Source: Candidatus Acidiferrales bacterium
GTDB taxonomy: Bacteria; Bacteroidota; Ignavibacteria; Kryptoniales; JAKASW01
DNA: 64,000 nucleotides
Assembly (NCBI GenBank): GCA_035515795.1
Contig: DATJAY010000023.1
Coordinates: 1 to 64,000, forward strand
Reading direction: 5' to 3'
The notes under the pieces are model-generated. The model was not told where the DNA came from and ran no database searches. It saw only the letters and a program-made list of their open reading frames with translations. This document shows positions 1 to 64,000 of this stretch, in pieces (the stretch's first letter is position 1; each line of letters starts with the position of its first letter). The position numbers and the translations under genes are program-made.

Positions 1-51
1 AATTGCCGACATCATTACGAGACCGGCAAAGACAAAAAAGATTTTTTTCAT
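1..51 (-). CDS. Partial CDS: N-terminus of an exported protein
   Basis: Seventeen codons are visible before the window edge. The peptide begins M-K-K-I-F-F-V-F-A-G-L-V-M-M-S-A, a Lys-rich start followed by a hydrophobic run, as expected for a Sec signal peptide. A GGAG motif sits 7 bases upstream of the ATG. It lies about 20 bases after the stop of the small membrane-protein gene and in the same direction, so it probably belongs to the same transcript as the symporter. Nothing can be said of the mature protein. Confidence 0.5.
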   Translation of the reverse strand, partial: MKKIFFVFAGLVMMSAI

Positions 52-70
52 CACAAAGCTCCGTGAATTT

Positions 71-319
71 TCATTTTTGGACAGCTTCTTGTTTAGAGTT
101 ATTCTTCTTCCAGGGCCTGAACGAAATAAAATAAATCAGACCGATGATGATCAACAAAAATCCCCACCAAATTCCGAAATGGAGATTTCCGAAAACGACA
201 TTCCTCCCGAATGCCGAAAACATCGCTTCCGCAATATTCGAAAGAGTAATAATGATTCCATAAAGCAGCAATAGACTTCCTATGAAGAACCATATTGAAA
301 CGCCTTTGTTGTCTACCAT
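71..319 (-). CDS. Small two-helix inner-membrane protein
   Basis: An 82-residue protein with two hydrophobic segments (about residues 8-34 and 48-66) and a basic, polar C-terminal tail (K-K-N-N-S-K). This predicts a two-helix inner-membrane protein with both ends on the same side. The start has a good ribosome site (AAGGAG, 8 bases upstream). It begins 10 bases after the sodium:solute symporter stop and is very likely co-transcribed with it; small proteins of this kind often accompany SSS-family carriers. I do not recognise the family, and a role as an accessory subunit of the symporter is only inference from position. Confidence 0.65.
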   Translation of the reverse strand: MVDNKGVSIWFFIGSLLLLYGIIITLSNIAEAMFSAFGRNVVFGNLHFGIWWGFLLIIIGLIYFISFRPWKKNNSKQEAVQK

Positions 320-329
320 TGTCAGCTCC

Positions 330-2066
330 TTACCAGAAAATTATTTGTAGTGCGATAAATACAGCGAACACAATGCCTGCCCAGAATATTGGCCGCTTGT
401 ACAACGGGTAGTTTCCTTCGGACGGTATTTCGGTGCAGCCACGGACAAGCCCGACTAGCTCGGACTCAGGCTTTGGTTTTGAAAGCAGACTTACAACGAC
501 TGTAATAATCACGCCAATTAAGAAACACCACAAAGCACGGAACATGTTTTCCGCCATCGGCTGCGCATACGAGGATAGCGCGATGTATTTTAATGCGCTC
601 GGATCAATTTTCACCCACGCCCACATTCCGATGGAAGAACCGATCCCGGCAAACAATCCCCAGAAGCCGGCCTTCGGAGTGGCCTTTTTCCAAAGCATTC
701 CGAGAAGAACGATACCGAACGTAGGTGCGACGAAGAAGCTGAACAATGCCTGCACATAATCCATGATGCTCGCAAACTGCTGCACGAGATAAGCTGTTCC
801 AATACTTATGAAGACACCTATGATGGTACACCATCTTCCTATCTTAACGTAATACGCATCCGCTTCTTCTTTATTCGTGAAAAAAACATGCGCGGGTCTG
901 TATATATCATAGGTCCATACGGTCGCAAATGCACTGACATTTCCCGCCATGCCTGACATGAACCCGGCAATCAGGGCCGTAATTCCGAGCCCCAACAATC
1001 CGGGACCGGCGTATCTTGCGAGCATAAGCGGAAGGACTTCGTTGAAACTGTGCGCACCGGCTGTCTTCGCAGCTATATCCTCGGGCAAGAGTCCCGGCAT
1101 CACTGCGAGGCCGAGCAACCCGGGCAATATCACAATGAACGGAACCATCATCTTGAATCCGGCGCCAATGATCGGAGCCATCTTCGCCGCTCGCAAATCT
1201 TTCGCGGCCAGGACCCTCTGAACCACAAGAAAATCGGTCGTCCAGTATGCCATCGAGATGCACGCTCCCAGCCCAAACACTATGCCGACCCAGTTGATCC
1301 CCATCGGGTTGTCTTTGAAGGAACCAAGGGTACTCCAGAGATGCGTGTAGTCACCCACGGGAAAATTCTGGTGAATTTTTGCGACCATTCCGTTCCAACC
1401 ACCGGCCTCCACCAGACCCAGTATCGGTATTACGAGAGCCCCGAGCCAGATAAGCATGAACTGCAACACTTCGTTGAATATCGCCGAAAGCAAACCTCCA
1501 AGAACGACGTAGACCATGACGGTAATGGATGAAACCCAAATGCTAAAATGAATATCCCAGCCAAGCACGACTTTCATAACCAAAGCCATCGCAAACATGT
1601 TGATGCCGCTCATGAGTACTGTCATAAAACCGAAAGAAACCGCGGAAAGCATGCTTGCGCTTTCGCCGTATCTTAGTTTCAGGTATCCTGGTACAGAGTG
1701 TGTCTTGCTGATGTGATAGAAAGGCATCATGACGATTGCAAGAAAAAGCATTGCGGGAATCGCGCCGACCCAGTACCAATGCGTTGCCAGAATTCCATAT
1801 TGATAAGCCGATGCCGCCCAGCCCATTAATTCAAGCGAACCCAAATTTGCGGCAACGAATGAAAGACCGGCGATCCACATCGTCATTCTTCGGCCCGCCA
1901 TGAAAAAATCTTCACCGGTCTTCGTAAATCTCAACAGATAGTAACCTATTACTAGGACGAAAATGAAATATATTCCAATTATGAGCGAGTCAACCCAATC
2001 GAGTGAGACGATGCTTGACCCGGCCGCAAATATCCACGCGATGAACGGCACGATTTCGCTAGTCAT
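330..2066 (-). CDS. Sodium:solute symporter (SSS family, sugar/uronate type)
   Basis: A 578-residue polytopic protein with about 13-14 hydrophobic segments and typical SSS-family features: an N-terminal segment with DFFMAGRRM, the conserved AANLGSLELMGWAASAYQYG stretch near residues 72-92, and GFMSGMAGNVSAFATVWTYDIYRP near 365-390. It should carry out Na+-driven uptake across the inner membrane; the SglT-like sequence and its neighbours (uronate isomerase, KDG kinase, KDPG aldolase) suggest a uronic acid or sugar from pectin. The exact substrate cannot be read from sequence. The start is well supported (AAGGGAG upstream). A perfect palindromic operator-like site lies 170 bp upstream. Confidence 0.88.
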   Translation of the reverse strand: MTSEIVPFIAWIFAAGSSIVSLDWVDSLIIGIYFIFVLVIGYYLLRFTKTGEDFFMAGRRMTMWIAGLSFVAANLGSLELMGWAASAYQYGILATHWYWVGAIPAMLFLAIVMMPFYHISKTHSVPGYLKLRYGESASMLSAVSFGFMTVLMSGINMFAMALVMKVVLGWDIHFSIWVSSITVMVYVVLGGLLSAIFNEVLQFMLIWLGALVIPILGLVEAGGWNGMVAKIHQNFPVGDYTHLWSTLGSFKDNPMGINWVGIVFGLGACISMAYWTTDFLVVQRVLAAKDLRAAKMAPIIGAGFKMMVPFIVILPGLLGLAVMPGLLPEDIAAKTAGAHSFNEVLPLMLARYAGPGLLGLGITALIAGFMSGMAGNVSAFATVWTYDIYRPAHVFFTNKEEADAYYVKIGRWCTIIGVFISIGTAYLVQQFASIMDYVQALFSFFVAPTFGIVLLGMLWKKATPKAGFWGLFAGIGSSIGMWAWVKIDPSALKYIALSSYAQPMAENMFRALWCFLIGVIITVVVSLLSKPKPESELVGLVRGCTEIPSEGNYPLYKRPIFWAGIVFAVFIALQIIFW

Positions 2067-2387
2067 GAATCTCCCTTCTGCTTTTTGATCCTAATCGTTT
2101 GAAAAATGAATGGTTAAAAAACTCGAAGATAAACTTAAAGATATGGCGGTAAACTGCTTTATATCAATTCGTCGATAAGCGTTCTTCATTTATTCCTGAA
2201 TGACAGGTGAGTATTCTCTTGATTCCAGGTCTAGTTGTTAGCGCTAACACCGTCAAGAATCTAATCCAACTAGTTTCCAATATCAAGGAATGCGCTCATG
2301 ATCCGCAAAACCTTAAACCTGTGATTACTACCTTGCTCTGCGGACGATGAAGGCACACGATCCGTCAATCAGGAGGGAGGGTCCTGA
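2067..2387 (-). other. Intergenic region between kdgK and the symporter gene
   Basis: A 321-bp stretch without a convincing gene. It holds a stem-loop just after the kdgK stop (2368-2388) and a promoter-like element with an embedded palindrome (2228-2256) for the downstream symporter gene. The rest is AT-rich 5' leader in which I see no further structure. Confidence 0.5.
2228..2256 (-). promoter_or_regulatory. Promoter-like element with LacI-type operator upstream of the symporter gene
   Basis: On the minus strand TTGACG (2251-2256) is followed by a 17-base spacer and a weak -10, TAGACC (2228-2233). The spacer contains the perfect 14-bp palindrome TGTTAGCGCTAACA (2236-2249), with the central CG typical of LacI-family operators. 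A repressor bound there would block RNA polymerase on the symporter gene. The LacI-type regulator encoded at 4332-5381 is the obvious candidate, but that pairing is inference. Confidence 0.55.
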
Positions 2388-2388
2388 T
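2368..2388 (-). terminator. Stem-loop at the end of kdgK
   Basis: Seven-base arms (ATCAGGA/TCCTGAT) enclose a 7-base pyrimidine loop and overlap the kdgK stop codon. No U-run follows, so it may be a weak terminator or an mRNA-end stabiliser rather than a full intrinsic terminator. Confidence 0.35.
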
Positions 2389-3422
2389 CACCTTTCAACT
2401 CTTCCTGAAGCGCTCCCGCCTGCGAGTTTTTCAACCTCATCGACCGAAACCAAATTGAAATCTCCGGGAATTGTCTGCTTCAGGCAAGAAGCAGCGACGG
2501 CAAACTCGAGCGCTTCCCTTGTGCTGCTTTTTCTGAGCAGACCGTAGATCAACCCGCTGGCAAAAGAGTCCCCGCCGCCGACTCGGTCTACTATGAAAAC
2601 ATCGTATTTCTTTGACCGACGTGGCTCCTTGCAGTCTTTGTCGTCGTGCATGATGGCGCTCCACCCGTTTTGTGAAGCCGAATAACTCTCTCGGAGTGTA
2701 ATTGCTACCGTCTTGAAATGAAATTTTTCCTTCAACTTCATCGCAAGTTCAAAGTACCCCTCTTGATCGAGCGTGCCTTCGTCAACATTTGTAATCCCTG
2801 CCTTCATGCCGAGACTCTTCTCGGCATCTTCTTCGTTTGCAATGCAGACATCGACATACTCCATGAGTGGAGTCATCACCGATTGCGCCTTCTGTGTCGT
2901 CCATAATTTCGCCCGATAATTTAAGTCCGCACTGACCATGACTCCGTTCTTCTTGGCCGCTGCGCAAGCCGTTTTCAATGTCTTCTGCGCTTTCTCTCCA
3001 AGTGCAGGAGTGATACCTGTCCAGTGAAACCACCTGGCATCTTTGAAAACTTTTTCCCAATCGAGCTCGTCTTCGGCAAGTTCGTTGACCGCAGAGTTAG
3101 CCCTATCATAGATGACCTTCGATCCTCTTTGGCTGGCACCTGTTTCCAGAAAATAAATTCCAATTCTATCGCCGCCACGTACGATGTAGTCCGTCTTCAC
3201 ACCGTACCTCCGCAGGCTGTTAACGGCAGATTGCCCGATCTCATGCTTGGGAAGTCGGGAAATGAAATAGCTGTCGAATCCGTAATTCGACAGAGCCACG
3301 GCAACGTTTGCTTCGCCGCCGCCGAAATTTATGTCGAACTGCTGCGATTGCACAAATCGTGAATAACCCGGAGTAGATAGCCGAAGCATTATTTCGCCTA
3401 TCGTAACGACTTTTTCAGACAT
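2388..3422 (-). CDS. kdgK: 2-dehydro-3-deoxygluconokinase (PfkB family)
   Basis: A 344-residue PfkB-type sugar kinase. The N-terminal ribokinase signature [17 protein letters not shown] (about 32-48) and the C-terminal anion-hole/catalytic motif [13 protein letters not shown] (279-291, catalytic Asp about 285) are intact. It phosphorylates 2-keto-3-deoxygluconate to KDPG with ATP. The next gene upstream in the transcript is KDPG aldolase, and uronate isomerase is 2 kb away, which fixes the role in the hexuronate branch rather than as a fructokinase. It has a good ribosome site (AGAAGGA) and follows eda by about 85 bp. Confidence 0.9.
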
Positions 3423-3507
3423 GACAATCCTTCTTAGGTAAGAATTTTAAATCGCGAATGTCAATTCGAGCCGGAGCTTTGGAAAATCCTTTCTTAAAAT
3501 TCGACAT

Positions 3508-4164
3508 TTACGATCTCCTTTCTCCTCTCGCGTTCGAGATGCTTTCCATCAAAACTTTTGCGTTGTCGGTGAGAACTTGATAATTCTCGGATGCAATTGC
3601 GTTCTTATCTAGAAGAGCCGTTCCGACGCCGACCGCGCATGCGCCGGCCTTGAGCCAGTCGCCCGCGTTGGTCAGAGTTACCCCTCCTGTCGGCATAAGC
3701 CTGAGATGCGGCATCGGCGCTAGTATTCCTTTGAAGAACGGCATTCCTACAACATCCGCAGGAAAGACCTTCACAATGTCTGCTCCGCATTCATATGCCG
3801 TCTGGATTTCAGTCGGAGTGAAAGCACCCGGCATCGCGGGAACACCGTTCCTGTGTGCCACGTCGATTATTTCCTTCTTGAATATCGGGCTGACGACATA
3901 CGTTGCTCCAGCATCTATCGCTCTCTTCGCGGTCTCCGGATCCAGTACGGTTCCAACTCCGAGGATCATATAACTTCCTATTTCCCTGCTCGCATTTTCG
4001 ATCACCTGGATCGCGTTGGGGACCGTCATGGTAATTTCAATCCCAGAGACTCCTCCTCTGTAAATCGCCTCAGCTACTCTGAGGAGTTTCTTAGAGTCAG
4101 ATAATCTTATGACCGCAACTGCTCCCGCATCTATTATGGACTTTACTATTTGGTCTTTATTCAT
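3508..4164 (-). CDS. eda: KDPG/KHG aldolase
   Basis: About 218 residues, the usual length for this class I aldolase. It shows GVSGIEITMTVPNA with the catalytic Glu (about 43) and GADIVKVFPADVVG with the Schiff-base Lys (about 132), plus the phosphate-binding LMPTGGV. It splits KDPG into pyruvate and glyceraldehyde-3-phosphate, the last step of the uronate route beside kdgK. I use the ATG at 4164; an in-frame TTG at 4176 is possible, and neither has well-spaced Shine-Dalgarno pairing. A promoter (TTGACA-N17-TGTAAT) lies about 70-95 bp upstream. Confidence 0.92.
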   Translation of the reverse strand: MNKDQIVKSIIDAGAVAVIRLSDSKKLLRVAEAIYRGGVSGIEITMTVPNAIQVIENASREIGSYMILGVGTVLDPETAKRAIDAGATYVVSPIFKKEIIDVAHRNGVPAMPGAFTPTEIQTAYECGADIVKVFPADVVGMPFFKGILAPMPHLRLMPTGGVTLTNAGDWLKAGACAVGVGTALLDKNAIASENYQVLTDNAKVLMESISNARGERRS

Positions 4165-4231
4165 GCCTTCCCACAAATTGCATATTTAGAGAATTTTCTC
4201 ATGATTATGAAATTATAAATTAAGGAAAGAT

Positions 4232-4260
4232 ATTACAACGAATATAATCTCGATTGTCAA
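4232..4260 (-). promoter_or_regulatory. Promoter of eda-kdgK
   Basis: TTGACA (4255-4260), a 17-base spacer and TGTAAT (4232-4237), read on the minus strand; the -35 is perfect and the -10 has one mismatch. It lies between lacI and eda, so eda-kdgK can be expressed separately from the upstream genes. Confidence 0.6.
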
Positions 4261-4331
4261 TCACTTGCATCGGTAAACAAACGAAATCCCCGCGACATCG
4301 AAAAATATTTCCGCAAGCTTCAATTTTTTAG

Positions 4332-5381
4332 CTAAGAGATAACGGCCAAGCCAACACCCTTTTTCTTCACGCATGTCTCCCGTAAAACCAGATTGGTTGG
4401 GATTTGAATGCGCTTTGGCCTGTAGTTTTCATAGTCACGAATGTGCTCTAACACGAGATCGACAGCCGTTTTGCCAAGTACATCGGTCGGTTGATTTACA
4501 TAAGAAATCTCCGGTTTGATGAACCGGCTCACGCTGCTGTTGCCAAAACAGATTAGATCTATGTCATCGGGAATTTTCATTCCTACTTCAGCAGCGGCAG
4601 TGTACACGCCGAGCGCGACGGGATAAGTAACGGCGAAAATAAACTCAGGCATGTTCCCGGTCCGGTAGAATTCCATAAAGCCGTTGTAGCCGTTGTCTTC
4701 TCCAAAACCGCCGAAGACAACCCAGCCCGGATTGACCGGCAAGTCGTATTGCTTCATCGCATCGACAAAACCAGCATACCTGTCTTTACCAATGTTTATT
4801 TCTCTGTAGCCGCCAAGATGTGCGATCTTTTTGTAGCCTTTTCTTATCGCCTGCTCCACCGCATTAAACGCCCCCCCCCGATCATCCACCGTAACCTGGC
4901 TCGTACCTTTCATCTCAACAACTCTATCCATAAAGACTAACGGAACATTCCGACTCAGGACTTTTTCAAATATAGCCTTGTCTTTAGTTTGTTGGGTTAT
5001 GGAAACTATGATCCCATCGACTCTCATAGCCAGCAGAGTGTCGATATGCTTCTTTTCTCTTGAAGAGTCTTCTTGAGAGACCATCAATGCAATATCGTAA
5101 TTATTATTAAAGGCCGCATCATAAATTGCCTCGATTACGGAGCTGAAAAAAAAGTGCGCGATTTTGGGCACCACGACACCTATCGTATTTGATTTCTGGG
5201 AAGAGAGATTCCTCGCAGCAAAATTCGGAGTGTATCCCAGCTCCTCCGCGATTTTCTTCACCTCTTTTGTCGTCTCTCTCGAAATATCCGGATGTCCTCT
5301 AAGCGCTTTTGAGACGGTGACCTTTGAAACGTTCAGCCTTTTGGCTATGTCGTAGAGCGTGATGTGTGTTTTCTTTTTCAA
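4332..5381 (-). CDS. LacI/GalR-family transcriptional regulator
   Basis: A 349-residue regulator with an N-terminal helix-turn-helix (about residues 8-27, ITLYDIAKRLNVSKVTVSKAL) and hinge region, then a periplasmic-binding-protein-like effector domain starting near NTIGVVVPKI. Translation appears to start at TTG with GGAAGAAG just upstream. Its position between uxaC and eda makes it the likely local repressor responding to a uronate or KDG intermediate. The coding strand carries a run of nine G (4871-4879) in the effector domain, a potential slippage site. A motif upstream (5420-5432) resembles half-sites in front of the TonB gene at 15.9 kb. Confidence 0.88.
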   Translation of the reverse strand: MKKKTHITLYDIAKRLNVSKVTVSKALRGHPDISRETTKEVKKIAEELGYTPNFAARNLSSQKSNTIGVVVPKIAHFFFSSVIEAIYDAAFNNNYDIALMVSQEDSSREKKHIDTLLAMRVDGIIVSITQQTKDKAIFEKVLSRNVPLVFMDRVVEMKGTSQVTVDDRGGAFNAVEQAIRKGYKKIAHLGGYREINIGKDRYAGFVDAMKQYDLPVNPGWVVFGGFGEDNGYNGFMEFYRTGNMPEFIFAVTYPVALGVYTAAAEVGMKIPDDIDLICFGNSSVSRFIKPEISYVNQPTDVLGKTAVDLVLEHIRDYENYRPKRIQIPTNLVLRETCVKKKGVGLAVIS

Positions 5382-5419
5382 CTTCTTCCGTGATCCTTGT
5401 AGTTAACCAATAACTTTCC

Positions 5420-5432
5420 CGTTTACTTTAAA
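5420..5432 (-). promoter_or_regulatory. Putative operator half-site upstream of lacI
   Basis: CGTTTACTTTAAA (plus-strand reading) 39-51 bases upstream of the lacI start. It is close to both arms of the inverted repeat at 16100-16145 (one arm reads CGGTTACTTTAACCGG). This suggests autoregulation and control of the TonB/T9SS triad by one factor. The match was found by eye and the site is a hypothesis. Confidence 0.3.
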
Positions 5433-5482
5433 TTAGCTGTTTCAAGCAAATAAAACCATATTTCAATGAAAATCAGGCATCT

Positions 5483-6913
5483 CTAAAGCTTATAAGCTTT
5501 CTTTGCAAGTTCATATGCCATGGCCCTCGCCATCACCTTCGCGTCTTCCTTCGTCACAATATGGCGTGCCACCATACCGGCAAGGAAATTTGCATCCATC
5601 CTGCGGGCTAAGTCGTGTCTTGCAGGGATAGACATAAACGCGCGTGTGTCGTCGGTAAAACCAACAGTGTTATAAATTCCGGCGGTCTCTGTTACACTCT
5701 CGCGGTATCTTATCATTCCTTGAAGGCTGTCATGGAACCACCATGGTGCACCCAGCTTAACTGCAGGGTAGACTCCTGCCAGCGGTGCAAGCTCCCTCGA
5801 ATAAGTGGTCTCATCAAGAGTAAAAAGGACGACCGTAAGCTTCGGATTGTCACCGAATTCGTTCAGAAATTCGTGCATGCTGCGTACATACTCTGTCCGA
5901 ACCGGGATGTCTCCTCCCTTGTCAGCTCCGAATCTGCTGAAAATTCTCTTGTCGTGATTCCGCATCGCGCCGGCATGGATCTGCATGACAAGCCCGTCAT
6001 CGGCGCTCATCCGGGCCATCTCCATCAACATATGCGCGGTAAATGCGGAGGAATCTTTCTCACTCGCGGTTCCTTTAAGGGCACGATTAAAGATTGCTTC
6101 AGCTTCGCTTTCCGACAGTCTATGAGCATGCGGGCTTTCAATGCCCTGGTCTGTCGACACGCATCCCGTCGACTTAAAGAATTCGCGGCGATTTTCCAGA
6201 ACTTTGATAAAGGTTTTGTAATCGAAAATTTGTGTGGCGGAAATCTCACCAAGTGAGTCGATCTCTTTTTTCCAGCCCGGCGAGAGAATATTTACGGCCG
6301 CGTCGGGACGAAAACATGGGATAACTCTTCGATTCCATCCAGACTCTCTTAATTTCTTGTGATATTCCAGACTGCTGGATGCCGCGTCAGTCGTCGTGAG
6401 GACTTCGATATTAAATTTCTCGAACAAAGACCGAGGCAGAAAGCTCTTGGTCTGCAGTTTCTTCCGGATGGCATCGTAAAACTTCATCGCATTCTTGGAA
6501 TTCAACTTTCCTTCCATGCCGAAAACTTTTTCAAAAGTATAATCCAGCCATGCGCTACTCGGCGACGCGTCAAATAAATGATAATTGTCGGCAAAGACCT
6601 GCCAGATTTTTCTGTGATCCTTCTCCACCTCCGTACCGTCAATGGTCGGGATTCCGAGCGACTCCAGGTCAATTCCCTGCGAATAAAGCATCCGGAAAAG
6701 ATAGTGGTCGGGTATGAGTATCAATTCCGTCGGATCGGGGAAAGGCTCGTTGTCGGCCAGGAGCTTCGCATCGACATGACCGTGGGGACTGATGATGGGT
6801 AGATCCTTCACGCCCTTGTATAATTCGAAGGCGATCTGCCTGACTTTCGGATCGGGATCAAAAAAACGATAGCTGTTGAGCTTTGAAGTTTTCATCGGTT
6901 TAGGGTCTTTCAT
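5483..6913 (-). CDS. uxaC: Uronate isomerase
   Basis: A 476-residue amidohydrolase-superfamily isomerase at the usual UxaC length (about 470). The metal-binding ISPHGHVDAKLLADN (His about 44 and 46) is present near the N-terminus, and FTDDTRAFMSIPARHDLARR near the C-terminus is characteristic. It interconverts D-glucuronate and D-fructuronate, and D-galacturonate and D-tagaturonate, in the cytoplasm. It is followed by lacI, eda and kdgK in the same direction. Start at 6913 or at the Met seven codons in is equally possible; neither has a strong ribosome site. Confidence 0.93.
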   Translation of the reverse strand: MKDPKPMKTSKLNSYRFFDPDPKVRQIAFELYKGVKDLPIISPHGHVDAKLLADNEPFPDPTELILIPDHYLFRMLYSQGIDLESLGIPTIDGTEVEKDHRKIWQVFADNYHLFDASPSSAWLDYTFEKVFGMEGKLNSKNAMKFYDAIRKKLQTKSFLPRSLFEKFNIEVLTTTDAASSSLEYHKKLRESGWNRRVIPCFRPDAAVNILSPGWKKEIDSLGEISATQIFDYKTFIKVLENRREFFKSTGCVSTDQGIESPHAHRLSESEAEAIFNRALKGTASEKDSSAFTAHMLMEMARMSADDGLVMQIHAGAMRNHDKRIFSRFGADKGGDIPVRTEYVRSMHEFLNEFGDNPKLTVVLFTLDETTYSRELAPLAGVYPAVKLGAPWWFHDSLQGMIRYRESVTETAGIYNTVGFTDDTRAFMSIPARHDLARRMDANFLAGMVARHIVTKEDAKVMARAMAYELAKKAYKL

Positions 6914-6987
6914 AGTTAAGAACGATTCTTTGTTTGACGTACCCTTTTTGCTGTTTCACAATTAAGCCCATTCACGGAATCCGGCAA

Positions 6988-7671
6988 TCAGCGAAAAGTC
7001 GCCATTACGAAATCTACTTCAACTGAATAAGTCGTGTAATCTTTGTCTCTCGAGACGGCCGGTTCGATCACAAACATTCTCCTGGATGACGCATTGAAAA
7101 CAAGAGCGGCACTCACGGTGGCCACGCCTGTGCTATAGTCACTGCTTTGGATATACATTTGATACTTATCTCTCAGGTCACCGGTCCCTATTACATAATC
7201 GATCTCAGCCGATGGTTGTATATATATTCTTCGCGAAACATAGATGTTGCCATACAGGAGAAAGCCTGCGGAGAAAAAATCACCGTTCATCGACTCATTC
7301 AAGCGATTTAAGGGCGATGACCTATACATATCTTTCTCATATCCGAAGATCAGAGAGGCGAAGATCGGAATGGTAGCGGAGTCTCGCTTGAAATTCACCT
7401 CAAGACTCGGTGAAATCGCGTATTCAAGGACTTTGTTGCCGTTCATCTTTTGAGCCAGAGCCGCTCGAGAGACAGATACGCTGAAATCAGCTAAGCTTTC
7501 AATCGAATACCCTATCCCGCCCCCGATGGCCGTGCCAACTTTACTTGACGCGTAGGCGGCGCCAACTTCAAAACCGCTTTCTCCGTTCTTGAGGAACGTA
7601 CCTTGCGAGAACCCTATGCTCACACTCAAGAAAGAAAAAAAGATAGTCAAGAGAATATGTCTCATAAACAT
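6988..7671 (-). CDS. Secreted/outer-membrane beta-barrel-like protein
   Basis: A 227-residue protein with a signal peptide (hydrophobic run to about 22, ending GFSQG) and then alternating hydrophobic/polar strands with Gly and aromatic residues, ending in F-R (YSVEVDFVMATFR). This is the pattern of a small eight-strand-type outer-membrane barrel. The ribosome site AAGGAG is well placed before the ATG at 7671. It lies between the SGNH esterase and uxaC in the same direction. No family name is recognised; a role in pectin-oligomer handling is inferred only from position. Confidence 0.6.
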   Translation of the reverse strand: MFMRHILLTIFFSFLSVSIGFSQGTFLKNGESGFEVGAAYASSKVGTAIGGGIGYSIESLADFSVSVSRAALAQKMNGNKVLEYAISPSLEVNFKRDSATIPIFASLIFGYEKDMYRSSPLNRLNESMNGDFFSAGFLLYGNIYVSRRIYIQPSAEIDYVIGTGDLRDKYQMYIQSSDYSTGVATVSAALVFNASSRRMFVIEPAVSRDKDYTTYSVEVDFVMATFR

Positions 7672-7750
7672 TGTAACTCCTTTTCGTAAAAATTGGCAAG
7701 TAATTCCTTACAGTTAGCCCGGATGGCATCTTCCAATTCTTCATGCAGGG

Positions 7751-9268
7751 TCAATTGGACACCGGCGCTTTCTGAAGAAGCCACGCGAATAAATTTCGCG
7801 CCGCAATTCTGTTTTCAAAATCATCAGGGAGTTTTCTATTGTCCATGTATTCATTATAGAACCACGGGTCGCCCACCGCAAAGACAAATCCTTTTCCGAA
7901 TTTTGCCGACGCCATGATGACATCACTCTTATCGACAAGCTCCGCCTTTGCCTGCCCTGAAATACTCAAAGTGCTGATCTCTTTCAGAAAGATCTTTTTA
8001 ACGCCTTTGAATATTGGGCTTCCCGGGAAATCGACAAATGCGCCGTCGTCGTAATTCTTTCCCCCTACATGATTCCGGCTATCTTGATTAAAATGAATTC
8101 CGAAATGTTCGGCGAGTCTGTTAAGATTGGCAAACTCGCAGTTGCCGCTATCGTTCGCAAAGAGGACAAGAACCCCGCCGCGGCTCACCCAATTCACGAT
8201 CGCTTCGACAGATTTATCGTCGATGTAATTCGGGTGCGGACTTTCAAGAGGCGTATCGGGATCGACTATAATGTAAAGACCTAACTTGCTCAAGTCATTT
8301 TCCGTGGGGGCAGAATCGAGTTCCGTCAACTCTGCATCGAGCTGCGTCAGAATATCCCCAAGTTGAGAGTAACCCGTGTTCTCCGTATCTTCCCAGACGT
8401 AATGGAAGCGGCGCTCTTTCCCATCCTTATCCTTTTTCCATTCGTTGTTGAAATAATAATCGAGACCTATCTTTTTGCCCTCACCGACATTTACCATCGA
8501 AGTGTCCTGCTTCAAAAAGTTTTTCAGCGGAACCTCCAATTCTCTGATTCCGCTAACAACGAGAGCGGCAATCTGGATTGCGCCGTATTGTGTAAAATGC
8601 GTGTCGTCTTGTTTCCCCTCCGGCAAAAGCCGATATTTTCCGGGCGGTATCCAGAGAAAAATTTTCTCCGATCCATCGGGCCCGAGCCCGTCGAACAGCG
8701 TCTCATCTCTGGCTTGAAGATCGATCAGCGGAACGTTCTCGTCTCTCGCGATCTCTTTGACCACTGCCGGATAGTCCCCGTGAGTGTTGATGCATTTCCC
8801 ATTGTCATCGAACTTACGGCGATCAACCGGAGTGACCAAAATCGGAACGGCGCCTTTCTCCCTTGACTCCCGGACAAATTTCAGCAGATTCTGTTTGTAT
8901 GCCGTATGGGGCTCAGCGTACCGGGATGTGTCCTCTTTCTTCTCGTCATTATGACCAAACTGAATGAAAACGTAATCGCCGTTCTTTATCTGGTCCAGCA
9001 CCGATTGCCAGAGTCCCTGGTCTATGAAGCTTTTTGTGCTCCTCCCGTTCTTCGCATAATTCAAGACAGCGACCCTGTCGTCAAAGAACATCGGGATCAT
9101 TTGTCCCCAGCCTCTCTCCGGATTGTCGGCGAGGGGTTTATCGGCCATCGTCGAGTCTCCGATCAGAAAAACTCTCACTTCGGCGTCGCGGTACACGTTG
9201 CCGGAAAATCCCGCCGTCAACATTAGAAGAAATATCTGAAGCGTTCTCTTCATGTATGCATTTCTCAT
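7751..9268 (-). CDS. SGNH-hydrolase (rhamnogalacturonan acetylesterase-like) fused to a ThuA/DUF4350-like domain
   Basis: A 505-residue exported protein. After a signal peptide (about 6-24) comes an SGNH esterase: block I FLIGDSTMADKP (nucleophile Ser about 39), block III FGHNDEK, and a C-terminal DDTHFTQYGA carrying the Asp/His pair; this is the rhamnogalacturonan acetylesterase pattern. The second half (about 260-500) reads as a glutamine-amidotransferase-like or DUF4350-type fold (LGLYIIVDPDTPLE, SVEAIVNWVSRGGVLVLFAN, GKGFVFAVGDPWFYNEYMD). It should remove acetyl groups from pectin in the periplasm or outside the cell. An in-frame Met at 9253 is an alternative start. Confidence 0.8.
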   Translation of the reverse strand: MRNAYMKRTLQIFLLMLTAGFSGNVYRDAEVRVFLIGDSTMADKPLADNPERGWGQMIPMFFDDRVAVLNYAKNGRSTKSFIDQGLWQSVLDQIKNGDYVFIQFGHNDEKKEDTSRYAEPHTAYKQNLLKFVRESREKGAVPILVTPVDRRKFDDNGKCINTHGDYPAVVKEIARDENVPLIDLQARDETLFDGLGPDGSEKIFLWIPPGKYRLLPEGKQDDTHFTQYGAIQIAALVVSGIRELEVPLKNFLKQDTSMVNVGEGKKIGLDYYFNNEWKKDKDGKERRFHYVWEDTENTGYSQLGDILTQLDAELTELDSAPTENDLSKLGLYIIVDPDTPLESPHPNYIDDKSVEAIVNWVSRGGVLVLFANDSGNCEFANLNRLAEHFGIHFNQDSRNHVGGKNYDDGAFVDFPGSPIFKGVKKIFLKEISTLSISGQAKAELVDKSDVIMASAKFGKGFVFAVGDPWFYNEYMDNRKLPDDFENRIAARNLFAWLLQKAPVSN

Positions 9269-9292
9269 CTTGCTTGCACGACGCTGATAATC

Positions 9293-10291
9293 CTAGAAAG
9301 ACGCCACTAGAGAAAACCTGTTCACATTAGTAAATACATCCATCTTAGAAAAAGAATAATTAACTTCCCAAGCTGTCCCGCCGACTTGCACATTAAATCC
9401 GGCGCCAGCGGACCATGACTGGATATCACGATTCGTTTGGTAACCTCCTCTGAGCGCAAGCATGCCGAGAACTTTGTATTCCATACCGAGGTTGAATCTT
9501 TCGGAATAATTATTCGGATGAAGGAAGTCGGCAGCGAGCGTGAGTGCAGTTCCCTTGTCGTGGTTCTGATCCACGAAATCCATCAAATCGATTGCTCCGC
9601 CGACCGTGAACAATAACGGGAGTTGTTCGGCATATACTTCGCGTGTCACGTCGGACGCAAAATTCCGTATCGCCATTCCGAACCTAAAATCGTTGAAGGA
9701 TGTATAGTATTTCACGCCGATGTCAAAGGCCAGTTTTGCAGCGTCGTTCTTGACGGAAGTCCCGTCTACAAAATTGTTAACGCCGAGATTCTGTCCGGCG
9801 TATTTCACGGTGCCCCCAACCATGAACTGGCTGCTGATCGCTTTCGCATAACTTATGCCGAAAGAATATGCTCCTACGTTCGGTATCGGGCCTGTATCGA
9901 GGTACCCTTTCTGCACATCGATAGTGGTTCCGATAAGCGTTCCATAGTCGACGGAAAGGAGATTTACACCGACGACGCCGTAGTTTCCGATCTTCCAGGA
10001 GATCGCGCCAGCATAGTAATTGATGTCAGCGATCCACTGTGTAAAATTTACGGACGCGTTGTATGTGGTGTTCATCTCCGCCAATCCCGCGGGGTTGTAA
10101 AACATTGCATCGGCGCCGGTCCCGAATGCGGAATAAGCTTCTCCCATCCCGCTGGCTTCCGGAGAGACACTCACAAGGAGGAAATCCATCGTGCTCTGCC
10201 CAAGCTTGTTCAAGTTAACCTGCGCGCGCGTACCCACTGAAGTTGTCACCAGCAATGCAAGCACTATCTCAAAAACTCTTTTCGATCTCAT
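9293..10291 (-). CDS. PorV/PorQ-like outer-membrane protein
   Basis: A 332-residue protein with a signal peptide (ending about 23) and the start typical of the PorV/PorQ family: LGQSTMDFLLVSVSPEASGMGEAYSAFGTGADAMFYNPAGLA. This FadL-like barrel family works with T9SS by shuttling cargo, and many paralogues occur in this bacterial group. The gene begins 20 bp after the stop of the large secreted protein, and the TonB receptor precedes that, so the three form a transcription unit. The ribosome site GAAGGGAG is good. A cargo-specific role is inference. Confidence 0.82.
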   Translation of the reverse strand: MRSKRVFEIVLALLVTTSVGTRAQVNLNKLGQSTMDFLLVSVSPEASGMGEAYSAFGTGADAMFYNPAGLAEMNTTYNASVNFTQWIADINYYAGAISWKIGNYGVVGVNLLSVDYGTLIGTTIDVQKGYLDTGPIPNVGAYSFGISYAKAISSQFMVGGTVKYAGQNLGVNNFVDGTSVKNDAAKLAFDIGVKYYTSFNDFRFGMAIRNFASDVTREVYAEQLPLLFTVGGAIDLMDFVDQNHDKGTALTLAADFLHPNNYSERFNLGMEYKVLGMLALRGGYQTNRDIQSWSAGAGFNVQVGGTAWEVNYSFSKMDVFTNVNRFSLVASF

Positions 10292-10310
10292 CTAATAAAC
10301 TCCCTTCTGC

Positions 10311-12485
10311 CTACCTGACTATGATAAATTTCTGGAAAGACGTCTCACCATCGGGCTTTTGAAACACGGCGATATAAACACCGCTATAAGCTACTTGCTG
10401 GCTTGATGTCAGCAGGTTCCATTGCTCTGTGCCTGCATCAGCAATTTTCTGATTATGATTTATGGTGTACACCAGATCGCCATTTTCCGTATAAATCTTG
10501 ATCGTGCAGACAGATGGCAGATTGAAAAAAGCAATCGTTCCAAAAGGGGCCAAAACGGGATCTAACCTACCAGTCACCACCTGCAACGGATCTTTGACGT
10601 TGTAAGGATTCGGCACAATTCTAATTTTCGAAAGATCATTTTGTGCCGGGCCGGGTCGAGGTATGGAACGAGTGTTCGGATAGAGAGTCCTGCCGCTGTA
10701 GATAATTTTTCCTCTTGTCGTGGGATCTGCATTCGGATCGGTAATTCCTATTCTAGCTTTCGACTGTACATAATAGTATGCATTTGCTAAATACATCGCA
10801 GTCGAATCTATAAAGAAATGAGACACTCCAACGTCGGTGGAGTCAGAATCATAGACCTGAACATACGCAACCGTGTCGAAGGCTGATATTCTACGCATGA
10901 TTCTGTAGCCCGCGAAATTTGGCATACTCTCCGCCTGGGGATCGGACCACATTATCGAATCAGCGTGACTTGTATAACTGATGCTGACAGCCTGCGGAGG
11001 AGGAGGAGCTTGCGGAATCTGGTAGCCATGATCATAATTCCATTTTGCTCTAGATGCGCTTAACATTACGGAGTCTATTCCCATGCTTATCCATCTATCC
11101 TTGCTTTTATCAAACTCGGTCGCACCGGTAGGAAACTGGAACGTCGGAGGAAGCCATCCGGTATTCGGATCGGGCATATTCGGCGGATCCTGAAGTGTCC
11201 GATGAAGCCATTCATCGCCGACTTCCTTTCCTTTGTCAAATCCGATTCCTGTGAAGCCGCTTGCTATGACGATATGGATTTTCTGCCCGGGGTAAAATGT
11301 ATACGGACCGAAACTGCAAGTCCTGTAGGAAACACCTCCACGCTCGGCCGATGGAAAGAAGAAAGGACTAGAGATTCCAATTTCGTCCGGATTTTCACAA
11401 TGGTGACTACCGGCAATTTCGCCGGTCATTGGATCCATATCCGAAAACGCTCCCCTGACAGCGAAGAAATTCTTGTTCCCATATTGATCGTCCGAAGAGA
11501 CGTATGGCAGCACGTTTGAGACTCCCGAATAAGTTACTGCCGGCTCCGAAGCATCGTCCTGGTCACCGGACGGATTAGTGCTGTCGTAAGGTTGAGACGC
11601 GTGGAGGATTGCATAGTATGTCATGTTCGGCGCAATCAATCTTCCATTCGACGAACCTACGGGTGCGCCCATATTGTCGCCAGGTTTAGCGGGATCATCA
11701 GCGCTGTATTCAAAGAAAACTCGAAGTGAATCTCCGGGCCTTCCTCCGTAATAGTGCTGCCAGCTGATCGTGGGATCATACGTCTCGTTTGTTAACGGCG
11801 CCGGATCATTCCCGTTTGAGAAAATTGCATTCGCGGCTGTCTCCTGCAAGTTTATGTACAGGCTGTCCAGCGTATCCTGCAACACGTTTGTAAAAATGAA
11901 ATCACCTACTGCGTAGTCATTATTATAGCTCTGCGACCATACAAGCACTTTGCGATCGACTGTAACGCCAAACACGCTTGAGTCTACGACATCCGCGATT
12001 TCATCCGCTGTGGTATTTGTAAATCCGGAGTACGATGGATTATAAGTGCCGAAACCGGCTACAGGGACACTTCCACCGTTTATAGTTTGTGATGGATAAT
12101 TGTACCTCAAATAATTCGTTAGGGAACCAATAATCCGGCCGTTTTGCAGGTAAGTATTTATGTAGCTGTAGACCGCGGGAATTTCGACAGTGTCTATCGT
12201 GACTTTATTGCGCACAAAAGTATGGTGCCAGTGCGGGACGGCCAAAACAATTCCCGCTCCTGTAAAAGCCTGAGGATACTGTCCCCTGTCGGCCATGATG
12301 CCGTAATCGTTTGGGAAAAAACTGGTCGAGGGATCAATGTTCACGTTCATCGGACCACCATTACCGGGCATCCCGAACCAAAGATGGCCTAGCCTGATAG
12401 TTGTTGTCGGAGACTGAGCCCAAACAATGCCGCAAGAACTCATCAATATCAGCGATATGAGAAAATTAAATCCTTTACTTATCAT
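10311..12485 (-). CDS. Large secreted protein with T9SS-type C-terminal domain
   Basis: A 724-residue exported protein (signal peptide to about 24, IVWAQ). The main part is beta-rich, Asp/Asn-, Tyr- and Pro-rich, with a possible fibronectin-type region near 520-600. The C-terminus (from about 620, KIRIVPNPYNVKDPL, ending FQKFIIVR) matches the T9SS sorting-domain pattern: an NPYN-type start, a strand describing an axis (VCTIKIYTENGDLVYTI) and a final hydrophobic strand. It lies between a TonB receptor and a PorV-like protein. No enzymatic motif was seen; it may be the surface-bound partner of the receptor, analogous to SusD, but this is inference. Confidence 0.7.
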   Translation of the reverse strand: MISKGFNFLISLILMSSCGIVWAQSPTTTIRLGHLWFGMPGNGGPMNVNIDPSTSFFPNDYGIMADRGQYPQAFTGAGIVLAVPHWHHTFVRNKVTIDTVEIPAVYSYINTYLQNGRIIGSLTNYLRYNYPSQTINGGSVPVAGFGTYNPSYSGFTNTTADEIADVVDSSVFGVTVDRKVLVWSQSYNNDYAVGDFIFTNVLQDTLDSLYINLQETAANAIFSNGNDPAPLTNETYDPTISWQHYYGGRPGDSLRVFFEYSADDPAKPGDNMGAPVGSSNGRLIAPNMTYYAILHASQPYDSTNPSGDQDDASEPAVTYSGVSNVLPYVSSDDQYGNKNFFAVRGAFSDMDPMTGEIAGSHHCENPDEIGISSPFFFPSAERGGVSYRTCSFGPYTFYPGQKIHIVIASGFTGIGFDKGKEVGDEWLHRTLQDPPNMPDPNTGWLPPTFQFPTGATEFDKSKDRWISMGIDSVMLSASRAKWNYDHGYQIPQAPPPPQAVSISYTSHADSIMWSDPQAESMPNFAGYRIMRRISAFDTVAYVQVYDSDSTDVGVSHFFIDSTAMYLANAYYYVQSKARIGITDPNADPTTRGKIIYSGRTLYPNTRSIPRPGPAQNDLSKIRIVPNPYNVKDPLQVVTGRLDPVLAPFGTIAFFNLPSVCTIKIYTENGDLVYTINHNQKIADAGTEQWNLLTSSQQVAYSGVYIAVFQKPDGETSFQKFIIVR

Positions 12486-12527
12486 GACCTATTCCCTTCT
12501 TGAGGTTTTTTTCTATGTTCCATGGTC

Positions 12528-15500
12528 TTAGAAGTCTATTTTCACTCCGAACCATATGTCTCTCGGTTGACCGTACATGAACAGGTCGGCGAACGCGGGA
12601 TTATGTATGTAAGGCTTGCTGGGGGAATTCAAGTCGCCGACTTTGTCATTGCCGGGAATATACCAACCGGGATTTTCAAGACGTAGGTTATCAAAGAGAG
12701 AAGAATTGTATATGGGCAAACGCAGTGTAGCCAGATACTCTGTTTCATCAGTGGCGCTCAAGAATGCGTAAGGCGGAGTTGAGTTTGATATTGCTCCGGT
12801 TCCGCCATAAGCCTGTTGATTGTATAATGCGGTCTCTTCACCCAACAGACTTATTTTCGTATTAAATACATTTGTTACATCCACAAAGAACGATGCCGCC
12901 AGCCCGGCGATCTTGAATTGTTTCTCGAGTCGCGCATCGATCCTGAAAAATCCTGGCCATTGCAGATATATGTTCCTGAGCTGAGGATCGGAGACAGTTC
13001 CCGTAAATAATGGAAAGTATTCCCCGTTCTTCCATGTGCCGAAAATGGTCAACGCCCAATTGCCAAGCAGGTCAAGCCCCGCGGGCTGCGGTCCCCAATT
13101 CTGCGGAGACCTCAGAATCAAGTCCCCGTTCAGTTGTGGGGCAGCAAAAGTGGGTTGTTCATTGCCGATATACAGGCTAGCTCCGGTGGTATCCGGGATC
13201 TCGTTTATTTTCTGGTACCCGGTGAGTCCCGTCTTTCTAAATTCATAATTGAAATTTATCCATCCGTTTATCCATGAGTTATCGCGTTTGGATAATTCCA
13301 CTTCGACACCCTGTATATTCTGATACTCATTGCCGAGGTAGCTATTGTATGTGACTCCATTACTGGCTGCATTATATGTCACCCTTCCCGGCTTTCCTGT
13401 GACATCCTTATAGTAACCGGACACGCGAAGCATCACACCTCCGATGGGGTTGTATTCCACGCCAGTTTCATATTGGATTGTCCGCGGAGGCTCCATGTTA
13501 GGGTTGGACATCATATACAAGCCTTGTTTCGTGTATCTATATTGGAAATCATACATCGAATAATATGGCGGGCTGGATCGAAAGTGACCGTAATTAAAAT
13601 AGAACTTGGAGTTCTCCGTTATCGGAAACGAAAGACCGACACGAGGGCTGATGGCATAAAAGTTTTGTATAGGCTGCAAAAACCCAGGTTCCACAGCATT
13701 CAGACTATCCCACTTATGCCATATCTGCGATTGGCCAGTTGCCAAATATTGATAGAGCCCTGTAGTGTCTTGCGGTAAAAATATTGTGGAGTATGCGAAG
13801 GCACTGTCGGAGCTCGGCCAGAGTCCGCCTCCTCCGTAGTAGTAGTCGAAACGAATGCCAAGATTCGCGACTATTCCTTCATAGTTTATCTGGTCCTGCA
13901 AATAAAGACCGGTCTGACTCGGCTTTTCATGATAGTTGAACTCGTAAGTATTGTAGGCATTGTTGTTCCATGTCTCATAAAAATTGTGATTCAAATCGAA
14001 TTCATTATATTCGATACCTCCCTTCACGAAATTATGTTCACCTATCTGAGAAGAAAAGTCTCCCTTCGCCGTATATGAGTACGATTTTGAGTTGTCGTGC
14101 AGATCGCCTTCCTTGCTTCTGAATCTAAATAATGAAACCCATGGTGTGCTGGGCGGATCGTCATAGGATGCAAAAGTGAATGTGTCTGTCGGAGAATAGA
14201 CCCTATGATTTGGAGCAAACTGCAATTTCCCGTAGGGCGACTCATCGAGATTAAATGGGCCAATTTCCGTGATCAGAGAGGTGTTCCTATTGTCTCCTGT
14301 CGGAGAATTATCCGATATCTCCGACCTGTTCAGAGTAATCTCATAAAAAGTCGTCGGACTCAACAGATGATTGAACGTCAAACCGGTTACGAGAGTTGTT
14401 TGATCGAGAATCGGGAAATATGCCTGGTCATACAGATAATTGTAACCGTCTCCAATTATGCTTGTGTTGCTGTAGATCCACTGGAGGTTATCCTGTTGCA
14501 TGAAACCTCCTCTGTTGGAAACATCAGGGAGATCTCCATTAGGAGGCCGAATCGGACTCACGCCGATTTCTCTCTTCCAGAGTCCGTTGAGGGTCAGCGA
14601 CATAGCGGCAGACGGCATTGCCTTGACTGACAGCATGGTTACCGAGGTGAAATCGTTATCGAGAGTAACAGGTTCCATGTAGTTCGTGTTCTTCGTATTG
14701 TTAGAGATGTAGAAAGTAGCATCACCTAGTGCCTTCCCGATAAGGGGGACCGGTCCACCGAAACCTCCGTCAAGATTGTAATCGCTGCCACCTTCTTTGT
14801 TTGCATGGTTGAGAAATGCGCTGCGAGTGCTGGTCAGCAGCGTTTCGGCCTGAGTGATTGTCATGTTTCCAAGTATGGTCGGATCCGACTGCATTTGTTT
14901 ATTCAACCCGTTATAATCCGGGACGGTTGTGGTCATCCAGGCCATCAGCATATACATTTCAAGCGGAGTCACCTGTTGACTCAGCGGTTTTCCCTTGTTA
15001 TAGGCGGAGGCTGCCGAGTCCCAACCGGGAACGAAAAGCAACTGGCTGGTGGTATCTGGATGAAATGCCACACTCGGATCCAAGTAAGGGCCGAGTATGG
15101 AATTATGAGGATCATACAGCGAATTTCCGAATCTCCGCATGTGGGATTGATCTCTTGAGACAGTCAGTGTACCATGATATGCGCTGGCAGTTCCGGTTTT
15201 CGTGGTAAAGTTGACCAAACCCGATCTGAAATTTCCATACTCCGCATTGTAGCCGCCGGACAATACGGACACCTGGTCAATCGAGCTTAGCGGAAGGTTC
15301 GTCTCGGAATTTCCCACCGCGGGGTTGTCGTAGGCAAGCCCATTCACCATGGTACCGACTTCGTCGGCCGTGCCTCCCCGGATAGTCAAGTAACCGTTCA
15401 CGTCGACAGAAATACCGGGAAGCTTTTCAAGGAATTGGTTGATCTCTCTTATACCGGAAGTATTAAGAATTTCCGCGTTCGTGACAACCATTTGCGTCCC

Positions 15501-15905
15501 CGAGACCTCTTTGTGCAGCTCGTTTCTCTCTGCAGTGATCACAACTTCCCCAGTTTTGATTTCTGCAGATTCCAGCGCGAAATCTTCCGTGGCAACTCTC
15601 TCAATAGCGACAACTACCCCCTTCACAACCACGGGGGTGTAGCCGATCATAGACGCCCTGAGATCGTAGGTACCAGCAGGCACATTCACAATGAAGTATT
15701 TGCCGTTGATGTCCGAAGTTGCTCCCAAACTCGTTCCGACGACAAAAACGTTTACGCCCGGCAACGTTTCTCCGGTCTTAGCGTCTTTCACCGTCCCCTG
15801 AATTTTGCTTCTCGATTGTGAATAAGAAATCGAAGCGAAAGCAAAAACTATGATCGCGAATGGCAATCCCAGCTTCAAGATTCTATGCAACATTCTCAAT
15901 CTCAT
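12528..15905 (-). CDS. TonB-dependent outer-membrane receptor
   Basis: A 1125-residue receptor. Domain order: signal peptide (to about 30), carboxypeptidase-regulatory-like beta-sandwich (about 32-115, SKIQGTVKDAKTGETLPGVNVFV), TonB plug (about 130-245, with INQFLEKLPGISVDVNGYLTIRGG split by eye and SVLSGGYNAEYGNFRSG) and a long barrel ending in Phe (GVKIDF). It heads a unit with the T9SS-type secreted protein and the PorV-like gene. No SusD partner is present. Substrate is unknown; the neighbourhood suggests an oligosaccharide. The ribosome site AGGAG is clear. Upstream is a long imperfect inverted repeat likely to bind a regulator. Confidence 0.9.
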   Translation of the reverse strand: MRLRMLHRILKLGLPFAIIVFAFASISYSQSRSKIQGTVKDAKTGETLPGVNVFVVGTSLGATSDINGKYFIVNVPAGTYDLRASMIGYTPVVVKGVVVAIERVATEDFALESAEIKTGEVVITAERNELHKEVSGTQMVVTNAEILNTSGIREINQFLEKLPGISVDVNGYLTIRGGTADEVGTMVNGLAYDNPAVGNSETNLPLSSIDQVSVLSGGYNAEYGNFRSGLVNFTTKTGTASAYHGTLTVSRDQSHMRRFGNSLYDPHNSILGPYLDPSVAFHPDTTSQLLFVPGWDSAASAYNKGKPLSQQVTPLEMYMLMAWMTTTVPDYNGLNKQMQSDPTILGNMTITQAETLLTSTRSAFLNHANKEGGSDYNLDGGFGGPVPLIGKALGDATFYISNNTKNTNYMEPVTLDNDFTSVTMLSVKAMPSAAMSLTLNGLWKREIGVSPIRPPNGDLPDVSNRGGFMQQDNLQWIYSNTSIIGDGYNYLYDQAYFPILDQTTLVTGLTFNHLLSPTTFYEITLNRSEISDNSPTGDNRNTSLITEIGPFNLDESPYGKLQFAPNHRVYSPTDTFTFASYDDPPSTPWVSLFRFRSKEGDLHDNSKSYSYTAKGDFSSQIGEHNFVKGGIEYNEFDLNHNFYETWNNNAYNTYEFNYHEKPSQTGLYLQDQINYEGIVANLGIRFDYYYGGGGLWPSSDSAFAYSTIFLPQDTTGLYQYLATGQSQIWHKWDSLNAVEPGFLQPIQNFYAISPRVGLSFPITENSKFYFNYGHFRSSPPYYSMYDFQYRYTKQGLYMMSNPNMEPPRTIQYETGVEYNPIGGVMLRVSGYYKDVTGKPGRVTYNAASNGVTYNSYLGNEYQNIQGVEVELSKRDNSWINGWINFNYEFRKTGLTGYQKINEIPDTTGASLYIGNEQPTFAAPQLNGDLILRSPQNWGPQPAGLDLLGNWALTIFGTWKNGEYFPLFTGTVSDPQLRNIYLQWPGFFRIDARLEKQFKIAGLAASFFVDVTNVFNTKISLLGEETALYNQQAYGGTGAISNSTPPYAFLSATDETEYLATLRLPIYNSSLFDNLRLENPGWYIPGNDKVGDLNSPSKPYIHNPAFADLFMYGQPRDIWFGVKIDF

Positions 15906-16099
15906 AATTAGCTCCTAAATGTTTTTGAACGTCATGGTACACGGGTATTTGTTCACCTTCATGCGGACGAGGACATTCCACCTTTCAACAACTGCAAGAT
16001 ACATTAGACGATACGGCGGCGAGAACTACCATAGTGGAACAGAACCTGACACTGCAGACGATGTAGCAATTATCCAACTCGAAGCCTTTCCTTAATCAA

Positions 16100-16145
16100 A
16101 CCGGGTTAAAAGTGAACGTTTAAGTTAACGGTTACTTTAACCGGT
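16100..16145. promoter_or_regulatory. Long imperfect inverted repeat, putative operator of the TonB triad
   Basis: The left arm (16100-16120, starting ACCGGGTTAAAAGTG) and right arm (16127-16145, ending TACTTTAACCGGT) are near-complementary over about 20 bases with a 6-base centre. It sits at the downstream edge of a promoter-like element. The core CGGTTACTTTAACC recurs in looser form upstream of lacI at 5420-5432, pointing to a shared regulator. Confidence 0.45.
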
Positions 16146-16148
16146 CAT

Positions 16149-16177
16149 AATATGTGTAATATAATTTTGAATGTCAA
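16149..16177 (-). promoter_or_regulatory. Promoter-like element of the TonB triad
   Basis: TTGACA (16172-16177) is perfect; the -10 is ambiguous, CATATT at 17-base spacing or TATTAT at 19. The inverted repeat at 16100-16145 begins just downstream, as expected for a regulated promoter. Confidence 0.45.
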
Positions 16178-16279
16178 GGATTTTCTATTTATCTGCTAAG
16201 GATGGACAAAAAATGCGCCTTTGACGCAAAGCGTGCTGCTTCCATGCCGGAAATCACCGCTTTAGTGAAATCCGCGAAC

Positions 16280-16307
16280 GCAGGACGGGATTCCCTCCCC
16301 GTCCTGC
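16280..16307 (-). terminator. GC-rich stem-loop after xylA
   Basis: Ten-base perfect arms (GCAGGACGGG/CCCGTCCTGC) with an 8-base loop, 37 bp after the xylA stop. No U-run follows on the coding strand. It may be a terminator or mRNA-stabilising structure. Confidence 0.45.
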
Positions 16308-16343
16308 AGAATCTTCTATTGAGGTCTTTGATTAGAAATGCTT

Positions 16344-17678
16344 TCAGACATAATTAGCGATGATCGCCTCTAACAGTTCTTGCTTTCCGCTGAGTTGTTT
16401 CGGCTCGCCGCCCTTCTCTGCTAGTTTTCTTAAATCGTCCAGAGCAAGCTTCCCCTTTTCGAATTCCGCACCCGCACCACTGTCGAAAGAGGAATATCTT
16501 TTCCGCCTGAACTCAAGGTAATCCGACTCCTTAAGAATTTTGTCGGCAATAATTAATGCTTTTGCAAATGTGTCCATGCCGGAAACATGCGCGATGAAAA
16601 TGTCTTCAGGATCAGTTGAACTTCTTCTGGTTTTGGCGTCGAAATTTATTCCGCCGGCAGTGAATCCTCCAGCCTGCAAAATCACAAGCATGGCCTCGAC
16701 CACCTCATGCACGTTGACGGGAAATTGGTCGGTGTCCCATCCATTTTGATAATCGCCCCGGTTTGCATCTATACTTCCAAGCAGGCCGGCATCGGCGGCA
16801 GCTTGAAGCTCGTGCTGGAAAGTATGTCCCGCGAGCGTGGCATGGTTCACCTCGATGTTGAGCTTGAAATCATTTTCGAGCCCATGCTTGTGAATAAAAC
16901 CTATGACGGTCTCGGCATCGAAATCGTACTGGTGTTTCGTAGGTTCCATTGGCTTCGGCTCGATAAGAAATGTTCCTTTGAAGCCTTTACTCCTCGCGTA
17001 ATCTCGCGCCATCTTAAGAAACATCCCAAGGTGTTCTTTTTCTCTCTTCATGTCCGTATTGAGAAGAGAAAAATATCCTTCGCGGCCGCCCCAGAACACA
17101 TAGTTTGCTCCGCCCAGCTCGATCGTGGCGTCCAGAGTCCGCTTGACTTGTGTGCCGGCATAAGCGATCACATTAAAATCGGGATTCGTCGCTGCACCGT
17201 TCATATAACGAGGGTTACTGAAAAGGTTCGACGTTCCCCAGAGAAGTTTCACCCCTGAGGCGGCCTGTTTTTCTTTCGCATAATCGACCATGGCTCGAAT
17301 TCTACTGTCCGATTCTCCAATCGTCGCGCCTTCGTCGACGATATCAAAATCATGGAAGCAATAAAACGGAGTACCAATCTTTGTCATAAACTCAAATGCG
17401 GCATCCATCTTGGCTTTAGCTCTCTTTATTGAATCGTCGGACTCGTTCCATTTGAAATCCTTTGTACCAGGGCCGAACGGATCGTTTCCGGTATTGCAGA
17501 AGGAGTGCCAGTATGCGGTCGAAAATCTCAAATGATCTTGGAGTCTCTTTCCGGCAACCACCTTGTCAGGATCGTACCACTTAAAAGCAAGAGGATTTTT
17601 AGACGACTGCCCCTCATACTTTACCTGGTTAATACCGGGGAAGTATTCTATCTGGCCTAAAGTTAAGTTAATCTTCAT
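16344..17678 (-). CDS. xylA: Xylose isomerase
   Basis: A 444-residue class II xylose isomerase (usual length about 440). Family landmarks are FCFHDFD-type [13 protein letters not shown] (about 103-114), [19 protein letters not shown] (about 192-210), the metal-binding [14 protein letters not shown] and the [19 protein letters not shown] region. It converts D-xylose to D-xylulose in the cytoplasm. Its start overlaps the end of xylB by 11 bp, so translation is likely coupled. It is the last gene of the xylBA unit. Confidence 0.96.
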
Positions 17679-19179
17679 TTTTTTCTCCCAAAGATTGTAG
17701 ATTAGTTTGTAATTCGTTCAGCCATTTTTCGTAAGCCGCTTTATATTTCGAGATATTATTGGAATCTGGCTCGACCGTCATCAAGCACTCCAGCCCCCTA
17801 AACGACTCGTCCAAAGAAGGATGAAATCCTGCGCCGAAAGCCGACGCTCTCGCAGCTCCCAGCGCGCCGTCGGTATTGTAAAGCTGGATCACTGCTCCGC
17901 TGAGTGAGGCAATTGTCTCTCTAAATATTTTGCTCAAGAACATATTTGCCATGCCGGCACGAATAATTTTTGAATCGACTCCGAGTTCCTTCAAAATATT
18001 TATCCCGTAATAAAATGAGAATGCAACGCCTTCGAGAACGGACCGTGTGAGGTGTTTTCGAGAATGAATGTTGAAATTCAATCCGGAGAATGAGGCCCCG
18101 ATCTCTAAGTTTGTAAGCATTCGCTCCGCGCCATTTCCAAACGGCAGAAAAACCAAACCATCCGAGCCGATTCTGATCTCTCCGGCTGCGCGATTCATTT
18201 CCTCATATGGGATGGACGAGTCGAAAATTGTTTTTCGCATCCAACTATTTGAGATTCCCGTGCCATTTATACAGAGGAGAATTCCAAGTCTTCTCTTATC
18301 TTTCGTATGATTGACATGAGCAAAAGTGTTCACTCGCTGGTCTCTGTCAAATTTGATTTGATCGCTTACTCCATAAACGACACCGGAAGTGCCGGCGGTC
18401 GCTGCAATTTCACCCGGACGCAGCACGTTAAGTGAGAATGCATTGTTCGGCTGATCGCCCGCCCTATAGGTTATCGGAATGCCGCTCTTTAAACCAAGCT
18501 CGTCGGCGGATTCTTTCGTAAGCGTACCCTGATGTCCAAATACGGGGACTATTCCGGGAATCATAGCTTCACTGATCCCTAGATGCGCCATAAGAAAATG
18601 TGCCGGCTCTTCCGATTCGAAGTTCCACATTATTCCTTCCGAGAGGCCCTCGGCTGTTGTAGAAATTTCGCCGGTCATTTTCATCGCGATGTAATCTCCC
18701 GGCAGCATGAACTTGAAAGTCTTTTCGAAGACAGAACGTTCGTTTTCGATCACCCATCTGAGCTTGGATGCCGTAAAATTTCCCGGAGAGTTCAGCAAGA
18801 ATCGAAGACATTTTTCTTTCCCGATCTCGGCGAACGCCTTGCTGCCTATTCCAACGGCTCTGCTGTCGCACCAGATAATAGATGGTCTCAAGACATCTTT
18901 GCGTTTGTCTACCAAAACTAAACCGTGCATTTGATACGTTATGCCGATCGCCGAAATGTCGGATGCCGACACTCGTGAAGATGAAAGAATTTCCGCAGAA
19001 ACTTTTTTTACCGCGTTCCACCATGTCTCGGGATTCTGCTCGGCCCAGCCGGGTTTCGGAGAGTCTATTCTCATCTCGTCTTTTGGATAAGTGGCGCTCG
19101 CCACCGCTTCGCCCGACTTGACGTCGTAGAGCGCCGCTTTAATGGATGAGCTGCCGATATCGTAACCAACAGTCAGCAT
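17668..19179 (-). CDS. xylB: Xylulokinase
   Basis: A 503-residue FGGY-family kinase. The N-terminal phosphate-binding [15 protein letters not shown] (about 4-18), the substrate-side [11 protein letters not shown], and the C-terminal ATPase motif region near [13 protein letters not shown] and the Gly-rich [15 protein letters not shown] support xylulokinase. It phosphorylates D-xylulose to xylulose-5-phosphate and is paired with xylA, which fixes its specificity. An 18-bp perfect palindrome 44 bp upstream is a likely operator, but no regulator is encoded directly next to it. Confidence 0.93.
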
Positions 19180-19222
19180 AAGTCTCAGTATCTCCCTGCA
19201 AAATAGAAAAACAAATTTGAAA

Positions 19223-19240
19223 AAATGAACCGGTTCATTT
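19223..19240. promoter_or_regulatory. Perfect palindromic operator upstream of xylBA
   Basis: AAATGAACCGGTTCATTT is an 18-bp perfect palindrome with a central CCGG, typical of LacI-family operators. It lies 44 bp upstream of xylB. A weak promoter (TTGAAG 19265-19270, N17, TTAATC 19242-19247) is just upstream, so a bound repressor would cover the start of transcription. Confidence 0.6.
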
Positions 19241-19402
19241 CGATTAAAAATATCGGAAAAAATCCTTCAAAACGCAACAGATATTTGATAATTTGCCTAA
19301 TGGAGTGAAGTCTAAATAACCCCCAAAAAATGAGTTCGGAGTCAGGTTAAGGCAGACGTCGGCAACAGAACAAGGTCGAAGAGGCCGCTGCTTCCGTCAA
19401 TA

Positions 19403-21220
19403 CTAAGAAAGAACGAGCTCCTTCTTAATCTCACCGTTAGACTTCCAGGTGAGCAAGCCGCGCTTCTTATAAGAAGTATGAAGAAGACTATGAGAGATAT
19501 GTCCCAACGGTTCTTTCAAGAATTCCCTGTAAATCGTTCCGATCTCGGGATTTTCATGCGACTTGCGAATCGGTTTACCTTCGTCCTCCGCATAAATAGA
19601 TGCGGCGCGTTTTTTTCTGATTTCCAGACTCGTCGGGATCGGTTGTCCGCCGCCGCCGATGCATCCGCCGGGACACGTCATTACCTCTATGAACGCGTAA
19701 GGGGACTCTCCCTTTTCAATCTGGTCAAGAAGCCGGCGGGCATTTTTCAATGTGTGCGCCACCGCGACTCTTATCTTAGTACCGCTCATGTCAACTTCTG
19801 CTTCCTTGATTCCTTCCATACCACGCACGGCGGTGAAATTTATGTTCGGCAGAGAGGAACCGGTCACAACTTCATAAGCAGTCCTGAGCGCGGCTTCCAT
19901 CACTCCGCCTGTCGTGCCAAAGATCACCGCAGCTCCAGTTGATTCACCCAACGGATTGTCAAACTCTTCGGAGGGAAGCGACGAGAATTGGATCCCCGAT
20001 TCCTTGAACATCCTCGCAAGCTCGCGAGTTGTCAGCACGTAATCGACATCGTAAAATGCATCGTCATCCGACCAGGACTTTTTCTCTTTCCAGTAAGCGA
20101 ATGCGCTCATCATCTCAGGCCGCTTCGCTTCATATTTCTTCGCAGTGCACGGCATAATTGAGACAACCACCATCTTTCTCGGATCAATGCCGGTCTTAGC
20201 TGCATAATAAGTTTTTGCCACCGCACCGAACATTTGCTGCGGAGACTTGCATGTCGATAGATGATCCAAAGAATTCGGGAAGAAATGTTCGATAAATTTT
20301 ATCCATCCTGGCGAACATGAAGTGATCATAGGTAAGACGCCGCCCTTGGTAAGGCGTTTTATCAGCTCATGTCCTTCTTCCATGATCGTCAGGTCCGCAG
20401 TGAACTGCGTATCGAACACTTTGTTGAAGCCGAGGCGGCGCAAGCCTGCGACCATCTGTCCCGTCACAAGTGCACCATGGCCCATGCCCATGGCTTCGCC
20501 TATGCCGACGCGGATCGCAGGAGCCGTCTGTACTATCACAACTTTGTCCGGATTGAGAATCTCTTCAAACACTTTATCGGTATCGTCACGTTCGACGATT
20601 GCGCCGGTCGGGCAAACCAGCGCACATTGCCCGCAGTTTGTGCAGGCAACATTTCCGAGTCCCTTGTCCATGTAAGTCGAAACTTTGCTTTTGTTTCCTC
20701 GCCTCGTAAAATCAATTGCGTAAACCGTCTGAACCGTCGCGCACACGGCAACGCATCTTCCGCAAAGGATACATTTATTCGGATCTCTTATGATCGATGG
20801 AGAAGTCAAATCCAGTTCTTCAACGGGTCTCGTTCTGACAAAAACATCGTCCTTCACACCCAATTCCGCCGATATCTCTTGGAGCTCGCAATTCTGGTTT
20901 CGCAGACAGGAGAGACAATCTTTCGGGTGGTTGGCGAGAAGAAGCTCGACATTTGTCCGTCGTGCCTCGCGAATGCGTGGAGAGTTGGTGGCAATCTCGA
21001 TCCCTTCACGGATACATGTCGAACAGGAACGCACGAGAGTTCTTGCGCCTTTGACTTCGACGAGACAAACACCGCAAGACGCATTTCGTGAGACCCCCTC
21101 GAGGTAGCACAGTGTCGGTATCTTTATTCCCGCACTCGCACACGCGTCGAGGATCGTCATACCGTCCGGTGCCTGATACTCATTGCCGTTGACTTTTATG
21201 TTCACCATCTTGGTATCCAT
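19403..21220 (-). CDS. hydA: [FeFe] hydrogenase catalytic subunit (HndD/HydA-like, group A3 type)
   Basis: A 605-residue multi-cluster hydrogenase; residue numbers here count from the TTG one codon before the ATG. In order: 2Fe-2S ferredoxin domain (C39, C50, C53, C67), His-liganded 4Fe-4S (H99, C103, C106, C112), two 4Fe-4S sites (C151-C161 and C194-C204), the H-cluster domain (L1 TSCSPGW 301-307; L2 MPCTAKK 357-363; L3 TCPGGC 516-521) and a C-terminal small-subunit domain. It evolves or oxidises H2 with electrons from the NuoE/NuoF-like partners encoded just upstream. The ATG at 21220 has AAAGGAG upstream. The L1 motif has Ser where TSCCPxW enzymes have the second Cys. Maturases HydEFG are not in the window. 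Confidence 0.93.
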   Translation of the reverse strand: MDTKMVNIKVNGNEYQAPDGMTILDACASAGIKIPTLCYLEGVSRNASCGVCLVEVKGARTLVRSCSTCIREGIEIATNSPRIREARRTNVELLLANHPKDCLSCLRNQNCELQEISAELGVKDDVFVRTRPVEELDLTSPSIIRDPNKCILCGRCVAVCATVQTVYAIDFTRRGNKSKVSTYMDKGLGNVACTNCGQCALVCPTGAIVERDDTDKVFEEILNPDKVVIVQTAPAIRVGIGEAMGMGHGALVTGQMVAGLRRLGFNKVFDTQFTADLTIMEEGHELIKRLTKGGVLPMITSCSPGWIKFIEHFFPNSLDHLSTCKSPQQMFGAVAKTYYAAKTGIDPRKMVVVSIMPCTAKKYEAKRPEMMSAFAYWKEKKSWSDDDAFYDVDYVLTTRELARMFKESGIQFSSLPSEEFDNPLGESTGAAVIFGTTGGVMEAALRTAYEVVTGSSLPNINFTAVRGMEGIKEAEVDMSGTKIRVAVAHTLKNARRLLDQIEKGESPYAFIEVMTCPGGCIGGGGQPIPTSLEIRKKRAASIYAEDEGKPIRKSHENPEIGTIYREFLKEPLGHISHSLLHTSYKKRGLLTWKSNGEIKKELVLS

Positions 21221-21266
21221 CAAAAATTCTCCTTTAAATATACGGCGATCTTCAATTCGCCCGACT

Positions 21267-24200
21267 TTAATCTTTTTCGAATGACCCTTCGGTCTGGTCG
21301 ACGCATTTCACGTCGCATCGCAAACACCGCGCAGCTTCTTCAAGTGCCTCTTGCCCGCTTAAACCCGACAGGATCTCCTGGAAGGTCAAGATGCGTTCCA
21401 TGATGGGAAGCTTTTTTACCTCAACTTTCTTGATCGATTCCGGCTCGGCAGGGACTTCATCTTTGTACTTGAACTCTCTAAATAGATGATGGAACCTCTT
21501 TTCTTTCATCAAGTCGAAGTCGATTGCTTCTGCTGCGCTTCTTGCTATTCCCATCGCTTCGGAAACGGTTGCCGGACCGGTAACCGCATCGCCGCCGGCA
21601 TATACTCTGGCCAGGTTGGTTCTGTATCCCGGCTGATGCGCTCTGATCGAGCCATTTTTTCTGACTTCCAGTCCGATCTCCTTCGCCGGTTCGAATTCCA
21701 CTTTCTCGCCGACTGCCAATATTACCATATCGCATTCCACAACGGCGGTTTCCCCGGTGTCTACGGGCTTCTTCCTTCCGGCGCTGTCAAACCCATCAAG
21801 TTTCATCTTGTGGATTTCTAGTCCGGTAACCCTTCCCTTAGCATCGCCGATGATTCTGCTCGGAGCCGACATGAACATGAACTTGATGCATTCATCCACG
21901 GCATCGTTTATCTCGTGAGAATTTGCCGGCATCTCATCTCTATCACGGCGATAGACTATCGCAACATCCGCACCGAGTCTCAGACAGGAACGGGCAACAT
22001 CTATTGCCACGTTGCCGGCACCGACGATCGCTATATTTTTTCCGATTGGGAGTTTCTTTCCAAGAGCAAACTTCTCGAGAAATTCATAACCTTCAAGTAC
22101 GCCGTCCAGTTCTTTGCCCGGAATATCGAGTCCGATATCCTTCTGCGCACCGACCGCAATAAATACGGCATCATTCTGTTTCTGTAGATGCTTGAAGCCG
22201 GCTCCTTTTCCGATGCGAGTATTGAAAACAAATTTTACTCCCAACTTTTTGAAAAGCTCGAGTTCCTTGTTTAACACGTCTTTGGGCAGGCGATAAGCCG
22301 GAATGCCGTATTGCAGAATCCCTCCTGCTTTTGCATGACTATCGTAAACCGTGACACTGTGTCCGAGCCGAACGAGATAGTATGCGGCAGTCAATCCCGC
22401 AGGCCCAGCACCGATGATTGCGACCTTCTTTCCCGTCGGCGAAAGTTTCTCTTTGATCAGACGCTGATAAATTTCTTTTTCTCTTCCCATCTTGTACATA
22501 GTATCCGCAAGGTAGCGATGAATCTCGCCCTGTGACACCGCATCGTCGATCATATCTCTGCGGCATCGCATCTGGCAATGGAAGTAACAGATCCTTCCTA
22601 CAGTACCTGGAAGCGGATTGTCGCGCAAAGTCAATTCAAAGGCTTCTTCGATCCTCCGCTCTTTCAAGAGCTGCAGATATCCCGGGATATTCATGTGCAG
22701 CGGGCAACTGTTTTCGCAAAGAGCCATGAACAGACTTTCACACACGCCGGCTTTGCACCGCTTTTGGTTTATATGTCTTTCGTATTCGTCGCGAAAATAC
22801 TTGAGTGTGGTCAGAACCGGATTTGCACTCGTTTGTCCGAGACCGCAGAGGGCGGAATCTTTTATCACATATGCCAATCTTTCCAGCGTATCCAGGTCGG
22901 CCATCGTCGCATCGCCGCGCGTGATTTTATTCAGGATGGCCAGCATCTGCGAGAGACCTTCTCGGCACGGAGTGCACTTCCCGCAAGATTCGTTGTGAGT
23001 CACTTCGACGAAATATCTGGCGACGTCCACCATGCAATTATCCTGATCCATCACCACCATACCGCCAGACCCCATGATCGTGCCTAGCTTCGTCAGAGAC
23101 TCATAATCGACAGGAGTATTAAAATATTCGACCGGTATACATCCGCCGGAAGGGCCGCCGGTCTGGACTGCACGTATCTTTTTTTTGTTTCCGGTGCCCT
23201 CTCCCATCTGATAAATAATATTTTCAAGCGGAGTGCCGAGCGGCAACTCAACCAAGCCGGTGTTTTTAACTTTGCCGACAAGCGAAAAAACTTTTGTACC
23301 GGTGCTGTTTGCAGTCCCAAATTTTGAGAACTCGTCACCGCCGATCGTCACAATCAACGGGACATTGTACCATGTTTCAACATTATTTATGTTCGTCGGT
23401 TTTCCCCACAAACCTTTCTGCGCGGGGTATGGCGGACGAGTAATCGGACGTCCTGCTCTGCCTTCAATCGATGCAATAAGAGCCGTTTCTTCACCGCACA
23501 CAAATGCGCCGGCACCTTCAACATGAGTCAGATCGAAACTGAAAGAAGCGCCGAAAATATTTTGCCCGAGGATCCCGCACTCCCGTGCGGCAGCAACAGC
23601 TTTCTTGAACCGCTCGACCGCAAGCGGATATTCAGCGCGAACATACATTATGCCTTCAGGCGCACCCATCACATAAGCGCCGATCAACATTCCCTCGATC
23701 AATGCCTGCGGATCGCTCTCAATCTCGTTGCGGTTCATGTATGCGCCCGGATCGCCTTCGTCGGCATTACAAATGATATACTTTCTGTCAGACTCTGCCT
23801 TCTTCATCATTTCCCACTTGATGCCTGTAGGAAACCCTGCCCCGCCACGTCCACGCAATTTGGATTTTTTAATCTCATCGAGCACGGAATCGGGTGTCAT
23901 CTGGGTCAACGCCTTCAGCAGTGCTGCGTAGCCGCCAACCGCTATGTATTCTTCTATGTCTTCAGGATTAATCAACCCTGCTTCCCGAAGAACAATTTTC
24001 TTCTGTCCCTTGAAAAAGGGAATTTCATTCCATAGCGGAATATTACTGAGACCGGCACCGAACTCAATTCCTGAAGTGAAAAAATTCCATTTCTCAATCC
24101 TGCAGAGAGCCTTCTTCACCGGCATAAGGCCGTTACTCAGGCTTTCCACGATTTTCTCTGCGTCCTTCGGAGTTACCTTGTGCAAAATGACAAGCGGCAT

Positions 24201-24443
24201 TCCCGGCAAATAACAATTGACGATCGGTTCTTCGGCACAGAACCCGAAGCAGCCTGTTATAGAAAGTTGGATCTTGGCGTGCTTTACTCTTATGGCTTTC
24301 TGAAAACTCTCATAAACTTCCTTTGCACCGTTCCCGATTCCGCAGGTCCCCATTCCCACAGAAATCCTGGGAATATCCGGCAATATTTTCTTGAGCCCTC
24401 TCTGCCTGATTTCTTCCAACGCTGCACTATCAAGTAGTTTCAT
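21267..24443 (-). CDS. NuoF-like (HndC/HydB) flavoprotein fused to a GltD-like NAD(P)H oxidoreductase
   Basis: A 1058-residue fusion. Residues 1-110 form a thioredoxin-fold ferredoxin-like domain (C34, C65, C69). About 130-570 is the 51-kDa NuoF module: KLRGRGGAGFPTGIKWE (NAD/FMN site), GEETALIASIEGRAGRP, and the 4Fe-4S motif ESCGKCTPCREGL. From about 575 to the end is a GltD/NfnB-like module: N-terminal Cys clusters (CENSCPLHMNIPGY; CYFHCQMRCRR), FAD-binding VAIIGAGPAGLTAAYYL and NAD(P)-binding IAIVGAGNVAIDVARSC. It should carry electrons between NAD(P)H and the hydrogenase; the extra flavin module suggests a second pyridine nucleotide or electron bifurcation. It overlaps the NuoE-like gene by 4 bases (ATGA). 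Confidence 0.9.
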   Translation of the reverse strand: MKLLDSAALEEIRQRGLKKILPDIPRISVGMGTCGIGNGAKEVYESFQKAIRVKHAKIQLSITGCFGFCAEEPIVNCYLPGMPLVILHKVTPKDAEKIVESLSNGLMPVKKALCRIEKWNFFTSGIEFGAGLSNIPLWNEIPFFKGQKKIVLREAGLINPEDIEEYIAVGGYAALLKALTQMTPDSVLDEIKKSKLRGRGGAGFPTGIKWEMMKKAESDRKYIICNADEGDPGAYMNRNEIESDPQALIEGMLIGAYVMGAPEGIMYVRAEYPLAVERFKKAVAAARECGILGQNIFGASFSFDLTHVEGAGAFVCGEETALIASIEGRAGRPITRPPYPAQKGLWGKPTNINNVETWYNVPLIVTIGGDEFSKFGTANSTGTKVFSLVGKVKNTGLVELPLGTPLENIIYQMGEGTGNKKKIRAVQTGGPSGGCIPVEYFNTPVDYESLTKLGTIMGSGGMVVMDQDNCMVDVARYFVEVTHNESCGKCTPCREGLSQMLAILNKITRGDATMADLDTLERLAYVIKDSALCGLGQTSANPVLTTLKYFRDEYERHINQKRCKAGVCESLFMALCENSCPLHMNIPGYLQLLKERRIEEAFELTLRDNPLPGTVGRICYFHCQMRCRRDMIDDAVSQGEIHRYLADTMYKMGREKEIYQRLIKEKLSPTGKKVAIIGAGPAGLTAAYYLVRLGHSVTVYDSHAKAGGILQYGIPAYRLPKDVLNKELELFKKLGVKFVFNTRIGKGAGFKHLQKQNDAVFIAVGAQKDIGLDIPGKELDGVLEGYEFLEKFALGKKLPIGKNIAIVGAGNVAIDVARSCLRLGADVAIVYRRDRDEMPANSHEINDAVDECIKFMFMSAPSRIIGDAKGRVTGLEIHKMKLDGFDSAGRKKPVDTGETAVVECDMVILAVGEKVEFEPAKEIGLEVRKNGSIRAHQPGYRTNLARVYAGGDAVTGPATVSEAMGIARSAAEAIDFDLMKEKRFHHLFREFKYKDEVPAEPESIKKVEVKKLPIMERILTFQEILSGLSGQEALEEAARCLRCDVKCVDQTEGSFEKD

Positions 24444-24997
24444 TGATTTTTCCTCCCCTTGGAAACCTTGCTCAATAGCTTCTTCAGTTTTGCGGTTGTC
24501 ATATTACTACAAATGTTTCCGTCAATAGCAACGACTGGAGCGAGAGCGCATTGGCCAAAGCAGGCTACGGTCGATACCGTAAACTTGTTATCGGAGGAGG
24601 TGAATCCGGATTCTCCGGCATCGAGCTCTTTTCCGCCGCCCAACACTAATCCAAGGTCATCGAGTAGTACCTTGGAGCCTTTCGTATGGCATGCAGTGCC
24701 CCGACATACGGTGACGGTGTGTTCACCCTGCGGTTTAAGATTGAAAAAAGAATAAAACGTAACGACGTTGTAAATTCTGGAAAGTGGTACACCGGTTTTC
24801 ATCGCGACGTGGTTCAATGCGTCCTCGGAAAGATACTTCTGTTCGCTCTGAAGCTGTGTCTCTTCAAGTATCCCAAGAAGCTCACCCTGCTGACCCTTGT
24901 GTTTAGCGACAACCGAATCTATTTCATGTAAAAAGGAATCTCCGCTAAGATGAATTCCATCGGATAGTTCTCGCGATGTCGTTTGTGACTCGTTCAT
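24440..24997 (-). CDS. NuoE/HndA-like 2Fe-2S subunit of the hydrogenase
   Basis: A 185-residue thioredoxin-fold ferredoxin of the 24-kDa NuoE type: helical N-terminus, then VTVCRGTACHTKGS and VACFGQCALAP, which supply the four Cys for the 2Fe-2S cluster. It is the first gene of the hydrogenase unit and overlaps the NuoF fusion by 4 bases. The ribosome site AAAGGAG is strong. It passes electrons between the flavin subunit and HydA in HndABCD/HydABC-type complexes. Confidence 0.92.
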   Translation of the reverse strand: MNESQTTSRELSDGIHLSGDSFLHEIDSVVAKHKGQQGELLGILEETQLQSEQKYLSEDALNHVAMKTGVPLSRIYNVVTFYSFFNLKPQGEHTVTVCRGTACHTKGSKVLLDDLGLVLGGGKELDAGESGFTSSDNKFTVSTVACFGQCALAPVVAIDGNICSNMTTAKLKKLLSKVSKGRKNQ

Positions 24998-25300
24998 GCC
25001 TACTCCTTTATGAGAATAAAAGAAAAGTGAATGATGAGGTTTTTAGAATATTAGAATGGGATCGGATAAATTTTATTTACGCACACCCACTGACATTTAT
25101 TTTAGTTTTATATTCTTAATATTTAGAGTTTGTGATAAAATTTTTGCATACTGCACGAAAACGATGTAATAATATTAACAAAGGGACACAAAAAAATCAA
25201 GACAACCCGGGACTGAAAGGCTAAAAGCATCTTGGATTTCGCGATTTGGCTATTACAATTTTTTTTTGCAATTTATAGCGCAACAAAAGCGTGGGAATTC
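24998..25300. other. Divergent intergenic region, hydrogenase operon / TonB receptor
   Basis: A 303-bp AT-rich region between diverging genes. On the plus strand a possible promoter is TTGCAT (25144-25149), N17, TAATAA (25167-25172), about 130 bp before the TonB start. No clear minus-strand promoter for the hydrogenase genes and no recognisable riboswitch or redox-regulator palindrome was seen. Confidence 0.4.
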
Positions 25301-27586
25301 ATGCAAAAAATTTTTTTGTCCGTAATTGGAATAATTATATCAATATATCCTACATCCTCTTTTTCAAAAACGACCGACCTAAAAGGAAAAATCATGGATG
25401 CAGAAACAGGACTTCCGTTAAAGAACATCCACGTGCTCATCCACGAATTACAGAGGGAAGCCATTTCAGATAGCGGCGGCTTTTTTAGTTTCACATCGGT
25501 AGAAGCAGGAACATATCACCTATCGTTTGCAAACCCGGCTTATGCCCGGTACGAAAAGGAAGTCCGCACCGACGACACACTGATAATTCGCCTCGACCCG
25601 GTTGTCTTCCACGGACCGGAAGTCATCGTCACCAGCACTAAAGGGGAAGTTCCATCGTCGCCCGTCCCGACTATCGTGGTTGATGGAATGATGCTTCCGC
25701 AAACCGGCGCGCCGACGGTTTCCGATATTCTGAGTCAACAACCCGGCGTTGCGCTGGTACGCGATGGGATGTGGGAAACCGACGTATCAATCCGTGGCAT
25801 GACGAGAAATAATGTTGTGATGATGGTCGACAACACCCGGCTTGAGACAGCTAATGATATTGCAACAGCCCTTTCTTTGATAAATCCATTCGATCTCGAT
25901 CGCATCGAAGTTATCAAAGGAGCCAACTCGGCTCTCGCCGGGACCGGAGCGTTCGGAGGAGTCGTAAATTGCATTAGCAAATCGCCCTCGTACAGCGACC
26001 AGCCTAGATTTGACGGCGAATCTCTAATTCAGTATGAATCGGTAAATCACAGCAGTGCGGAGTATCTCGCACTCGAAAGCGGGTCCGAGAATTTTAAACT
26101 TCGTGGCAGCGGAGAATACAGGAAAGCCGGGAATTACGAAACTCCTTTAGGAGATGTGCCAAATTCCCAGTACAATGATTTCGGTCTGACCGGAGACGCT
26201 GGTATAAAGTTATTCAACAACCATTCACTCGACCTCACATACCAGCGGTTTCAGGCAGAGGATACGGGGATCCCAGGCGATTCATTGTTTACTCAAACCG
26301 CTTCGGCAAAATATACGCTTGCGCGACGCGAACTTTACAAGTTGGAATATTCTATCCCGGACATCAGTGATGCTTTTCCCGTGCTTATTCTTCGCGCGTC
26401 AAGACAGATCATCGAGAGGCATGTGCAAGTAATTCAAACTCCAACGCTGACTTTGACGCCACATGCCATACATGGCACAGACATGTTTCAAATTGAAGGC
26501 TCGATTGTCCCCGCGACCGGCCACTTCCTTACCGCCGGCGTCGAAGTCTGGCAACGAACCTTGGATAGCAAACGCGAACGATACAACTACTCCAACAATA
26601 CCGTCATCCAGGATGTCCCTCTCCCCAATTCTTCGTTCGGGAGCGCGGGAATCTATGCGCAGGACGAGTGGCAATTGATACCACAAGCGACGATAGTTGT
26701 TCTTGGAGGAAGATGCGATTTTATTCGCGTTCACAACGACCTGACAGTAGACACTGTCTGGATACAAAACTCCAGCGGTCAAAAAACTTTCCCTCAAGAT
26801 GAAAATGTCCTCTGGCCGGAAAATACAAGCAGCTCGGCAAGCTGGAGTGCCAATCTCGGAATTGACCAGAAGATTTATGAGTCCTTGAACGGCTCCGTTT
26901 TGTTATCAACCGCATTTCGATCCCCTTCGCTGGAAGAACGTTACCAGTATTTAAACTTCGGCGGATCGATCCATGTCGGCAACCCCGATCTTCAGCCGGA
27001 ACAAAGTGTTTCGATTAATTGCGGATTAGAGTGGCGCACATTGTTGCTGCGACTCGATGGCGACGTCTACTACAATTCACTTCGAGATTTGGTCTCGGAA
27101 GTCCTCGGAACTTTCGAAGGAAATCCAGCCTATGTAAAAATAAATATCGGCCAGGCAAGAATGTATGGATACGAGTTGTCTGCCGAAACAGATGCGGCAT
27201 CTCATCTCATATTCGGGGCGACTCTTTCTTACGTTCGTGGTGAGAACACGAAGAGTCATGCCAATCTTCCTCAAATTCCCCCGCTTCACGCTGCATTCTC
27301 AGCTAACTATATGTTTGGTAACCTCGGGACCATTGATGCCCAGCTGGAAGGAGATGCCAGGCAAGATTTCTCTGCTGTCGGCGAAAATCCTCCTGCAGGT
27401 TATATCCTTATAGACGCAGGCTATAGAAGTGTTCCGGTTGCATTTTCCGGGATATTTATAACGTTAAATTTAGGGGTGCACAATCTTTTCAATCGTGCTT
27501 ATATGAACTTCCTTTCGACCGCACGAGGAGAAATCAAATACGAGCCCGGCAGAAATATATTTGCGACTGCGTCGGTGCAATGGTAG
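25301..27586 (+). CDS. TonB-dependent outer-membrane receptor
   Basis: A 761-residue receptor from the ATG at 25301, where a typical signal peptide begins (M-Q-K-I-F-L...SSFSK); an upstream in-frame TTG would add 23 residues that disrupt it. A carboxypeptidase-regulatory-like domain (DLKGKIMDAETGLPLKNIHV) is followed by a plug (VSDILSQQPGVALVRDGMWETDVSIRGM by parts; IEVIKGANSALAGTGAFGGVVN) and a barrel with the TonB box-distal landmarks TAFRSPSLEERYQYLNFGG and NLGVHNLFNRAYMNFLS. This resembles the vitamin/metal-type receptors more than SusC. It is followed after 19 bp by an EamA transporter. Substrate unknown. Confidence 0.87.
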   Translation: MQKIFLSVIGIIISIYPTSSFSKTTDLKGKIMDAETGLPLKNIHVLIHELQREAISDSGGFFSFTSVEAGTYHLSFANPAYARYEKEVRTDDTLIIRLDPVVFHGPEVIVTSTKGEVPSSPVPTIVVDGMMLPQTGAPTVSDILSQQPGVALVRDGMWETDVSIRGMTRNNVVMMVDNTRLETANDIATALSLINPFDLDRIEVIKGANSALAGTGAFGGVVNCISKSPSYSDQPRFDGESLIQYESVNHSSAEYLALESGSENFKLRGSGEYRKAGNYETPLGDVPNSQYNDFGLTGDAGIKLFNNHSLDLTYQRFQAEDTGIPGDSLFTQTASAKYTLARRELYKLEYSIPDISDAFPVLILRASRQIIERHVQVIQTPTLTLTPHAIHGTDMFQIEGSIVPATGHFLTAGVEVWQRTLDSKRERYNYSNNTVIQDVPLPNSSFGSAGIYAQDEWQLIPQATIVVLGGRCDFIRVHNDLTVDTVWIQNSSGQKTFPQDENVLWPENTSSSASWSANLGIDQKIYESLNGSVLLSTAFRSPSLEERYQYLNFGGSIHVGNPDLQPEQSVSINCGLEWRTLLLRLDGDVYYNSLRDLVSEVLGTFEGNPAYVKINIGQARMYGYELSAETDAASHLIFGATLSYVRGENTKSHANLPQIPPLHAAFSANYMFGNLGTIDAQLEGDARQDFSAVGENPPAGYILIDAGYRSVPVAFSGIFITLNLGVHNLFNRAYMNFLSTARGEIKYEPGRNIFATASVQW

Positions 27587-27605
27587 TTATAAAAAAATCT
27601 AGCAC

Positions 27606-28466
27606 ATGACCTGGCTTTCGTTCGCGTTTATATCTGCCATTCTCTCCGCAACCGCCGCGGTGACGCAGAAAAAGATCCTCTTCAAGATCGACGCCCTGAC
27701 ATTTTCATTCCTGCTTTCCGCAGTCATCATGATAATGTCTTTCGGTGCACTGCTCATAGTCGATGTTACAGACGTCTCTGGCATAACGCTGGCCATCCTC
27801 ATACTCAAGGGCGTCATCAATGCGTTTGCATTTGTGCTCGTAATGATGATGTTGGAACGCTCTGACATAAGCGGAACACTCCCTCTCCTCGCATTGACTC
27901 CGGGCATCACGGCAGTCCTGGCATTTGCCGCAATCGGCGAGACGATCACTGCAATAGAAATGATTGGATTGTTGCTTATGATTGGAGGAGTCCTCCTCCT
28001 GGAGCGGAGACCGACCGGACTCGGAAATTTTAGGGCACAGCGGTACATCTGGGCGGCCCTATTGCTGTTTGCAGTCTCAGCCGTGATGGATAAAGTCCTC
28101 GTGAGCGGCTACAAGACTTCGCCAATTGTGGTCCTTTTTTACCAGCACGCGGTCTTTCTAGTAGTGTATGTAATTTTGTTTTTCAATCGGAGAAATTCTC
28201 TTCGCCAATTGCTTACGAGAAAACATATCCCGGTTCTGCTTCTCATCGGCTTGGTGGCACTGTTTACTATCGGATACCGCCTAACGCAGCTTGATGCGGT
28301 GAAAACCGGAAATGTTGCTATGGTTCTTGCAGTCAAACGCACTTCGGTTTTTTATGCATCCCTCATCGGTGGAAAGATGTTCAGCGAAAAGCATCTCCTC
28401 ATACGCCTCGCAGGTGCTGCAGTCATAATTGCCGCCGGCTTCATTATCCTTCGCAACGTGGCATAA
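27606..28466 (+). CDS. EamA/DMT-family transporter
   Basis: A 286-residue protein of about ten transmembrane helices arranged as two EamA repeats (about 1-135 and 145-285), with the typical first-repeat end LALTPGITAVLAFAAIGETITAIEMIGLLLMIGG (by parts) and second-repeat start near WAALLLFAVSAVMDKVLV. DMT carriers export or import small metabolites. It starts 19 bp after the TonB receptor gene, in the same direction, so the two may handle the same compound across the outer and inner membranes; this is inference. Confidence 0.85.
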   Translation: MTWLSFAFISAILSATAAVTQKKILFKIDALTFSFLLSAVIMIMSFGALLIVDVTDVSGITLAILILKGVINAFAFVLVMMMLERSDISGTLPLLALTPGITAVLAFAAIGETITAIEMIGLLLMIGGVLLLERRPTGLGNFRAQRYIWAALLLFAVSAVMDKVLVSGYKTSPIVVLFYQHAVFLVVYVILFFNRRNSLRQLLTRKHIPVLLLIGLVALFTIGYRLTQLDAVKTGNVAMVLAVKRTSVFYASLIGGKMFSEKHLLIRLAGAAVIIAAGFIILRNVA

Positions 28467-28724
28467 TAATCGACCTCAACCGCTCTCTCTTATTTCAAAG
28501 GGGAGTCATAGTGTGGTGACTTGAATTAAGCTGGGACTAACACATTCGACGGATTAAGTGGTGACAAGAATGATTTGGGGGAGAAGGTTCTAAAACTCTT
28601 TCACTGTCTCTCATTCATGAACAGCCTGCCTTGTAATCGTTCCAAACCAGAGGCAACTTGTAGTGAGAGGTCCGCATCGGGGAGCCACTGAGGTCAGCGC
28701 TAATATTCCATGGAGATGATTCGT

Positions 28725-29470
28725 TCATTCAAGAGTCTGCTTTTGAAGGTTTTGTATGACATCAGGGACAAATCGTTCGCTCAGGCCACTTCCAAATGAG
28801 AATGTGTAGAGCAAAAGCAGGTTTGAGCCTATGAATGTCAGAACTACTCCGGACTGTTGCATTAGAATTAGAATACGCGTGAATCCATTCAAAGTGGTGT
28901 GCATCCATGATGAATATTTTGGAATCAAGATACCTCTAAACCGAGTCAAAACGGAGACGAGAGATCCGCACGCGCCGAAGGTACCACCCATGAGAATATG
29001 GTAAATTAGCGTTTTGCCGAAATATTGAGAGTACAAGAGTGGGGGACGATTGACAAGGCAGCAAATACTATTGCCGCAAAAACATACTTGAGATGTACAG
29101 ATTCGGTTGATTTACTCTCGATGAATTGTTCAACCTCCGCAAAATAATTTGTCTCTTTAAGAGATTTTCCAGATTTTAGTGCGACATAAAAGGCTGTCGC
29201 GATTAGAGTCTGGGCAAGATATTGTCGTCTTTTGGGAATTGAAACTGTTACTCTTGAAAGGAGTGCCTTGGAAGTTACAATAACTTCAGATGCATTGGTA
29301 AATTTGGGAATAATATATTCGTAAACGAAAGATCTTTCACGTTCTATAAAATAGATAGCGATATCAGGCTCATCTACAACAATAAATTTGATGATCCGGC
29401 CTTCACGGTTTGTACCTCCAACTTTATATCCTAGCCAGGGAACGTAGTTGGATTTGTCATCTTCTATCAT
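28725..29470 (-). pseudogene. Frameshifted membrane protein (uncharacterised family)
   Basis: Two overlapping reading frames together make one plausible protein of about 248 residues: a soluble N-terminal part (29470 down to about 29050) and a membrane part (from about 29045 to 28725). Adding one C to the C5 run at 29041-29045 (coding strand) joins them as FAALSIVP-PLLYSQYFGKTL, giving a clean transmembrane hairpin. The C-terminal GSGLSERFVPDVI is typical of an uncharacterised bacterial membrane family. The 5' part has an excellent ribosome site (GGAGG) and an upstream promoter, so the gene was recently functional. It could be a true mutation or a homopolymer sequencing error. Confidence 0.6.
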
Positions 29471-29634
29471 TTAAACACCTCCATAACAAGTCGAATATAA
29501 GTGTTGCCTAATTACAGCTAGTCTGCAAAAAATCAAAGCAGCAGTTCAGCAGAAAGAGTGTTGTCATTGCTTCTTTTGTCTAGAAATCCTCTGCACGTCT
29601 TCAATGGCAATCTTCACTATGCTGGCTACGCAAG

Positions 29635-29663
29635 ATGTTAATCCGCGGTTCTCAGAAAGTCAA
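29635..29663 (-). promoter_or_regulatory. Promoter of the frameshifted membrane-protein gene
   Basis: TTGACT (29658-29663), 17-base spacer, TAACAT (29635-29640). The element closely resembles the one at 33563-33591: both begin TTGACTTTCTG, share a CCGC in the spacer and run into TTAA-ATCTT. Confidence 0.5.
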
Positions 29664-29757
29664 GGGTGCCTGCATGTAAGCGTTACACAAGGTGGATCAA
29701 AGGGAGAGGGGGAACTAATTTAGACTTAGTTTAGTTCTAGATTCTGGATAAAGAAGA

Positions 29758-30111
29758 ATGATAAGAACACTAAGCATACCGCTCCCCCTCACGGTTATCG
29801 TGTTATTGCTTTGCGCTTCGACATCACAAGCACAAATTACCGCGACCGCAAGAGTAACTTTGACTGTAATCCCCGCTCCCGGAATCAGCTTCGCTTCGGC
29901 AAATCCTGTGGGAAATACCTCGCGGCTGAATCAGGCTAACGATGGCGGGATTACATTTTGCACCTCCAGCAACGTTGCCGTCATTCTGAACTCTTTTGGG
30001 GAAAAGAAAATGTTGGATTCAGATCATCTCGGTCATGGGGCGACGAAAACTCTAACCACAAAAGAGCTCAACGGCCTATCGAAGGTCGAAGTAATATACA
30101 TCGGAAACTAA
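29758..30111 (+). CDS. Small secreted protein, unknown function
   Basis: A 117-residue protein with a clear signal peptide (hydrophobic 7-21, cleavage near SQAQ) and a short beta-rich mature part starting ATARVTLTVIPAPGISFAS. No recognised family; the opening resembles the N-terminal strands of pilin- or adhesin-like subunits but this is weak. The ribosome site is AAAGAAGA. The gene is on the plus strand, convergent with the cupin gene. Confidence 0.55.
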   Translation: MIRTLSIPLPLTVIVLLLCASTSQAQITATARVTLTVIPAPGISFASANPVGNTSRLNQANDGGITFCTSSNVAVILNSFGEKKMLDSDHLGHGATKTLTTKELNGLSKVEVIYIGN

Positions 30112-30201
30112 AGCCTCAATCTTCTCTTCTGTCGCACAAATCTCCTGGACCTTTTAAATAACGTGATGGCCGCTCCCGGTATCTTGACTGGAATTGGTTT
30201 A

Positions 30202-30567
30202 TCACTCAATATCCCTGTGAACCGTCTGCGGAGAGAATGCCGGCAGACATACGGAAATATATTCGGCTCCCTGCGGTCTTGGAGTGCTGTACTGGACCCA
30301 CTCACCATGGTGTGCGATGATTGCCTGGCCTGCTCTGACTTCGAAGACCTCCATCGTAGTTGCAACGCGCAGTAAGCCTCGAAGGACAACAGTATACTCA
30401 TCGAACTCCGGTGTCTGACCCGGTTCAATCCACCCTTCCGAACTTTTCATTCTCGCAATGCTGACCGCCGGGGTTTTTGAGCTCACATTGCCGATAAACT
30501 CTTCGATGATTTTCGGTTTGTTTCCCGCGGCCTGAACTTTAACCGGAGATTTGATAATCGTTGGCAT
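30202..30567 (-). CDS. Cupin-domain protein
   Basis: A 121-residue single-domain cupin: the first motif region (GQTPEFDEYTVVLRGLLRV) and second (VRAGQAIIAHHGEWVQYSTPRPQGAEYISVCLPAFS) are present, with an HH pair and Glu residues that could bind a metal. It begins 4 bp after the stop of the PH-like membrane protein gene, so the pair is one unit. Function cannot be assigned from sequence. Confidence 0.7.
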   Translation of the reverse strand: MPTIIKSPVKVQAAGNKPKIIEEFIGNVSSKTPAVSIARMKSSEGWIEPGQTPEFDEYTVVLRGLLRVATTMEVFEVRAGQAIIAHHGEWVQYSTPRPQGAEYISVCLPAFSPQTVHRDIE

Positions 30568-30571
30568 TTAT

Positions 30572-31075
30572 TTATCCTTGCATGATAGTTTGTCCAGCAT
30601 GTCCGAGAATGGCAAGATGGCGAATGAAATCTTCCGGCTCACCTGGCGAAATCACCACCGTGCGATTCGGGTAACGCAGCACTATTGTCTTATGCTGGTC
30701 GGTGACAAACGCGCGAAAAGCGCCCAGACGTGCGTTGCGGTAGAATCCCGTAAACGAAAACATTCCGCCATTTCCAAAAGTGCGAATGCTTCCCCGCATC
30801 GCGTCCGGATCGAACCGTGCCGAAGCTATGCCTGCCAGCGGCAGCCGCGTCGTCCAGAAAAGACGGTGTACCAGGATGGCATTCGGAGTGATGGTGTATC
30901 CTCTGATCGCAAAAGGCACCGTACCAATGAGCAGGGCTGGTGGCAATAAACCCGGCCAGGACATGAGCCGATGATCGACGCGTACCGCGAGAAATGCGAC
31001 GCCTAGACACAGGATTGTTGACAGTGATGAAATGACCATGAGCGACGTGCTCCATGGAGCTTTGTAGTCTCTCAT
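30572..31075 (-). CDS. Membrane-anchored bacterial PH-like domain protein
   Basis: A 167-residue protein with two N-terminal transmembrane helices (about 10-28 and 40-57) and a C-terminal domain of the bacterial PH-like type (GYTITPNAILVHRLFWTTRLPLAGIASARFDP split across strands; TDQHKTIVLRYPNRTVVISPGEPEDFIRHL). The ribosome site GGGGAGA is strong. It is co-transcribed with the downstream cupin gene. Role unknown. Confidence 0.65.
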   Translation of the reverse strand: MRDYKAPWSTSLMVISSLSTILCLGVAFLAVRVDHRLMSWPGLLPPALLIGTVPFAIRGYTITPNAILVHRLFWTTRLPLAGIASARFDPDAMRGSIRTFGNGGMFSFTGFYRNARLGAFRAFVTDQHKTIVLRYPNRTVVISPGEPEDFIRHLAILGHAGQTIMQG

Positions 31076-31123
31076 GATTGTGTCTCCCCTGCGTGGTTAA
31101 TCGTTTCCTCGCTCGTTTATTGC

Positions 31124-32605
31124 TTACTGCCCATTTATTTGATTGTATCTATCGCATGCATCTTCACATCCTAAGTCACACGCATGCTTCAAATCATTCA
31201 ATGCATCCTGCTTCCTCCCCAGATGAAGATAGCATAAAGCCCGGTTAATATAGCCGTTGTAGTCATCGGGTTTAGAATCGATCGCACGGCTATTATCTGA
31301 GACGGCATCTTCATATTTCCCCTGCTGATAGTGAATCCATCCTATATTGTTATATGCACTGGTATATCCTGAATTGAGAGCGATCGTGTGCTCGAAATCC
31401 GAAATGGCTTCATCGTAACGATTGAGGTTTCTATAGCAGATGCCGCGGTTATAGAAAGAAAGGTAATCGCCCGGATCCGCTTTGATCGCCAACGTGTATT
31501 CCTGTATTGCCTCTTCGAATCGCTGCGCCTGCAGCAAATCATATCCCTTCTTTGCATGACCATGCGCCTCAGCACTTTTGCTATTCAAGTAGCTCTTGGT
31601 CTGTTGAAGATTTTCATCTGCGGGACTGATTTTTGAAGCGTAGTCGATTATCGAGCGTGCCTGGACAAAATTGCCTAAAGCGTATAGTGCACCAGCCTCC
31701 GCGCGAAGGAATGTTGAGTTCTGGGGGGATAACTGGACTGCGTTTTCGTAATCCTCCAGCGCCTGCTGATATTTCCTTATACTGTAATAACAATCACCCC
31801 GGTAGTCATAAAATTCCGCGCGGTCTCCGAAGGAAATTGCTTCGTTGTACTTTACAATTGCAGATTCGTAGTCCCCCTCATATTCGAGATCCATGCCTTC
31901 ATCAAATGGGATATAACCTCTGAGCACTTTCAGCTGAGGATTCAAGGATAAATATTTTTGGCTTTCATCGGCAAGCTGGAGCATCTCCTCATGAGATCCA
32001 CCCCATCGAGGCCAGAGACTTTTCATATATGAAACCCAGATTCCAAGACTCGTCGGATCTATTTTTAAGGCCGCATCAAAAAAATTTCTCGTGGCAAGTT
32101 TGCCGCCCATATGCATGCTGATGGTGATGAAGACATCGTAGCAAGCAAGATTGCGCTCGTCAATTTTCAGCCCCTCGGAAGCGTCCAGCACGGCCTTTTT
32201 AAAGTATTCACGCATTCCATTCCATTGCTCTTCAGTAACATCTTTAGCCCAACCGACTCCCCGGAGACGCCACCCTACCCTCATATAGTAACGGGCTCGT
32301 GCTGCATACGCATTCGCACACTCAGGGTAACGCCGGATCCAATCATTAAGGCTCACCTCTATCGTCGAATCAGGTATTTCAAATGTGCTGAAGGCACGCC
32401 AATAATACTCTTCGAGTGTCTTGTCTTTCTCCAGAATCTCGGTGACATCGTCTAATTTCTTCATCAAGGGTTCGTACAAACCGCTCTTGAGTAAATACAG
32501 CAGCGTAAGCTTGTCCGGACCACCATGTGGAGCTGTACTTTGAGCATACGCGCAAAACGAGGAAAGAATGAGAACGACTGTAAGACGATAACCGGTAAGT
32601 TTCAT
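31124..32605 (-). CDS. Secreted tetratricopeptide-repeat protein
   Basis: A 493-residue protein from the ATG at 32605, which has a good ribosome site (GGGAG) and a signal peptide (MKLTGYRLTVVLILSSFCAYAQ by parts). The C-terminal half (about 240-490) contains at least six TPR units, e.g. AIVKYNEAISFGDRAEFYDYRG, ALEDYENAVQLSPQN, AIQEYTLAIKADPGDYLSFYNRG, AISDFEHTIALNSGYTSAYNN. TPRs mediate protein-protein contact, probably in the periplasm. No enzymatic domain seen. An upstream in-frame start at 32650 would bury the signal peptide and is unlikely. Confidence 0.8.
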   Translation of the reverse strand: MKLTGYRLTVVLILSSFCAYAQSTAPHGGPDKLTLLYLLKSGLYEPLMKKLDDVTEILEKDKTLEEYYWRAFSTFEIPDSTIEVSLNDWIRRYPECANAYAARARYYMRVGWRLRGVGWAKDVTEEQWNGMREYFKKAVLDASEGLKIDERNLACYDVFITISMHMGGKLATRNFFDAALKIDPTSLGIWVSYMKSLWPRWGGSHEEMLQLADESQKYLSLNPQLKVLRGYIPFDEGMDLEYEGDYESAIVKYNEAISFGDRAEFYDYRGDCYYSIRKYQQALEDYENAVQLSPQNSTFLRAEAGALYALGNFVQARSIIDYASKISPADENLQQTKSYLNSKSAEAHGHAKKGYDLLQAQRFEEAIQEYTLAIKADPGDYLSFYNRGICYRNLNRYDEAISDFEHTIALNSGYTSAYNNIGWIHYQQGKYEDAVSDNSRAIDSKPDDYNGYINRALCYLHLGRKQDALNDLKHACDLGCEDACDRYNQINGQ

Positions 32606-32971
32606 AACTGTCTCCCTGCCTGACGATATTTCAAACTTAGATAAACTCAAACCATAAATGGAAACTTAAGCGTTCGCACACCGGAAGTATTTCCACACCA
32701 TTTCTTCCACAATATGTCCGCCGACCTTGCCTTTGAAATTTATGTTTTGCTTCTGCGATATGCAAATATCCGCGGCATAACTAAGAAAGCTTGAATTCAT
32801 TTTAGGTCACTTGCCGGCTTCGCCTGATCCAGGAAAGAATTATTGATGGCTGGCCAGACAATAGATTTGCCACTTCTAACACCATTCTAATTTCCCTTCA
32901 AAGTGGACATTGAATAACCCAAGGAGCCGGGGATCTGCCTCTCTTTTGCCGTTGTTCCAATTAGAAATCTC
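32606..32971. other. Intergenic region with one possible tiny gene
   Basis: A 366-bp region between the barrel protein and the TPR gene. The only coding-like signal is a 44-codon reading frame at 32666-32800 on the minus strand. The rest shows no recognisable structure. Confidence 0.4.
32666..32800 (-). CDS. Possible 44-residue protein with a K-V-G-G-H-I-V motif
   Basis: A short ATG-initiated frame whose second half reads N-F-K-G-K-V-G-G-H-I-V-E-E-M-V. This GxVGGxxVxxMV pattern recalls the C-terminal half of alpha/beta small acid-soluble proteins, but the rest does not match and no good ribosome site is seen. It may be a gene remnant. Confidence 0.25.
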   Translation of the reverse strand: MNSSFLSYAADICISQKQNINFKGKVGGHIVEEMVWKYFRCANA

Positions 32972-33523
32972 TCACTCTTTGAGTGCTACTCCAAGGGAAA
33001 GTCCTGCCCATGGTACAAATTCTTTGAAGGTAAACAGAGGAGTGAAACCGATTCGAAATATTACGCCGCTATCTCTCGGCTGCATCCTGTACCCAATTGT
33101 CGCCGCGCCTAACAAAACGTTTGCCCTATTCTGGTGAGCTGTGCCAAAAAATATTTCTTCACCTTGAAATGAAATGACGGCGGGCACTAAACCAATTCCC
33201 AACTCAAGGTGGTGATCCCCCTGTCCGGTAAGATAGTTGACCATGATAGGAAAGGCTGTGAATTTCAACTCACCCGCAACAAGCAAGGCAAACGCGGGGA
33301 GCGACCAAGTGGTGAATCCCACCCTCAAACTGAAATTCGGGGTGAAGCGGTGATCACAATTGATTGAATAGAGGATACCTGGTCCAAAACCTTCAGCATA
33401 TATCGCGTCTCGAGTGTAATGATTCACACTTTCCTGAGCAAAGAGAGGACTCGTGGCGACAGCGATAACAAAGCAAGGCATCAACATTGAGGGGAACACG
33501 AATTTCGTGCGATGGATCCTCAT
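32972..33523 (-). CDS. Outer-membrane beta-barrel-like protein
   Basis: A 183-residue protein with a signal peptide (to about 29, LFAQE) and regularly alternating strands (GILYSINCDHRFTPNFSLRVGFTTW; HHLELGIGLVPAVISF; IFRIGFTPLFTFKEFVPWAGLSLGVAL by parts), consistent with a small OmpW/OmpX-like barrel. The likely function is structural or unknown. A promoter (TTGACT-N17-TAATAT) precedes it, and it stands alone downstream of the cysteine operon terminator. Confidence 0.65.
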   Translation of the reverse strand: MRIHRTKFVFPSMLMPCFVIAVATSPLFAQESVNHYTRDAIYAEGFGPGILYSINCDHRFTPNFSLRVGFTTWSLPAFALLVAGELKFTAFPIMVNYLTGQGDHHLELGIGLVPAVISFQGEEIFFGTAHQNRANVLLGAATIGYRMQPRDSGVIFRIGFTPLFTFKEFVPWAGLSLGVALKE

Positions 33524-33562
33524 AAAACAACCCCTTTCTCACGTAATTATGAAATACAAAAG

Positions 33563-33591
33563 ATATTAAGCGGCGGATTACAGAAAGTCAA
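33563..33591 (-). promoter_or_regulatory. Promoter of the barrel-protein gene
   Basis: TTGACT (33586-33591), 17-base spacer, TAATAT (33563-33568) on the minus strand, about 40 bp upstream of the ATG. Nearly the same sequence precedes the membrane-protein pseudogene at 29.6 kb. Confidence 0.55.
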
Positions 33592-33701
33592 GCTCATGTC
33601 CGCGTTCTCTGAAGATTTGAGCGAGAAATACGATTTCGGGTCTAAGATGAAATCGGAAACTTAGACTCCACCCTTCAAGACTTTGTTTAGGAAGGACAAA
33701 G

Positions 33702-33729
33702 GCAGGACAAGATTAGGATCATGTCCTGC
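33702..33729 (-). terminator. Stem-loop at the end of the cysteine operon
   Basis: Arms GCAGGACA/TGTCCTGC around a 12-base loop, a few bases after the cysO-moeZ stop, followed on the coding strand by CTTTGTCC. It is a plausible end for the 13-kb transcript; the U-run is short. Confidence 0.45.
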
Positions 33730-33735
33730 ATAGAT

Positions 33736-35184
33736 TCAGTATCTTGGCAAGCTCGGATCTATTTTCTCGACCCACTCGTCGATTCCGCCGACCAGATTCT
33801 TCACGCTCTTAAATCCGTTTCTGCGAAGGAAGTCTGCCGCTCTTCCACTCCGTCCTCCGGACTTGCAGTGTACCACGATCTCTTTCGAGGGATCCAATTC
33901 ATCAATCCTTTTTGGCAGTGTGGAAAGAGGAATTAGATATGCGCCGATATTGACAATCTCATACTCATGCGGCTCGCGAACGTCGAGGAGAAAAACGTCG
34001 TCGCCTCGATCCAGTCTTGTTTTTAGCTGCTCAACCGTGATTTCAGTTTCGCCATCGACGACCTCTGCGGGCTGAGTCACGTGAGGTGCAATCCCACAGA
34101 ATTGCTCATAGTCGATCAACTCGTGAATCGTCGGGTTGTCTCCGCAGATCGGGCACTCGGGATTTTTCCGGAGCTTCAGTTCGCGGAATTTGAATTTCAG
34201 TGCATCGAACAAGACGAGCCTGCCTATCAACGGCTCGCCCTCTCCCAGAATAAGCTTGATCACCTCGAGTGCCTGTAATGACCCGATTATTCCCGGCAAA
34301 ACTCCGAGCACTCCGCCTTCCGCACAGCTTGGAACCAGTCCCGGCGGAGGCGGCGCAGGGTAAAGACATCTGTAACACGGCCCGCGTTTCGCATCGAACA
34401 CGCTCACCTGTCCATCAAACCTCAGGATGGAGCCGTAAACGTTCGGCTTTCCCAATAGAACACAGGCATCATTTACCAGATACCGGGTCGGGAAATTGTC
34501 CGTCCCATCGACGATCACGTCATAGTCTCCAAATAGGCCCAGGGCATTCGCAGACGAGAGTCTTTCTTCATAAGTCTCGACTTCGACATTCGGATTGATT
34601 CCATTTAGAGTCTCGCGTGCTGAATCCAATTTCGGTCTTCCAATATCCGGGGTTGAATGCATAACCTGTCTCTGTAAATTTGTCAAATCGACGACATCGA
34701 AGTCTACAATACCGATCTTGCCGACACCTGCCGCAGCAAGATACAGCCCCAGCGGAGATCCAAGTCCGCCTGCGCCGATCATTAAGACTTTTGCGGCCTT
34801 CAGTTTCTTTTGTCCGGATAATCCAACTTCAGGAATAATCAGATGCCTGCTATAGCGAAGCACCTCTTCGTTGGAAAGCTGGACCTCGTCTTCGATTGTG
34901 GTGACATCCACACCACCAGCAATTGATGGTACGATGCTCACCGTATCGGACTCCTTCACCGGAGTTTTTTCTTTCTCGAGGTATCGAATATCCTCGTCGT
35001 TGATATAGATGTTCACATAACTTCTCAGATCGCCATTCTCGCCATACAGATGCTGACGAACGTCTCCATATTTTGAAGTTAGATCCTGCAGTACTTCACT
35101 TATTGTATTGCCGTTGACTTCGACCGTATCTTTTTTGTCCGTGTATGGACGCAACGGCGTCGGAATGAAAACCTTTATTGACAT
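33736..35184 (-). CDS. Sulfur-carrier CysO fused to MoeZ (E1-like adenylyltransferase + rhodanese)
   Basis: A 482-residue three-domain protein. Residues 1-91 are a complete ubiquitin-like CysO/MoaD-type carrier ending in IVPSIAGG (Gly 90-91). About 100-370 is a MoeB/ThiF-type E1 domain: LRYSRHLIIPEVGLSGQ, nucleotide site GAGGLGS (137-143), and zinc-binding CYRC and CPIC. About 390-482 is a rhodanese with active-site CKSGGRS (Cys 440). In mycobacteria separate MoeZ adenylylates and thiocarboxylates CysO. Here the carrier's GG is internal (followed by VDVTT), so a protease must free it; a JAMM protease gene is immediately upstream. Last gene of the cysteine operon; good ribosome site (AGAGG). 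Confidence 0.9.
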   Translation of the reverse strand: MSIKVFIPTPLRPYTDKKDTVEVNGNTISEVLQDLTSKYGDVRQHLYGENGDLRSYVNIYINDEDIRYLEKEKTPVKESDTVSIVPSIAGGVDVTTIEDEVQLSNEEVLRYSRHLIIPEVGLSGQKKLKAAKVLMIGAGGLGSPLGLYLAAAGVGKIGIVDFDVVDLTNLQRQVMHSTPDIGRPKLDSARETLNGINPNVEVETYEERLSSANALGLFGDYDVIVDGTDNFPTRYLVNDACVLLGKPNVYGSILRFDGQVSVFDAKRGPCYRCLYPAPPPPGLVPSCAEGGVLGVLPGIIGSLQALEVIKLILGEGEPLIGRLVLFDALKFKFRELKLRKNPECPICGDNPTIHELIDYEQFCGIAPHVTQPAEVVDGETEITVEQLKTRLDRGDDVFLLDVREPHEYEIVNIGAYLIPLSTLPKRIDELDPSKEIVVHCKSGGRSGRAADFLRRNGFKSVKNLVGGIDEWVEKIDPSLPRY

Positions 35185-35240
35185 ATATTTAACCTCTATT
35201 TGGAATACCGGTTAGTCTTTAGTTTTTGTTTTGCTGCTAC

Positions 35241-35690
35241 CTACTGCCTGCTGTTTACTTCTTCTTCCACCAGAAATTCTTTCCGATCGAATCGATCCCT
35301 GGTGTCACTCAACAGCCATGCACTTATGTCCCTGGCCTTCCCTTGCGAAACAGATACAACAATGTATGTGAACCAGGGGAGCGCATGGTCCCTATCAAAT
35401 TCCGAAGGAACCGCCGGATGATCAGGATGAGAATGATAGAAACCGAGCAGATCTAATTTTCGCTCGACGGCGATCCTCTCCATCTGCAAATATTGTTTCG
35501 GGGTCACGAAAAATCTTCTTCCGCGATTTTCACCCTGTTCGTTATCAAGCTCAACCACTTCTTCGACCATCTGGTTATTACCGTCACTTCGACCGAGCAT
35601 GATACCGCAACACTCTTCGGGATATGCCCGCTCGCCGTGTTTTTCAATTTGGGAAATCGCATCCTTGGGAATTTTGATCACTGACAGCAT
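35241..35690 (-). CDS. JAMM/MPN+ metalloprotease (Mec-like)
   Basis: A JAMM-family zinc protease with the full signature: an N-terminal Glu in YPEECCGIMLG, then HSHPDHPAVPSEFDRDHA with the two His and the Asp. Mec-type enzymes release cysteine from CysO-Cys in mycobacteria. The domain begins naturally at the Met encoded at 35690; longer starts (35720, 35741, or GTG at 35750) would overlap the end of cysM. It sits between cysM and the CysO-MoeZ fusion, so it probably both trims the fusion after Gly-Gly and frees cysteine from the carrier. Confidence 0.88.
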   Translation of the reverse strand: MLSVIKIPKDAISQIEKHGERAYPEECCGIMLGRSDGNNQMVEEVVELDNEQGENRGRRFFVTPKQYLQMERIAVERKLDLLGFYHSHPDHPAVPSEFDRDHALPWFTYIVVSVSQGKARDISAWLLSDTRDRFDRKEFLVEEEVNSRQ

Positions 35691-35700
35691 CTCTTGTTTT

Positions 35701-36723
35701 TTACTTTCCACTATCTCCATTAGAGAAATGTTCGCTTCCATATCTCGCACCGCTGTCCGGAAATACAGTCACAACTACGCCGGATTTTAATCGAGAGGCA
35801 ACTTTCAGACTTGCTGACATCGCGGCTCCGGATGATATGCCTACAAATAAACCTTCTTCGCGTGCCAGACGATTCACCATCTCATAAGCTTCTTCCGTAG
35901 AAATCGCCAGTTGGCCGTCGGCGACAGTTGGGTCGTAAATACCGGGAACGATCGTCGTTTTCAGGTGCTTCAATCCTTCAAGCCCGTGCAGTGGGGAATC
36001 GGGCTGAAAAGATATACAAGAGATCGATGGATTGAATTCCTTCAGCCGCCTGCTTGTGCCGACGAACGTGCCGGTAGTTCCGAGTCCGGCGATGAAATGT
36101 GTTACACGATGATTAGTCTGTTCCCAAATTTCAGGTGCGGTGGTTCTGTAATGAGCCTTCCAATTCGCCGGATTATTATACTGGTCAGGATAAAAATATT
36201 TCTCGGGATTAGCCGCCACCATCTCTTTCACCTTTTGCTGCGCGCCATCGGTGCCCGCGAGCGGATCGGTGAGTATAACTTCTGCGCCATAAGCCGACAG
36301 CGCGTTCTTGCGCTCGCGGCTTGCGTTGGAAGGAAGCGCGAGCGCAACCTTGTAACCGAGCGCACTCCCAATCATCGCATAAGCAATCCCCGTATTCCCG
36401 CTTGTCGCGTCAATGATTGTTTTGTCTTTAGTCAACCATCCAGACCATTCAGCTTCAACGATCATATTAAGCGCTGCACGGTCTTTCACAGATCCACCGG
36501 GATTGAACCATTCCGCCTTAGCGAAAATCTCCACCTCTTTGTTCAATGTAAATAACCTTCTGATACGAAGAAGCGGCGTATTCCCGATATTACCGAGGAT
36601 TGAATGGCGGTCATGCATTTCGGACTGAAGGTCCCTCCCCTCAACTAATTCCGATACTTCGAGTTCATTCCCGGGATTTCGAGCCTGACGACGATCTATT
36701 TTTCCATTCGCTATTTGTTCCAT
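35701..36723 (-). CDS. cysM: Cysteine synthase, CysO-dependent CysM-like
   Basis: A 340-residue fold-type II PLP enzyme: NPGGSVKDRAALNM (PLP Lys about 80), DATSGNTGIAYAM, FIAGLGTTGTFVGTSRRL. The wording GLGTTGT, the HGLEGLKHL loop and the short C-terminus are closer to mycobacterial CysM (O-phosphoserine plus thiocarboxylated CysO) than to CysK; a Lys in that loop aligns with the phosphoserine-binding Arg of that enzyme. A roughly 40-residue N-terminal extension is unusual. The adjacent JAMM protease and CysO-MoeZ genes support the CysO route. Ribosome site GGGAAG. Confidence 0.85.
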   Translation of the reverse strand: MEQIANGKIDRRQARNPGNELEVSELVEGRDLQSEMHDRHSILGNIGNTPLLRIRRLFTLNKEVEIFAKAEWFNPGGSVKDRAALNMIVEAEWSGWLTKDKTIIDATSGNTGIAYAMIGSALGYKVALALPSNASRERKNALSAYGAEVILTDPLAGTDGAQQKVKEMVAANPEKYFYPDQYNNPANWKAHYRTTAPEIWEQTNHRVTHFIAGLGTTGTFVGTSRRLKEFNPSISCISFQPDSPLHGLEGLKHLKTTIVPGIYDPTVADGQLAISTEEAYEMVNRLAREEGLFVGISSGAAMSASLKVASRLKSGVVVTVFPDSGARYGSEHFSNGDSGK

Positions 36724-36754
36724 TGTCTTCCCATATCATGAACGAAATTTTTCG

Positions 36755-38209
36755 CTAAAAGATTTCCGCACCGACAGTTTTTAACAATGACGAACCCGGC
36801 GACCAATTCTCTCCATTCTTCTCGCGGTTTCTAAAAAAATTCACAACATCACCGACCACAATCAATCCTGGCAGGCTCTCTTGCATGTCCTCAATCTTCT
36901 CCTCAATATTCTTCAGCCTTCCGACGATAACTTTTTCCCCGGTCGTAGTCCCCCCGAAAACAACAGCGATCGGCCTGGAAGACGGGAGACCGTTCCGGAT
37001 AAGTTGATCGACAATCAGCCCTAACTTTTTCACGCCCATGTAGACAACAATTGTGTCAGCATGCATCAAGTTTTTCCAATCGATATCTTTTTGATCGGTT
37101 CCAGGATCTTCCCTGCTGGAGGCAGATCCAGCTCCCGCGGAATGGCCAGTTACAAAGACGACGCTTGATGCTTCTTTCCTATGTGTCAACGGGATTCCGA
37201 GAGATGTAGGGATGCCGATTCCCGAAGTTATTCCAGGAACGATTTCAACCTCAATTCCAGCGTCCCGCAAGTGCTCAAGTTCTTCGCCTCCACGTCCGAA
37301 AATAAAAGGGTCACCGCCTTTTAATCTGACGACACGCCTGCCCGCAAGTGCTTTGCAGATCAGGAGCTCGTTGATTTTTTCTTGCTTCATGCAGTGTTCG
37401 CCTGCCCTCTTACCGACAAATATCTTCTCCGCAGACTCAGGTACTTCAGCAAGGAGGTCAGCATTTATCAGAGCATCGTATAACACAACATCTGCCTGTT
37501 GAAGAACTCTGAGACCCTTAACAGTGATAAGTTCAGGATCACCAGGACCTGCACCAACAAGATAAACTTTGCCGGGATCCTTAAGATTTCGAGTCACTTC
37601 TCCTGTCTCATCCTTCTTGATTCCTTTCTCATGCTCCATCCTATCCAATTCACTTCGCACAATTTGTTCGCGAACTTTTTTGCGGCTCTCGAAATCGGAA
37701 AAAGCGTTCTGTACCTCTGGACGTAACTCACCAAGTCGCTCCAGCAAATCGGGATACCCCGAAGAGAATTTACCTTCGATTTTGTCTCGAATAATTTTGC
37801 CCAGCGTAGGGCTCTTTCCGTTTGTCGAAACTGCGATCTTCAAATCGCCTCTCTGAAAAACTGACGAAAGATAAAAAGTGCAAAGCTCAGGAACATCGAC
37901 AATGTTTGCAGGAATTCCGCGTGCCTGTGCTTCATTGAAAATTCTATCTTGAACTTCGCGGTCGTCGGTCGCTCCAATTACAAGGGAATACCCTTCAAGG
38001 TCGCCATCTTCATACTCCCGGCGATGCAAAACAATTTTCTTATCCTCAGAAAGTTCCTCTATCCATGAGGAAACTTCTGGAGCAATTACAGTGATGTCGG
38101 CCCTAGCTTCGAGTATGCCCTTGATTTTCTGCTCCGCAACTTTTCCTCCACCGATTACAACTACCGGTCGGCGCTCTACTTTTAAAAATATCGGATATAA
38201 TCTGTTCAT
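36755..38209 (-). CDS. cysG: Siroheme synthase (CysG-like: precorrin-2 dehydrogenase/ferrochelatase + SUMT)
   Basis: A 484-residue fusion. Residues 1-150 are a Met8p-like NAD-dependent precorrin-2 dehydrogenase/ferrochelatase (RPVVVIGGGKVAEQKIKG; STNGKSPTLGKIIRDKIE). About 213-460 is uroporphyrinogen-III C-methyltransferase (VYLVGAGPGDPELITVKGLR; RLKGGDPFIFGRGGEE; PGITSGIGIPTSLGIPLTHR). It makes siroheme for the sulfite reductase that opens the operon. A charged linker joins the two halves. It begins 39 bp after the sat/cysC stop. Confidence 0.93.
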   Translation of the reverse strand: MNRLYPIFLKVERRPVVVIGGGKVAEQKIKGILEARADITVIAPEVSSWIEELSEDKKIVLHRREYEDGDLEGYSLVIGATDDREVQDRIFNEAQARGIPANIVDVPELCTFYLSSVFQRGDLKIAVSTNGKSPTLGKIIRDKIEGKFSSGYPDLLERLGELRPEVQNAFSDFESRKKVREQIVRSELDRMEHEKGIKKDETGEVTRNLKDPGKVYLVGAGPGDPELITVKGLRVLQQADVVLYDALINADLLAEVPESAEKIFVGKRAGEHCMKQEKINELLICKALAGRRVVRLKGGDPFIFGRGGEELEHLRDAGIEVEIVPGITSGIGIPTSLGIPLTHRKEASSVVFVTGHSAGAGSASSREDPGTDQKDIDWKNLMHADTIVVYMGVKKLGLIVDQLIRNGLPSSRPIAVVFGGTTTGEKVIVGRLKNIEEKIEDMQESLPGLIVVGDVVNFFRNREKNGENWSPGSSLLKTVGAEIF

Positions 38210-38247
38210 GTTTCTTTATATCTGTTCCAACTTATCGTTCACTTTGT

Positions 38248-40086
38248 TCAGCAACAGCCAGAAACCTTGCGATTACTTTTTGAATAGTGTTCTCTCAATA
38301 TATCCACTACTTCTGGCCGCGAAAATTCCCTCGGTAAATCCTGGGTGCTACTCAACCGCTCACGTACTTTTGTGCCGCTGAGGATAATCCGTTCGTCGGC
38401 TCCATGCGGACACGTTTTCTCAGATGCCATCCCTTCACACTTATTGCAATAGAAGGTGTGCTCAAATTTCAGAGGAGTAATTCCTAGTTCATCCTTTGAG
38501 TACCTGTCGAATATCTTCTGCGCATCATATGTACCATAATAATTCCCGACTCCTGCGTGATCTCTGCCGACAATGAAGTGCGTGCATCCATAATTCTGTC
38601 GAATTATCGCGTGATGAATTGCCTCTCTTGGTCCGGCATAACGCATTGCCGCCGGCATAACTGAAAGAAGCACACGGTCCTGTGGATAATAATTTCCCAG
38701 CAGGGTCTTATAGCATTCCATGCGAACTCCCGCAGGTATATCGTCGCCTTTCGTTTCGCCGACGAGCGGATGGAGAAGAAGCCCGTCGACCATTTCAAGA
38801 GCAACCTTCTGTAAATATTCGTGCGCACGGTGGATGGGATTGCGGGTTTGAAAAGCAACCACGCTCTTCCAGCCTCGCTCCCTAAAGTAATGTCGGGTTT
38901 CAGTTGGCGTGAGGCGATATTCGGGGAAATCACGATGTGCCTCTAATCTGACAACGTCGATCGATCCGGCGAGGGCCGTATCTCCTTCATCAAACAGATT
39001 TTTTACACCTGGATGTTTCGTATCGGTCGTCTGCCAGACCATCCGCGCGAGCTCTTCTTTATTCACTTTGAAAATTTCACTGAGCTGAAGGATCGCGATA
39101 TTTTTTCCGTCATTGTCTCGAAGAACCACCTGATCGGAGACCTTTAAACGGTCGGCTTCTTCATCTTCGACAAGAAGGAGAATTGGGATAGTCCATGCGA
39201 GGCCGTTTGTCAGTCGACCGTTTTCTATGATGTTTCTATAGTTGCCTTCACCAATAAAGCCGGTCAACGGAGAATATGCCCCGCTTGCAATTAGCTCGAT
39301 GTCCGACCATTGACGTGCGCTGAGAGTGACTGAAGGATATTTTTCAATCCGGTCGATGACTTCATTCCTTTTATTTTCCGGGAGGAACCGGTTAACCAGC
39401 GTACCGCCGTGAGGAGCAATTGTCGAATAATCTTCGTTCCCATTCGTATCCTCAAAACGTGAAGTCGCAACTGTTTCATGAAGCCGTCCGGTCCTCTGCA
39501 ATTGTTCGATCACCTTCTCTTCCTCTTGTTCCGAGAGATTTGTGTCTCCGACCGGCAGCAGACCGAGGAGCTCAAGCGCGCGGAGAAGCTTATTCACACT
39601 GATGTCAATTGTTTCTTTGTCAGTCTCAAGAATAACTTCAGGCGCAAGCGGCTGCTCGTAAGGATCCGAGACACCTGTAAAATTTTTTATTTCGCCGGCG
39701 ATCGCTTTCTTATAGAGCCCCTTGACATCACGCTGGACAAGAGTCTCCATCGGCGCTGAGACAAAAACTTCGATGAAGTCCTTTATCTGAGAACGGACAT
39801 GATCCCTGATCTCCCTATATGGAGATATGGCCGCAGCGATTGCAATGGCTCCGTTACGGGACAGAAGCTCGCAGACAAATCCGATCCGCAAAATATTTAT
39901 ATCGCGGTCTTCCTTACTAAATCCTAGACCTTTGCTCAGATGAGTGCGGACGACATCACCATCTAGAACTTCAATCTTCGCTTCTCCCCGCTCTTCCAAT
40001 TTCTTGACGAGCCCGGCAGCTATCGTTGATTTTCCAACTCCGGAAAGACCGGTAAACCATATCGTGAATCCTTCGTGCTTGGGCAT
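38248..40086 (-). CDS. Bifunctional APS kinase / ATP sulfurylase
   Basis: A 612-residue fusion with the kinase first. Residues 1-180 are APS kinase: P-loop GLSGVGKST (13-21), LDGDVVRTHLSKGLGFSKEDRD, ISPYREIRD. About 220-612 is ATP sulfurylase: SPLTGFIGEGNY and the catalytic QTRNPIHRAH (413-422), then GRDHAGVGNYYGTYDAQ and Cys-containing YCNKCEGMASEKTCPHG. It activates sulfate to APS and then PAPS. The kinase-first order is that of animal PAPS synthase; Aquifex-type fusions have the reverse. Start is well supported (AAGGAAG). Confidence 0.94.
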   Translation of the reverse strand: MPKHEGFTIWFTGLSGVGKSTIAAGLVKKLEERGEAKIEVLDGDVVRTHLSKGLGFSKEDRDINILRIGFVCELLSRNGAIAIAAAISPYREIRDHVRSQIKDFIEVFVSAPMETLVQRDVKGLYKKAIAGEIKNFTGVSDPYEQPLAPEVILETDKETIDISVNKLLRALELLGLLPVGDTNLSEQEEEKVIEQLQRTGRLHETVATSRFEDTNGNEDYSTIAPHGGTLVNRFLPENKRNEVIDRIEKYPSVTLSARQWSDIELIASGAYSPLTGFIGEGNYRNIIENGRLTNGLAWTIPILLLVEDEEADRLKVSDQVVLRDNDGKNIAILQLSEIFKVNKEELARMVWQTTDTKHPGVKNLFDEGDTALAGSIDVVRLEAHRDFPEYRLTPTETRHYFRERGWKSVVAFQTRNPIHRAHEYLQKVALEMVDGLLLHPLVGETKGDDIPAGVRMECYKTLLGNYYPQDRVLLSVMPAAMRYAGPREAIHHAIIRQNYGCTHFIVGRDHAGVGNYYGTYDAQKIFDRYSKDELGITPLKFEHTFYCNKCEGMASEKTCPHGADERIILSGTKVRERLSSTQDLPREFSRPEVVDILREHYSKSNRKVSGCC

Positions 40087-40147
40087 ATTACTTCCTTATG
40101 TAATTAGTAGGCTCCTTAAGAATCTTACCTTTCAAAAATCTTATAAT

Positions 40148-41062
40148 TCACCCGAACAATCCTTCAACCGACAGATAGCGTTCGCCGGTATCGTAGTCGA
40201 AAGTCAGAACTGTACTACCTTCTGGGATTTCCGGAAGTTTCTTGGCGACAGCAGCGAGTGCCGCACCGGTAGAGATACCTACAAAAATTCCTTCTTCCTT
40301 TGCAGCCCGCACGGTGAATTCGAACGACTCTTCTTTGGTCACCAGCACAACTCCATCAAGGATCTTCACGTTCAGGTTTTTTGGAATAAAACCCGCGCCG
40401 ATTCCCTGAAGGGGATGCGGGCTCGGTGAGCCTCCGCTGATAACGGGAGACAATGCCGGTTCAACTGCAAAAACTTTGAGCTTCGGAAACTTTTTCTTCA
40501 AGACGTTTGCGCAGCCGGTGATATGTCCTCCGGTTCCCACACCGGTGATCAGATAATCTATGCCGTCTGGAAAATCACTGATAATTTCCTGAGCAGTCGT
40601 CCGCTCATGCGCTTCGATGTTGGAGGGATTCTCAAACTGCTGCGGTATCCAGGCATTTTGCGTTTTGGAGGCAAGCTCGTTTGCTCTGTCAATTGCACCC
40701 TTCATGCCTTTTTCGCGCGGAGTCAGTTCGAGAGTCGCTCCATATGCAGTCAGAATTCGTCTTCGTTCAACAGACATCGATTCCGGCATAACGAGAATAA
40801 GTTTATACCCCTTAACCGCAGCCACCATCGCGAGTCCGATCCCCGTATTGCCGGATGTGGGTTCGATGATCACACTATCCTTTTTTAAGATCCCGCGGCG
40901 TTCCGCATCATCGATCATGGAAAGTGCAATGCGGTCTTTTATGCTCCCGCCCGGATTTGCTCGCTCGAGTTTTATCCAGACGTTCACCTTGGAAGGAAAT
41001 AACCTGTTGATTTTCAAATGAGGCGTGTTGCCTATCGTTTCGAGTATAGAATTAACTTTCAT
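40148..41062 (-). CDS. cysK: O-acetylserine sulfhydrylase (cysteine synthase A)
   Basis: A 304-residue Cys[16 protein letters not shown] (PLP Lys 42), [30 protein letters not shown], and a C-terminal [16 protein letters not shown]. It joins sulfide to O-acetylserine made by the CysE encoded 60 bp upstream. The ribosome site AAGGGAG is strong. This is the second cysteine-forming enzyme of the same operon besides the CysM-like one. Confidence 0.96.
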
Positions 41063-41121
41063 GAGAAATGCTCCCTTTTATTTTAGCGGAAAAATGAATC
41101 GAGTTATGATATCCCGTGATC

Positions 41122-41982
41122 TTATATGACAAAGTCGATACCTCCATTCGTCTCGTTCGGAGTCCGCACATTTACCTTCGTCTCGGTGTACACAAACGAA
41201 AACGGCGGTACACTGCGAGTCAGCCACGAATTGCCTCCGACGACGCTGTCATGTCCGATTGTTGTGTCGCCGCCGAGTATTACAGCTTGGGCGTAAATTA
41301 TCACATTGTTTTCAATTGTCGGATGGCGCTTTGTATTTGCAAGCGATTTGTCCACACTCAACGCGCCGAGAGTAACGCCCTGATAAATTTTCACATTGTC
41401 GCCGATGACCGTTGTCTCACCTACAACGATTCCCGTACCATGATCGATAAAAAATGGAGTGCCGACTCGCGCCCCAGGATGGATATCGATTCCGGTAAGC
41501 TGGTGAGCATATTCGGTCAGCAAGCGTGGGAAAATAGGCACGTCAAGCAGGTAGAATTCATGGGCGATACGGTAAATGGCGATCGCAAGCAATCCCGGAT
41601 ATGCGAGGACCACTTCTTCAACGCTCTCTGCTGCGGGATCGCCGCGATAAATCGCCTCAGCGTCGAGCCAGAGCTTGTTATGAATTTCCGGAAGCCGTGA
41701 GAAAAACGCACCGACAATCTCATCAACTGAATCACCCGGTTTGTGCGGCAGCGAATGCAAAATCGCTTTGGCATTGCGCTGAAGCAAAACTAATTTCGCC
41801 TGTATTTCTTCGGGCGAAAAGTAAACTTGTTCAGAGAGAGTTGGGAATAGACACTCAATAATTTCATCCGCGAACCGACGGGTCTCCGCCTTGATTGGCA
41901 AAGTTAATCCATGCGGCTCATGCTTTTGAAACAGCGTTTCCGCCAGCGTCAGTAATTCTCCGTCCGATTGAATTGTTTTCAT
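41122..41982 (-). CDS. cysE: Serine O-acetyltransferase
   Basis: A 286-residue left-handed beta-helix acetyltransferase: an alpha-helical N-terminal domain, then GIDIHPGARVGTPFFIDHGTGIVVGETTVIGDNVKIYQGVTLGA (by parts) with the catalytic Asp/His region, and a tail with hexapeptide repeats ending in a hydrophobic segment. It makes O-acetylserine for CysK. The tail usually docks into CysK; here it ends GGIDFVI, with the terminal Ile that CysK-binding tails need. It is separated from the exporter gene by 150 bp. Confidence 0.94.
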   Translation of the reverse strand: MKTIQSDGELLTLAETLFQKHEPHGLTLPIKAETRRFADEIIECLFPTLSEQVYFSPEEIQAKLVLLQRNAKAILHSLPHKPGDSVDEIVGAFFSRLPEIHNKLWLDAEAIYRGDPAAESVEEVVLAYPGLLAIAIYRIAHEFYLLDVPIFPRLLTEYAHQLTGIDIHPGARVGTPFFIDHGTGIVVGETTVIGDNVKIYQGVTLGALSVDKSLANTKRHPTIENNVIIYAQAVILGGDTTIGHDSVVGGNSWLTRSVPPFSFVYTETKVNVRTPNETNGGIDFVI

Positions 41983-42131
41983 CTTAGTGACTTTCGTAGT
42001 TGGTAGGAAATTGATTGATTAATTTTATATGGAATGGCCTGGGCGTCGATGAGGGAATGCAGGCTCTTATTTATCGCCTTTATCAATCTAAGAAATACTA
42101 TACCAAACTGCGACATCTTGTTTATCATGGG

Positions 42132-42896
42132 TTACAAAAGTTTTATTCCCGACACCACTAACATTGAGCCGAGGATTATTTCAGTCGCTCTCTTCGGGAA
42201 CGAGACGCTTAACCTGCTTCCGAGAATTGCTCCGGGAACCGAGCCAATCAACAGATTAAGGAGCAGATTAAAATTGACAGTCCCATTCGCAAGGTGTCCT
42301 GCGCCGGCGACTGCAGTGAGGATCGCACCATGGAACACGTCAATTCCGACGACCTGTGAAACCGGGATCGCATAAGTTGCAAGCAGGAACGGAACAAAGA
42401 TGCTTCCGCTCCCCACAGATGTTATAGAAACTGCAAAACCGATCCCAAAACTGACGGCTCTTATTCCGAAGACTCTCCTTCGGACGTCGGGCGAAGATTT
42501 GAATTTATCTGCAAGCTTCCAAATCGGCGGGTAAAACAACCCGACGGAAACGACGATGAGAATAGCACCAAGAGAATGCGTAATGAATGAGTCAATCGAG
42601 AAAGGATGGAAATATGAAATAAGCCTGAGGAAAATGAATCCAACGATTGCGCCGGGCAAACTGCCGGATAACAGTGTGCCCGTTATTTTGAAGTTAACAT
42701 TTTTCAAACGGACGTGGGTAATGGCTCCAGCGATTTTTGTCAAGGCACTCAGGACAAGATCGGTTCCGACCGCGAAGACGGGTTGCACTCTGAATATGAA
42801 AATCATTATCGGTGTGATAAGGCTTCCGCCTCCCATTCCGGTAAGGCCAATCATCGTTCCGACAAAAAATCCCGCTGCAATAATTTCCCAGGACAT
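42132..42896 (-). CDS. TauE/SafE-family sulfite/sulfonate exporter-like membrane protein
   Basis: A 254-residue polytopic protein of about eight helices with the family's GFFVGTMIGLTGMGGGSLITPIMIF opening (by parts) and the matching second-half repeat VSITSVGSGSIFVPFLLATYAIPVSQVVGID. The start at 42896 overlaps the cysH stop by one base (TGATG), giving tight coupling; a longer in-frame start would add a basic stretch inside cysH and is unlikely. In this operon it most likely moves sulfite, sulfate or another sulfur anion, direction unknown. Confidence 0.87.
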   Translation of the reverse strand: MSWEIIAAGFFVGTMIGLTGMGGGSLITPIMIFIFRVQPVFAVGTDLVLSALTKIAGAITHVRLKNVNFKITGTLLSGSLPGAIVGFIFLRLISYFHPFSIDSFITHSLGAILIVVSVGLFYPPIWKLADKFKSSPDVRRRVFGIRAVSFGIGFAVSITSVGSGSIFVPFLLATYAIPVSQVVGIDVFHGAILTAVAGAGHLANGTVNFNLLLNLLIGSVPGAILGSRLSVSFPKRATEIILGSMLVVSGIKLL

Positions 42897-43627
42897 CAAG
42901 CGTTCGGCCTTTCTTCCCGGTTTTGGGGATCGATAACGTGCAGTCCGCATTCTTTCTTTTGAAATCCGCGCCATCTTCCGGCGCGATCGTCTTCACCCGC
43001 GGCAACCGGCGTCGTGCAGTGAGTGCAGCCAATACTTGCGTATCCTGAATCATAAAGCGGATTATACGGCACTTCGTGATCCACAATATATTTCCAGACT
43101 TCCTTTTTAGTCCAGCCGGCAAGAGGATTTATTTTTAACAAATTGAACCTCTTGTCCCATTCAACTAATCCCGCATTCGAGCGACCCGGGGATTGCTCGC
43201 GCCTGACAGCAGTAATCCAGCCGAAATAATTTTTCAGAGCCTCACGAAGCGGTTCCACTTTCCTGATATTGCAGCAAAGATCCGGATTGCTTTCCCATAG
43301 ATTTGCACCATGAAGTTTTGCCTGCTGCTCCAGTGAAATCGGAGTTGCATAACGTATCAATCTGATTCCGTATTTCTCCTCGAGCCTGTCACGAAGCACA
43401 TAAGTTTCAGGGAATAAAACATCCGTGTCCAAATAGAAAATCGGGATTCCTTTGTTCACTGATGCAATCATGTCAACGATGACCACACCTTCTGCACCGA
43501 ATCCGGTAGCCATCGCAATGTCGCCGATCCGGAAATTAGTACTGACCCATTCCAGCACTTTAGCCGGATGTGCGGGCTCGAATTGTTTATTCAACAAACT
43601 AATTTCTTCTTGATTCAAATTTACCAT
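42896..43627 (-). CDS. cysH: Adenylylsulfate (APS) reductase, iron-sulfur type
   Basis: A 243-residue reductase with all the iron-sulfur landmarks: DLCCNIRKVEPL (Cys 118-119), GCTHC (Cys 201, 204) binding the 4Fe-4S cluster, and the catalytic KKECGLH (Cys 227). This is the APS-reducing (assimilatory, bacterial/plant-like) class rather than the cluster-less PAPS reductase. It yields sulfite for the sulfite reductase at the head of the operon, with thioredoxin as reductant. Ribosome site AAGGAA. A perfect 13-bp hairpin precedes it. Confidence 0.95.
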   Translation of the reverse strand: MVNLNQEEISLLNKQFEPAHPAKVLEWVSTNFRIGDIAMATGFGAEGVVIVDMIASVNKGIPIFYLDTDVLFPETYVLRDRLEEKYGIRLIRYATPISLEQQAKLHGANLWESNPDLCCNIRKVEPLREALKNYFGWITAVRREQSPGRSNAGLVEWDKRFNLLKINPLAGWTKKEVWKYIVDHEVPYNPLYDSGYASIGCTHCTTPVAAGEDDRAGRWRGFQKKECGLHVIDPQNREERPNA

Positions 43628-43641
43628 AATTTCCTTATCGA

Positions 43642-43670
43642 TTGAGACTCACTCTCCGAGTGAGTCTCAA
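43642..43670. repeat. Perfect 13-bp inverted repeat with 3-base loop
   Basis: Arms TTGAGACTCACTC/GAGTGAGTCTCAA around a 3-base loop that reads GGA on the coding strand, in the short gap between the small-protein gene and cysH. There is no U-run, so it is more likely an RNA-processing or stabilising hairpin, or a dispersed palindromic repeat, than a terminator. Confidence 0.7.
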
Positions 43671-43682
43671 CCTATAATGTCT

Positions 43683-43940
43683 TTATACGTTCTGCACTCT
43701 TGTTGCCGAATATTCCAATCGTTCTTTTGCCTTGGCAACCGCCTTTGATTCTGCTTCGTCGCGTGTCGAGGCTTCGGCTCGCGCAATATTTGCTCCAGGA
43801 TCAACATTATCGACGGTGCAATAAAAAAGATCACCGAGTTTGTAGCTCACTATGTGCATCTTGAAAGACTTGATCGGTCCCTTCGGCAGAGGAACTTCCT
43901 CTGTTCTCTCGTGATACTCTTGCGGGGTCATCGTGTTCAT
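43683..43940 (-). CDS. Small protein of the cysteine operon, unknown function
   Basis: An 85-residue protein from the ATG at 43940, whose start overlaps the rhodanese stop by four bases (ATGA). It contains an N-terminal MTPQEYHERTEEVPLPKGPIKSF, a central beta-rich part (YKLGDLFYCTVDNVDPGANIARAEASTRDEAESKAVAKAKERL by parts) and a helical end. No cysteine-rich or metal motif apart from a single Cys. Its fixed place between rhodanese and APS reductase suggests an accessory role in sulfur transfer; I do not recognise a named family. Confidence 0.7.
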   Translation of the reverse strand: MNTMTPQEYHERTEEVPLPKGPIKSFKMHIVSYKLGDLFYCTVDNVDPGANIARAEASTRDEAESKAVAKAKERLEYSATRVQNV

Positions 43941-44797
43941 GCTCTTTCTCCACGCGCGATGGGCGCATTTACAAGATTTCCCCACTCCGTCCATGAACCA
44001 TCGTAGTTCTTGACGTTACTGTATCCGAGAAGATACCTGAGGACAAACCAGGTGAGGCTCGACCGTTCACCGATGCGGCAGTATGCAACTATATCTTTGT
44101 CGGGCTTGACTCCGAGCGGTTCATACAACGATCTGAGTTCAGCAACCGATTTGAATGTTCCATCTTCGTTCACGTTTTTTCCCCAGGGTACATTTACTGC
44201 CTTTGGGACATGACCGCCGCGCTGGCATGTTTCGGGCAATCCGGGAGGCGAAAGAACCTTTCCGGTGTATTCGTCGCCGGACCGCACGTCTACCAATGCG
44301 ACCTTCTTGCCATCGTCAACTGTCTTCAAGACGTCCTGAAGATAAGCTCTGATTGAAAAATCGGGTTCGGAAGCTTTATATGCCTTTTTCGGCACGTTCG
44401 GGATATCTCTTGTCAGCGGCTTTCCTTCCGCGACCCACTTCTTGCGACCGCCGTTTATCAACCGGACATCCTTGTGTCCATAAATTTTCAATTGCCAGAG
44501 CGCCCACGCGGCGAACCAGTTGTTGTTATCGCCGTAGAGCAAAACGACTGTATCGCTGTCGATTCCCGATTCGCTAAGGAGCTTCTCCAATTCCGATTTT
44601 GGAACGAGATCTCGCCTGACGTTGTCCGACAATTGAGTTTGCCAGTCCCAACCTACCGCGCCAGGAATATGGCCCTCGCCATAAGCTTTCGTATCTACAT
44701 CGACTTCGACTATTCTGACATTTGAATCCTCCTTGTGCTGGTCGGCCCATGCTGTGTCGACCAGAACTTCAGGATGTGCATATTTATCTTGTACCAT
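43937..44797 (-). CDS. Thiosulfate sulfurtransferase (two-domain rhodanese)
   Basis: A 286-residue tandem rhodanese. The N-terminal domain is inactive (Asp where the Cys would be: VVLLYGDNNNWFAAWALW). The C-terminal domain carries the active site CRIGERSS (Cys 240), the thiosulfate-type rather than mercaptopyruvate-type loop. It moves sulfane sulfur from thiosulfate to acceptors such as cyanide, thioredoxin or the CysO-MoeZ fusion. Ribosome site GGAGGAA is very strong. Second gene of the operon, overlapping the small-protein gene. Confidence 0.93.
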   Translation of the reverse strand: MVQDKYAHPEVLVDTAWADQHKEDSNVRIVEVDVDTKAYGEGHIPGAVGWDWQTQLSDNVRRDLVPKSELEKLLSESGIDSDTVVLLYGDNNNWFAAWALWQLKIYGHKDVRLINGGRKKWVAEGKPLTRDIPNVPKKAYKASEPDFSIRAYLQDVLKTVDDGKKVALVDVRSGDEYTGKVLSPPGLPETCQRGGHVPKAVNVPWGKNVNEDGTFKSVAELRSLYEPLGVKPDKDIVAYCRIGERSSLTWFVLRYLLGYSNVKNYDGSWTEWGNLVNAPIARGERA

Positions 44798-44847
44798 GAC
44801 TTTATTCCTCCGTTGTCACTTTTTGATGTTCACCTTACTTGTTTTCG

Positions 44848-46614
44848 TCAGACCGCGCATTCACCTTCCCCTGTCACTGCGGCAAAAGCCTGTTTCTCTC
44901 CGAGATCAACAAACAGTTCCGCGTTTCGATTATCCACCCTGAAATCCGAGAGATCTTTGATGTCGTCGCGGTACGAACGGACTCCGACACGTTCCGTGAA
45001 CTGCCAGAAATTTTCGTCGGTGCTACGCTGGGAGATGAATCTCTTAATGATGCGTGAGACAGCTTCGACAGCATATCGAGCCGGTACTCTTCCCAGCGTA
45101 GCACCGAACGTTTGTTTGCCGGAGTTCATGCCTCCGCCAACAGAAATTAAGTACGAAGGAATTTCTCCGCCTTCGACTTTTTTTGTTGCGCCGTGCAACC
45201 CGATTGCTGCAACATGATGTTGACCGCATGAGTTCGGGCAACCGCTTATCTTTACACGAAAACCTTCCAACACTTCGGCCCAATCGGCGTTACGATGAAA
45301 TAGCTGAGTCAATTCCTTCCCTAGGGCGCGTGAATGAGTTATGCCGAGGTTGCAGGTATCTGCTCCCGGGCATGAAGTCACGTTTGAAGAATCAAGTGCG
45401 CCCGCTTGATTCAAACCTAAAGTTTTCAATTCCCGGTAAAGCGAATTCAAATCTGAAGACCTGATCCATCGTAGAACTATGTCCTGTTGCGGCGTGGTAC
45501 GAATTTTTCCGTTCGAAAAGCGCTGCGAGATCTCGCTCATTACAAACAGCTGATCCACCGTCAGATCACCTATCGTCGGGTTGATGTAAACCACATTATA
45601 ACCCGTCTGTTTCTGGCTGGCAACATTAGTGTCAAGCCAGTGATTAAACTCGACATCACCGTTTGTCTTAAGGATAAAATTTTCGTCGACGGGTAAATAT
45701 CCTGTTTCATTCTCCTCTTTGGGTTCGGGATATGTTCTGCCGGATACCATAATCTTCTCTCTTTCTTCAAGCACCCGGCGCTTGAAATCCTCGAATCCCA
45801 ACTTCCAAAGCACGTACTTCATTCGTGCTTTGTTTCTATTTTTTCGATCGCCGAATGCATTGAAGATCGTGAGGACGGCTTCCGTGGTCGGAATCAGGAG
45901 TTCGATCGGCAGAAATTCTTCGAACAAATCCGCAACTCGCGGTTGACCACCAAGTCCGCCCCCTATATAGACCTTGAAGCCCTTTCTCGTCTTACCGTCT
46001 TCGTCCTGAAGCGCAGCTACATATCCTATATCTTGTATCCACGGAATGATACCGTCACTCTCATCGATGCTCCCGGAAAAGGAGATTTTGAATTTCCTCG
46101 GAAGGAGTTGATTTAAATTATTTCGCAGTAGATGCTTTGCGAGGAGATGTGCATATGAAGTTATATCGAAAAGCTCCGATTTCGCTACGCCGGCCAAAGG
46201 TGCACCTATGATATTCCTGACAGTATTACCACATGCTTCACGTGTAGTGAGTCCAACCTCAGATAATTTCTCCATGACGTCGGGAACGGTCTCCAGTTTA
46301 ACCCAGTGAAACTGTATGTCCTGTCGCGTGGTGATGTGAGCGATCCCGTCGGAAAACTCGCGCGCTATCTCGCCCAGCCTTTTCAACTGCAGGGATGTCA
46401 GGAGTCCGAACGGGATCCTGACGCGGACCATGTTGAAACCCTCCTGGTCCGGCCGCTGACCGTATATCCCGCGGTGCAACCTGAATTTTTTGAATTCATC
46501 CTCGGATATCTCATTTTTTTTCAGACGACTCAATTCATTTCTGAATAGGCGTATATCCTCCGCATACGCTACCTGATTGTCAATGCTATATATTGATTCC
46601 TCGGTTTGCGACAT
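44848..46614 (-). CDS. Ferredoxin-type sulfite (nitrite) reductase
   Basis: A 588-residue siroheme/4Fe-4S reductase from the ATG at 46614; an upstream in-frame Met at 46677 would start inside the terminator hairpin and is rejected. Duplicated ferredoxin-like half-domains (about 50-130 and 315-400) flank siroheme motifs; the cluster ligands are in CPGADTC (Cys 415, 421) and GCPNSCG (Cys 459, 463). Context (CysH, siroheme synthase, cysteine synthases) favours sulfite over nitrite. It is the first structural gene after the Cys-rich leader and terminator. Confidence 0.92.
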   Translation of the reverse strand: MSQTEESIYSIDNQVAYAEDIRLFRNELSRLKKNEISEDEFKKFRLHRGIYGQRPDQEGFNMVRVRIPFGLLTSLQLKRLGEIAREFSDGIAHITTRQDIQFHWVKLETVPDVMEKLSEVGLTTREACGNTVRNIIGAPLAGVAKSELFDITSYAHLLAKHLLRNNLNQLLPRKFKISFSGSIDESDGIIPWIQDIGYVAALQDEDGKTRKGFKVYIGGGLGGQPRVADLFEEFLPIELLIPTTEAVLTIFNAFGDRKNRNKARMKYVLWKLGFEDFKRRVLEEREKIMVSGRTYPEPKEENETGYLPVDENFILKTNGDVEFNHWLDTNVASQKQTGYNVVYINPTIGDLTVDQLFVMSEISQRFSNGKIRTTPQQDIVLRWIRSSDLNSLYRELKTLGLNQAGALDSSNVTSCPGADTCNLGITHSRALGKELTQLFHRNADWAEVLEGFRVKISGCPNSCGQHHVAAIGLHGATKKVEGGEIPSYLISVGGGMNSGKQTFGATLGRVPARYAVEAVSRIIKRFISQRSTDENFWQFTERVGVRSYRDDIKDLSDFRVDNRNAELFVDLGEKQAFAAVTGEGECAV

Positions 46615-46643
46615 TATGTTCTCTTTCTCTCTGTATATAAAAA

Positions 46644-46674
46644 AAGCCCTTCGCTCGTTTTCAACGAAGGGCTT
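46644..46674 (-). terminator. Leader terminator (stems 3:4 of the cysteine attenuator)
   Basis: Perfect 10-bp arms AAGCCCTTCG/CGAAGGGCTT with an 11-base loop, followed by seven U (46639-46645), 30 bp upstream of the sulfite reductase start. Its 5' arm can pair instead with the end of the leader ORF. Confidence 0.9.
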
Positions 46675-46731
46675 CAAAAGTCAAATTGAGGTTAAATCAA
46701 CTCATGGGCCTACACCTTCGCGAAAACAACG
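46657..46731 (-). promoter_or_regulatory. Antiterminator of the cysteine attenuator (stems 2:3)
   Basis: On the coding strand CGAAGG (46720-46715) can pair with CCTTCG (46670-46665) in the 5' arm of the terminator, extended by GTTTT (46727-46723) with AAAAC (46661-46657) across a small internal loop. This is mutually exclusive with the terminator. The 5' half lies within the last codons of the leader peptide, so ribosome position decides which fold forms. Confidence 0.75.
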
Positions 46732-46815
46732 CGATCCCATCATACAGGTACAACAACAACATGCACACGCTGCACAGCGATTGTTTAACGTTGTCGAAGG
46801 TGTCTTACTATTCAT
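46702..46815 (-). CDS. Cysteine-rich leader peptide (37 aa) of the sulfur-assimilation operon
   Basis: ATG at 46815 to TGA at 46702-46704. The peptide has 8 Cys in 37 residues, in the stretch R-C-A-A-C-A-C-C-C-C-T-C and one more Cys later; every Cys codon is TGT, and four are consecutive. Ribosomes short of Cys-tRNA would stall in this cluster. The Cys codons lie in the loop between segment 1 (46789-46800) and segment 2 (46715-46731). A strong promoter is just upstream, which places the ATG close to the RNA 5' end, so it may be translated as a nearly leaderless message. It is a regulatory ORF; the peptide itself need have no function. Confidence 0.85.
   Translation of the reverse strand: MNSKTPSTTLNNRCAACACCCCTCMMGSRCFREGVGP
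46715..46800 (-). promoter_or_regulatory. Protector stem (1:2) of the cysteine attenuator
   Basis: Segment 1, CCTTCGACAACG (46800-46789), can pair with CGTTGT and CGAAGG of segment 2 (46731-46715) to give 12 base pairs with one 5-base bulge. When translation does not start, or the ribosome has left the RNA, this pairing would occupy segment 2 and let the terminator form. Confidence 0.7.
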
Positions 46816-46824
46816 CTCATTAAT

Positions 46825-46853
46825 AAGATACAAATACATAACTCTTTTGTCAA
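46825..46853 (-). promoter_or_regulatory. Promoter of the cysteine operon
   Basis: TTGACA (46848-46853), a 17-base spacer and TATCTT (46825-46830), followed by the Cys-rich leader. The metB promoter at 48411-48439 has the identical -35, -10 and spacing, and both have TTTG immediately before the -10. Confidence 0.8.
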
Positions 46854-46897
46854 GTTTAAACATTAAAATTTTTAAAAACCTCAAATTATTTCAGCGA

Positions 46898-48088
46898 TTA
46901 GCATCGCACTGCAATTTTGTGCTTGCCGGGTTGAACAAACACTTTTTCTTCGAAAGTCAGTGCGTGATCGAGATCCTCAATCAGGTCGTTTACGTCTTCG
47001 ATACCAATGGAAAGTCGAATCACTCGTTCATTTATACCGGCACTCTCACGCAATTCGGGATTCATCGAGGCGTGACTCATGGTTGCAGGGTGTTCTATAA
47101 GAGATTCGACACCGCCCAACGATTCCGCTAGAGCGAAAATCTTTGTCGACCGCAGCACGCGATTCACTTCTTCCCTCGTCCCATCGACTTCAAACGAAAT
47201 GATTGCTCCAAACCCGTATTGCTGCCGCCCGGCAAGTTCATGCTGCGGATGAGTCTTGAGTCCCGGATAAAAAACTTTACGAACATTTGAATGCTTGGAA
47301 AGAAATTCGGCAACGGCACGGGCGTTTCGTTCGTGCTCTTTCATACGGGGCGCCAGCGTCTTTATCCCGCGCAGGACGAGCCAACTATCGAAGGGAGACG
47401 CACCTTGCCCAAGTGCATTTGCCAGAAATTGCAGCCTCTCTGCTTGTTCCCTGCTCTTTACCACCACCGCACCGCCTACCACATCGCTATGCCCATTAAG
47501 ATATTTTGTCGTCGAGTGAACTATAATGTCGGCGCCAAGCTCAAACGGTCTTTGATTGAACGGAGAAAGAAATGTGTTATCCACAATTGAAATCGCACCA
47601 TGTTGATGAGCAATCTGCGACAGCGCCTTGATATCGACGATATTAAGGAGAGGATTACTCGGCGTTTCTATCCAGAAAGCTTTTGTATTCGGTTTGATCG
47701 AAGCCTGAACCGCTGAAAGACTGTTCATATTGACATAAGAGATTTCTAACCCGAATTGTTCACGATAGGTGCGCAGAAGACGCTCTGTACCACCATAACA
47801 ATCGTGGGTACAAATAATGTGATCCCCCGATTTGAAAAAATGTAGCGTAAGTGCAACTGCCGCCATACCTGTAGCAACGGCGGCTGCGCTTGCACCTCCT
47901 TCGAGGGCAGAAATATTTTCTTCTAACGCACGTCGTGTTGGGTTTCCGCTTCGCGTGTAGTCAAATCCCTTGGTCTGGCCGACATCTTCGAAACGGAATG
48001 TTGAAGTTTGATAAATCGGTGTGATAACGCTGTTGAATGCGGAATCTTTATCGACTCCGGTGTGGATTGTGTTAGTCTGAAAACGCAT
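46898..48088 (-). CDS. metB: Cystathionine gamma-synthase/lyase-type PLP enzyme
   Basis: A 396-residue Cys/Met-metabolism PLP enzyme: FDYTRSGNPTRRALE, PSNPLLNIVDI, and the Schiff-base Lys in VHSTTKYLNGHSDVVGG (Lys 195). Because it sits behind a SAM-I riboswitch it is most likely a methionine-biosynthetic cystathionine gamma-synthase or O-acyl-homoserine sulfhydrylase, rather than a catabolic lyase; sequence alone does not settle this. It lies upstream of the cysteine operon, in the same direction, with its own promoter. Ribosome site AGGAG. Confidence 0.88.
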   Translation of the reverse strand: MRFQTNTIHTGVDKDSAFNSVITPIYQTSTFRFEDVGQTKGFDYTRSGNPTRRALEENISALEGGASAAAVATGMAAVALTLHFFKSGDHIICTHDCYGGTERLLRTYREQFGLEISYVNMNSLSAVQASIKPNTKAFWIETPSNPLLNIVDIKALSQIAHQHGAISIVDNTFLSPFNQRPFELGADIIVHSTTKYLNGHSDVVGGAVVVKSREQAERLQFLANALGQGASPFDSWLVLRGIKTLAPRMKEHERNARAVAEFLSKHSNVRKVFYPGLKTHPQHELAGRQQYGFGAIISFEVDGTREEVNRVLRSTKIFALAESLGGVESLIEHPATMSHASMNPELRESAGINERVIRLSIGIEDVNDLIEDLDHALTFEEKVFVQPGKHKIAVRC

Positions 48089-48105
48089 ACATTAACTCCT
48101 TTCGT

Positions 48106-48128
48106 GACCACTACGATCAATCGTGGTC
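48106..48128 (-). repeat. Hairpin upstream of the metB ribosome site
   Basis: An imperfect stem (GACCAC/GTGGTC plus inner pairs) 18 bp upstream of the metB start, next to AGGAG. It may influence translation; no function shown. Confidence 0.35.
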
Positions 48129-48181
48129 TTTTATTGTGCATCACTTGTGCCGATCAAAATCACTTCCTGTTATGTTCGGCG

Positions 48182-48202
48182 TCCCGAACATCCTGTTCGG
48201 GA
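48182..48202. repeat. Perfect 9-bp hairpin with GGA loop
   Basis: TCCCGAACA/TGTTCGGGA with a 3-base loop that reads GGA on the coding strand, between the riboswitch terminator and metB. The same loop occurs in the 13-bp hairpin before cysH. Confidence 0.6.
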
Positions 48203-48204
48203 AA

Positions 48205-48238
48205 ACGAAAAAACCTCTTCCGATGATCAGAAGAGGTA
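48205..48238 (-). terminator. Expression-platform terminator of the SAM-I riboswitch
   Basis: ACCTCTTCTGATCATCGGAAGAGGT-type hairpin (7-8 bp arms CCTCTTC/GAAGAGG) followed by U6 on the coding strand, 20 bases after the aptamer and about 120 bp before metB. With SAM bound this should stop transcription. Confidence 0.85.
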
Positions 48239-48257
48239 ACGGGTAATGTACACATCT

Positions 48258-48382
48258 TCCTCTCATCTTCCCCGTCGGCTCATATTCGGCGGGCAGGAAT
48301 TAGCACCTGCGTTTGAAGATTCAAACCGGTTGCTACGGCGTCACCGGGCCTGTTCCCTCGACCGTTCTTGATAAGATAGAGG
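48258..48382 (-). ncRNA. SAM-I (S-box) riboswitch upstream of metB
   Basis: On the minus strand the aptamer core is recognisable: CTTATCAAGAACGGTCGAGGG at the 5' side (in two parts), then CAGGCCCGGTGACGCC, GCAACCGG, GGTGCTAATTCCTGC and the closing GATGAGAGG. P1 pairs TCTTATC with GATGAGA. S-adenosylmethionine binding would favour the downstream terminator and reduce metB transcription. Its presence makes methionine supply the likely role of metB. Confidence 0.93.
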
Positions 48383-48410
48383 CTTAATAAAGAACTTGTT
48401 TTACTTAGAC

Positions 48411-48439
48411 AAGATACAAATTGATCGGAAACTTGTCAA
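48411..48439 (-). promoter_or_regulatory. Promoter of the SAM-riboswitch/metB transcript
   Basis: TTGACA (48434-48439), N17, TATCTT (48411-48416), the same core as the cysteine-operon promoter 1.6 kb away. Confidence 0.8.
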
Positions 48440-48464
48440 GTATTTGATTACAAAAATATTATCT

Positions 48465-48487
48465 CCTCAATTCAATCCGAATTGAGG
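48465..48487 (-). terminator. Stem-loop overlapping the pdxB stop codon
   Basis: Eight-base perfect arms (CCTCAATT/AATTGAGG) around a 7-base loop, followed by an A/T-rich stretch with ATTTTTG. It likely ends the uxuB-pdxB transcript before the metB promoter. Confidence 0.5.
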
Positions 48488-49638
48488 ACGGCATTTATTC
48501 CAAACCCGAATGAAGACAAAATTTCCTTAAGTTCACCGTCTTTTGTTCCGTCGATCTTCACTTTGAAATTTGAAAACTCATGGCGGAAGTGGTAACCGCT
48601 TCGAAGCCGTTTGAAGAAAGCTCCGCGTTCGGCAGGATCAACGGAATTAATGTTCCTCAACGCTTTGTCGTCCTTCTCAATATCGTAACAATGACTCATG
48701 GCATGAGCAAGAATATCTTCAGCACTCGAACCAGAGTTGTCTGTTTCTATGATTGGACGCTCAGGCGGAGAAACTAGATAAGAAAAATCTCCCGGCTTTG
48801 GTAAACTGAAGTGCGCGCAAAATGCTTCGAGAACCATTCTCGTGGCATTTATCTTTCCATCGATGGAATAGCCTGCTACGTGCGGAGTCCCGATCGCACA
48901 CATCGAAAGTAGTTCAACGTCAATCTTCGGCTCGTTTTCCCAGACATCCAAAACCGCGTCGCCGACAACTCCATTTGCAATCGCACTTTTCAGGGCACTA
49001 TTGTCGACGACACCTCCTCTCGATGAGTTGATAAGGAGGCTTCCTCTCTTCATGAGCATTAATCTCTTCTCATCGAACAGGTGATAAGTGGGGTCAGAAC
49101 CGCCGCGTGTAAATGGAACGTGTATCGTTATGAAGTCAGACACCATCAGATCATCGAGTGAAATGAACTCAGGATTGCGCGTTGCCCTTTGAAACGGAGG
49201 ATCGTTCTGCAGGACATGCATCCCTAACTTCTTCCCGATGCGGACGATCTTGCTCCCGATATTTCCAACACCGACAACTCCCAGAGTTTTTCCTTTCAGA
49301 AGAAAATGTTTTCTCCTGGCTAGTGCAAACAACGCAGCAAAAACATACTGCACAACCGCATTCGAATTGCTTCCCGGCGCACTCGCGAAAACAATATTTT
49401 TACTCCTCAAGAATTCGACGTCGACGTGATCCGTGCCAATTGTTGCAGTGCCGACAAACTGCACTTTGCTTCCAGAGAGCAGCTTCTCATCGACCTTCGT
49501 CTCAGACCTCACGACAACGGCGTCTGCATCGTGAACTGCAGCGCTGTCAATTGCCTTGCTTTCAAGTTTAACGAGAGTGCCTAAAGGGCCGAAAGTTTTA
49601 TCAACAAAAGGGATAGCAGAGTCTACGACTATATTCAT
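48472..49638 (-). CDS. pdxB: 4-phosphoerythronate dehydrogenase
   Basis: A 388-residue D-2-hydroxyacid dehydrogenase with the PdxB-specific C-terminal extension (about 290-388). N-terminal FVGTATIGTDHVDVEFL, APGSNSNAVVQYVFA, the NAD site LGVVGVGNIGSKIVRIGKKLG, the NDPPF segment and HVPFTRGGSDPTYHLFD are characteristic. It oxidises 4-phosphoerythronate in the pyridoxal-phosphate pathway. It starts 20 bp after the SDR gene, with which it seems co-transcribed although the pathways are unrelated. PLP supply would serve the many PLP enzymes of the sulfur operon, but that link is speculative. Confidence 0.93.
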   Translation of the reverse strand: MNIVVDSAIPFVDKTFGPLGTLVKLESKAIDSAAVHDADAVVVRSETKVDEKLLSGSKVQFVGTATIGTDHVDVEFLRSKNIVFASAPGSNSNAVVQYVFAALFALARRKHFLLKGKTLGVVGVGNIGSKIVRIGKKLGMHVLQNDPPFQRATRNPEFISLDDLMVSDFITIHVPFTRGGSDPTYHLFDEKRLMLMKRGSLLINSSRGGVVDNSALKSAIANGVVGDAVLDVWENEPKIDVELLSMCAIGTPHVAGYSIDGKINATRMVLEAFCAHFSLPKPGDFSYLVSPPERPIIETDNSGSSAEDILAHAMSHCYDIEKDDKALRNINSVDPAERGAFFKRLRSGYHFRHEFSNFKVKIDGTKDGELKEILSSFGFGINAVLNSD

Positions 49639-49657
49639 GAAAGTAATTCCCGGATCT

Positions 49658-50446
49658 TCAAATAGTCATCGCGGTGAAGCCGCCGTCAACCGGTATGATC
49701 GTACCCGTAACAAAAGACGAGGCGTTGTTTGAAGCGAGCCAGATTATCGCGCCGCTCAATTCATCAGCCTCGCCGTACCTTGCCATCGGGGTATGGTTAA
49801 AAATAGACTTTCGGCGCTCTTCCGTCAGGATTTTCCTGTTTTGTTCGGCGGGAAAGAACCCCGGCATGACCGCATTGACGCGGATTCCATACGGGGCCCA
49901 CTCCCTTGCCAGAAAGCGGGTCATGTTGTTCACACCGGCCTTCGATATTCCATATGTGAAAACTTTTGAAAGCGGTATCTCAGAAGACGCGGATGAAAAG
50001 TTTATTATGCTTCCCTTTACTTTATTGTCGATCATGTGCTTCCCGAAGACTTGGGAAGCAAAGAATATACCTTTTAGGTTTACTTTTAGAATTCGCTCCC
50101 ACTCATCTTCCTGAATATCGAGAACAGGTGTCGGAGAATTAACCCCCGGGGCGTTGACCAGGATATCGACCGTGTACCACTTTGATGCAATCTCGTTCTT
50201 TGCTGATTCAAGTTCTTTTTTGACACAAGCATCGGCGTGTACCATCATGGCTTCCCCGCCTTGCTTCTGAATTTTTTTTACCCGATCCTCTGCAGCATCC
50301 TTGCCGTGGTTATATACTATGACAACCTTCGACCCGGCTTTTGCAATCGCCTCCGCAACGCTCCCGCCAAGGACGCCGCTTCCGCCTACCACAACGGAAA
50401 CTTTACCGTCTAATCTAAAAAGATCTTCCAAATAGGAATTAGCCAT
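49658..50446 (-). CDS. SDR-family D-fructuronate reductase-like (D-mannonate oxidoreductase)
   Basis: A 262-residue short-chain dehydrogenase: cofactor site VVVGGSGVLGGSVAEAIA, catalytic SSASSEIPL...YGISK (Ser, Tyr, Lys), and a C-terminal PVDGGFTAMTI. The segment MPGFFPAEQNRKILTEER is characteristic of the YjmF-type D-mannonate oxidoreductases. It would reduce fructuronate to mannonate and so link UxaC to KDG. Mannonate dehydratase is missing from the window. Ribosome site GGAG. Other SDR substrates are possible. Confidence 0.78.
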   Translation of the reverse strand: MANSYLEDLFRLDGKVSVVVGGSGVLGGSVAEAIAKAGSKVVIVYNHGKDAAEDRVKKIQKQGGEAMMVHADACVKKELESAKNEIASKWYTVDILVNAPGVNSPTPVLDIQEDEWERILKVNLKGIFFASQVFGKHMIDNKVKGSIINFSSASSEIPLSKVFTYGISKAGVNNMTRFLAREWAPYGIRVNAVMPGFFPAEQNRKILTEERRKSIFNHTPMARYGEADELSGAIIWLASNNASSFVTGTIIPVDGGFTAMTI

Positions 50447-50539
50447 TATTCAGCTCCAATCAATAGGTTAAAACTTTCCCGACTCACTCACATGAATTTA
50501 ACATTCGGAAAGCAATTTATGTAAGGCAATTGGAACAAA

Positions 50540-51820
50540 TTATTGCCGAGGCACGATAGGTAATGGAACGGCAATCTCGTATAAAAACATACTCAATACG
50601 GGGACATACTCGAATAAAAGAACCGCCAGGTAATCCTTCCACACACCCGTCAGTTGGTATGTAACTAGAGTGAATGAAGTCAGACTTATCAGGCTTACAA
50701 AGGCAATTCCGCTCCACCTCGGATGCAGCGGCAGCAGGATTGCCAACCAGCTTAGGTACCACGGATGAACGACCGGTGAAAATATCATCAAGAGAAAGAC
50801 CGACAGATAGATTTTTGTGAGAAGCTCTTTTCGGCTTAAGACAATAGGAGCATAAAGGACGAGAAGCAATAACGCACAAACGGCTCTTGTCCTCTGGTTA
50901 TCATTTAAAAAAGAATTCAATAAATCAAATACAACTCCGTTGAAAGTCCAATTCTCGGTAAATGTAATCAAAGCCTGAAATGGCGAACCGGAAAAAAGGA
51001 AAGGGAGATAAAGTAGAACGCAGACAGCGATGGGCACTGTGACAACTTTTAGACGATTGAGCATGCCTCTCTCCGAGAAGACGAATATCGGGATTACAAT
51101 CAGCGCTAACGGTTTGATGCAAATGGATAGACCGATAAGAAAGTAGCTTAGAAGTTTTTTGTCTGTGATATAAAAAAGAATTCCAAACACAAGCAATGGG
51201 AGACCGAATCCGTCCATATGTCCGTCGACAAAGAACTGAAATAACGGCAGCGGGCAGAGTGCATACAACAAAATGTTCTTCCGGCTAAGATTGAGTTTCC
51301 GGACAATCATAAATATCCCGAACAGCGTCATGATATCGAAGACAAACAAGAGGAGCTTTATTCCAAGAAAATTTTCCCCGCTGATCCTATACGCCAGATA
51401 AAACAGAATTTCGGCAAGGGGAGGATAGATTGTCTTCATATCGGCAAAGTTCACACGCGCCGGAAGAATCTGAGAATGAAGTCCGGTCAAGGCCGGATCT
51501 GAAGGAGAATATCTGTATGGGTTTATTCCGTTTGCAATGACTTTCCCATCCCACAAATACCTATAAAAGTCATCAGAGCCGATTGGATGGATCGGTATCA
51601 GCACCAATCTCAAGACCAGCCCCGTTATTATCAAAACAAGAAAACGCCCTGCAGGTGATGCATATTTCAAAATAGTTTTACAAAACAAAATGTAAAGAAG
51701 AGAAATAAGAATGTATACAAAAGAGTAGCTAACAATCGGGGACAAAAGAGTTGTAGAGAGAGATGAAAAAACTAGGAAAACATAGGATAGGAATAAACGT
51801 ATCGGGAGAAATGTTTCCAT
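50540..51820 (-). CDS. GT-C-fold membrane glycosyltransferase (polyprenol-phosphomannose type)
   Basis: A 426-residue polytopic protein with about 11 hydrophobic segments. The first periplasmic loop GSDDFYRYLWDGKVIANGINPYRYSP (about 79-105, by parts) with an acidic pair, followed by TIYPPLAEILF, and the later PVVHPWYLSWLAILLPLHPRW are typical of polyprenol-phosphate-sugar-dependent mannosyltransferases. It would transfer a sugar from a lipid carrier to a glycan at the outer face of the inner membrane. The acceptor is unknown. It stands between the SDR gene and the thioredoxin-fold protein. Confidence 0.75.
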   Translation of the reverse strand: METFLPIRLFLSYVFLVFSSLSTTLLSPIVSYSFVYILISLLYILFCKTILKYASPAGRFLVLIITGLVLRLVLIPIHPIGSDDFYRYLWDGKVIANGINPYRYSPSDPALTGLHSQILPARVNFADMKTIYPPLAEILFYLAYRISGENFLGIKLLLFVFDIMTLFGIFMIVRKLNLSRKNILLYALCPLPLFQFFVDGHMDGFGLPLLVFGILFYITDKKLLSYFLIGLSICIKPLALIVIPIFVFSERGMLNRLKVVTVPIAVCVLLYLPFLFSGSPFQALITFTENWTFNGVVFDLLNSFLNDNQRTRAVCALLLLVLYAPIVLSRKELLTKIYLSVFLLMIFSPVVHPWYLSWLAILLPLHPRWSGIAFVSLISLTSFTLVTYQLTGVWKDYLAVLLFEYVPVLSMFLYEIAVPLPIVPRQ

Positions 51821-51913
51821 TCATCGGTCTCTAATGGTGCAAGTTAGCCAATGCCGTGTAATGTCACAAATAGAAAATCACAGCGACGGCAAAGGATTTA
51901 AATTGATGACCGG

Positions 51914-53557
51914 CTACTTCAAAAGTTTTGTGAGTTTCTTCTCAAGATTACCTCCTACCAATTCATTCCCCAAAGCCACAATGATCCCTCGCGGATTTAC
52001 CAAAATCAGATCCGGGATAGTATTTGCCTGGAACTCGCGGACAACTTCATTGTTAATGTCTTTCCCCAAGAATGCATTCAACCATGGCATCTTCACCTTG
52101 CTTTTTCTGAATTCCGTCACATTCTGAGAAATACTGTCGACCGAAAGACTCAATATCTCAAAGTTACTATGCCTGTATCCTTCATATACATCACTCAGCA
52201 GTTTTACCTCGTCGACGGATTCTGTATCCGTTGTAGCCCAAAAATTCAATAAATAATATTTTCCTTTTAAGGTTTCATTAGAAATAATTTTTGTTGAATC
52301 ATCGATTGAGACAAGAGAGAATGGCGGGACGGACCTACCTGCCCTTAACTCGTACTCATGTGGAAGAGTTTTGATTAGCTGTTGCCCCTCGGGCGTATTT
52401 TGGAATCTGCCGGTGAGCAAGCCGTAATAATGCGCTGCCGTTTCTGTTTGCTCAGACAACTTTGCAACCATAAATTCATCATATAACAATGCGGATTTTA
52501 TTCTGTCCTCAGGGTTCTCATCGAGGACTTCATTCACGTATTTGTTCTGTTCAATCTGAGTCAGACCCGAATGTCCCAAAGCATAGTAAACACTGTGAGG
52601 ATTTACGAGCCAGACGATTGATGAAGGTGAAATCTGTTTCAAAGACTCTCTGTAGATCGATTTATCCAATTGTCTCGCCATCATGGCAACGGTGATATAA
52701 TTTAGGTATAACTCTCTCCGTAATACTTTGTTGCGTTCATGCTTGATTTCTTTCTTGATGGACGACAGGATAGGGGAGAAATCCATCTTGGATTGTTTTT
52801 GCGCAGTTCTTGACATTATGTAATTTTTGAGCGCAGATTGATACGTAGTCCGGCAATGTTGTAACTCATCATAGATTTCTGCAAACCTCGATATCACCGG
52901 ATCTGTCCCGACAAAAGCGATCCTCTCGGGTTTTTCTGAACGCGGAAGTTTCTTAGGGTCAAGAATAATCCCAACTCTCCCATTTGTCGCCGTTACCACG
53001 CAATTATAACCCCCTGTCCCGTTATATACATATTTATCCGCCTGCGTTCCTTCAACCTGATCACCCTCTCTGACTCCCAACAATCGATAAAGAATCGAAT
53101 CGGCATTGGTCTCGATGTTTGCGGAATACGTACCACCAAGCTCTTTCTGCATAGGGACGGCTTTCAGGATATACCAGTTGTTGACGTTACTATTTACTTT
53201 TGCGCCGTCGAGGTCATTCAAATAATGATAAGCTGCGAGTCGCACATCAACATCAATCGCCCCAGGTTTGTCGATATAGAGTAGCGTCATATGTTCCTGA
53301 TGGAACACGCCGGAAAACTGCAATACCCAGATGCCTGATGAGTCTATATTTATTTCAAACTTGCCATCCCTTTCTACAACAACAGATTTGACTGGTGAAT
53401 AGTCCGGGAGCCTCAACAAGGTCACATTTGCGCAAAGCATGGGCTTGCCATCAAACCCATCGACCGTTCCTGTAACTTTGGTTTGAGCATGACCAAGGAA
53501 AGACCAAAACAATGCGGCAAAAAGAAAGCAAGCTGACCTCAGCATATTCGGTTCCAT
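51914..53557 (-). CDS. Secreted TlpA-like thioredoxin-fold protein lacking the CxxC
   Basis: A 547-residue protein from the ATG at 53557 (AGAGGA upstream), with a signal peptide ending FLGHAQ. The N-terminus is carboxypeptidase-regulatory-like (TKVTGTVDGFDGKPMLCANVTLLRL by parts), the middle is helical, and about 410-545 is an AhpC/TlpA-like thioredoxin fold (PPFSLVSIDDSTKIISNETLKGKYYLLNFWATTD; IPDLILVNPRGIIVALG). In TlpA-family proteins FWATWCGPC holds the redox pair; here it is FWATTDTES, so both cysteines are lost. It is unlikely to be a redox enzyme; a binding or chaperone role is possible. This architecture is common in Bacteroidota. Confidence 0.75.
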   Translation of the reverse strand: MEPNMLRSACFLFAALFWSFLGHAQTKVTGTVDGFDGKPMLCANVTLLRLPDYSPVKSVVVERDGKFEINIDSSGIWVLQFSGVFHQEHMTLLYIDKPGAIDVDVRLAAYHYLNDLDGAKVNSNVNNWYILKAVPMQKELGGTYSANIETNADSILYRLLGVREGDQVEGTQADKYVYNGTGGYNCVVTATNGRVGIILDPKKLPRSEKPERIAFVGTDPVISRFAEIYDELQHCRTTYQSALKNYIMSRTAQKQSKMDFSPILSSIKKEIKHERNKVLRRELYLNYITVAMMARQLDKSIYRESLKQISPSSIVWLVNPHSVYYALGHSGLTQIEQNKYVNEVLDENPEDRIKSALLYDEFMVAKLSEQTETAAHYYGLLTGRFQNTPEGQQLIKTLPHEYELRAGRSVPPFSLVSIDDSTKIISNETLKGKYYLLNFWATTDTESVDEVKLLSDVYEGYRHSNFEILSLSVDSISQNVTEFRKSKVKMPWLNAFLGKDINNEVVREFQANTIPDLILVNPRGIIVALGNELVGGNLEKKLTKLLK

Positions 53558-53640
53558 TACATTCCTCTTAACGTCTCGGCAATTTCTTCGGGGAAAATAT
53601 TTTCTTACCATCACAAAATAGATCACACGGCTAAATCAAA

Positions 53641-53677
53641 AAGACCGGGTAGCTTCATGAAAACAATACCCGGTCTT
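53641..53677 (-). terminator. Terminator after the beta-helix cargo gene
   Basis: Eleven-base arms AAGACCGGGTA/TACCCGGTCTT with a 15-base loop and a run of five U on the coding strand, 57 bp after the stop. Confidence 0.75.
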
Positions 53678-53733
53678 TCCTGAAAATTAACTGTATCCGT
53701 TCTCTTACAGCGGAAAGGTCACGGCTTCACTGC

Positions 53734-55434
53734 TTACTTTAACAAGACCATTTTCTTTGTAAGAGATGTATTTCCGGCTTGCAAGCGATAGAAGTAAATA
53801 CCGCTGGCATACCTGCTGGCATCAAATGTTGCTACGTAATCGCCCGCATGTTGGACACCGGAGAACAGGGTCGCCACTTCTTGTCCGAGAACATTGTAAA
53901 TCTTCAACGTAACATAGCCATTCTGCGGGACAGAATATCTGATGTTAGTTGTCGGGTTGAACGGGTTCGGATAGTTCTGCAAGAGGGCATACCTGGTTGG
54001 ACGCGTATTGGGAACCTCTTTGACATCGGTCAGGTTCCAGATTGCGTTGTCATACGCTGTACGATTAGCCAACCATGTAGCGTACTGTGTCGGGAACCAG
54101 TGATAAAGGTCGCCGAGCGGCAATCCATCCGTTCCGGCCGTAAGAAGTTTCGTATTGCTGTAGGTCAAGTTCTCCATTAGCGGCCAGGCAGCATTGAGGT
54201 CAGGGTTATATCCCCAGAATACGCTGCCTCCCACTGTGTATCTTGCTTGCAGGAACGTCAGAATGCTGTCCTTATTGGTGGCAGGAGTGGTAAATCCGGG
54301 ATCGGTACTGTCATAAATATTTGCCATCTTCACCAAAGGATGAGGATAGATCTCAGGATCGAAGAATCCTGCACTCCGATCATTCATCAAAGGTTCAGGT
54401 AAGATCTGGCGGCTAAGAGCGGTGACCGTATCGTTATAGGTGGTAAAGAATGGCTGGAACCAGGTGTCCGCGTAGTTGCTGTTGTTCTCGAAGATTATGA
54501 CACGCTGCATCTCGTGGACGCTATCTGTCCCATCGAAAGTTGGATTGTTCACAAGTGTGTCAACATTCAGAACCGCTCCGTAAAGTAAATTGTTCGGATC
54601 CTGGCCTATCCTGTCGGAGTAACGCTCGCCGGTGAAATGGCCGTTTACAAAAACGTTGTTCGTGCAGACGAGCCATGTCCAGTAGCTTTCCTGCAACGCA
54701 AACTTTGCAACATTCAGGAAAGTGTTGTGGTTAAACCAGATGCGATGCACAGGTATTCCTTGCGTCTGGAAAGTAAATCCCATATTCTCGAAGGTATTGT
54801 TTTCGCATCCGACCGAGTCGCCGCTGGAAGCCGACTCGAAGTATATTTGCCTGCCCGACCACCATTGACCTGGATCAATATCATTCCGGAAAATACAGTT
54901 CGTAAATATTCCCGTAAAGTGCTTGCCGAGAATGTGCATAGCAGGGGCCTGATCCCAATCGAAAATGACATTGTCAAAAGTTCCATGTAATCCACTTGTA
55001 TTTTCGAATGTCATCTGATTCCATGATTGAGCGCCGCTGTTGTCAACATAGAAGAGCCAAATATTCTTCAGGGTTAAATCTCCGTAGCAATCAAACGGCT
55101 CGCTGTAATACACACCGGTCGCTACACCAGGAATTACCACCGGCAGACCAGGATCTGTGCCGGAAGCCGGGGGCGGTGCACCAATGATGGTAATCTGAGT
55201 CCCTGCCTTAACCGTGATCCAACCGTTTAAGAGGTAATAACCGCCTCTTACCAATTCATACACTCGATTCGGATTGTTTCGAGCTCCCGTCGCGGTAGTG
55301 TCACCTTGAATTACGGTGTTGATCGTCCCCTGATTGTTGTCATTCGGAACGACAACGGTGTCAGCGGTCTGGGCGAACAACGATAACGGAGCGACAAGAG
55401 TTACTAGAAGCAATGCGAAAATGAACTTCTTCAT
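53734..55434 (-). CDS. Secreted beta-helix (pectate-lyase-like) protein with T9SS sorting domain
   Basis: A 566-residue exported protein. Signal peptide to about 22 (LSLFAQT). The central region has repeated short strands with N-x-T-F and N-x-x-F turns (GTFDNVIFDWDQAPAMHILG; FTGIFTNCIFRND; NNTFENMGFTFQTQG; NHNTFLNVAKFALQE), typical of a right-handed parallel beta-helix. The C-terminus (about 485-566) is a T9SS type A sorting domain: LLQNYPNPFNPTTNIRYSVP, VTLKIYNVLGQEVATL, GIYFYRLQAG. It is probably a surface-attached or released glycan-binding or degrading protein. It is the first gene after the TonB receptor in the transcript. Confidence 0.85.
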   Translation of the reverse strand: MKKFIFALLLVTLVAPLSLFAQTADTVVVPNDNNQGTINTVIQGDTTATGARNNPNRVYELVRGGYYLLNGWITVKAGTQITIIGAPPPASGTDPGLPVVIPGVATGVYYSEPFDCYGDLTLKNIWLFYVDNSGAQSWNQMTFENTSGLHGTFDNVIFDWDQAPAMHILGKHFTGIFTNCIFRNDIDPGQWWSGRQIYFESASSGDSVGCENNTFENMGFTFQTQGIPVHRIWFNHNTFLNVAKFALQESYWTWLVCTNNVFVNGHFTGERYSDRIGQDPNNLLYGAVLNVDTLVNNPTFDGTDSVHEMQRVIIFENNSNYADTWFQPFFTTYNDTVTALSRQILPEPLMNDRSAGFFDPEIYPHPLVKMANIYDSTDPGFTTPATNKDSILTFLQARYTVGGSVFWGYNPDLNAAWPLMENLTYSNTKLLTAGTDGLPLGDLYHWFPTQYATWLANRTAYDNAIWNLTDVKEVPNTRPTRYALLQNYPNPFNPTTNIRYSVPQNGYVTLKIYNVLGQEVATLFSGVQHAGDYVATFDASRYASGIYFYRLQAGNTSLTKKMVLLK

Positions 55435-55545
55435 TTCACTTCTCCTTCTGATTTTTGCATTTGTTAATTATTAAGATTAAAAAACTCATTCTCGAAACAT
55501 TTAATATTTCTATTTCCGTCTCATTCCTCCTTTCAAGAAAAATTA

Positions 55546-58500
55546 TCACATCGTATATCTGACGCCCAGGTCAGCAGTAAGACCATAATATTGCTCGGAC
55601 GTAAAACCTCCAATGCTTCTCTGCAGGGAGATGTCGGCCCGGGAATTAATGTTGTTTACATCAAAGAACAACTGCAGTCCCGTTACAGGCAGCGTCTGCC
55701 TGACTGTCGCATCCATTCTGAAGTAAGGTTCCTCGATGCCGTCTCCTTCGGGCAACGCGCCGATACCTGTCAGCATCTTTCCCTGATATAAGAAAGAAAG
55801 TCTCGCCGAGAAGCCCTTGTAGTCATAACCGAGAGAAGCGTTGACAATGTCGGCAGGCTGGTCGATGAGTTGGCCCGAACGAGAGGAGTCGATCACGACA
55901 GTGGTAGGTCTCCTCTGACCCGGGAAGGTCACATTCCTGTTAAACACGTAAGGATAATAAGTGTTCGACCAGATATGAGTATAATTAATACCAATAACAA
56001 TTCCATCAAACGGAACCGGGAGGTACCATAATCTGGTTTGGAAATCGCCTTCCAGTCCTTTTACAAAGGCTTTGTATGGGTTATTTTCCCAGGTATTTAT
56101 GGTTGCACTTGAACTCCCGTTATACCTGGCATACTGTCCCATCGTTGGCCAGCCTGACGGGTAATTTGCCGGAAGGAGAGAATCTGCCACCAACCTGTAC
56201 CCGCCCACGAAATAGCTGAAATTACGTATGGTCTTGTAGAAACCCCCAAGGGTTAGAAGACCTATCTCACTGTTGTGAAAAGCTATTTGAGCATCATGGT
56301 TGTATGACTGCGCAGGAACAAGATTAGGATTTCCGGCGTTGATGTTTGTTCCATTTTGATCCTCATTGAAATATGGAGCGGTTGCCGTGAAATCAGGGCG
56401 AGCAAGTGTCTGAGTATACGAATATCTAAAATCCACCCAGTCGGCTATCTCGTACTTGCCCTGAACCATGGGGAGCCAATATCTATTCTTCGGGTAAAAT
56501 GTAACCGTGTCAACTTGTTGATTTATGATATTACCGCTGCTCCTCATCCGGTATGCAGTGAATTGCGTATTGTCCTGTTCAAATCGCGCGCCGCCTACGA
56601 TCATCAGATTCGGACCGAGATCGAGCTCGGACATTGCATATGCGCCGTAGTATCTTTCGTAATTAGCATAATCATTAATTTCGTTTTGATAAAGTCCTGA
56701 TACCCAGCCGTTACCCAACGGATTGAGTAGTGCCGGAACTCCCTCTATATAGTTGACCATTCCTTGCAGCGTAGACGAAGCCGGCACCCATATTAGATCG
56801 CCGAACTTATCATTGAGAAAGTCCCTGGCAAGGCCTTGATCCGAGTTTGTAAAATCGCTTCCTAAGAATGTGGTAATGCTATGGCCAGTCAGGACCAACT
56901 TAAGGTTGTTAAACTGCGGCTGCGCGTGCATTGAATCGACAAGGAACTGGCTTCCGCCGTAGAACACTTGCGCGTATGGCAGGTTCTGATCGTTCACGCG
57001 GTGGTTATATCTGAATTTCCCTCCGAATTTCAGAAATCCCGACACCGAAGAAGCAAGATTGAACGGAATTTTGAAATTACCGGAATAGGTTTGATCGTTC
57101 TCCTTGAAATCATAATTCCCATCTCCAAGGAACTGCAGGTATGTCAGCGAGTCGATGTATTGGGCCCTCGGAACAATATTCTCAGGGAGAGTGTTCTGAT
57201 TTATCTGGCCGCTTATTGCACCTTCCTCAGTAACTGTAAATGTGTACTGATGCGGGATGTAGTTCCTAGAATAGGTGTTAGCAGCACCCAAATCCATTGA
57301 CATGAATCCAAAATCGTACTTGCCTTGAAGCGCATTCGTCATCTGATCGGTGTTGCCGTTGCCACTGGAAAGATTGAAATTGAGATTCTTGCTTTGCCCG
57401 GACGCGGTGCCATAATTTGTCGTGTAGTCCGTACCATCGGAGTTCAAGCGTGTGAACATGTTTATGGCCGTCAGAGAACCTGCAGGGAGCTTGTAATCTA
57501 AAATCAGGTTGCCTCCATAGCGGCTCCTTGTTTCAATATGCCGCCGCAGCTGGATACTGGTTACTTCGACAGGGGCATAACCGGTGATGCTGTCCTTAGT
57601 GGCACTCAAATTCTGATATTGCGCATAAAAATTGTCGTCGCTTCGATCATATCGTTCCACGTTCAAGAGAAAATATGCACCGAGATTATCGTCAAGGAAA
57701 CGATCACTCACTGCTCCCAGCGCCTTATAGTTATTGTAAGTCTTGGTTTTGTTCACGTAACCCGACTGCCACAACAGATCGGTATGCAGCCCTGACGGTG
57801 CTTCTCTTAACTGCATATTCACGTAGCCGCCGATAGCGTCAGCTTCCATGTCCGGCGTCAGGCTCTTGTACACTTCAACCGACTGCAGCATCAGAGGAGT
57901 AATCATTGTCAGGTCAACACTCCTGTCTTGCGTGGGATTAACTGGCGCCGAAGGATTGAGCTGAACCCCTCCACCGTTGCCCGTAGCGCCGAGGTCGATC
58001 CCGTTTACGGCTACTAGGTTATATTGCGGAGCGATACCTCTGATTACAATCTTGCTCGCCTCGCCTGAACTTCTAAGGGTTGAAACCCCTGGAAGACGAC
58101 CGATAGCCTCAGCTGCATTGAAATCCGGAAGCTCTTGTATCTTGGCAGCGGAAACCACGTTCACTATGCTGTTCGAAGAAAGCTGTTGGTTAATCGCTTG
58201 CATCTGACCTTGGGCCTGGGCAGTTACGACCACCGTCTGCCCTGTAATGGTTGTCGGCTCCAAATAAAAATCCCTTTCGACTTCACCACTTTCCGGTACG
58301 TTTACTTGGACAGTCAGTTGGTTATAACCCACGTAGGAAATCGTCATTGTCTGTTCACCCGAAGGAACATTATAGATGGTATAATTGCCATTTAAGTCCG
58401 ATGCAGCACCTATGCTGGTGTTCTTCACGACGATCGTGGCCCCCGGCAGAGGATCCTTAGTCTGCTTGTCAAAAATACCACCCTTAACTGTCCCCGAACT

Positions 58501-58590
58501 CGCCGCGTGGAGTGCCTGCACAAAAAGTATAAAAAGGAAAGTCAAGACAAAAGAGGTCTTTCGTAGAAATTTGTAAAATTCTTCCACCAT
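55546..58590 (-). CDS. TonB-dependent outer-membrane receptor
   Basis: A 1014-residue receptor: signal peptide (to about 30), carboxypeptidase-regulatory-like domain (GTVKGGIFDKQTKDPLPGATIVVKN by parts), plug (ELPDFNAAEAIGRLPGVSTLRSSGEASKIVIRGIAPQYN by parts; VEVYKSLTPDMEADAIGGYVNMQL) and barrel ending VRYTM. The plug wording is that of the TonB-Xanth/Caul type seen with plant-polysaccharide loci. It lies between two T9SS cargo genes, a LacI regulator and a GH28 enzyme, so pectin or related oligosaccharide uptake is probable. Ribosome site GGGAGAAG. Confidence 0.92.
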   Translation of the reverse strand: MVEEFYKFLRKTSFVLTFLFILFVQALHAASSGTVKGGIFDKQTKDPLPGATIVVKNTSIGAASDLNGNYTIYNVPSGEQTMTISYVGYNQLTVQVNVPESGEVERDFYLEPTTITGQTVVVTAQAQGQMQAINQQLSSNSIVNVVSAAKIQELPDFNAAEAIGRLPGVSTLRSSGEASKIVIRGIAPQYNLVAVNGIDLGATGNGGGVQLNPSAPVNPTQDRSVDLTMITPLMLQSVEVYKSLTPDMEADAIGGYVNMQLREAPSGLHTDLLWQSGYVNKTKTYNNYKALGAVSDRFLDDNLGAYFLLNVERYDRSDDNFYAQYQNLSATKDSITGYAPVEVTSIQLRRHIETRSRYGGNLILDYKLPAGSLTAINMFTRLNSDGTDYTTNYGTASGQSKNLNFNLSSGNGNTDQMTNALQGKYDFGFMSMDLGAANTYSRNYIPHQYTFTVTEEGAISGQINQNTLPENIVPRAQYIDSLTYLQFLGDGNYDFKENDQTYSGNFKIPFNLASSVSGFLKFGGKFRYNHRVNDQNLPYAQVFYGGSQFLVDSMHAQPQFNNLKLVLTGHSITTFLGSDFTNSDQGLARDFLNDKFGDLIWVPASSTLQGMVNYIEGVPALLNPLGNGWVSGLYQNEINDYANYERYYGAYAMSELDLGPNLMIVGGARFEQDNTQFTAYRMRSSGNIINQQVDTVTFYPKNRYWLPMVQGKYEIADWVDFRYSYTQTLARPDFTATAPYFNEDQNGTNINAGNPNLVPAQSYNHDAQIAFHNSEIGLLTLGGFYKTIRNFSYFVGGYRLVADSLLPANYPSGWPTMGQYARYNGSSSATINTWENNPYKAFVKGLEGDFQTRLWYLPVPFDGIVIGINYTHIWSNTYYPYVFNRNVTFPGQRRPTTVVIDSSRSGQLIDQPADIVNASLGYDYKGFSARLSFLYQGKMLTGIGALPEGDGIEEPYFRMDATVRQTLPVTGLQLFFDVNNINSRADISLQRSIGGFTSEQYYGLTADLGVRYTM

Positions 58591-58716
58591 AGCTTCTCCC
58601 TAGTTTTAAATCGCCTCAACTACAGTCGACCATCTCACTTCATAAGGAATTTCTGCGGCGTGTCGCTCTTCCATAATGAGGTCAAGAGAGCCGACAATTC
58701 AATATTCTTGACACAA

Positions 58717-58745
58717 AGAGGCGGAACCGAGGTGGTCCCGCCTCT
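58717..58745 (-). terminator. Stem-loop after the large T9SS cargo gene
   Basis: Arms GAGGCGG/CCGCCTC with a 13-base loop, 15 bp after the stop, followed by TTTGTG on the coding strand. Confidence 0.55.
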
Positions 58746-58759
58746 CGAAGTAAAAGCTT

Positions 58760-60721
58760 CTACTTTATAAGCATCATTTTTTGAGTCCTGACGAAGCTGT
58801 CAGCCGTCAATCTAACGAAATAAATTCCGCTGGCGTACCTTGTACCATCAAATTTTACGTTGTAGGATCCGGCAGCTTGCTTTTCGTTGACCAACGTAGT
58901 TACTTCTCTTCCTAGGACATCATAGACTTGAAGAACTACTTTCGAATCATTCGGAAGATCATACTTTATGGTTGTGGACGGGTTGAAAGGATTCGGATAG
59001 TTGGCGTACAGTTGATATTCCTTGGGAAGATTACTGTTAGCACCTCTAACTCCGTCAACAAGCTCATGAGGGAAAGAGATTCCACTTACGACAAGATTAT
59101 CAAATTCGATATTGCCTGACCACGATGTCGTATCATAAGGAGCGGGATACCAGATAACCACGCCAACCTGCGAAGGTTTGGTAGGATCAAACTTCCCTGC
59201 TCCTGCGAGTGAATCCAGCTTCGTGATTGACAACGTGTTCCACTGAGCATGGGTTACCTGCGAGCCGACCGTGTCAATGACAAAAACGCTGTCGTTCTTG
59301 CCGCTTGATACATAGAACTCCACCAATGCCTTATTGGGGAACTTCGCTGGTAAATACAACCCGAACGAAATCGCATTAGCAACAGAATCATCTGCATCCA
59401 TCATCGAAACAGTATCTCTAGCGACTGCGAACTTGGGGGCATTCTTGGAAATATTCAAAGTTCCTTGCAAAACATAGCTCTGATCGCTGGTTGTCAGGTC
59501 GGCGTATCTTTTTATCGTACCTGAAGCATACTTCGGCACATAAAATCCCTCCTTGCCATTTGACCCAGCGCTTTCAAAGTCCGCGGCGTTCCAAACTTTA
59601 GGCGGACCGGCGACGACCTGGTTGATGACAGAAACGTTGCTGACGTATACATTTCCATTCCAGGTTACGCCGTTGGGGCCACCGATCTGGATTCCATACT
59701 TCCTTAAATTGTCCGTGCTCTTGCTGTATGTATTGAAGAAAGAACCGGAACCAGTGTCCAGGATACTGGCTTGAGCAAGGTCAAAATACAACGGATACCA
59801 GACCTTCTTTGGAATATTGATGCCATTGTAAGTCACCGGACCATTGGGTGGCCAGTTCCAGCTGGGATCGCTCTGCGCCCACGTCTGGATATTGAAGGTG
59901 TCAGGGAATGTGGTGTCAACATATACCCACTGTACCAAGAAATTCTGACCCTGGGCGGCAAACCCTGGATCAGGTTGATTCCCAAATGAAGTCGCACCAG
60001 TTGAAGCTGAACCGTTTTTCAGCTGGCACACCATGACGCCAGTCTTGCCGGCAAGAGTAGTATCGCTCCAGTATGTGCTGTCGACCCAGCCGTTGTGCCA
60101 CTGATTGGAGAACTTTGTGCTGTTCGGACCGCTCAGATCAGAACTAAAGTCGCCAAGCACGGTCGGTTTTGCACCAACAATAGAAATGTTAGCAATGTAG
60201 AATACGCCGGTCCATACCGAGCCCCATATTTGCATGCCGAGCCTTATCTGGTTGTTGACCGGATCAAAGGGTCCGGCAGAACCGACAGGATTCTGCAACG
60301 CAAGTTCAGTCAAAGGAGATGACAGCGGAAACCACGTATCCTTCGGAATAGCTGAAGCCTTCGTGTCGACTTCTTTCCAAGACCAATGCGTGTGATCCAT
60401 TGCCCATATTCCTATCTCTGTCGTATCAGGCATATTCGCACTGCTCGGAATATAAATCCAGACAGTGAGAACTTGAGCTCCATTAACAGAAATGTTATCC
60501 GTCTGCATCTGCGCGTTGTTAGAGCCGATCAATGTCATGTGCCAGCCCACAACGTGCTTATGGACCGCCGCCGGATCAGCAGCGATGTAGATCGAATCTG
60601 AACCACCAGTATTTTGGACAAAGCCATCTAGCGTACTGTCTGCAAAGCTCGCGAGAACCTGAGCTCTCACAGAACTTGCGAGGAAAAGTAGCATGGCTAT
60701 AAATAATACCGACTTCTTCAT
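58760..60721 (-). CDS. Large secreted carbohydrate-binding-like protein with T9SS sorting domain
   Basis: A 653-residue exported protein with a signal peptide (to about 20, SSVRAQV) and three similar beta-sandwich-like segments, each with an FxxxxDGFV/VxxxWVYxP-type core and solvent-exposed Trp (WHMTLIGSNNAQMQ; FLVQWVYVDTTFPDTFN; AISFGLYLPAKFPNKALVEF). This suggests repeated carbohydrate-binding modules of the family also seen in Bacteroidota xylan/mannan loci. The C-terminus (about 575-653) is a T9SS type A domain: LYANYPNPFNPSTTIKYDLP and GIYFVRLTADSF. No catalytic domain was recognised. The ribosome site AAGGGAGG is very strong. Confidence 0.8.
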   Translation of the reverse strand: MKKSVLFIAMLLFLASSVRAQVLASFADSTLDGFVQNTGGSDSIYIAADPAAVHKHVVGWHMTLIGSNNAQMQTDNISVNGAQVLTVWIYIPSSANMPDTTEIGIWAMDHTHWSWKEVDTKASAIPKDTWFPLSSPLTELALQNPVGSAGPFDPVNNQIRLGMQIWGSVWTGVFYIANISIVGAKPTVLGDFSSDLSGPNSTKFSNQWHNGWVDSTYWSDTTLAGKTGVMVCQLKNGSASTGATSFGNQPDPGFAAQGQNFLVQWVYVDTTFPDTFNIQTWAQSDPSWNWPPNGPVTYNGINIPKKVWYPLYFDLAQASILDTGSGSFFNTYSKSTDNLRKYGIQIGGPNGVTWNGNVYVSNVSVINQVVAGPPKVWNAADFESAGSNGKEGFYVPKYASGTIKRYADLTTSDQSYVLQGTLNISKNAPKFAVARDTVSMMDADDSVANAISFGLYLPAKFPNKALVEFYVSSGKNDSVFVIDTVGSQVTHAQWNTLSITKLDSLAGAGKFDPTKPSQVGVVIWYPAPYDTTSWSGNIEFDNLVVSGISFPHELVDGVRGANSNLPKEYQLYANYPNPFNPSTTIKYDLPNDSKVVLQVYDVLGREVTTLVNEKQAAGSYNVKFDGTRYASGIYFVRLTADSFVRTQKMMLIK

Positions 60722-60900
60722 TTTTTACCTCCCTTAAGTGAATTTAATTAGTACAATTTGTATGAATGATATGACTTATAAAAAGCTTCTGCGTTGGAGC
60801 CCGCAAAAAGAAAGGACCGCCTGAACTCTGATCTAGTAAATAATTACTCGTCACGCCTCCGTGTTATAGCTAGCTGCTTAAACTCCTGCCAAGTTCATCA

Positions 60901-60914
60901 TGTTAACATTAACA
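60901..60914. promoter_or_regulatory. Operator-like palindrome TGTTAA-CA-TTAACA
   Basis: Perfect 6-base arms with a 2-base centre just downstream of the -10 of the cargo-gene promoter. It resembles the TGTTAGCGCTAACA site in front of the symporter gene. The adjacent LacI-type regulator is the likely ligand. Confidence 0.5.
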
Positions 60915-60917
60915 TCG

Positions 60918-60947
60918 AATATTTTCCGAACCGATTCGATTTGTCAA
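60918..60947 (-). promoter_or_regulatory. Promoter with embedded operator CGAATCGGTTCG
   Basis: TTGACA (60942-60947) and a -10 near 60918-60924; the near-perfect palindrome CGAATCGGTTCG (60928-60939) fills the spacer, the classic position for repression. Confidence 0.5.
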
Positions 60948-60952
60948 TTGCC

Positions 60953-60981
60953 AATTTAAATCGATCCGCCAATAATGTCAA
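60953..60981 (-). promoter_or_regulatory. Second upstream promoter of the cargo/TonB genes
   Basis: TTGACA (60976-60981), N17, TAAATT (60953-60958), upstream of and in tandem with the operator-bearing promoter. Confidence 0.5.
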
Positions 60982-61239
60982 GGGGTCGAAGCTGGATTCA
61001 AAAATTTTTTCAAAATATTTTTTCGGTTGAATCACCGAGAGGCAAAATGAGGTTTTTGAAGTAAATTCGACTAAAAAATCATTCACGACAGCGACTTTTA
61101 CTTTTGCAGACATGATGAAGCATGCCGTTTGGACTCCCAGATATTTGATTTTCAGACCACGATACCCTAACTTACGCTGTTCAACAATCCATAAAACCGT
61201 TTCGATTGTTGCAAATGAAAGTAGGAATCTGAGAGCTTA

Positions 61240-62271
61240 GTGGAAAGAATAACAATTGATCATGTCGCCCGGAAGGCTGGGGTTTCAAAAAGTACTGTTT
61301 CGGCTGTCATAAACGCAAAAGGTTCCGTAAGGCCTGCGACGAAGGACCACATTCTCGAGGTGATGAAAGAACTCAATTTCCGCCCCAGGGGCGTTGCAAG
61401 GAATCTGAAAAACTCGTCATTGGACAAAGCGATAGCAATAATCACAAAAGATCTGTACTATCCTTTTTACACCGCTATCGCTTCGGGCGCAAAAGATTTC
61501 GCGAGGGATAAGGGATATGCCCTGATTCTCGCAAGCTCGGACAGCAATCAGGAATACGAGAAGAATCTATCGCATTTTTTTTCCATGAAGGACATCAAAG
61601 GTACGATAATATGTCCGGTTCTTGAAGGGACGGCGGAAATCGAACATCTCTTCAAGTTGAAAATGTTAAACTACCCCTTCGTCTTGCTAGAGGAAATCAG
61701 CGGGATACAGGCAAATGTCGTTACAATCGACAACATTAAGGCGATCAAGAAGGCGGTAAAATATTTGATGGAGATCGGTCACAAAAAAATTGTTCATTTC
61801 GCCGGCCCACCCCATGATTCACATGCTCAGGAACGCATGGAAGGATTCCGCTATGCCTTCAGTGAAAGTACGTCGGTCTTCGACAAAGATATGATTGTGC
61901 CGATAGGCTCTCAATATGAAAGCGCATATTCAAGCACGATAGATTACTTTAAGAAAAGAACCGTGGATCAATATCCAACCGCGATCGTATGCTTTAACGA
62001 TCACCAGGCTCTCGCAGTTATGTCAGCATTAAGAGAGTTGAACATCTCCGTACCGGGGGATATTTCTATTGTCGGAATCGATGATATCTATTACTCAAAA
62101 AATTATCCTGTGCCGTTGACCACGATAAGAGCACCCCAATATGAGATCGGCAGAAGGGCCGCGGAAATTCTTATTCGTAATACCGAATCTCCGAGATTAT
62201 TGCCGGTTGAAAAGGTGGTATTAGAAACAGAGTTTATTATCAGAGAATCGACAAGAGTGTTGACCGACTGA
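61240..62271 (+). CDS. LacI/GalR-family transcriptional regulator
   Basis: A 343-residue regulator starting at GTG. Helix-turn-helix at about residues 4-24 (TIDHVARKAGVSKSTVSAVINAK by parts), hinge with RPRGVARNLKNSS, then a sugar-binding-protein-like effector domain (DKAIAIITKDLYYPFYTAIASGAKD; SIVGIDDIYYSKNYPVPLTTIRAPQ). It is transcribed away from the cargo/TonB genes and opposite the GH28 gene, with operator-like sites in the shared upstream region. The likely inducer is a pectin-derived oligosaccharide or uronate; this is inference from context. Confidence 0.9.
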   Translation: MERITIDHVARKAGVSKSTVSAVINAKGSVRPATKDHILEVMKELNFRPRGVARNLKNSSLDKAIAIITKDLYYPFYTAIASGAKDFARDKGYALILASSDSNQEYEKNLSHFFSMKDIKGTIICPVLEGTAEIEHLFKLKMLNYPFVLLEEISGIQANVVTIDNIKAIKKAVKYLMEIGHKKIVHFAGPPHDSHAQERMEGFRYAFSESTSVFDKDMIVPIGSQYESAYSSTIDYFKKRTVDQYPTAIVCFNDHQALAVMSALRELNISVPGDISIVGIDDIYYSKNYPVPLTTIRAPQYEIGRRAAEILIRNTESPRLLPVEKVVLETEFIIRESTRVLTD

Positions 62272-62414
62272 TAGAAGACAATCCAGTAGTTCGCTTAACC
62301 AAATCTTCCGGCTGATATCGACATGTTCAATAATCCGCCGTCCATCTGACCATCGATCATGGATGCATCCCTGCCGCAGCGGCATGTGATGGAAGACGAT
62401 TCCGCGGCGGGAGC

Positions 62415-63971
62415 CTAGTTTGTCTCAACATTACGTTTGGAAAGGAATTTCATCCCACTGAAAAGGGGAAATGAATTTATTATCCTGTACCCCTTTCCAT
62501 TCTCCAACGAGATTGCTGCGGTATTCTTGCTATGCGGAGCGGGAGCAATGGTGCAGCCCTCAATCATGATGTTCTTAAAATCGGAGAATTCGATCCCGTT
62601 TGTGAAATAATTCTCCCTGACATCTCCCCATCTTATGTCCATATCGCGGAGCCGAATATCCCTCACGTGCTGCGCATAAAAAGCCGGGATGTCATGCTTG
62701 AATAATGAATACCGCTGATCGGTCACCGGACGGAGATCGAAGTTACCTCCGCAAGTCGAACCCAGCGGATCGTTCTCGATTGTGAGCGACACATCGTGGA
62801 AAGACACGTCTTCGATCTCGCTTTCATCCGATGAATACAAAAGTATTCCCGCCGCGCCCTCGGCGATAACATGGCTGAATTTCACTCCGCGGATATTTCC
62901 CAGCGGAACTTTCTCCTTGCCTCTTATTGCCTCAATGTTGATCGGCTCACCGTTTCCCCACCAATCTCCGGTAAATAATCGAGTCTGGATGTAAATGTTT
63001 GAGAACATTATGTTTCTGATTGACCCGGAATCCCTTACACAAAGGTGGATCCCCCGGTTGGAACTGTCGATTACAATATTGCTGAAGGTGTAATTCCTCA
63101 TTTCATTTTGATCCCACCCCCCGACCCTGATCGCACTTGAACGGGAGACTATGTGACAATTAGTGACCGTTATGTTTTCGGAAACGTGCCTGAGGTTATT
63201 GTATCCGGGCAGATCAAAGTGGTACGCGTAGCCGACAGTCACGATCCCATCATCGCCTGTGCGGATATCGCAATCCGACATCTGTACATTGCTGCAGGAG
63301 GTAAAGTCTATCCCATCGTTGTTAGGAATCATGAGGTTGTTCCATATTCTAACGCCGGAGACTACGACGCCGTCGCAATCTGCAAGATGGACAGTCCAGA
63401 ACGGCGAATTCGAGATCGTCACATTCCTGATTGTGACATTCCTGCAATCGGAAAAGATTATCATCTGGAAAGGCCGGTCGAGAGGAACAAGCGGACCGTC
63501 CCCCAACCCCGACGATACCTCGCGGAAATGAACCCCCTGTCGCGTGTACATCGTACCCGCGCCGTCAATTCTTTTCGATTTATTCAAATCCATGAACGAA
63601 TCGCCACTCCCGTCGATATTTCCCTCGCCGGTTATGGAAACATTGTTTGCGTGCTCGGTATAGATTAGGCCGACTCTCTTTCCGTGGAGATAATAATCGG
63701 AAACCTTGTTGCTACCTTTTAGGACCGCCCCTCTTTCCAAATGGAGATTAATATTGCTGAATAGTTGTAGTGTTCCCGATATGAAAGTTCCGGTGGGAAC
63801 TACGACAGTACCGCCCCCATTCTCTCTGCAGCTATCGATGGCTTTTTGAATTGCCGCAGTATTAATGGTCTTTCCGTCGCCGACAGCCCCGAAATCTCTG
63901 ACATAATAAGTTTGCGCACAAGGTTGGACATACAGTGCAAGGGTAATGACAAAGGAGCAAAAAACTCTCAT
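62415..63971 (-). CDS. GH28 polygalacturonase-like glycoside hydrolase
   Basis: A 518-residue parallel beta-helix enzyme with a signal peptide (to about 20, QPCAQTYY). N-terminal FGAVGDGKTINTAAIQKAID is the shared entry of beta-helix pectinases. GH28 active-site Asp residues are in NNDGIDFTSC (Asp 219, 222) and TGDDGI (Asp 240-241). The usual GHG and RIK motifs are altered (SSAIRVGG and later), as in exo-acting or rhamnogalacturonan-type members, so the exact linkage is uncertain. No T9SS domain: probably periplasmic. Ribosome site AGGAGA. It lies next to the LacI gene, tail to tail. Confidence 0.88.
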   Translation of the reverse strand: MRVFCSFVITLALYVQPCAQTYYVRDFGAVGDGKTINTAAIQKAIDSCRENGGGTVVVPTGTFISGTLQLFSNINLHLERGAVLKGSNKVSDYYLHGKRVGLIYTEHANNVSITGEGNIDGSGDSFMDLNKSKRIDGAGTMYTRQGVHFREVSSGLGDGPLVPLDRPFQMIIFSDCRNVTIRNVTISNSPFWTVHLADCDGVVVSGVRIWNNLMIPNNDGIDFTSCSNVQMSDCDIRTGDDGIVTVGYAYHFDLPGYNNLRHVSENITVTNCHIVSRSSAIRVGGWDQNEMRNYTFSNIVIDSSNRGIHLCVRDSGSIRNIMFSNIYIQTRLFTGDWWGNGEPINIEAIRGKEKVPLGNIRGVKFSHVIAEGAAGILLYSSDESEIEDVSFHDVSLTIENDPLGSTCGGNFDLRPVTDQRYSLFKHDIPAFYAQHVRDIRLRDMDIRWGDVRENYFTNGIEFSDFKNIMIEGCTIAPAPHSKNTAAISLENGKGYRIINSFPLFSGMKFLSKRNVETN

Positions 63972-64000
63972 TATATTTCTCCTAACGCGGCCCAGCCGCG

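Follow-up and report, generated by a model that had tools for sequence, protein, structure and literature searches.

A predicted cysteine attenuator before a sulfate assimilation operon and a family of related leaders in an Ignavibacteria-type class

The 64-kb stretch of DNA analyzed here (the window) carries a nine-gene sulfate assimilation operon whose first gene is preceded by a short, cysteine-rich open reading frame (ORF) and an intrinsic terminator; this leader element and the operon are read from the minus strand. We confirmed that the element is more than a chance arrangement and that a previous sequence-only reading had observed it correctly and placed it accurately. From its sequence, it is very probably a ribosome-mediated transcription attenuator of the trp/his type, predicted to read the supply of Cys-tRNA and to control the whole sulfate-to-cysteine operon. 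Strong comparative evidence supports this mechanism, which the sequence-only reading had likewise proposed (co-conservation, compensatory changes, cognate pairing, and a class-wide codon match), and there are no expression data. A class-wide leader family is a larger finding than the window leader itself. The class likely uses a large family of attenuators (Cys; Met, often two in tandem; Cys plus Met; and Trp) for its sulfur amino acid and tryptophan metabolism, the Cys ones mostly with near-leaderless ORFs, and the Cys type before sulfite reductase likely extends to Acidobacteriota and Chloroflexota.

Results

Layout of the leader element

In the 5'-to-3' order of the minus strand, the promoter is followed by the Cys ORF, its stop codon, the terminator, and the ATG of the first operon gene (Table 1). 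We read the product of this gene as an assimilatory sulfite reductase (SiR) because of the operon context; every NCBIfam sulfite or nitrite reductase model scored below its cut-off. The remainder of the operon lies at 36755..44797 (-) and includes a 103-aa ORF for which Pfam and NCBIfam gave zero matches.

Table 1. Features of the leader element and its neighboring genes in the window
Feature	Position	Strand	Remarks
Cystathionine gamma-synthase/OAH sulfhydrylase-like gene	48088-46898	-	Upstream of leader
Promoter TTGACA-17-TATCTT	46825..46853	-	-35 TTGACA 46853-46848; 17-nt spacer; -10 TATCTT 46830-46825
Leader ORF, 37 codons	46702..46815	-	ATG 46815; stop 46704-46702; conserved at 10 other loci
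Segment 1 (protector helix)	46788..46803	-	Partner is segment 2; cognate 1:2 test; unsupported in fixed columns
Regulatory Cys codons (codons 14-24)	46744..46776	-	Four consecutive TGT at 46761-46750
Segment 2, core TTTTCGCGAAGGTGT	about 46712..46732	-	RNA retained across frame change in L026/L027/L028/L030
Segment 3 (terminator 5' arm and loop)	46657..46675	-	CCTTCGTTGAAAAC pairs with segment 2
Segment 4 and T run of intrinsic terminator	46639..46654	-	
NirA-type sulfite/nitrite reductase	44848..46614	-	First operon gene
Rhodanese	44797-43937	-	Second operon gene
103-aa ORF	43994-43683	-	Between rhodanese and cysH
cysH	43627-42896	-	
TauE/SafE exporter	42974-42132	-	
cysE	41982-41122	-	
cysK	41062-40148	-	
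APS kinase-ATP sulfurylase	40086-38248	-	
Siroheme synthase cysG	38209-36755	-	

The leader peptide, MNSKTPSTTLNNRCAACACCCCTCMMGSRCFREGVGP, contains eight Cys residues, every one encoded by TGT and four of them in a row, as the sequence-only reading had described. That reading had also proposed three alternative pairings (1:2, 2:3, and 3:4), with the Cys codons lying between segments 1 and 2. We found each pairing and the same order of parts at the places given, although segments 1 and 2 had been drawn slightly short of the extents in Table 1. A terminator does precede SiR, but its distance from the SiR ATG (46614) is 28 bp and not 30 bp. The promoter, which had been called strong, is present and conserved in relatives but is a good hit, not an exceptional one. 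The terminator (46675-46643, minus strand) has 13 pairs, including A-U pairs, and then a T run. The antiterminator proved longer than had been proposed, with segment 2 (GTTTTCGCGAAGG) pairing with both the 5' arm and the loop of the terminator (CCTTCGTTGAAAAC). This 2:3 pairing and the 3:4 terminator are mutually exclusive, as an attenuator requires.

Several of these features exceed what chance would provide. The tetrapeptide CCCC occurs only once in all six frames of the window, in the leader ORF, and the leader's density of 7 Cys in 11 residues compares with a maximum of 4 to 5 in 20 Markov-simulated windows. The leader RNA folds as 1:2 plus 3:4 with a z score of -2.96 relative to shuffles, and the 2:3 duplex reaches -18.4 kcal/mol versus -10.9 +/- 2.5 for shuffles. 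Promoter-like sites are no more frequent in the window than expected (12 found versus 11.9). Cys codons make up 72 of 402 codons (18%) in the 11 leaders of the lineage described below, with a TGT:TGC ratio of 54:18; in the long ORFs of the window they make up 166 of 18,219 (0.9%), with a ratio of 56:110.

Conservation and covariation in the lineage

SiR orthologues with 65 to 73% identity provided 10 further distinct loci from nine genomes, with two copies in a single genome. The promoter, Cys-run ORF, segment 2, and terminator recur in the same order and spacing in 11/11 leaders, with a weaker -35 in L031. In the ten relatives, the ORF runs for 34 to 37 codons from a near ATG (38 in L023). 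The expectation that the Cys run and the terminator would be kept together in orthologous leaders was thus met throughout the lineage, and the case that would have refuted it, a terminator kept after loss of the Cys run, was absent from these 11 leaders and from the Acidobacteriota set. At four loci (L026, L027, L028, and L030), the frame after the Cys run differs (..SVSRRC.. versus ..CFREGVGP) while the RNA TTTCGCGAAGG is unchanged; because the frame changed and the RNA did not, it is the RNA and not the peptide that is conserved there.

The start codon lies 8 to 13 nt past the -10 box in all 11 lineage leaders (9 nt in the window). In Acidobacteriota, among the leaders for which a promoter was scored and the ATG is in frame, nearly all have that ATG 6 to 14 nt past the -10 box. 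Because such spacing puts the usual start site 0 to 7 nt before the ATG, we infer a leaderless or near-leaderless ORF, with a predicted 5' untranslated region of about 3 nt in the window; the start site is unmapped.

The proposed covariation of the segments was seen as compensatory changes in two of the three pairings. In fixed columns of the 11 leaders, 3:4 was 100% paired and 2:3 was 90% paired, with two compensatory pairs each; those in 2:3 are a U-A to C-G change in L032 and a C-G to U-A change in L031. Pairing 1:2 reached only 68% and was not above shuffles, because its site shifts between species, and segment 1 is the least conserved part of the leader. The 2:3 duplex has an energy of -15 to -19.5 kcal/mol in 11/11 leaders, with 0.2 to 3% of shuffles as good (12% in L032). 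In a column-free comparison of cognate and noncognate duplexes within the lineage, the permutation fraction was 0.0008 for 2:3 and 0.0004 for 1:2, versus 0.45 for the control pairing 1:3. Relatedness of the leaders lowers the effective number in this test but does not alone create a cognate advantage. Taken singly, the 1:2 pairings of L026 and L028 did not surpass those of shuffled sequences. All four segments have changed jointly in L031, with CCCTTCA/TGAAGGG/CCCTTCA/TGAAGGG for segments 1/2/3/4 versus CCTTCG/CGAAGG/CCTTCG/CGAAGG, and L032 pairs GTTCTC with GAGAAC where the window equivalent is GTTTTC with GAAAAC.

Related leaders across the class

A covariance model built from the 11 leaders was searched in 391 genomes of the Ignavibacteria-type class, which brought up leaders with the same architecture in front of other genes; 60 hits were fetched. 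Leaders with Trp runs precede trpE in 6/6 cases, those with Cys runs precede cysE, cysH, or cysK in 11/14, and those with Met or Cys plus Met runs precede an OAH sulfhydrylase gene (metY) in 13/16. Of the 24 hits without a codon run, 20 were ordinary terminators before unrelated genes. The antisense control gave 1/60. The model was built on Cys leaders and their terminator, and the Met and Trp leaders entered largely via terminator and spacing; because these hits were not picked by their codons, the agreement of codon and pathway independently supports codon sensing.

The cognate 2:3 test on 32 class-wide leaders was not equaled in any of 5,000 permutations (0/5000). In L282, CGGACGAGC pairs with GCTCGTCC in a wholly different stem, and in L248, GTTTGTGAAGGG pairs with CCCTTCACAAAC. 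In the Trp leaders, the assumed segment 2 paired no better than shuffles, and within the segment limits applied, we did not locate their antiterminator. When the class was scanned for the codon pattern TGYGCNTGYTGYTGY, repeats in other reading frames overwhelmed the result.

The individual hits are varied. Trp leader peptides (WAWWW and similar) with a clear terminator stand before trpE at L214, L216, L250, L254, L270, and L300. Before OAH sulfhydrylase, tandem leader-terminator units, both Met rich (e.g., TMAMRMMMRMK), occur at L248, L255, L274, and L296; to judge by their sequences, these look like serial methionine attenuators. Adjoining Cys and Met runs (MCCCCMMM and MCLCCMMM) before the same kind of gene at L258, L268, L269, L284, and L302 make dual sensing of both sulfur amino acids possible. 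Cys leaders head cysK, cysE, cysH, or rhodanese at L203, L206, L208, L212, and L246, a pattern suggesting that the element accompanies the leading gene of the pathway, whichever that is; the rhodanese with a Cys leader at its head corresponds to the second gene of the window operon. In L203, which is of the same genus, no SiR of the NirA type was found, and the Cys leader is present nonetheless. A very Met- and Cys-rich leader (MMMMNACMMPQMCCMMMCCYNPHRR) with a terminator precedes a peroxiredoxin-like gene in L273, and a Met/Cys-rich leader (MMMAMCMCM) lies some 330 nt before a gene for a sulfate-binding transport protein look-alike in L264.

Sulfite reductase leaders in other phyla

Of 67 more distant SiR loci, 10 had a short Cys-rich ORF in the 400 nt upstream, versus 1 on the antisense strand, and an intrinsic terminator followed nearly all 10. 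In Acidobacteriota (the class of L068), a Cys leader was found at 19 of the 28 SiR loci with enough upstream sequence, L150 counted. A clear terminator, typically CCCACCGTCGG..CGGCGGTGGGTTTTTT, was present in 18/19 loci with a leader and 0/9 without one. The leaders end in CCGGCGTGTGG-like RNA, for which the terminator arm is a pairing partner; in the cognate 2:3 test, the permutation fraction was 0.0006. The Cys leader and terminator are set amid different flanking sequence, and a scan of the antisense strand of 34 loci of the Acidobacteriota set gave zero Cys-leader matches. The Anaerolineae case L087 has the same layout, in which GGGAGCTGTTCA can pair with TGAACAGTTCTCCC of the nearer terminator; for L163 and L164, also Anaerolineae, the automatic search scored the wrong terminator. 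We take these as independent cases in which putative Cys-type switches precede SiR in Acidobacteriota and Anaerolineae as well, with homology versus convergence undecided.

Proposed mechanism and alternatives

In the scheme that we propose, RNA polymerase would start about 3 nt upstream of the leader ATG, and a ribosome would load at the 5' end; both steps are inferred. With ample Cys-tRNA, the ribosome would pass the Cys codons to the stop (46704) and cover segment 2, whereupon 3:4 would pair and transcription would end near 46640. Under cysteine shortage, the ribosome would stall on the TGT run (46776-46744) with its leading edge short of segment 2; free segment 2 would then pair with segment 3 and the terminator loop (13 to 15 bp), the terminator would be blocked, and SiR and the genes behind it would be transcribed. 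With zero translation, 1:2 would form by default and termination would be favored. The transcription start, the stalling, the read-through, and the cysteine response are thus inferences, set on sequence elements, exclusive pairings, conservation, covariation, and a codon-pathway match that we observed.

The spacing of the parts agrees with such a scheme. The Cys run begins 27 to 34 nt before the segment 2 helix, a distance at which a stalled ribosome can leave segment 2 free; only 6 to 16 nt separate the downstream end of the helix from the last base of the stop codon, so that a ribosome that has reached the stop covers the helix. When the stalled state was folded at equilibrium, 3:4 was still preferred over 2:3, and therefore antitermination would depend on 2:3 being the first to form as the RNA is transcribed, which also holds for known attenuators. 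Against the attenuator model, segment 1 does not itself lie under a stalled ribosome, so that the prevention of 1:2 is less clear than in trpL. In the window, the Cys run is not part of segment 1 but follows it after about 20 nt. Because segment 1 is thus upstream of the stalled ribosome, its role is probably to favor termination when the leader is untranslated.

Three other explanations were weighed. The nascent Cys-rich peptide, and not the codons, could be the sensor, acting as a metal, redox, or arrest peptide that stalls the ribosome and uses the same RNA switch downstream. The peptide is unconserved outside its Cys codons, and its C-terminal part changes frame, which is hard to reconcile with such a role even though metals can be bound by Cys clusters, motifs such as CACCC are found repeatedly in different phyla, and nascent-chain copper sensors exist (PMC9973294). 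Moreover, in sister elements, whether Cys, Met, or Trp is repeated depends on the pathway of the gene that follows, as codon sensing would predict and metal binding would not, and the downstream genes are biosynthetic and not devoted to metal or redox defense. We therefore regard a peptide sensor as very unlikely.

Action on translation, in the manner of the mycobacterial leaderless poly-Cys ORFs, would fit an ORF that is likewise inferred to be near-leaderless. It leaves unexplained why 11/11 leaders conserve 3:4 as a strong intrinsic terminator followed by a T run, and that hairpin sits before the SiR ribosome-binding site and does not take it in; the likelihood of this explanation is remoter still. 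The hairpin could also be the ordinary terminator of the upstream gene, accompanied by a Cys-rich ORF that arose by chance. Since that gene ends (46898) about 220 nt before the hairpin, its transcripts may indeed end there too, but a promoter lies between the two, the Cys run and terminator co-occur in 11/11 lineage leaders and in Acidobacteriota with different flanks, and the Cys density is far above that of simulated windows. We consider this the least credible of the three.

Discussion

The attenuator that we propose resembles the enterobacterial trpL, hisL, and leuL leaders in having a promoter, a run of codons for the product amino acid, four alternating segments, and a terminator before a biosynthetic operon. 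Unlike these, the window leader would sense cysteine, its ORF begins about 3 nt from the predicted start without a Shine-Dalgarno sequence, its segment 2 also pairs with the terminator loop, and its lineage is Ignavibacteria-type. Its regulatory codons lie between segments 1 and 2, whereas those of trpL lie inside segment 1; this layout, in a feature that varies and does not strictly define the kind, would still leave segment 2 free on stalling.

Two earlier predictions come closer in the amino acid sensed. The Rhodobacterales element uORFC-8-2 is a predicted Cys-codon upstream ORF followed by an intrinsic terminator before cysS (PMC8632094). It differs in having two tandem Cys codons and two stems, in preceding the gene for cysteinyl-tRNA synthetase, and in belonging to alphaproteobacteria; the window leader precedes the SiR operon and does not share the position before cysS. 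Cys leader peptides of Actinobacteria likewise have Cys-codon runs before cysteine operons, and the mycobacterial ORFs are leaderless, but no conserved terminator hairpins were found for these predicted peptides, whose action is thought to be translational or Rho dependent (PMC1262725). The mycobacterial leaderless poly-Cys ORFs reportedly act on translation (Canestrari 2020, cited in PMC13236596). A definition by translational control without an intrinsic terminator does not fit the window, where the terminator is strong.

According to an article of 2010, a newly found histidine case in Firmicutes was the only leader-peptide system known beyond Proteobacteria and Actinobacteria, and hardly any attenuators of Acidobacteria had been assigned a function (PMC2965389). 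A comparative attenuation survey by Lopatovskaya et al. (2010) is cited in PMC4833913. In the open-access literature on cysteine, methionine, and Bacteroidetes/Acidobacteria attenuators, we found the present elements undescribed; earlier predictions for Bacteroidota or for Met leaders are not excluded. The sequence-only reading had held a four-segment cysteine attenuator of this kind in the Ignavibacteria-type lineage to be undescribed as far as it knew. Within that literature, this stands for a four-segment Cys leader before sulfate assimilation; Cys attenuators with a terminator had already been predicted before cysS in Rhodobacterales (PMC8632094). The mechanism is thus of a known kind, and its Cys-specific, four-segment version before sulfate assimilation, together with its spread, is apparently undescribed.

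If the prediction is right, the window holds a complete cysteine attenuator before sulfate assimilation, and the mechanism would extend to further phyla. The window leader also indicates how uncultured bacteria may control cysteine synthesis. With the set of Cys, Met, Cys plus Met, and Trp leaders, the effects of codon identity, leaderless starts, and segment layout on attenuation become testable.

The SAM (S-box) riboswitch (RF00162) is similar in that a leader RNA controls sulfur genes, but it binds its metabolite directly and without a leader peptide. A search of Rfam with the leader of the window and the other loci tested gave no family match above the gathering score and detected only upstream SAM riboswitches. 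That of the window (80 bits) lies at 48377-48260 (-), before the gene at 48088-46898 and 1.4 kb upstream of the leader, with a promoter-like site at 48439-48411 and a terminator at 48237-48213. A methionine branch under SAM control thus adjoins a cysteine branch under the Cys leader, and the same pair of SAM riboswitch and Cys leader is found in L023, L024, L029, and L030.
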